Source: a virus
Reading direction: 5' to 3' (one strand)
DNA: 21,922 bases
IMG/VR virus record: IMGVR_UViG_3300042309_001605
Location: 1 to 21,922 of that record
Shown: piece after piece, positions 1-21,922 of the stretch
Layout: every line of letters begins with the position of its first letter
How positions within the stretch are numbered: position 1 is the stretch's first letter
Notes under the pieces: generated by a model
Seen by the model: only the letters and a program-made list of their open reading frames with translations
Database searches by the model: none
Told to the model about the DNA's origin: nothing
Translations under genes and position numbers: made by a program

Positions 1-2510
1 ATTTCCAATTCCAGCCTACTTACTGGAAAAGAGTAAATGAATGGCAAGATGGAGCTAAACCTGTATTAACAGGTGGATGGGCTATACCTACTAAAAAATT
101 AGACAAAAATGATCCTGATTTATTAGAAAAAGATATTGATAAATCATTATATGTGTTACGAGAATTATATTACAAATTTGATGATGTAGTTCCTTCTTGG
201 CATAATATAGTTTATATAGATATCGAGATTGAAATGGGAGGTGCATTAACACCAGAGTATATTAGGTCTGCTCCTATGCCTTTAACATCTATCGCTCTGA
301 TAGACATGACTACTAAACAGAAGATATGTTTCATTGTTGATAAGTCAAAACAAATACCTGAAACGAACCAGGATGGTAAAATGATTATACCTTGCGGTTC
401 AGAACGAGAGTTAATAGGTAAGTTTTTATCCAAGTATGAAGAGTTAGATCCTACCATATTAGTCGGCTATAACTCGGCATATTTCGACTTACCGTACTTA
501 TACTACCGAATGTCGCAAGTTGTAGGTACAGATGAGGTAAGCCGTTTATCTCCAATAGGTAGAGTTGAAGCACGTGATTTTAATGGTGAAAACCAAGTTA
601 AAATTGGAGGTGTGAATCATCTAGACTATATGTTACTTCATAAGAAGTATATCATGAAAGAGGAACCATCATATAAATTAGGTGACATTGGAACCAAATA
701 TGTTGGGTTAGGTAAGATTGAATATGAAGGTAATTTGAATACATTATTTAAAAATGATTTAAATACTTTTATTGACTATAACTTACGAGATGTTGAAATT
801 CTAGAGAAATTAGAAGACAAATTAAAGTTTATTGAATTAACAGTTATGATTTCTCATATCTGTAATATACCTTATGAGTCAATTTATTATAACACTGTAA
901 TGAATGAAGGTGCTATACTAAAGCATTTAAGACGTGAAGGTATTATTTCACCTAATAAGCCAACAACTCATAACCCATCTCGTAAAGCAGCTAACTCAAC
1001 ATATGCAGGCGGTTATTTATTAGAACCAATACCCGGTCTATACTTTGATGTAATTGACTTAGACTTTACTTCACTATATCCTTCAATCATTAAATCACTT
1101 AATTTAGGAATTGAAACATTAGTAGGTAGAATTGTTACTTTAAATCCTACCTATGAACAAAATCATAGTTTAGAAAAACTTAAGGAACGAGATCCTAATG
1201 AAGTAGTGACAGTTGAAAAACTAAATAAAAATAATTACACATTACAAGCAGCTCAAATATCAATTGGTAAGTTAATTAAACTAATTGAAGACAATGAATT
1301 CACATTATCAGCTTCAGGCGCTATGTTTAGAACTGATGAACAAAGTGTAGTTGCTAAGATTTTAGAAGGTTGGTTTGATAAACGAGAACATTATAGAGGT
1401 TTAAAGAAAACAGCAGGTAAATCTGAAGACTGGGCTAACTATAAATTATATGATTTGTTTCAACATGCATTTAAGATCTTACAAAACGCTATGTATGGTA
1501 CATTTGCTAAGAATGGATGGAGATATACAGACGGACATTTAATTTGTAGTGCTGCTATTACTAACAGTGGTCAAAGATTAACTCAAGAAAGTATTGTATT
1601 TGCTAATGATAAACTAAACACTGAATTAAAATCAGATAAACAATTTATTTGTATTAGTGATACTGACTCTATGTATATTGAATTAGGTGATTTATTAAAA
1701 CATAGATATCCTAACTCAACACCTGACCAAAAAGATGAATTAATATTAAAAATGGCTACTGAAATTCAAGATGAATCAAATCATTACTTGAATGAACTAT
1801 GTAAGAAAGTATTTAATATTAATCCTAAAAAACATTATTTCCAATTAAAACAAGAGGTAATTGCTAAAGGTATCTTAGTTACAGGTAAGAGAAGATATGC
1901 AATGTATATTACTAATAAGGAAGGTGTTACTGTTGAGGAGTTAGACATGAAAGGACTTGAATTAATGAAGTCCAATATGAATAAACGATTTAAAGGATTT
2001 GGTGAACAACTAATTAAGGATATTTTGTTTGGTAAAGCTAAAACAGAAATAGACCAGACAATAATTGACTTCTATAAATTAGTTAAGACATTAGATCCTC
2101 GAGAATTAGGCAAACCAACAGGTGTAAAACAAATAGCCTCATATAGGAACGCTCCTAGAGCAGGTGAAATGTTTAGTACATTCAGATTAAAAGCACCTAG
2201 TAATACTAAGGCAGCTGTTCGTTATAATGACTTATTAAAGTTTAAACGTCTAGACAAACAATACGAATCAGTAGTAGAAGGTGATAAAATATTCATTATT
2301 AACTTAAAAGCTAATCCTTATAAGTTAGATACAATTGGATTACCAAATGCTAAAGTACCTGATGAAATTGAGAAGTTTGTTAAGACATATATTGATGTAG
2401 ATGAGATTTTTGAATCACTACTATTAAATAAATTAAAGGAACTTTACAAGGATTTAAAATGGGAGTTTCCACCTCTGAATGCAAATGTTAATAAATTCTT
2501 TGCCTTCTAA
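1..2510 (+). CDS. 43: Family B DNA polymerase (T4 gp43-like), 5' end outside window
   Basis: This is the replicative DNA polymerase with 3'-5' proofreading exonuclease. The frame is open from base 3 to the stop at 2508-2510, so the visible part is about 835 residues and the true start is upstream. A GTG at 153 is in frame but internal, because open coding sequence precedes it. The exonuclease motifs are visible: DIE at 219-227, GYNSAYFD at 465-488, and YNLRD at 777-791. The polymerase motifs follow: motif A (DLDFTSLYPS) from 1056, motif B (K..QNAMYG) at about 1473-1499, and motif C (DTDS) at 1659-1670. All the metal-binding acidic residues are present, so the enzyme looks active. T4 gp43 has 898 residues, so perhaps 60 residues are missing on the left. 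The clamp-like gene follows 23 nt later. Confidence 0.97.
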   Translation, partial: FQFQPTYWKRVNEWQDGAKPVLTGGWAIPTKKLDKNDPDLLEKDIDKSLYVLRELYYKFDDVVPSWHNIVYIDIEIEMGGALTPEYIRSAPMPLTSIALIDMTTKQKICFIVDKSKQIPETNQDGKMIIPCGSERELIGKFLSKYEELDPTILVGYNSAYFDLPYLYYRMSQVVGTDEVSRLSPIGRVEARDFNGENQVKIGGVNHLDYMLLHKKYIMKEEPSYKLGDIGTKYVGLGKIEYEGNLNTLFKNDLNTFIDYNLRDVEILEKLEDKLKFIELTVMISHICNIPYESIYYNTVMNEGAILKHLRREGIISPNKPTTHNPSRKAANSTYAGGYLLEPIPGLYFDVIDLDFTSLYPSIIKSLNLGIETLVGRIVTLNPTYEQNHSLEKLKERDPNEVVTVEKLNKNNYTLQAAQISIGKLIKLIEDNEFTLSASGAMFRTDEQSVVAKILEGWFDKREHYRGLKKTAGKSEDWANYKLYDLFQHAFKILQNAMYGTFAKNGWRYTDGHLICSAAITNSGQRLTQESIVFANDKLNTELKSDKQFICISDTDSMYIELGDLLKHRYPNSTPDQKDELILKMATEIQDESNHYLNELCKKVFNINPKKHYFQLKQEVIAKGILVTGKRRYAMYITNKEGVTVEELDMKGLELMKSNMNKRFKGFGEQLIKDILFGKAKTEIDQTIIDFYKLVKTLDPRELGKPTGVKQIASYRNAPRAGEMFSTFRLKAPSNTKAAVRYNDLLKFKRLDKQYESVVEGDKIFIINLKANPYKLDTIGLPNAKVPDEIEKFVKTYIDVDEIFESLLLNKLKELYKDLKWEFPPLNANVNKFFAF

Positions 2511-2529
2511 AAAATCTTTATTATATTAC
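2500..2529 (+). promoter_or_regulatory. Predicted Bacteroidota-type promoter (P1) for the clamp gene
   Basis: TTG at 2500-2502 is followed after 19 nt by TATATTAC at 2522-2529, five bases before the ATG at 2534. This resembles the Bacteroidota -33 TTG / -7 TAnnTTTG pair, with the last two bases deviating. The TTG lies inside the end of the polymerase gene. The same arrangement occurs at five other sites in the window. A start of transcription shortly after the -7 box would give a leaderless or nearly leaderless mRNA; that is inference. Confidence 0.6.
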
Positions 2530-2533
2530 AAAT

Positions 2534-3259
2534 ATGATATCAAAATTACAACTACAAGCAATTATTGAAAAGTACCATTTAAATGGTCAAATTGAAAATG
2601 TTAAATGGGAAATAAACGCTGATGGAAAGTTAACTATTAACTTTACAGCTCCTACTCGTGAGATGTTAGGGACAGTTACTTATAATGGTTTTCCATTACC
2701 TGAATCTGAAATTGGGATTAATAACACTACACAATTAGATAAACTATTATCTATTACAGGTGGTGATTTAGATCTTGGTTATGCTAAAGAAGGTAGAATA
2801 ATATCTAAACTACTAATAGCAGACAACCAGTTTAATCTAGACTATGCCTTAGCTGACTTATTAACCATTCCTAAAACAGGTAAATATAATGGTTCTGAGG
2901 ATCATGAAATCCAAGTTACAATTGATGATGAAGCAATAACAGCATTAGTTAAAGCTAAAAACGCATTAACAAATAGTGAAAACGTTGTTATTAAGTTAGG
3001 TTTAAACGGTTTAGAATTCACTTTCGGAGGCGATGTTGAATATGCTAATAAAGTTACTTATTCCATCCAAAATCCAACAATAAATGTACCTTCAACATTT
3101 AATTTAGTATATGGTTCTGATTTGTTGAAGGAAATATTAGTCGCCAATAAAGGTTCTGAGTCTGGTACTTTATATATAAATTCAAATGGTTTAATGAAAT
3201 TATCGTTTTTTCATAAAGAATTACAAAGTACTTACTATATTGTCGCAAAAGAACAATAA
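2534..3259 (+). CDS. 45: Probable sliding clamp (T4 gp45-like)
   Basis: This 241-residue protein is most likely the ring-shaped processivity clamp that tethers the polymerase to DNA. The length is close to T4 gp45 (228 residues). The sequence is rich in alternating beta-strand patterns and ends with a strand-like, aromatic tail (LQSTYYIVAKEQ), as expected of a clamp domain. There are no catalytic motifs, and clamps have none. The strongest argument is context: it lies directly after the polymerase, and clamp-loader genes lie further downstream in the same window. In T4 the order is 45-44-62-regA-43, so the order here is rearranged. The ATG at 2534 is preceded by promoter P1. Sequence similarity is not obvious by eye, so the assignment is weaker than for the polymerase. 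A structure or profile comparison would settle it. Confidence 0.7.
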   Translation: MISKLQLQAIIEKYHLNGQIENVKWEINADGKLTINFTAPTREMLGTVTYNGFPLPESEIGINNTTQLDKLLSITGGDLDLGYAKEGRIISKLLIADNQFNLDYALADLLTIPKTGKYNGSEDHEIQVTIDDEAITALVKAKNALTNSENVVIKLGLNGLEFTFGGDVEYANKVTYSIQNPTINVPSTFNLVYGSDLLKEILVANKGSESGTLYINSNGLMKLSFFHKELQSTYYIVAKEQ

Positions 3260-3279
3260 GTCGACATATTTATAATAAA

Positions 3280-3295
3280 GCTTGGCTATCCAAGC
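3280..3295 (+). other. Perfect 6-bp hairpin overlapping a promoter
   Basis: GCTTGG (3280-3285), loop CTAT and CCAAGC (3290-3295) form a perfect inverted repeat just after the clamp gene. It is followed by six A, not T, so on the + strand it is not a standard intrinsic terminator. The TTG of promoter P2 lies in its left arm. It could end the clamp transcript weakly or act as an mRNA-stabilising 3' end; neither is shown. Confidence 0.5.
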
Positions 3296-3312
3296 AAAAA
3301 ATGTTATATTAC
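3282..3312 (+). promoter_or_regulatory. Predicted promoter (P2) for the 3328-groES-groEL block
   Basis: TTG at 3282-3284 is followed after 20 nt by TATATTAC at 3305-3312. The ATG at 3328 is 15 nt downstream of the box and is preceded by ATAAAAGTT, an initiator-like sequence seen before several other genes in the window. The pattern matches the Bacteroidota -33/-7 arrangement. Confidence 0.6.
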
Positions 3313-3327
3313 AATAAAATAAAAGTT

Positions 3328-3648
3328 ATGGAAAAAAACGATTTATCGTCAGTTACACTGATCAAAGATCCGTCAATCGAACCGTATTTTATCGGTCGCG
3401 ACGCAAACAGCTACACAATTTATGAAACTGTCTACCCAGGTACAAATACTAAGGGAAGAGGTCGCAAAACACGGACTAAAGAAGCAGTCAAATCTATTTC
3501 ATTCCACACTAACTTCGGTTCAGCATTAAATTCAATTGCTAAACTAAAAGTAGAAAAACGTCAAGAGTATAATACTATTCATGAGTATATTACAGAGTGG
3601 AAACGAGTAAAAGAAGAAATCAATCAAATAGTTAATTTTAGTGAATAA
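3328..3648 (+). CDS. Small phage protein of unknown function, upstream of groES
   Basis: The product has 106 residues if translation starts at the ATG at 3328. That start is preferred because ATAAAAGTTATG is repeated at other gene starts in the window; the in-frame ATG at 3301 falls just before the -7 box of P2. The N-terminal half carries a hydrophobic, beta-rich stretch (residues about 8-32, with PYFIGRD and YTIYETVYPG). A basic loop (GRGRKTRTKEAVK) follows, then a helical C-terminus rich in K and E. No membrane segment, signal peptide or catalytic motif is evident. The basic loop would suit nucleic-acid binding, but that is a guess. GroES starts one base after its stop, so the two are probably co-translated. 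Local base composition in the first third is noticeably richer in CG dinucleotides than its neighbours. Confidence 0.8.
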   Translation: MEKNDLSSVTLIKDPSIEPYFIGRDANSYTIYETVYPGTNTKGRGRKTRTKEAVKSISFHTNFGSALNSIAKLKVEKRQEYNTIHEYITEWKRVKEEINQIVNFSE

Positions 3649-3649
3649 T

Positions 3650-3952
3650 ATGAAACAGTTACAAGCAACGTTTAACGCGGTTATTATTAAACCTCGTGAA
3701 GAAGAAGAAGGAATGTATGGTTCCATCATTGTACCCGACATGGGTAAAGAAAAAGCGCTTATTGGTACTATTGTATCTGTAGGCCCAGGTCAATCATCAT
3801 ACTCAGGAGCATTTATCCCTACAGTATTAGAAGTAGGAATGGAAGTAATGTTACCAAGTATGGGTCCAAACAAAATTGAATTGGAAGGACAAGAGTATTG
3901 GGTATGCCCTGAAAATCAAGTATTAGCAATCATTAAAACAACAGAACAATAA
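3650..3952 (+). CDS. groES: Co-chaperonin GroES
   Basis: This 100-residue protein is the lid that caps GroEL and releases the substrate for folding. The N-terminal strand (QATFNAVIIKPRE) matches the GroES core. The mobile loop that docks on GroEL is visible as EEEGMYGSIIVPD, with the hydrophobic IIV tripeptide. GTIVSVGPG and the C-terminal VLAII strand complete the fold, and the length is close to the usual 95-100 residues. The ATG at 3650 is chosen over the GTG at 3641. The GTG would overlap the upstream stop, whereas the ATG follows that stop by one base in a TAATATGA context identical to that of groEL. The IIVPDMGKEK segment resembles the IIIPD.AKEKP of Bacteroidota GroES, which hints at the source. 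It lies one base before groEL and is surely co-expressed with it. Confidence 0.96.
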   Translation: MKQLQATFNAVIIKPREEEEGMYGSIIVPDMGKEKALIGTIVSVGPGQSSYSGAFIPTVLEVGMEVMLPSMGPNKIELEGQEYWVCPENQVLAIIKTTEQ

Positions 3953-3953
3953 T

Positions 3954-5570
3954 ATGAGTAAAATTATCGAATTCGGCCCTGAAGCAAGGAAAAAACTCGT
4001 AACTGGTATTGATAAACTAGCAAACGCAGTTACGTCTACATTAGGTCCAAATGGTCGTAATGTGGTTATCGCAAATCAAAATGGTTATCCTCAATCAACA
4101 AAAGATGGTGTAACTGTGGCTAAAAACATTTCACTTGAAGATCCAATTGAAGAGTTAGGTGTACAACTTGTAAAACAAGCAGCTATTAAGACAGCTGAAG
4201 GAGCAGGTGATGGTACAACTACATCTACATTGTTGGCTCAAGAAATGGTTAAAGCCGGTTTAGTGCACTTAAACAATGGAGTAAACGCAGTATCTATCAA
4301 GCGTGATATTGATGCCGCAGTTAAAGATGTAATTACAGAACTACGCAAGAGCATCTCACAAGACATTAGCTCTGAAGACCAATTGAAACAAGTAGCTACT
4401 ATCTCAGGTAATAATGATCCTGAAGTAGGAGAGTTGATTGCAACAGCAATGAATAAAGTAGGTCGTGAAGGAGTAGTTTATATTGAAGAATCTAAATCAG
4501 GAGAAACATATCTTGAAACAGTAGAAGGTATGCAATTTGATCGTGGTTACAAATCTCATTACTTTGTTACAGATAACAACACAATGAGTTGTACACTTGA
4601 GAATGCTATGATTTTGATTGCAGATAAGAAATTTACTTCAATTAAAGAATTATTACCACTATTAGAAAGTGTTTCATCACAAGGTAAATCATTGCTTATT
4701 ATCGCAGAAGACATTGATGGTGAGGCATTAGCTACACTTATCGTTAATAAAATGAGAGGTACAATTAAAGTAGCAGCAGTTAAAGCTCCTGACTTTGGTG
4801 ATCGTAGAAAACTTATTTTAGATGATATTGCGATTTTAACAGGAGGTGAGGTATTTAGTACTGACAAGGGTATGAAATTAGATCGTTTTGATTCAAAATG
4901 GTTTGGTGAAGCCCGATTAGTTACAATTACAAAAGATGAAACAACAATTGTTGACGGAAGAGGAGAATCTGAACGAATACAAGCACGTATTGAAGAGTTA
5001 CAGCTCCAAATCGAAAAAGCAAAAACACCTTTCGAACAAGAAAAACTACAAGAAAGACTCGCGAAATTTGTCGGAGGAGTAGCAATTGTTCATGTAGGTG
5101 GAAATACTGAAACTGAGGTCAAAGAAAAGAAAGACCGAGTTGATGATGCGCTTCAAGCAACTAAAGCCGCAATCGAGGAAGGTATTGTTCCTGGAGGTGG
5201 TGCTGCTTTATTATATGCTCGTGAAGCAATTAAAAATCGCAAATCAGTAGGTGGACAAATCGTTTATACAGCATGTGGTGCTCCATTCATGAAAATTCTT
5301 ACTAACGCTGGTTCTACAGAACAAGAAGCTTATTATTTGATTAATAAGTTAGGTGGAAGTGATAATTGGAAAGGATATAATCTATTAACTGAGAAATTTG
5401 TTAATATGAAAGATGCTGGTATTATTGATCCAACTAAAGTTACTCGTACTGCAATTGAAAACGCAGCATCAGTAGCAGGAACAATTCTATTAACAGAATG
5501 TACTGTCGTGGACAAGCCTGAAGATAAAAAACAGGATGATATGATGGGCGGAATGGGAGGTATGTTCTAA
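3954..5570 (+). CDS. groEL: Chaperonin GroEL
   Basis: This 538-residue protein is a full-length 60-kDa chaperonin that forms the ATP-driven folding chamber. The ATP-site motifs are intact: KDGVTVAK with Asp51, GDGTTT with Asp86, and Asp398 in RVDDAL, the position of the catalytic aspartate of the E. coli protein. The apical domain keeps LLIIAEDIDGEALATL and KAPDFGDRRK, and the tail keeps the GGMGGM repeat (ends GGMGGMF). Nothing is truncated, so the protein should be active and GroES-dependent. It is close enough to bacterial GroEL to suggest acquisition from a cell rather than the very divergent chaperonins of some other phages; this is inference. The stop overlaps the next start by one base (TAATG). 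A likely job is folding of capsid or other phage proteins, as for T4, which instead encodes the GroES substitute gp31. Confidence 0.98.
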   Translation: MSKIIEFGPEARKKLVTGIDKLANAVTSTLGPNGRNVVIANQNGYPQSTKDGVTVAKNISLEDPIEELGVQLVKQAAIKTAEGAGDGTTTSTLLAQEMVKAGLVHLNNGVNAVSIKRDIDAAVKDVITELRKSISQDISSEDQLKQVATISGNNDPEVGELIATAMNKVGREGVVYIEESKSGETYLETVEGMQFDRGYKSHYFVTDNNTMSCTLENAMILIADKKFTSIKELLPLLESVSSQGKSLLIIAEDIDGEALATLIVNKMRGTIKVAAVKAPDFGDRRKLILDDIAILTGGEVFSTDKGMKLDRFDSKWFGEARLVTITKDETTIVDGRGESERIQARIEELQLQIEKAKTPFEQEKLQERLAKFVGGVAIVHVGGNTETEVKEKKDRVDDALQATKAAIEEGIVPGGGAALLYAREAIKNRKSVGGQIVYTACGAPFMKILTNAGSTEQEAYYLINKLGGSDNWKGYNLLTEKFVNMKDAGIIDPTKVTRTAIENAASVAGTILLTECTVVDKPEDKKQDDMMGGMGGMF

Positions 5571-5842
5571 TGGCTACCGAGGTCAAAGAAGAATTAGTAT
5601 TGATCGCTGAGCGATATCCACCGGGAGACCAGTGGGTATTGCTAAGTGATCCTAATCATGTGTATAAGTCATTAACTGAAGTACTAGAAGGTTATTTTGA
5701 AGAACTTGGAGGACTATCATGTGATTTTAGATTGTCACCTATGAAAGGTAAATTATACGCTATTGATAGTGTAGTGGTTGAAAAAGCACCACCACCCCCA
5801 CCTCCTCCTCCAAAGAAATTTAACATGTACGGAGACTATTAA
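5570..5842 (+). CDS. Unknown protein with polyproline tract, coupled to groEL
   Basis: The 90-residue product is of unknown function. The ATG shares one base with the groEL stop, so translation is probably coupled. Residues 1-70 form a mixed, acidic domain with no motif I recognise (YPPGDQWVLL, then LTEVLEGYFEELGG). Eight consecutive prolines occupy residues 74-81 (bases 5789-5812), followed by a short aromatic tail, KKFNMYGDY. A run this long normally stalls ribosomes unless EF-P is present, so it may slow synthesis. The proline codons are mixed, so the tract is under protein-level rather than simple-repeat selection. Coupling to the chaperonin suggests a chaperonin-related role or a co-regulated structural part, but there is no direct evidence for either. 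There is no signal peptide or membrane segment. Confidence 0.82.
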   Translation: MATEVKEELVLIAERYPPGDQWVLLSDPNHVYKSLTEVLEGYFEELGGLSCDFRLSPMKGKLYAIDSVVVEKAPPPPPPPPKKFNMYGDY

Positions 5843-5860
5843 TATGTATAATTAAACTAA

Positions 5861-5879
5861 TACTATGAATAAAGAATTT
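5861..5879 (+). repeat. 19-nt direct repeat, copy 1 (start region of 5865 gene)
   Basis: TACTATGAATAAAGAATTT is identical to 6118-6136. It covers the start codon and first codons of the gene at 5865. The similarity continues downstream at lower identity and encodes the shared leader peptide. Confidence 0.85.
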
Positions 5880-6116
5880 TATAAAATGCAAAAGGCAGCT
5901 GGTTTGATTACTGAATCAGAATACAAAGAAAGAATGTCTGAAAACACAGGTAAACACCTTGATCAAGAAGCATATATGGATGCGTTAAACCTATTATTTG
6001 ATGCTCTTGGTAATGGTGCTAATGCATATGATGAAACAACTTGGACTGAAGAGGAGAATACTTTAGTAAACGGTATAGCTAATGTTTTAAATAGAGTTGG
6101 AGTTGATATATCTTAA
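5865..6116 (+). CDS. Small protein with capsid-targeting-like leader (candidate internal head protein)
   Basis: The 83-residue product begins MNKEFYKMQKAAGLITES, nearly the same as the next gene (17 of the first 20 residues identical), although the rest differs. The leader ends in ITE. In T4 the prohead protease gp21 cuts after (L/I)-x-E, and internal head proteins carry a short N-terminal capsid-targeting sequence ending this way. Cleavage here would leave an acidic protein of about 66 residues (YMDALNLLFDALGNG, then helical ENTLVNGIANVLNRVGVD). By inference it may be packed into the head and perhaps injected. The enzyme that would cut it is not in this window. An alternative is that the leader is a structural helix shared by paralogues. 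There is no membrane segment or known domain. Confidence 0.8.
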   Translation: MNKEFYKMQKAAGLITESEYKERMSENTGKHLDQEAYMDALNLLFDALGNGANAYDETTWTEEENTLVNGIANVLNRVGVDIS

Positions 6117-6117
6117 T

Positions 6118-6136
6118 TACTATGAATAAAGAATTT
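6118..6136 (+). repeat. 19-nt direct repeat, copy 2 (start region of 6122 gene)
   Basis: Identical to 5861-5879; see that copy. It spans the start of the gene at 6122, pointing to duplication of a leader module in front of unrelated bodies. Confidence 0.85.
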
Positions 6137-6625
6137 CTTAAAATGCAAAAAACAGCTGGCTTAATCACTGAAAGCCAGTATAGAAAATTAACTGAAGAAG
6201 ACGCTAAAATAATGGCCGCCGCTGAAAAAATTGAAGATAAAGTAGAATCAGATCCCTCAATAGAAGCAATGGTTGATAAACTCTCAGATAAAGAAAAATC
6301 TGATCTTCAATCAGCATTAGCTAAATTAGGTATAACACCTAACACTTCTATTGAAACTGCAAAAAAAGAGGTTGAAGATGAAATTGGAAGTGTTGTATCT
6401 GAGATTGATGAAGCTTTAAGTACAAAACAAAAAGTAGCTGATATTACTAAAGCTTTAGGAGTATTATCATATGGTTCAAATCTTGTTCCTTTTCTAAATA
6501 TGTTTTTAATGAAAGCAGTATTTAATGATATGCCTGGTGGCGTAGCATTTTTTTCTGGTCTTGCTCTCTCTGCTGGGGTAGGTGCTGCTTTAATTGGGTT
6601 ATCTAAATTATTAGATGAAAAATAA
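6122..6625 (+). CDS. Leader-bearing protein with hydrophobic C-terminus (candidate internal head or injected protein)
   Basis: The 167-residue product starts MNKEFLKMQKTAGLITES, matching the leader of the preceding gene, with the same candidate (L/I)-x-E site after ITE and another at LTE a few residues later. A charged helical region (about residues 25-100; VDKLSDKEKSDLQSALAKLG, KEVEDEIGSVVSEIDEAL) could form a coiled coil. The C-terminal third has two hydrophobic stretches. One is at about 112-132 (LSYGSNLVPFLNMFLMKAVF). The other is at about 137-160, glycine/alanine-rich (FFSGLALSAGVGAALIGL). Such a tail could insert into a membrane. No known holin or pore family is recognisable. The leader argues for a virion component, and the tail could act during genome entry; both are inference. 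Confidence 0.8.
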   Translation: MNKEFLKMQKTAGLITESQYRKLTEEDAKIMAAAEKIEDKVESDPSIEAMVDKLSDKEKSDLQSALAKLGITPNTSIETAKKEVEDEIGSVVSEIDEALSTKQKVADITKALGVLSYGSNLVPFLNMFLMKAVFNDMPGGVAFFSGLALSAGVGAALIGLSKLLDEK

Positions 6626-6627
6626 TT

Positions 6628-6930
6628 ATGAAAGTATCTGAATTAAAACAAATTATCAAAGAAGAAATCGTTAAAGCATTAGCTGAAAACGAAAGTAAGC
6701 CAACTCATAAATCTAAAGTAGATTGGTATTATATCAATGATAACAGTGACTATCCTGGACCTAAAGGTAGAACAGTCCCTAATGCTAAAGGATTTGATAA
6801 TCCTAAAGACTATAAAGGAACTGAACTTTATATCAAAAAAGGAACTAAAGGATATGTTAGTGGAGGTAAATTTGAAGATAAAGAAGGTAATGATGTTGGA
6901 TACAAAGCTGAATACTTTGAAAAACTATAA
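6628..6930 (+). CDS. Small basic protein with a second type of helical leader
   Basis: The 100-residue product begins MKVSELKQIIKEEIVKALAE, an amphipathic helix of a kind I recall from other large-phage proteins. It ends in LAE, again fitting the T4 gp21 cleavage pattern (L/I)-x-E. Cleavage would leave an approximately 80-residue lysine- and glycine-rich protein. It has a WYYINDNSDYPGPKGR segment and an SH3-like look (ELYIKKGTKGYVSGGKF.DKEGNDVGYKAEYFEKL). Basic mature proteins behind an acidic or amphipathic leader are typical of T4 internal proteins I-III. It starts two bases after the preceding gene and ends the transcription block before the terminator at 6962. The specific function is unknown. 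The second reading frame opened at 6737 is a shadow. Confidence 0.8.
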   Translation: MKVSELKQIIKEEIVKALAENESKPTHKSKVDWYYINDNSDYPGPKGRTVPNAKGFDNPKDYKGTELYIKKGTKGYVSGGKFEDKEGNDVGYKAEYFEKL

Positions 6931-6960
6931 ATAGTCTTTAAAAACATATTATATTAAAAT

Positions 6961-6991
6961 TTGGCCTTCGGGCCATTTTTTATTATATTTG
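6961..6991 (+). promoter_or_regulatory. Predicted promoter (P3) for the clamp-loader block
   Basis: TTG at 6961-6963 is followed after 20 nt by TATATTTG at 6984-6991, a full match to TAnnTTTG. The ATG of the clamp-loader gene is at 6997. The TTG sits in the left arm of the terminator hairpin, so the end of one transcript and the start of the next overlap physically. Confidence 0.68.
6962..6981 (+). terminator. Intrinsic terminator after the groEL block
   Basis: TGGCC (6962-6966), the stable loop TTCG, and GGCCA (6971-6975) are followed by six T (6976-6981). The stem is short but GC-rich with a UUCG tetraloop. It lies 31 nt after the stop of the gene at 6628, so it probably ends the transcript that starts at P2. 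Confidence 0.85.
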
Positions 6992-6996
6992 GTTAT

Positions 6997-7935
6997 ATGA
7001 AAGAAAATAGTTTATTTGTAGAAAAATATAGATCTAAAACATTAGAAGACTATATTGGTAATGAGCAACTAAAATCTATTGTTGCTCAATATATTAAGAA
7101 AAACGATTTACAAAACTTGCTATTGTATGGTACACCTGGAACAGGTAAAACAACATTAGCTAAATTAATTGTAAATAACTTTAATTGTGATTTTCTTTAT
7201 ATTAATGCTTCAGATGAAAGAGGTATTGATACTATTAGAGATAAAGTTCAAGGTTTTGCTTCAAGCGCTTCATTTAAACCAATTAAGATTATTATCTTAG
7301 ATGAAGCTGATTTTTTAACCATACAAGCACAAGCATCACTTCGAAACATTATTGAGACATATTCTCGTACTACTAGATTTATCTTAACATGTAATTATCT
7401 TGAACGTATTATTGATCCACTTCAATCTAGATGCCAGGTATTAAAAATTACTCCTCCATCTAAAAAAGAAGTAGCCCAACATATATCTGTTATTTTAGAT
7501 AAAGAAGATATTCACTACACACTAGAAGATTTAGTTTTAGTAGTTAATAAACACTACCCAGATGTTAGAAAAATACTTAATACTTGTCAAGTAAATACTG
7601 TTGATGGGGGTGCTAATGACTTATATCTTAAAATAGATAAAACAGTATTAACTGGTGGTTATAAAGATGGAGTATTAAAGGAACTTAAATCACCAACTAA
7701 ATCTAGTTTCAAAAACATTAGACAAATACTTGCTGATAGTAATTTGGATGACTTTGAAGAGATTTATAGATTCCTATATGATAGTTTAGATGAGTATGGT
7801 AATAATGATCTATCAAAAGCAATGATTGTTATTGAAATAGAAAATTATATGTACCACGCTAACTTCAGAATTGATAAAGAAATCAATGTAATGGCTTTAT
7901 TAGCCTCAATTTTAAAAATAATTAATAATAAATAA
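6997..7935 (+). CDS. 44: Clamp loader large subunit (T4 gp44-like AAA+ ATPase)
   Basis: This 312-residue AAA+ ATPase opens the sliding clamp and places it on primed DNA. The Walker A motif is GTPGTGKT at residues 45-52, Walker B is LDEAD at 101-105, sensor 1 is in LTCNY at about 130-134, and the arginine-finger motif SRC is at 144-146. T4 gp44 has 319 residues. The ATG at 6997 is the start: MKENSLFVEKYRSKTLEDYIG is the normal N-terminus of this family. An in-frame TTG at 6961 would place the terminator hairpin inside the coding region. Residues after about 220 form the variable collar domain. A promoter abuts the gene, and the small subunit lies 230 bp downstream. Confidence 0.95.
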   Translation: MKENSLFVEKYRSKTLEDYIGNEQLKSIVAQYIKKNDLQNLLLYGTPGTGKTTLAKLIVNNFNCDFLYINASDERGIDTIRDKVQGFASSASFKPIKIIILDEADFLTIQAQASLRNIIETYSRTTRFILTCNYLERIIDPLQSRCQVLKITPPSKKEVAQHISVILDKEDIHYTLEDLVLVVNKHYPDVRKILNTCQVNTVDGGANDLYLKIDKTVLTGGYKDGVLKELKSPTKSSFKNIRQILADSNLDDFEEIYRFLYDSLDEYGNNDLSKAMIVIEIENYMYHANFRIDKEINVMALLASILKIINNK

Positions 7936-7939
7936 AGTT

Positions 7940-8179
7940 ATGAGTGAACCAAAACAATTAAATGTCAATGTAGACTTTAAACAAACACAACCAATTGTAT
8001 CACCTGATGGAAATCATGTATTTGCTGAAGGAGTAATTTTACGTAAGGTATCTAAATTTTTAACTGGCTCAACAGAAGATGCTATTATGCCCGTTCCATG
8101 TTTTTATGATGTAGTTACAGGAAAAGTATTAGTAGAATTGTTACCTAAAGAAGTTAGAGAAGAATATGACAATATTTGA
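7940..8179 (+). CDS. Small unknown protein between clamp-loader genes
   Basis: The 79-residue product is unrecognised. It begins four bases after the gp44 stop, behind the ATAAAGTTATG initiator-like sequence, and its end overlaps the gp62-like gene by 14 nt. It looks like a compact beta-rich protein (LNVNVDFKQTQPIVSPDGNHVFAEGVILRKVSKF) with a short charged C-terminal helix (PKEVREEYDNI). There is no cysteine cluster, signal peptide or catalytic motif. In T4 genes 44 and 62 are adjacent with nothing between. The insertion here and the overlap suggest a protein made in step with the clamp loader, either a partner or a regulator. RegA is an unlikely match because it is longer (122 residues in T4) and no similarity is visible. 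Confidence 0.78.
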   Translation: MSEPKQLNVNVDFKQTQPIVSPDGNHVFAEGVILRKVSKFLTGSTEDAIMPVPCFYDVVTGKVLVELLPKEVREEYDNI

Positions 8180-8582
8180 TTGGTTAAAGGAAATTACCTA
8201 TAATAAATCAAAATGGGAATCATTTACTGAGGAAGACAAAGAGTCATTTAATTGCTATATGATTCATCGTTTCCTCAGTATGAATCCTGATTACATAGAA
8301 TTCGTGAATTTAGTGCAGACTTTTCCATATTCTGATAAGGAGAGAACATATAATATATATTTATATATGATACCTAAAAACAATATGTTCTTTAAATACA
8401 TTAAATCCTCTAAAAAGAAAAAGCAAGAATCATTGCTTAAGCATGTAGCTAACTACTTTGAATGCTCACTAGGTGAAGCAGAGGAATATATTGACATATT
8501 AAGAGAATCAGGTGTGAAAAGTATTCTTACTAAATTAGGTATTGAAGAAAAAGAACAAAAAAAGTTATTAAAAAATGGATAG
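8166..8582 (+). CDS. 62: Clamp loader small subunit (T4 gp62-like)
   Basis: This 138-residue protein is probably the non-ATPase subunit that joins four gp44 subunits in the T4-type clamp loader. It is all-helical with no nucleotide motif. It contains SFNCYMIHRFLSMNPDYIEFVN and YLYMIPKNNMFFKYIKSSKK, a pattern typical of phage gp62 relatives (the T4 protein has a comparable IGSGL.../MAAVPRGKRYGKW region). At 187 residues the T4 protein is longer. The C-terminus is strongly charged (EEKEQKKLLKNG). The position after the gp44-like gene supports the call. Its start lies inside the preceding gene and its end overlaps the next one by 8 nt, so translation of the three is probably coupled. Direct similarity is modest, so profile or structure comparison would be useful. 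Confidence 0.82.
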   Translation: MTIFDWLKEITYNKSKWESFTEEDKESFNCYMIHRFLSMNPDYIEFVNLVQTFPYSDKERTYNIYLYMIPKNNMFFKYIKSSKKKKQESLLKHVANYFECSLGEAEEYIDILRESGVKSILTKLGIEEKEQKKLLKNG

Positions 8583-8769
8583 TATAGTTACATCAATAAT
8601 CAAGCAATTCGAAGAACGAAGTATTGCTGGTAAAACAAAATATGGTACTGATTTAGACAGAACTGATTTATCTCTATTAGAGTGGGTTGAACATGCTAAG
8701 CAAGAACATATGGACGCTATCCTATACCTTGAAAAACTAAAACAACAGTTTATTCAAGAAACTAAATAA
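8575..8769 (+). CDS. MazG-like mini-protein
   Basis: The 64-residue product contains KYGTDLDRTDLSLLEWVEHAKQEHMDAILYLEKL in its middle (quoted here only as motifs: KYGTDL, EWVEH, EHMDAILYL). Small phage proteins with YG.TLDR and EW..HA..E..DA..Y are common and are usually described as MazG-like. EWVE and EHMD could stand for the E-x-x-E and E-x-x-D metal ligands of all-alpha NTP pyrophosphohydrolases. It is much shorter than a normal MazG domain, so it would need to oligomerise to make an active site; activity is not established. It overlaps the gp62-like gene by 8 nt. A role in trimming nucleotide pools would suit a replication operon. Confidence 0.72.
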   Translation: MDSIVTSIIKQFEERSIAGKTKYGTDLDRTDLSLLEWVEHAKQEHMDAILYLEKLKQQFIQETK

Positions 8770-8777
8770 ATCAAATT

Positions 8778-9713
8778 TTGAGCACTAAAATACCATCGAT
8801 AGTTAAAACTATCAGGAACTATACTCCTCAAGAGATAAATTATGCTTATCATAAGACTATCTCTTACAGTCAGTTTTCTGTTTATAAAGAATGCCCTCAC
8901 AAATGGGAATTACAATATAAAGACGGATTACAAGAGTATCAACCTACAATTCATACTGTATTTGGAACCGCAATGCATGAAGTACTTCAAAGTCACTTAA
9001 CAGTGATGTTTGAAGAAAGTGCAGCCGCGGCTGATAGAGTTGATATTGAAGAACAGTTTGAGGAAACATTTCGTAAAGTATACTTAGACGAGTATAAGAA
9101 AAATAAAAGTACTCATTTTAGTGGTGCTGTTGAAATGAGAGAGTTTTACGAAGATGGATTAAACATACTTAGCCAGTTCAAAAAGAAACGAGGACAGTAC
9201 TTTAGTAAGAAAGGATGGCATTTAGTTAAGGTTGAGTTACCAATTGTAATGACGCCTAATAACGCGTTTAAAAACGTATTATTCAAGGGTTTTATCGACT
9301 TGGTATTATATCACGAACCTACTAATACATTTAAGATAATCGACTTTAAGACGTCTACTCGAGGGTGGAATGATGAAACTAAGAAAGATGAAGGTAAACA
9401 ATTCCAATTGATACTATATAAGTATTTCTTTAGTAAACAGTTCAATATTCCTGAAGACCAAATTGAAGTTGATTTTCTTATATTGAAGAGAAAGATATGG
9501 GAGGAAAGTGAGTTTCCTCAAAGTCGTCTTCAAGAATATACTCCTCCAAGTGGTAAAATTAAAATGAAGAAAGCTATAACAGCAATTAATAATTTTCTTG
9601 AACAATGTTTTAACACTGATGGTTCATATAAGGATACTACACATCCAATCACTGTAAATAAGAATTGTCAATGGTGTCCTTATAATGACAAAAAAGATCT
9701 TTGTAACAAGTAA
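8778..9713 (+). CDS. Cas4/RecB-like PD-(D/E)XK nuclease with iron-sulfur cysteines
   Basis: This 311-residue protein is a probable DNA exonuclease of the RecB/Cas4/Dna2 group. The nuclease motifs are GFIDL with Asp174, IDFKT with Asp189 and Lys191, and the Q-x3-Y motif Gln210-Tyr214. The N-terminal SYSQFSVYKECPHKW (Cys39) and the C-terminal cysteines Cys297, Cys300 and Cys309 form a 1+3 set, as in nucleases that bind a 4Fe-4S cluster. The start is a TTG at 8778. The frame is closed upstream by a TAA at 8763, and the next ATG would remove the first cysteine and the SxSQ helix, so TTG is very likely right. It lies 8 nt after the MazG-like gene. It is probably involved in recombination-dependent replication or host DNA degradation; which one is not shown. 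Confidence 0.9.
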   Translation: MSTKIPSIVKTIRNYTPQEINYAYHKTISYSQFSVYKECPHKWELQYKDGLQEYQPTIHTVFGTAMHEVLQSHLTVMFEESAAAADRVDIEEQFEETFRKVYLDEYKKNKSTHFSGAVEMREFYEDGLNILSQFKKKRGQYFSKKGWHLVKVELPIVMTPNNAFKNVLFKGFIDLVLYHEPTNTFKIIDFKTSTRGWNDETKKDEGKQFQLILYKYFFSKQFNIPEDQIEVDFLILKRKIWEESEFPQSRLQEYTPPSGKIKMKKAITAINNFLEQCFNTDGSYKDTTHPITVNKNCQWCPYNDKKDLCNK

Positions 9714-9731
9714 CAATCTCATATATATTTA
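9701..9731 (+). promoter_or_regulatory. Predicted promoter (P6) for the RHH and GT4 block
   Basis: TTG at 9701-9703 is followed after 20 nt by TATATTTA at 9724-9731, one base off TAnnTTTG. The ATG at 9757 is 25 nt downstream and has ATAAAAGCT in front of it. The TTG is inside the end of the nuclease gene. Confidence 0.62.
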
Positions 9732-9756
9732 TATACGTTAATAATAAATAAAAGCT

Positions 9757-9942
9757 ATGAGTAAAAAAGAAATGACACTAACAAGTGTCAAAGTACAAAG
9801 CGAGTTATTTGAAGATTTTAAAATGAGTTGTGTAAAACATAAGTTCTCTTTACAGAAGCTTGTAGATCGCACAGTTCATTTATATCTTACAGATGAAGAA
9901 TTTCGCAAGAATATCCACAATCACAACAATTTAAACCGATAA
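9757..9942 (+). CDS. Ribbon-helix-helix DNA-binding protein
   Basis: The 61-residue product has the size and pattern of an Arc/CopG/MetJ-type transcription regulator. A short strand (TLTSVKVQSEL) is followed by helix A (FEDFKMSCVKHKF), a turn, and helix B (SLQKLVDRTVHLYLTDEEF). These proteins bind operators as dimers through the strands, with alternating residues TSVKVQ contacting DNA. It is first in a promoter-defined block before two glycosyltransferases, so it might regulate that block. No clear inverted repeat is seen in the 43 nt upstream. The start is supported by ATAAAAGCTATG. It could also be an antitoxin-like protein, but no toxin-like partner lies beside it. Confidence 0.82.
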   Translation: MSKKEMTLTSVKVQSELFEDFKMSCVKHKFSLQKLVDRTVHLYLTDEEFRKNIHNHNNLNR

Positions 9943-9949
9943 AAGTTAT

Positions 9950-11386
9950 ATGAATCAAAGTTTTGCTTATCTTCCTCAGAATGAGAGGAAGAAAATCTTA
10001 CTAATCTGTGATGATATTAGAGTACACTCAGGTGTAGCTACAGTCGCTCGAGAATTAGTATTAAATACAGCCCAACATTTCAATTGGGTAAATGTAGGAG
10101 GAGCTATTAACCACCCTGAACAAGGTAAACGATTAGACTTATCAGCTGATACTAATAGTAATATTGGGTTAACTGATAGTTCAGTTGTATTATACCCAAC
10201 TAACGGATATGGGGATGCTAATTTAGTTAGACAACTGATTAGTATTGAAAAACCAGATGCTATTTTCTTAATCACAGATCCAAGATATTTTATTTGGTTA
10301 TTCCAAATTGAAAATGAGATTAGAAAGAAAATGCCTATCATTTATCTTAACATTTGGGATGACTACCCAGCTCCAATGTATAACAGAGGATATTATGAAT
10401 CATGTGATGCTTTATTAGCTATTTCAAAACAAACTAAAAATATTAATGAATTAGTATTAGGTGATAAAGCTAAGAAAAAATTAATTGAATATGTTCCTCA
10501 TGGATTAAATGAAGAAATATTTAAACCAATTAATAAAACTGATAAAGAATTAATTGAGTTTAAAAAACAATTATTCAAAGGTAAAGAATTTGATTTTGTA
10601 ATGTTCTTTAACTCTAGAAACATTCGTCGCAAACAAATTCCTGATACAATGTTAGCGTATCGTTTGTTTATTGATTCATTAACTGATGAACAAGCAAGAA
10701 AGTGTGCTTTTGTATTACATACTCAAGTAGTAGATGATAATGGAACAGATTTAGAAGCAGTAAGAGAAATGTTATTTGGAAGTGATTCAAAATATAATAT
10801 TATTTTCTCTAATCAAGTGCTAGATCCTAAAGGAATGAATATGTTATATAATTGTTCTGATGTTCAAATCTTATTAACTAATAATGAAGGTTGGGGATTA
10901 AGTTTAACTGAAGCAATTTTAGCAGGTAACCCAATCATTGCGAATGTAACTGGTGGGATGCAAGATCAAATGCGTTTTAGTAAGAAAGGTAAATGGATTG
11001 ACTTTAGTGCTGATTTTCCTTCAAACCATAATGGTACTATCAAAGAACATGGCGAATGGGCCTTCCCAGTATATCCAACTAATAGATCAATTCAAGGTTC
11101 TCCATTAACACCTTATATTTGGGATGATAGATGCAATGCAGAAGACGCAGCAGAACAAATTAAAGCTGTTTATAATTTATCTAAAGAAGAAAGACAAGCA
11201 CGAGGATTAAAAGGTCGTGAATGGGCTTTATCAGATGAAGCAGGATTTACAGGTGAAAAAATGGGTCAAAAAGTTATCAAAACATTAGATAAATTGTTTA
11301 AAACTTGGAAACCAAGAGAAAAATATGAGTTAGTAAATGCAAATGAAACTCAAGATAAAGTAGTACCACACAAATTAGTATATTAA
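9950..11386 (+). CDS. GT4-family glycosyltransferase (GT-B fold)
   Basis: This 478-residue protein probably transfers a sugar from a nucleotide donor to an unknown acceptor. The N-terminal Rossmann domain begins KKILLICDDIRVHSGVATVARELV, with the glycine-containing loop of GT4 enzymes. YVPHGLNEEIFKP links the two domains. The donor-binding motif EGWGLSLTE has Glu313 and Glu321 in the E-x7-E spacing, followed by AGNPIIAN and the GG loop. There is no signal peptide or membrane segment, so it should act in the cytoplasm. It starts 7 nt after the RHH gene and is followed 9 nt later by a second GT4-type gene, with similar architecture but little overall identity. Which sugar is used cannot be read from the sequence. 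Confidence 0.92.
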   Translation: MNQSFAYLPQNERKKILLICDDIRVHSGVATVARELVLNTAQHFNWVNVGGAINHPEQGKRLDLSADTNSNIGLTDSSVVLYPTNGYGDANLVRQLISIEKPDAIFLITDPRYFIWLFQIENEIRKKMPIIYLNIWDDYPAPMYNRGYYESCDALLAISKQTKNINELVLGDKAKKKLIEYVPHGLNEEIFKPINKTDKELIEFKKQLFKGKEFDFVMFFNSRNIRRKQIPDTMLAYRLFIDSLTDEQARKCAFVLHTQVVDDNGTDLEAVREMLFGSDSKYNIIFSNQVLDPKGMNMLYNCSDVQILLTNNEGWGLSLTEAILAGNPIIANVTGGMQDQMRFSKKGKWIDFSADFPSNHNGTIKEHGEWAFPVYPTNRSIQGSPLTPYIWDDRCNAEDAAEQIKAVYNLSKEERQARGLKGREWALSDEAGFTGEKMGQKVIKTLDKLFKTWKPREKYELVNANETQDKVVPHKLVY

Positions 11387-11395
11387 AATAAAGTT

Positions 11396-12703
11396 ATGAG
11401 TAAACCATTGTTTTTTATCTCCTGCCCTATTGACACTTATAGTGGTTATGGAGCACGCTCTCGAGATTTAGTCAGAGCAATTATAGCCACAGACAAATAT
11501 GATGTTAAGGTTATTCCTCAAATGTGGGGTAATACACCTTGGAATTTTATTAATGATAACCCAGAATGGGGATTTTTAAGTCAACATATTTGGGCTCAAC
11601 CACAACTACCTAAACAACCTGAAGTATGGATGCAAATCACTATTCCAAGTGAATTCCAACCAATTGGAAAATTCAATATTGGAGTAACAGCAGGTATTGA
11701 AACAACATTATCACCTGGTGATTGGATTGAAGGGTGTAATAGAATGAATTTAGTATTAACTTCATCTGAGCATTCAAAGAAAACATTTATTGATACTGTA
11801 TTACAAAAAGTAGATCAACGTACAAATCAACCAATTGGGGAAGCTAAAATTGAAAAACCAATTGAAGTATTATTTGAAGGAGCAGATATTAATGTTTATA
11901 AACCACTTGATAAGGTAGATTCATTCCCTGAATTAACTGATATTAAAGAGAAATTTGCATTCTTATTTGTTGGCCATTGGATTAATGGTGATTTAGGAGA
12001 AGATAGAAAAAATGTAGGTTTGTTAATTAAAATATTTTATGAAATATTTAAAAACAAAAAAGACAAACCAGCATTAATCTTAAAAACATCTCAAATGGGT
12101 TCATCATACTTAGATCGAGATGAAATCTTAAGAAAAATTAATTTGATTAAAAAATCAATTAATAGTAAAGATTTACCTAATGTTTATGTTTTACATGGTG
12201 AATTTAGTGATATTGAAATGAATGAGTTATATAATCATCCTAAAATTAAAGCGATGATTAACTTAACTAAAGGTGAAGGATATGGTAGACCATTACTTGA
12301 ATTTAGTTTAACTAAAAAACCAATCATCACAACTAACTGGAGTGGACACACAGATTTCTTAAACCCAGAATTTAATACAATGTTACCTGGTAAATTAACA
12401 GAAGTCCACCCAAGTGCTGCTAATCAATGGTTACTAAAAGACTCGCAATGGTTTTCAGTAGATTTAGGTCATGCTGGGACATCTATCAAAGATGTATTTG
12501 AAGATTATAAAAAATATATTGATGGAGCAAAACGTCAAGCACATAAAAGTAAAACTGAGTTTAGTTGGGATAAAATGAAGGATAAAATTGATGAATTATT
12601 TACTAAATATATTCCTGAGTTCCCAAAACAAGTAGAGTTAAAATTACCTACATTAAAGAAAATTGAATTACCTAAATTACAAAAAGTAGAAAATAATGGA
12701 TAA
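11396..12703 (+). CDS. Second GT4-family glycosyltransferase
   Basis: This 435-residue GT-B enzyme starts PLFFISCPIDTYSGYGARSRDLVRAI, with the acceptor-domain glycine loop SGYGARS. Middle landmarks are VTAGIETT, VLTSSEHSKKTF, VLFEGADINVYKP and FLFVGHWINGD. The donor site reads EGYGRPLLE with Glu294 and Glu302 (E-x7-E), then KKPIITTNWSGHTDFL. It is complete, soluble and probably cytoplasmic. The start is preceded by AATAAAGTTATG, the recurrent initiator-like sequence. The end overlaps the next gene by 8 nt (ATGGATAA). The last 35 residues are a lysine/proline-rich tail (PKQVELKLPTLKKIELPKLQK) that is not part of the fold and may be a contact segment; this is inference. Confidence 0.92.
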   Translation: MSKPLFFISCPIDTYSGYGARSRDLVRAIIATDKYDVKVIPQMWGNTPWNFINDNPEWGFLSQHIWAQPQLPKQPEVWMQITIPSEFQPIGKFNIGVTAGIETTLSPGDWIEGCNRMNLVLTSSEHSKKTFIDTVLQKVDQRTNQPIGEAKIEKPIEVLFEGADINVYKPLDKVDSFPELTDIKEKFAFLFVGHWINGDLGEDRKNVGLLIKIFYEIFKNKKDKPALILKTSQMGSSYLDRDEILRKINLIKKSINSKDLPNVYVLHGEFSDIEMNELYNHPKIKAMINLTKGEGYGRPLLEFSLTKKPIITTNWSGHTDFLNPEFNTMLPGKLTEVHPSAANQWLLKDSQWFSVDLGHAGTSIKDVFEDYKKYIDGAKRQAHKSKTEFSWDKMKDKIDELFTKYIPEFPKQVELKLPTLKKIELPKLQKVENNG

Positions 12704-13154
12704 AATTATTAATTGTCCTAAATCAGGAGGTGACTTGTGTTATGAAACACAGGTCACACCTGAAATAACAAATTGGATGTCATTATCATGTGGGTTCTGG
12801 ACTAACTCATTTATGGCAGAAGGAAGTGAATTTTATAATGAACAAATGGAAATACTTCCTGAGTTATATAAAGCATTAGCTTGGATTGATCCTGAAACTA
12901 AATTAACTTGGTTACCACAAACAATCAATGAACCTAAACAAGGTATGGTGTTTGCTAATGGAACTGGGGTTGATAATTGGAAGTGGGCAGCTGTAAAAGC
13001 AATTCCTGTGACTGAAGAAGAAAAACATAAATTCCCAATCCCAAAACAACCAGGCAAATTTTACGAGTACAGAATGGATATGGAGTCACTTCAACATTTT
13101 GATGAAAGAGATTTTATAGAGGCTTTAGATTACATTGGCTTATTGACAAAGTAA
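12696..13154 (+). CDS. Conserved-looking phage protein of unknown function
   Basis: The 152-residue product is rich in tryptophan and aromatic residues and has no recognisable catalytic motif. It opens with NCPKSGGDLCYE. That is what is left of a zinc-ribbon style CPxCGG knuckle in which one cysteine has become serine, so metal binding is doubtful. GFWTNSFM, ALAWIDPETKLTWLPQT and KWAAVKAIPVTEEEK suggest a compact beta-rich domain. The C-terminal helix is acidic (DERDFIEALDYIGLL). The start overlaps the stop of the GT4 gene by 8 nt, so it is translated with it and may modify or accompany the glycosyltransferases, or be a structural protein. There is no signal peptide or membrane segment. A promoter overlaps its last codons. 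Confidence 0.8.
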   Translation: MDKIINCPKSGGDLCYETQVTPEITNWMSLSCGFWTNSFMAEGSEFYNEQMEILPELYKALAWIDPETKLTWLPQTINEPKQGMVFANGTGVDNWKWAAVKAIPVTEEEKHKFPIPKQPGKFYEYRMDMESLQHFDERDFIEALDYIGLLTK

Positions 13155-13165
13155 TATTATATTAG
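13135..13165 (+). promoter_or_regulatory. Predicted promoter (P4) for the first sugar block
   Basis: TTG at 13135-13137 is followed after 20 nt by TATATTAG at 13158-13165, one base off TAnnTTTG. The ATG is at 13171. The stretch 13155-13173 matches 6981-6999 at 18 of 19 bases, although the genes behind them are unrelated. Confidence 0.68.
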
Positions 13166-13170
13166 GTTAT

Positions 13171-13788
13171 ATGAAAATTAGTTATGCAATTACAGTTTGT
13201 AATGAACTGGAAGAAGTAAGTCGTTTACTTAATTTCCTACATCAATATAAACGACCTGAAGATGAAATTTGTGTTTTATTAGATAAACCAAAAGCATCTC
13301 AACAATTGATAGATGAGTTACATTATTGGCAGTCTAGAAATATTATTACTCTAAGAGAAAGTTCATTCCAAGGACATTTTGCTGATTGGAAAAATGAACT
13401 AACAAGAATATGTTCTGGTGATTACATCTTCCAAATTGATGCTGATGAAATACCTAATGATACTTTAATAGAAAATCTACCAGCAATATTAGAAAATAAT
13501 GTAGATGTAGTTCTAGTACCTAGAGTAAACACAGTTGAAGGAATTACTCCTCAACATATTCAAATGTGGGGTTGGAAACAAAATGAAAAAGGATGGATAC
13601 AATGGCCTGATCCACAGTGGAGAATATATAAAAATAATCCTGATATCAAATGGAAGAATAAACTCCATGAAGTATTAGATGGATATAAAACATATTCAAA
13701 TCTACCTGAAATGGAAGAATACGCTTTGTATCATCCTAAAACAATAGGAAAACAAGAATCACAAAATAATTTCTATAGTAAACTATGA
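13171..13788 (+). CDS. GT2-family glycosyltransferase
   Basis: This 205-residue GT-A enzyme begins MKISYAITVCNELEEVSRLL, the usual nucleotide-binding strand and loop of family 2. The metal-binding DxD is DAD at residues 90-92 (FQIDADEIP). The C-terminal WKNKLHEVLDGY resembles the W..LHE motif of the SunS/WaaE-like GT2 subgroup, whose members glycosylate peptides or LPS cores. It is short for GT2 but appears complete, and has no membrane segment. It shares 4 nt (ATGA) with gmd, so translation is coupled. The donor sugar cannot be deduced. Confidence 0.9.
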   Translation: MKISYAITVCNELEEVSRLLNFLHQYKRPEDEICVLLDKPKASQQLIDELHYWQSRNIITLRESSFQGHFADWKNELTRICSGDYIFQIDADEIPNDTLIENLPAILENNVDVVLVPRVNTVEGITPQHIQMWGWKQNEKGWIQWPDPQWRIYKNNPDIKWKNKLHEVLDGYKTYSNLPEMEEYALYHPKTIGKQESQNNFYSKL

Positions 13789-14771
13789 AAAAAGCATTAA
13801 TCACAGGTATTAATGGTCAAGATGGATCTTATTTAGCTGAGTTCTTACTAGACAAAGAATATGAAGTGTGGGGAATATTAAAACGTAATTCTGTAGCTGA
13901 GAATCAAACAGCAAGAATTAATGATGAAATTTATCCTAAATTAAAATTAGAGTATGCTGATCTAACTGATCTAGCATCTCTAATTAGGGTAATATCTAAA
14001 GTACAACCTGATGAACATTATAATCTAGCAGCCCAATCTCATGTTAGAATTAGTTTTGACCAACCATTGTATACAGCAAATGCCACTGCTATAGGTGCTT
14101 TAAACATATTAGAGGCAGTTAGAATGGTATCACCTAATACTAAAGTATACCAGGCTAGTAGTTCAGAAATGTTTGGTAATAGTATAGATAAAGATGGTTA
14201 CCAAAGAGAAACAACACCAATGAACCCAGTTTCACCTTATGGATGTGCTAAAGTATTTGCTTATAATATAAGTAGAAATTATAGACATTCTTATGATATG
14301 TTTGTTTCTAATGGGGTACTATTTAATCATGAGTCTCCAAGACGAGGAACTAATTTTGTAACAAATAAAGTTTGTAAAGAAGCAGTTAAGATTAAATTAG
14401 GATTATCTAATGAGTTAAAATTAGGTAATTTAGATGCTACTCGAGATTGGGGTCATGCTAAAGATTATGTTAGAGCAATGTGGGAAATACTTCAATTAGA
14501 CAAGCCGGATGACTTTGTTTGTGCGACAGGTATCTCCCACTCAGTTAGAGAACTTTGTGAGTATGTATTTTCTTCATTAGATTTAAATTATAAAGAATAT
14601 GTAACTCAAGATGAAAAGTTTTTACGACCTGAAGAATTACATAATTTAAAAGGTGACTCATCTAAATTAACTAAAGCAACAAATTGGACTCATGATTATA
14701 CATTTGAGTCTATGTTAGATGAAATGACAAAATATTGGCTAAACTATTATAAAAATGAAAATATTCGCTAA
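13785..14771 (+). CDS. gmd: GDP-mannose 4,6-dehydratase
   Basis: This 328-residue SDR enzyme converts GDP-D-mannose to GDP-4-keto-6-deoxy-D-mannose, the branch point for fucose, rhamnose and perosamine. The start ALITGINGQDGSYLAEFLL matches the Gmd glycine-rich motif (Gly8, Gly11, Gly14), and NLAAQSHV and SSSEMFG follow. Ser126 and Glu128 fit the catalytic Thr/Ser and Glu. Tyr152 and Lys156 in SPYGCAK are the catalytic pair. FNHESPRRGTNFVT is diagnostic for the family, and LGNLDATRDWGHAKDYV completes it. E. coli Gmd has 373 residues, so this version is compact. It is close to cellular enzymes and all key residues are present. It overlaps its neighbours by 4 and 17 nt. Confidence 0.97.
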   Translation: MKKALITGINGQDGSYLAEFLLDKEYEVWGILKRNSVAENQTARINDEIYPKLKLEYADLTDLASLIRVISKVQPDEHYNLAAQSHVRISFDQPLYTANATAIGALNILEAVRMVSPNTKVYQASSSEMFGNSIDKDGYQRETTPMNPVSPYGCAKVFAYNISRNYRHSYDMFVSNGVLFNHESPRRGTNFVTNKVCKEAVKIKLGLSNELKLGNLDATRDWGHAKDYVRAMWEILQLDKPDDFVCATGISHSVRELCEYVFSSLDLNYKEYVTQDEKFLRPEELHNLKGDSSKLTKATNWTHDYTFESMLDEMTKYWLNYYKNENIR

Positions 14772-15567
14772 GTTTTTTGATTATAAAACTTTTGAACAAA
14801 AGTTAGAAGAGTATAAACATATTGACTTTTCTTTATTTGTAGATGATGTTCCTCAAAAACAAGAAGATTTATCTTCAATTAATATAATTGTATTACAAGA
14901 ACCTAATGAGTATTTTGGGATGCATGATTGGGTAATACAAAATAAAGATCTATTCACAGTTATATTAACTTGGAATGACAAGATTTTAAATAAATGTGAT
15001 AACTCATTATTTTTACCATTTGGGCACTCATGGTTCAAACCAGATCAATATTTAAAAGATCACCCAAAAGAATTTAAAATATCTCACTTATGTGGGGTAT
15101 TACTAAAATCATATGGTCATCAAATGAGACATGAGATTTTAGATAGAGAAGATGAGTTTAAAATACCTACTCAGTTTTATAAAACAATAGGGGATAGACA
15201 TAATCTAGAAGATGCTAGAATAGGTAAAGAAACTGTGTTTGGAAATACCCAATATGGAATAGCAATTGAAAATTTTTCTCATAGAGGTTATTTTACAGAA
15301 AAAATATTAGATTGTTTTTTAATGAAAACTATACCTGTATATAATGGTTGTACTAGTATAGGTGATTTTTTTAATGATGAAGGTATAATAAAGTTTGGAA
15401 ATGTAGATGATCTTATTTATATTATTAATCAATTAGATGAGAATTATTATAACAATCATAAAGATATAGTTGAAGAAAATTATAAATTAGCTCTTCAATA
15501 TATTGATTATGAGCAAACTATCTCAAATAAAGTAATAGAAATATTTAAACACAATAAGTTATCATAA
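14755..15567 (+). CDS. GT10 fucosyltransferase-like enzyme
   Basis: This 270-residue protein has the hallmark of alpha-1,3/4-fucosyltransferases (GT10). GIAIENFSHRGYFTEKILDCF contains Glu172-Asn173 and Thr181-Glu182-Lys183, then TIPVYNG, corresponding to the FENS...YVTEKL...VPVY.G signature that binds GDP-fucose. The N-terminal acceptor domain (IIVLQEPNEYFG, LFLPFGHSW) is reduced and divergent. It lies directly behind gmd, overlapping it by 17 nt, which suggests that the GDP-deoxyhexose made by the cassette is its donor. There is no membrane anchor. It could use GDP-fucose or a related sugar; that depends on what the epimerase and reductase genes downstream make. Confidence 0.88.
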   Translation: MKIFAKFFDYKTFEQKLEEYKHIDFSLFVDDVPQKQEDLSSINIIVLQEPNEYFGMHDWVIQNKDLFTVILTWNDKILNKCDNSLFLPFGHSWFKPDQYLKDHPKEFKISHLCGVLLKSYGHQMRHEILDREDEFKIPTQFYKTIGDRHNLEDARIGKETVFGNTQYGIAIENFSHRGYFTEKILDCFLMKTIPVYNGCTSIGDFFNDEGIIKFGNVDDLIYIINQLDENYYNNHKDIVEENYKLALQYIDYEQTISNKVIEIFKHNKLS

Positions 15568-16115
15568 TGGAAATACTTCAATCTAATATATTCCCTGAAG
15601 TAAAAATATTCATATCTAAAGCATATGAAGATGATAGAGGTTATTTCACTGAAACTTTTAATTCAACAATTCAAAATGAATTGGGAGTTACATTCTATCA
15701 AGATAATCATTCTAAATCTAAAAAGAATGTGATTAGAGGAATTCATTACCAATGGGACAAACCAATGGGAAAATTATGTAGAGTGGTAAAAGGAGCAGGT
15801 TTAGATATATTAGTAGACTTACGCCATACTTCTCCTACATATGGTCAATCTGAGACAGTTTACTTATCAGAAGATAATTTTAAACAAGTATGGGTGCCTG
15901 AGGGTTTTGGTCATGCTTTCTTATCATTAGTAAATGATACCCATTTATGTTACAAATGCTCAGCTTTACATAATGGAAATAATGAAGGAAGTATTTACCC
16001 ATTTGACCCAACTTTAAATATTTCTTTCCCAATATCTGAAACTGATGCCATCCTATCAGAAAAAGATAAAAATTCTCAAAATTTTGAAACTTATAAATTA
16101 AATCCTAAATTTTAA
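15567..16115 (+). CDS. rfbC: RmlC/RfbC-type nucleotide-sugar 3,5-epimerase
   Basis: This 182-residue cupin resembles dTDP-4-keto-6-deoxyglucose 3,5-epimerase. DRGYFTETFN, RGIHYQ with the catalytic base His60, LVDLRHTSPTYG, and WVPEGFGHAFLSL are all present, and Tyr129 in CYKC matches the general acid. The usual second tyrosine region (KTTDYY) is replaced by CSALHNG, so substrate or extent of epimerisation may differ. No dTDP-sugar gene (RmlA or RmlB) is in the window. The neighbouring nucleotide sugar is GDP-based, so the substrate is more likely GDP-linked, as in the Campylobacter GDP-heptose epimerases; this is inference. It overlaps the GT10 gene by one base and lies 2 nt before an SDR gene. 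Confidence 0.93.
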   Translation: MEILQSNIFPEVKIFISKAYEDDRGYFTETFNSTIQNELGVTFYQDNHSKSKKNVIRGIHYQWDKPMGKLCRVVKGAGLDILVDLRHTSPTYGQSETVYLSEDNFKQVWVPEGFGHAFLSLVNDTHLCYKCSALHNGNNEGSIYPFDPTLNISFPISETDAILSEKDKNSQNFETYKLNPKF

Positions 16116-16117
16116 AA

Positions 16118-17116
16118 ATGAAAAAATTATTGTTAGTAGGAGGCGCGGGCTATATAGGAACTAGATTATCTAACCACCTATCAGAAAAAGATTATAATAT
16201 TACAGTGGTAGATAACTTTTGGTTTGGAGATTTTATTGATAATAAAGTTAATAAAATAAAGAAAAACTTATGGGAATTAACTCCTAGTGATTTAGAAGGA
16301 TATGACGCGGTATTATTTTTAGCAGGATTATCTAATGATCCTATGGCTATGTTTAGACCCGATCTTAATTTTATAGAGAATTCATCTGCACCTGTATATC
16401 TAGCTTTTATAGCTAAACAGGCTGGGGTAAAGCGATTTATAGGCGCTAGTTCATGTAGTGTATACGGGTATACCAAAAACAAAACGCTTAACGAAAATAG
16501 CGTTGTTAAGCCCACTTATGCATATGGTATATCTAAATTACAGTTCGAACAAGGTCTAATGACATTAGAAGATGAAAACTTTAGACCTATATTGTTTAGA
16601 AAAGGAACTGTAGGTGGTTGGTCTCCTAAAATGAGATATGATTTAGTAGTTAATACAATGTTTAAAAGTGCTTTAACTACAGGTAAAATAACTGTTAATA
16701 ATTCTAAATTATGGAGACCTCTTATTGATATAAGAGATGTAATTCAAGGATATGAAAAAGCTATTGAAGCGGATTTAGACATAACTGGTATATATAATTT
16801 ATCTGGAGTTAATCTTACTATAGGTGATTTAGGTAAATCAATACATCAAACATTAACTAATTATGGTCATGACATTAAATTAGAGATGCTAAATAACCCA
16901 GACGTAAGAAATTATAAAGTATCTACCTCTAAAATTGAAGATGAATTAGGATTTAAAGCATTATATCACCCTATAGATTCATTAAATGAAATTATATCTA
17001 ATATAGATGTTAACAATTATAATTTTAATGAGGATATATACTATAACATTAATATATTTAAACAAGTTTTAAGTAATGAAAATACTAATAACCGGGGGTT
17101 CGGGACTACTAGGTAG
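16118..17116 (+). CDS. NAD-dependent SDR sugar epimerase/dehydratase
   Basis: This 332-residue extended SDR has the GGAGYIG NAD loop (residues 8-14), the sequence LFLAGLSNDP, ASSCSVYG, and the catalytic Tyr136-Lys140 pair (YGISK). A later WRPLIDIRDVIQGY segment matches the UDP-glucose epimerase-like group. The substrate is unclear; C4 or C2 epimerisation or a dehydration is possible. Its last 41 nt (17076-17116) overlap the start of the next gene in another frame, so its final 14 residues (ending NNRGFGTTR) are coded together with the next gene's NAD-loop. The tail looks like a late extension and not part of the fold. No membrane segment is seen. Confidence 0.9.
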   Translation: MKKLLLVGGAGYIGTRLSNHLSEKDYNITVVDNFWFGDFIDNKVNKIKKNLWELTPSDLEGYDAVLFLAGLSNDPMAMFRPDLNFIENSSAPVYLAFIAKQAGVKRFIGASSCSVYGYTKNKTLNENSVVKPTYAYGISKLQFEQGLMTLEDENFRPILFRKGTVGGWSPKMRYDLVVNTMFKSALTTGKITVNNSKLWRPLIDIRDVIQGYEKAIEADLDITGIYNLSGVNLTIGDLGKSIHQTLTNYGHDIKLEMLNNPDVRNYKVSTSKIEDELGFKALYHPIDSLNEIISNIDVNNYNFNEDIYYNINIFKQVLSNENTNNRGFGTTR

Positions 17117-17774
17117 TAATCTAATTAAGATATTAAAAGATAATCATCAAATATTTAGCCCAACAAGCAAAGAACTAAACATAACTAATTTTGTTGCTGT
17201 AGCTAATTATATAAATAATACTAGACCTGACATTGTAATACATTGCGCAGCTATAGCTAAATTCTTAATAGCTGAAAATAAACCTATTGATACTATTGAT
17301 ACTAATATTATAGGAACATGCAATGTAGTAAAGGCTTGTATGTTATATGATGCTAAAATGGTTTATATATCTACATCACATGTATTTGATGGTAAAAAAG
17401 GAAATTACTCAGTTGATGATAGTATTAATCCACTAACCAAATACTCAAAATCTAAGGTAGCTGGTGAGATGGTTACTTCAATTTATCATAACTCATTAAT
17501 AATAAGAACTGAGTTTTGTGAAGAAACATTTCCATTTGAGACAGCTTATATTGATAAATTCTCTTCAAAAGAATATATTGATGTTTTAGCCCCAATGATA
17601 GCTAAAAAATGCATTAGTGATCAAATTGGTATAAGTCATGTAGGTGGTCCTAGAAGATCATTTTATGAGTTTGGAAAATTAAGAAATCCAAATGTTAAAG
17701 AAGGAACTGTTAAGAATTTAATATCAACTAGTGCAATTCCAATCTTAATAGACACTAGTTTAATATCTGATTAA
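17076..17774 (+). CDS. Short RmlD-like SDR (nucleotide-sugar 4-reductase)
   Basis: This 232-residue protein starts KILITGGSGLLGSNLIKIL, with the GxSGxxG dinucleotide loop, and has VIHCAAIAKF, YISTSHVFDG and the catalytic Tyr123-x3-Lys127 (YSKSK). These are typical of RmlD, which reduces 4-keto-6-deoxy sugars at C4 using NADPH. RmlD proteins usually have about 290 residues; the C-terminal substrate domain is cut down here but HVGGPRRSFYEFGK keeps the core. Together with Gmd and the RmlC-type enzyme it could convert a GDP-4-keto sugar to its final form, standing in for GDP-fucose synthase. It overlaps the upstream gene by 41 nt, and only one base separates it from the next. Confidence 0.88.
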   Translation: MKILITGGSGLLGSNLIKILKDNHQIFSPTSKELNITNFVAVANYINNTRPDIVIHCAAIAKFLIAENKPIDTIDTNIIGTCNVVKACMLYDAKMVYISTSHVFDGKKGNYSVDDSINPLTKYSKSKVAGEMVTSIYHNSLIIRTEFCEETFPFETAYIDKFSSKEYIDVLAPMIAKKCISDQIGISHVGGPRRSFYEFGKLRNPNVKEGTVKNLISTSAIPILIDTSLISD

Positions 17775-17775
17775 T

Positions 17776-18693
17776 ATGAAAAAAACTAATATAAAACTTA
17801 TTCTCCATCTAATGCCTTGGGAGATAGATCATTTATTTTTCTTCTTTACCCAATTGAAGAAATCTAAATACCACTTACCAGATGATGTGTCAATAACAAT
17901 TGAATCATCATTAAATTTATCTAGTTTTATAATTAATTGGGAAGAGAGTAAAATTCCAAAACAGTTTTTTATTGACAAATATAATTTTGTTTCTCAATTA
18001 TTAAGTGATTATACTCATATAAAAAAGATATATGACGGAGACAAATGGTATGGTCATCTAGATATGCAACGAGAATCAGTAGATCCTGAAATGGATTATT
18101 ATATAGTTGCAATGCCTGATGTTAATTTTAGTGAGTATTTATTAGCTTATTATGTTGAAGCAATTAAGAGTATAAAAAATGAATATTTTCTAATTTGCCC
18201 TCAAATTGCTAAATTATGGGACTCATCTTGGGACGTGATAACAGACCCAGACTGTATGGATATTCCATATGATAAATGGCAAACTATAGATATATTTGAT
18301 ATAATCACTAAACATACTAACCCAACACAACCAGTTAAATTAATGCCAGTACCAACAAGTAAATTTGCTGGGTGGTTTGACATCTGTAATAAAAAATTCT
18401 ATGAGGAATTAGTCCCAGTTTGGGATGAATGGGAAGGGTATGGTGGATGGGATTATTATTCAATGTTAGTATCAGACACTTACAAACATATGGGAGGTGA
18501 TTTTCAACAATATTTGCTAGGAGGACAAACAGTAGTAGAATACTCTACAGGACCTAGTACTCAAGACATAGGTAAATATTATAAAAATTATTTAGTATTA
18601 AATAAGCTACCTTATAATCAAGGTGAAATGTTTAAAACAAAAGTAATAGATTATGCTAAAGAAAGATTAAATAAACTTGGAAACATTAAATAA
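17776..18693 (+). CDS. Glycosyltransferase-like (GT-A) protein, tentative
   Basis: The 305-residue product has no clear family match by eye. FAGWFDICNKKFYEELVPVWDEWEGYGGWDYY in its middle resembles the acceptor motif of galactosyl-/GalNAc-transferases, which read GC....F....WDE.F.GWG.ED (shown here only by its key residues: G, W, FDICNK, WDEW, GWDY). ICPQIAKLWDSSWD and the N-terminal strand ILHLMPWEIDHL are compatible with a GT-A fold. A clean DxD is not obvious, though DPD and DPEMDYY occur. It is soluble. It lies one base after the RmlD-like gene and ends the first sugar block before promoter P5. A polysaccharide-modifying role is an inference from its position among sugar genes. Confidence 0.62.
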   Translation: MKKTNIKLILHLMPWEIDHLFFFFTQLKKSKYHLPDDVSITIESSLNLSSFIINWEESKIPKQFFIDKYNFVSQLLSDYTHIKKIYDGDKWYGHLDMQRESVDPEMDYYIVAMPDVNFSEYLLAYYVEAIKSIKNEYFLICPQIAKLWDSSWDVITDPDCMDIPYDKWQTIDIFDIITKHTNPTQPVKLMPVPTSKFAGWFDICNKKFYEELVPVWDEWEGYGGWDYYSMLVSDTYKHMGGDFQQYLLGGQTVVEYSTGPSTQDIGKYYKNYLVLNKLPYNQGEMFKTKVIDYAKERLNKLGNIK

Positions 18694-18707
18694 ATTATAT
18701 ATATTAA
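18677..18707 (+). promoter_or_regulatory. Predicted promoter (P5) for the second sugar block
   Basis: TTG at 18677-18679 is followed after 20 nt by TATATTAA at 18700-18707, two bases off TAnnTTTG, and the ATG is at 18712. This is the only gap of more than two bases in the sugar cassette between 13171 and the right edge. Confidence 0.6.
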
Positions 18708-18711
18708 GTAT

Positions 18712-19413
18712 ATGAGAACATTAACAGAAATAGCTGATTCATTCCAATGGGATGATGGAAAAGGAAATGGTATTGATAAAGGAACACTTCGAAACGCAGG
18801 TCATAGTTATACCTATTTTTATGATAAATTATTTTCTCCATTAAGAGATAAACCAATTCTTATGTTAGAAATAGGAGTATCTGGGGGTGGTTCATTAAAA
18901 ATGTGGTATGAATATTTTCCTAATGCTACTATTATAGCCTTAGATATTAATGATGAAAGAGAACTTAGTAATGATAGAGTATATGTCTATCAACTTGATC
19001 AATCAAATGAAACTGAGTTAAAAAACTTTGTCACACAATGTAAAAAGAATGGATATGAATTTGATATTATTATTGATGATGGAAGTCATCACATGTGTGA
19101 TCAACAAATAACTTTAGGTTATTTATTTCCTATATTAAAATCTCAAGGAATATATGTGATTGAAGATTTACATACTTCATTAGCTGATAATGGTTTTCCA
19201 CTTTATGGTAAATTTTTAGATATCCAAGAAAATAGAAAAAACACCACATTGTTTTATTTAATGGAATCACTTAATAGTGTATATTTGAATGATGAACAAA
19301 ATGATTATTTGAATAAAAATATTGAAACTATTGATATCCATAATAGATTTAATCCAAAACAAGAACTTCAATATAAAGGAAGAAGTATAACATCATCAAT
19401 AATAAAAAAATAA
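18712..19413 (+). CDS. SAM-dependent O-methyltransferase-like protein (MycE/TylF-type)
   Basis: This 233-residue class I methyltransferase resembles sugar O-methyltransferases of macrolide and polysaccharide pathways. HSYTYFYDKLF, LEIGVSGGGSLKMW (SAM-binding glycine loop), IIALDI with the acidic end of strand 2, and DIIIDDGSHHMCDQ (Asp122, Asp123, His126, His127; probable metal ligands) are seen, then GIYVIEDLHTS. The fold is complete; the C-terminus ends in a basic tail. It probably methylates a hydroxyl of the sugar made by the cassette. The gene comes first after promoter P5 and is one base before the aminotransferase-like gene. Confidence 0.88.
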   Translation: MRTLTEIADSFQWDDGKGNGIDKGTLRNAGHSYTYFYDKLFSPLRDKPILMLEIGVSGGGSLKMWYEYFPNATIIALDINDERELSNDRVYVYQLDQSNETELKNFVTQCKKNGYEFDIIIDDGSHHMCDQQITLGYLFPILKSQGIYVIEDLHTSLADNGFPLYGKFLDIQENRKNTTLFYLMESLNSVYLNDEQNDYLNKNIETIDIHNRFNPKQELQYKGRSITSSIIKK

Positions 19414-19414
19414 T

Positions 19415-20056
19415 ATGAAAAACGTATACGATATTACAAATGAATTTGAAAGAAAATTAGCAGAATATACTGGAGCTAAGTATGCTGTAGCATTAGATAA
19501 TCAAAGTAATGCTTTATTCTTATCATTATACTATGAAAACCATATTAAGAAAAGCATTACATCTGACTCTGTAACAATCCCTTCTCGAACTTATCCTTCA
19601 GTACCATGTGAAATTATACACGCTGGGTTGAAAGTAAAATTCAAACCAGTTAAGGGTAAAACACTTAAGGGAGCTTACAATTTAGAAGGAAGTAATGTCT
19701 GGGATGCGGCTTTATCATTCACACATAATATGTACAAACCAGAAACACACATGTGTATCTCATTTACAGGTCCATATAAACATTTTAAATTAAGTAAAGG
19801 TGGAGCTATATTAACTGATGATCATGATGCTTACTTATGGTTTAGAAGAGCTCGTTATAGTGGAAGAAGAGAATGTTCTTATCATGATGATAATTTTGAT
19901 ATGTTGGGGTGGAATTTCTATATGATGCCTGAATTAGCAGCTAGAGGAGTATTACTTATGGGCCAATTTTATAATACAGATGGTACTCCAAAACATAATG
20001 AAGATCTAGAATTACCATATCCAGATTTATCTAAATTTGAAATTTATACTAAATGA
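19415..20056 (+). CDS. Half-length DegT/DnrJ/EryC1-type aminotransferase-like protein
   Basis: This 213-residue protein matches the N-terminal part of PLP-dependent sugar aminotransferases, which normally have about 370 residues. FERKLAEYTGAKYAVALDNQSNAL corresponds to the cofactor phosphate region, Asp97 in WDAALSF to the aspartate that binds the pyridine nitrogen, and Lys122 in TGPYKHFKLSKGGAI is the best candidate for the Schiff-base lysine. The middle linker is shortened and the small C-terminal domain is missing after MPELAARGVLL. No frameshift is visible: the next gene begins in the last 4 nt, so the short form looks genuine. Whether it is active is unknown. A role in making a GDP-4-amino sugar such as perosamine from the Gmd product is possible. 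Confidence 0.85.
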   Translation: MKNVYDITNEFERKLAEYTGAKYAVALDNQSNALFLSLYYENHIKKSITSDSVTIPSRTYPSVPCEIIHAGLKVKFKPVKGKTLKGAYNLEGSNVWDAALSFTHNMYKPETHMCISFTGPYKHFKLSKGGAILTDDHDAYLWFRRARYSGRRECSYHDDNFDMLGWNFYMMPELAARGVLLMGQFYNTDGTPKHNEDLELPYPDLSKFEIYTK

Positions 20057-20718
20057 AAAATATAGTTTTAATAGGAGGAGGTAATCAAGCTCACTACACA
20101 ATAGACATCATTGAAAAAGAAGGTAAATATAATATTGTAGGTATTATAGATTCTATTCAAGAAATTGGTAGTGAAAGATTTGGATATAAAATTTTAGGTA
20201 GACAAGAAAACTTAAAAGAATTAATCTTAACTTGTAATATAGAAGGAGGAATAATTTCTATAGGAGATAATTGGTCTCGATATTATGTTTACAATCAAAT
20301 AGTAGATATTGTTCCCGATTTTGAATTTGTAAATGCTATTCACCCATCAGTTGTGATAGGAAATACTACTGAATTAGGAGTAGGAATTGTAGCTATGGCT
20401 GGATGTATTTTTAATCCTAAAGCTAAAATAGGTAATTTTACTTTCTTCGCTACAGGTGCACAAGTAGAACATGATAATGAGATAGGAGATTTTGCAAGCA
20501 TATCAGCTGGCTCATTAACTGGAGGGTATGTTAAACTAGGAAAATTCTCAGCAATTACACTAGGTGTGACAGTTATAGATAGAATTGAGATAGGTGAAAA
20601 TACAGTAGTAGGGGCAGGAAGTTTAGTAATAAAACCACTACCTGATAATGTTTTAGCATATGGCAACCCAGCTAAAATTATTAGAGATAGAGTTAAAGGT
20701 GAAAAATTTTTAAAATGA
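20053..20718 (+). CDS. PglD/NeuD-type sugar O- or N-acyltransferase
   Basis: The 221-residue product has an N-terminal Rossmann-like domain (NIVLIGGGNQAHYTIDII) and a left-handed beta-helix of hexapeptide repeats from about residue 95 (IHPSVVIGNTTELGVGI, NEIGDFASISAG, IEIGENTVVGAGSL). The catalytic histidine is His140 in VEHDNEIG. The C-terminal AYGNPAKIIRD is typical of the family. Relatives acetylate an amino sugar on a nucleotide carrier. Coupling by 4 nt (ATGA) to the DegT-like gene fits an amination-then-acetylation pair, as in GDP-N-acetylperosamine synthesis. The acyl donor is presumably acetyl-CoA. It overlaps the dioxygenase gene by 4 nt as well. Confidence 0.93.
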   Translation: MKNIVLIGGGNQAHYTIDIIEKEGKYNIVGIIDSIQEIGSERFGYKILGRQENLKELILTCNIEGGIISIGDNWSRYYVYNQIVDIVPDFEFVNAIHPSVVIGNTTELGVGIVAMAGCIFNPKAKIGNFTFFATGAQVEHDNEIGDFASISAGSLTGGYVKLGKFSAITLGVTVIDRIEIGENTVVGAGSLVIKPLPDNVLAYGNPAKIIRDRVKGEKFLK

Positions 20719-21500
20719 CAAGCATAGAATCTTTAGACTTAAAAACAAAAGGATATACTATATTAAGAAATAGAGTTCCTAAAAAATGGTTGGATACCTT
20801 ATCTAACGCTATAGATAATTCTTTCATTCAACATAGAAATATTCAATTAAAAAATAATAATGATATTAAAACAGATGGAGTAGCACTTCATGTTTTATTA
20901 AGTGACCCCATTTTTCTTGATTTTTTAAAATACCTACAACAGAGTGGTGTTATTCAAGAACTCCAAGATGAATATTTTCATAGTAAATGTATTTTAAACT
21001 CATTTAGCGCTTTAAATAATCTACCAAATCAACCAAATTTCTCAGCTGTAGTTCATAGAGACCTTAGATTTTACTCAGGTGATTTCCCAGTTATGATTAA
21101 TTGTTTAGTTATGGTAGATGATTTTACTATAGAAAATGGAGGAACATATTTACTTACTAGTTCTCATTTAGAAGAAAGAAAACCATCAGATGATGAATTC
21201 TTCAGTAACGCTATTCAAGCTACAGGAAAGAGAGGAGATATATTATTATTTAATGCTAATGTATGGCATTCATCTGCTCCTAATAAAACTCAAGATAATC
21301 GAAGAGCAATACCTATTACTATTAGTAAGTCATTTATGAAACAATTACTAGACTATCCTAGAGCTATAGGGTATGATAAAATAGATAATTTTGATTATGA
21401 GTTCCAACAATTATTAGGATACCATTCTCGAGTACCAGCTTCATTAGAAGAATGGTATCAACCTGAAGATAAACGTTTTTATAAGAAAAATCAAGACTAA
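20715..21500 (+). CDS. Phytanoyl-CoA dioxygenase (PhyH)-like Fe(II)/2-oxoglutarate oxygenase
   Basis: This 261-residue protein has the 2-His-1-carboxylate iron site as His114 and Asp116 in VVHRDLRF, and His185 in NVWHSSAPN. Arg196 or Arg197 in QDNRRAI is placed to hold 2-oxoglutarate. NGGTYLLTSSH and GDILLFNANVWH are typical of PhyH. Such enzymes hydroxylate small molecules, sugars or lipids. Its place after the acyltransferase suggests a tailoring step on a nucleotide sugar or glycan, an inference. A 4-nt overlap and a one-base overlap link it to its neighbours. No signal peptide or membrane segment is seen. Confidence 0.9.
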   Translation: MTSIESLDLKTKGYTILRNRVPKKWLDTLSNAIDNSFIQHRNIQLKNNNDIKTDGVALHVLLSDPIFLDFLKYLQQSGVIQELQDEYFHSKCILNSFSALNNLPNQPNFSAVVHRDLRFYSGDFPVMINCLVMVDDFTIENGGTYLLTSSHLEERKPSDDEFFSNAIQATGKRGDILLFNANVWHSSAPNKTQDNRRAIPITISKSFMKQLLDYPRAIGYDKIDNFDYEFQQLLGYHSRVPASLEEWYQPEDKRFYKKNQD

Positions 21501-21922
21501 TGAAAATTTATATTTTATATAGACATTATAATGTTGAAGGAAAAGGAAACACATATAATAGACCTTATTGGTTTGATTATGAAAAGTGTTTTGTTAATTT
21601 ACTTAATACAATTGAAAATAAAAATGTAAGTCTCCATGTAATAATGGATGGAGATGCTGATGAAAATTTTATTGGGAAGTATAAAGATAAATATACTTTA
21701 CACTCTATTAAAGCAGGAAATGATTATGATTCATATCTTGAAACATATAAATACATCAAAACATTAAATGTAAATGATGATGATTTAATATATTTTTTAG
21801 AGAATGATTACCTTCATGTAGATAATTGGGTAGAAGAAATAACTAGATTATTCCAAACATATCCATATGGATTAAATTATGTTTCATTATATGATCATAA
21901 TGATAAATACTTTTTACCTATG
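21500..21922 (+). CDS. Glycosyltransferase-like protein, 3' end outside window
   Basis: The frame opens with an ATG that shares one base with the preceding stop and stays open to the last base, giving 141 residues. It begins MKIYILYRHYNVEGKGNTYNRP, then LHVIMDGDADENF and LIYFLENDYLHVDNWVEEI. The strand-loop patterns IMDGDAD and FLENDY suggest a GT-A fold with an acidic metal-binding site, and SLYDHNDKYF follows. I recall no exact family. Coupling with the sugar genes supports a glycosyltransferase or glycan-modifying role. The real length and C-terminus cannot be seen. Confidence 0.7.
   Translation, partial: MKIYILYRHYNVEGKGNTYNRPYWFDYEKCFVNLLNTIENKNVSLHVIMDGDADENFIGKYKDKYTLHSIKAGNDYDSYLETYKYIKTLNVNDDDLIYFLENDYLHVDNWVEEITRLFQTYPYGLNYVSLYDHNDKYFLPM

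Follow-up and report, generated by a model that had tools for sequence, protein, structure and literature searches.

In phage T4, internal proteins (IPs), which co-purify with gp22, are targeted to the core by propeptides of 10–19 residues, and the cleavage by gp21 takes place after L/I-x-E (PMC9026906). In phage P1, the first ~30 residues of DarB suffice to send a foreign protein to the head (PMC9024508), and ejection proteins of the SPN3US/phiKZ type carry N-terminal propeptides, some of 20 and 24 residues, which are cut by the prohead protease gp245 (PMC10052503). Here, we describe three consecutive small genes of an uncultured T4-like phage, of which two begin with one type of short leader (leader A) and the third with another (leader B).

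The arrangement resembles the T4 capsid targeting sequence (CTS), the gp21-cut leader of IPI, IPII, IPIII and Alt (PMC9026906), in that a short N-terminal leader is common to small, here putative, head proteins with divergent bodies, in that the leader ends in L/I-x-E and in that the phages concerned have an S77 prohead protease and a gp22-type scaffold. However, the T4 CTS (MKTYQEFIAE) and the present leaders (MNKEFLKMQKLAGLITE or MKxSELKQIIKEEI) have no sequence likeness beyond L/I-x-E, and a reading of both sequences gave no sign of homology to the IP/Alt CTS (MKTYQEFIAEA) apart from that motif. Unlike T4, the present system has two interchangeable leader types and many more bodies, which are mostly acidic (median pI 4.5 for leader-A proteins), and its leader core is shared with the scaffold C-terminus, whereas T4 gp22 begins MLKEQLIAEA, so that any likeness would lie at the opposite end. 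We conclude that the leaders work like T4 capsid targeting at the level of the system, with the targeting itself inferred, and that they are non-homologous by sequence and attached to bodies outside the internal-protein families. P1 DarB differs in being one large protein, and P1 is not known to have a separate scaffold. The SPN3US/phiKZ type is similar in having protease-removed N-terminal propeptides on head proteins, the cleavage being an inference in our case, but its motif is A-x-E rather than L/I-x-E and most of its propeptides exceed 100 residues.

The DNA analyzed (hereafter, the window) is the IMG/VR fragment IMGVR_UViG_3300042309_001605, positions 1–21,922. Its genes include those for a DNA polymerase, the clamp loader, GroES/GroEL and an exonuclease, as well as a long run for glycan synthesis. 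The three small genes are placed between GroEL and the clamp loader; head genes are absent from this 21.9-kb fragment. It probably belongs to a T4-like clade whose isolate relative is Flavobacterium phage immuto, and its host is probably among the Flavobacteria. An Immutovirus-like clade would be marked by the head gene order and by a similar succession of GroES/EL, PD-(D/E)XK nuclease and glycan genes. Immuto has the head order gp20-(67/68)-21-22-23 and the GroES/EL-nuclease-glycosyltransferase run, the window has the GroEL-to-glycan run, and the protease-22-23 order is seen in G021, a contig of 160.8 kb whose polymerase is 98% identical to that of the window. The window polymerase matches phrog_262, whereas immuto is annotated with A-family polymerases.

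Gene 1 (5865..6116, + strand) encodes a leader A protein of 83 aa with an acidic body (mature pI 4.1). Its leader, residues 1–17 (MNKEFYKMQKAAGLITE; 5865..5915, +), has a single L/I-x-E site, at E17, and a weaker further site, MSE, at residue 26. Gene 2 (6122..6625, +) encodes a leader A protein of 167 aa (mature pI 4.5–4.6) that is predicted to be all-helical and has a hydrophobic C-terminal region (segment at residues ~139–164); its leader, residues 1–25 (MNKEFLKMQKTAGLITESQYRKLTE; 6122..6196, +), contains L/I-x-E at residues 15–17 and 23–25, that is, E17 and E25. Gene 3 (6628..6930, +) encodes a leader B protein of 100 aa with a basic body (mature pI 8.7) predicted to form a small SH3-like beta-barrel, and its helical leader, residues 1–20 (MKVSELKQIIKEEIVKALAE; 6628..6687, +), ends in LAE and carries sites at E12 and E20. 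An intrinsic-terminator-like hairpin, TGGCC-TTCG-GGCCA followed by a T-run (6962..6975, +), closes the three-gene block.

The products of genes 1 and 2 are identical at 17 of their first 20 residues and differ in their bodies. A 19-nt repeat lies over the start of gene 1 (5861..5879, +), with a second identical copy at 6118..6136 (+), and sits within a 55-nt block of 87% identity between the two gene starts. Because six of the nine codon differences within the first 20 codons are synonymous, the similarity of the two leaders is held at the protein level, and a repeat acting as DNA, namely as a shared control site or a recombination track, was ruled out on the same ground. A previous sequence-only reading had given the coordinates and reading frames of the three genes, the 17 shared residues with the 19-nt repeat and differing bodies, the other helical leader of gene 3 ending in LAE, and acidic, membrane-active-looking and basic mature products; all of these held, the last being borne out by the pI values and the hydrophobic segment of gene 2. 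Its claim that the leaders end in (L/I)-x-E also held, with the refinement that genes 2 and 3 have two such sites each.

The AlphaFold model of the gene 2 product was of low confidence (pLDDT 61). In that of gene 3, a linker joins a helix at residues 3–20 to a confidently modeled beta-barrel body, which starts near residue 27. A fold search with this model returned weak SH3-like matches at most (Z of 4.8 for the best, and every Foldseek E at 0.8 or above), and we therefore read no function from the fold. The window gene bodies were not recognized by Pfam or PHROGs, and neither the gene 2 body with its hydrophobic C-terminal region nor the gene 3 barrel can be assigned a function. Searches of named phages with gene 2, gene 3 and leader B found nothing relevant; with leader A, relatives of immuto were the sole matches, and immuto gp083 (111675–112139) has the leader MKKQILSEQFRRMQKLAGIITE, a further leader gene of this phage being located at 25061–25456. 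An orthologue of gene 2 is present in G021 (99795–100307, –).

Both leaders proved to be modules found on unrelated bodies, as the sequence-only reading had suggested should be checked. Leader A (MNKEFLKMQKLAG-ITE) was carried by at least 189 proteins (median 145 aa) in 94 unrelated body clusters among the IMG/VR loci analyzed; this is a lower bound, from a first search combined with a second that imposed no condition after LAG. Leader B (MKxSELKQIIKEEIxKxLxE) was carried by 149 proteins in 108 body clusters. Because leader A recurs on so many proteins elsewhere, a chance origin of the likeness between genes 1 and 2 is excluded. In seven genomes (1551 ORFs), 24 of the 27 matches to the leader A core were at a protein N- or C-terminus, and a genome has a handful of leader A genes at most. 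Among the bacterial genomes of 84,980 species, the leader A pattern matched five times; four fell by chance in other proteins or in a short ORF of doubtful reality, and only the fifth looks like a leader, belonging to a phage head cluster carried by a Flavobacteriaceae MAG. Bacterial genomes are thus practically devoid of leader A. The Pfam and PHROGs matches of the 94 representative bodies, at the thresholds used, included no internal-protein family. The leaders are mutually related, as are the scaffolds considered below, and our counts are not of independent events.

The same body can also change its leader. The gene 3 body is found behind leader B in the window and its relatives, behind leader A at four loci (L034, L079, L122 and L124) and without a leader at one (L227), and the body family of gene 1 occurs elsewhere fused behind other leader-A domains. 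Since one body occurs behind either leader, leaders A and B are exchangeable. The shared gene 3 body begins just after L-A-E, L-T-E or L-N-E, and the junction therefore coincides with the expected cut site. These body swaps indicate that the functional end of leader A lies nearer the second site, near residue 25, than at ITE alone. Modularity and leader swapping are shown at the sequence level; the role of each body is inferred.

We examined the L/I-x-E motif in an unbiased leader A set, in which nothing was required after LAG. Among the 117 leaders that continue past LAG, [LIV]xE started 0–3 residues beyond it in 112, compared with a background of 5.8% from the same test further downstream; the corresponding binomial figure, 7e-131, overstates the significance, as the sequences are related. 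The motif takes various forms (ITE, INE, LNE, ISE, VNE, IVE and LGE) and its spacing varies too. Such drift, with only the L/I-x-E pattern kept, matches the prediction for a protease site. A second [LIV]xE followed within 14 residues in 55% of leaders A (background 16%), and in leader B the motif occupied one exact offset in 105 of 149 proteins (background about 3%, three offsets together). Two large leader-A proteins lacked L/I-x-E after LAG. The constraint on the motif is thus shown, and it supports the link to gp21-like cleavage proposed in the sequence-only reading; actual cleavage remains inferred. As a separate observation, proteins of 877–932 aa with a leader-A start and no L/I-x-E directly after LAG were encountered at G021:9992-12790 (L286), L033 and L101, and that of G021 is unknown to PHROGs.

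The leader A core also ends the gp22-like scaffold. We picked the scaffold by position, as the gene between the protease and the capsid gene, which is the place of gp22 in the T4 and immuto order, and in 29 of 29 scaffolds read the C-terminus had the form ..R[MFW]xxLA.. (for example, ..SRWQKLAGIIK, ..ARMQRLAGLRK, ..LRMQKLAGII and ..RMQKLAGII-stop), without the ITE part. The leader-A profile matched these tails mostly weakly (6–10 bits, E about 0.05–1.6), with 25 bits in one genome (G025). We consider homology between leader A and the scaffold tail likely, and convergence is not excluded. What was observed that bears on a possible binding of the leader to the core is the shared tail motif, and the binding partner is inferred. 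In three genomes (G023, G024 and G034), the scaffold tail has the variant form ..RMRELAFGKK, and a cargo leader of the form ..FEHMQKLAFG.. was seen at L301, L011, L075 and L102. This possible co-variation is suggestive; because the cargo proteins form a single orthologous family, and because these genomes have LAG leaders as well, we did not use it as proof.

A gp21-like protease, whose presence the sequence-only reading had left to be checked, was found in relatives and not in the window fragment, and the S77 evidence for the window phage thus comes from these relatives. In the G021 contig, a gene for a head maturation protease (phrog_207, E=4.6e-56) is accompanied by those for a major head protein (phrog_138) and a terminase; in immuto, the S77 protease is gp070. 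An S77 protease (PF03420, gp21-type) was present in 30 of 48 records selected by leader or polymerase, and in 16 of the 17 of those that were at least 120 kb long. Many of the S77-negative records are fragments and no baseline from random phage contigs was available, so presence is shown and enrichment is not. Leader genes also cluster with head genes: they lie between the protease and the scaffold in G005, G008, G014, G021, G030, G044 and the contig of the Flavobacteriaceae MAG (L517). In G021, the interval holds one leader A gene, and in G044 it holds three of leader B.

We conclude that the three genes very likely encode head cargo of the internal-protein kind, whose scaffold-like capsid-targeting leaders the prohead protease would remove. 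No virion proteomics or cleavage data stand behind this reading, in which cleavage, packaging and injection are all inferences. Leader A (..F-x-R/K-M-Q-K-x-A-G-I/L plus L/I-x-E) resembles the peptide at the C-terminus of the gp22-like core scaffold; leader B (SELKQIIKEEIxKxLxE), with which it is interchangeable, would be another tag leading along the same route. While the prohead assembles, a leader would tether its cargo to the core or shell by making the contact that the scaffold tail uses, and the S77 (gp21-type) protease would then cut after L/I-x-E and free the mature body inside the head. The fast-changing bodies may be delivered into the host along with the DNA, a step that we favor slightly by analogy with T4 IPI and Alt, and one that fits the rapid change of the bodies. 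The packing in the head and injection put forward in the sequence-only reading are supported as an interpretation, whereas virion presence and injection are still inferred; evidence beyond that reading came from the leader A core at the scaffold C-terminus, leader swapping on the same body and the leader genes between protease and scaffold. A bolder reading, toward which we lean with some reserve, is a clade-wide import code mimicking the scaffold, in which the scaffold C-terminal peptide or a second tag is pasted onto any gene and the product is released by the protease.

Alternatively, the leader proteins might belong to the prohead core, as T4 gp67/gp68 do, and help to form the head or set its size before the protease degrades them, instead of being injected effectors. 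Some leader genes do lie inside the protease-scaffold interval, one coiled-coil protein has a B-like N-terminus and an A-type C-terminus, and T4 core proteins are likewise cut at L/I-x-E (PMC9026906). However, the bodies are very diverse and patchy in distribution (94 and 108 clusters), unlike conserved core parts, and they swap leaders and can occur without one. Moreover, L/I-x-E does not occur within the gene 3 body, which is predicted to be a folded barrel, and the window genes lie by GroEL and the clamp-loader genes, outside the head cluster. We therefore regard this alternative as unlikely.

Two further explanations fare worse. Leader A might be an oligomerization module like Pfam SHOCT (PF09851), which is likewise a short terminal module, with ITE being a helix cap and not a cut site. 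Gene 1 (E=0.014) and five of the 94 proteins (best 0.0047) match SHOCT weakly, and the wording of the pattern, G-(L/I)-I-T-E-x-E-(F/Y), is loosely similar. Yet the matches are few and all weak, that of gene 1 scoring 15.5 bits against a Pfam curated cut-off of 27; the unbiased leaders vary (INE, LNE, ISE, LGE, IVE) and shift by 0–3 residues with only [LIV]xE kept, which is unlike a fixed fold; and leader B keeps L-x-E without any such pattern. SHOCT is thus a very improbable account, though oligomerization and cleavage could conceivably coexist. It might also be proposed that the leaders have nothing to do with the head and act elsewhere in the infected cell, for instance in sorting or in forming complexes, with L/I-x-E and the scaffold likeness being coincidental. 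The lack of virion data and of known families among the bodies leaves room for this, but the tail shared by 29 of 29 scaffolds, the enrichment of L/I-x-E, the S77 protease in nearly all large relatives and the leader genes within the head cluster make it highly implausible. Head cargo with removable targeting leaders remains the reading that we prefer.

Phage proteins that are packed in the head or injected normally stay unknown without mass spectrometry, and a leader readable in the sequence would flag about 200 candidate virion protein families in environmental phages, whose small genes almost all lack a known function. If the bolder reading were true, the leaders would label dozens of unknown fast-changing virion effectors straight from sequence. 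The scaffold-tail likeness suggests how capsid targeting may work or evolve, a point that PMC9026906 keeps general as an affinity for the core, and leaders A and B could serve as delivery tags for Flavobacterium phages. We found no prior description of either leader in the literature searched, which mostly excluded subscription papers.

Some minor observations concern the leader genes. A coiled-coil family (G021:12817-13332 (L286), L009, L031, L051, L054, L072, L075, L102, L120 and L121) starts in a way that resembles leader B (LRSIIRESI..) and bears a leader-A module at the C-terminus or close to it, as if bridging both tag types. A family of 56–62 aa (L517, L044, L083, L089 and L094) is barely more than leader A plus one helix; its member at L517 (MAG contig CANGUP010000043.1) is flanked directly by the prohead protease and scaffold genes. 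In a 293-kb phage contig (G038:251000-258000; L530), about seven small leader-B-like genes stand beside the prohead protease.

Others concern the remainder of the window. A long run of glycosyltransferase, nucleotide-sugar and dioxygenase-like genes (9950–21500) resembles in position the glycan run of immuto at 49–60 kb. The gene after the polymerase (2534–3259) has a weak PCNA C-terminal match (E 0.085) and possibly encodes a gp45-like clamp. In relatives, the polymerase match extends over ~3.0–3.3 kb instead of 2.36 kb at five loci (L223, L226, L244, L247 and L249) and stops near residue 491 at three others (L243, L245 and L246), which hints at an insertion at a fixed place, such as an intron, intein or homing gene.
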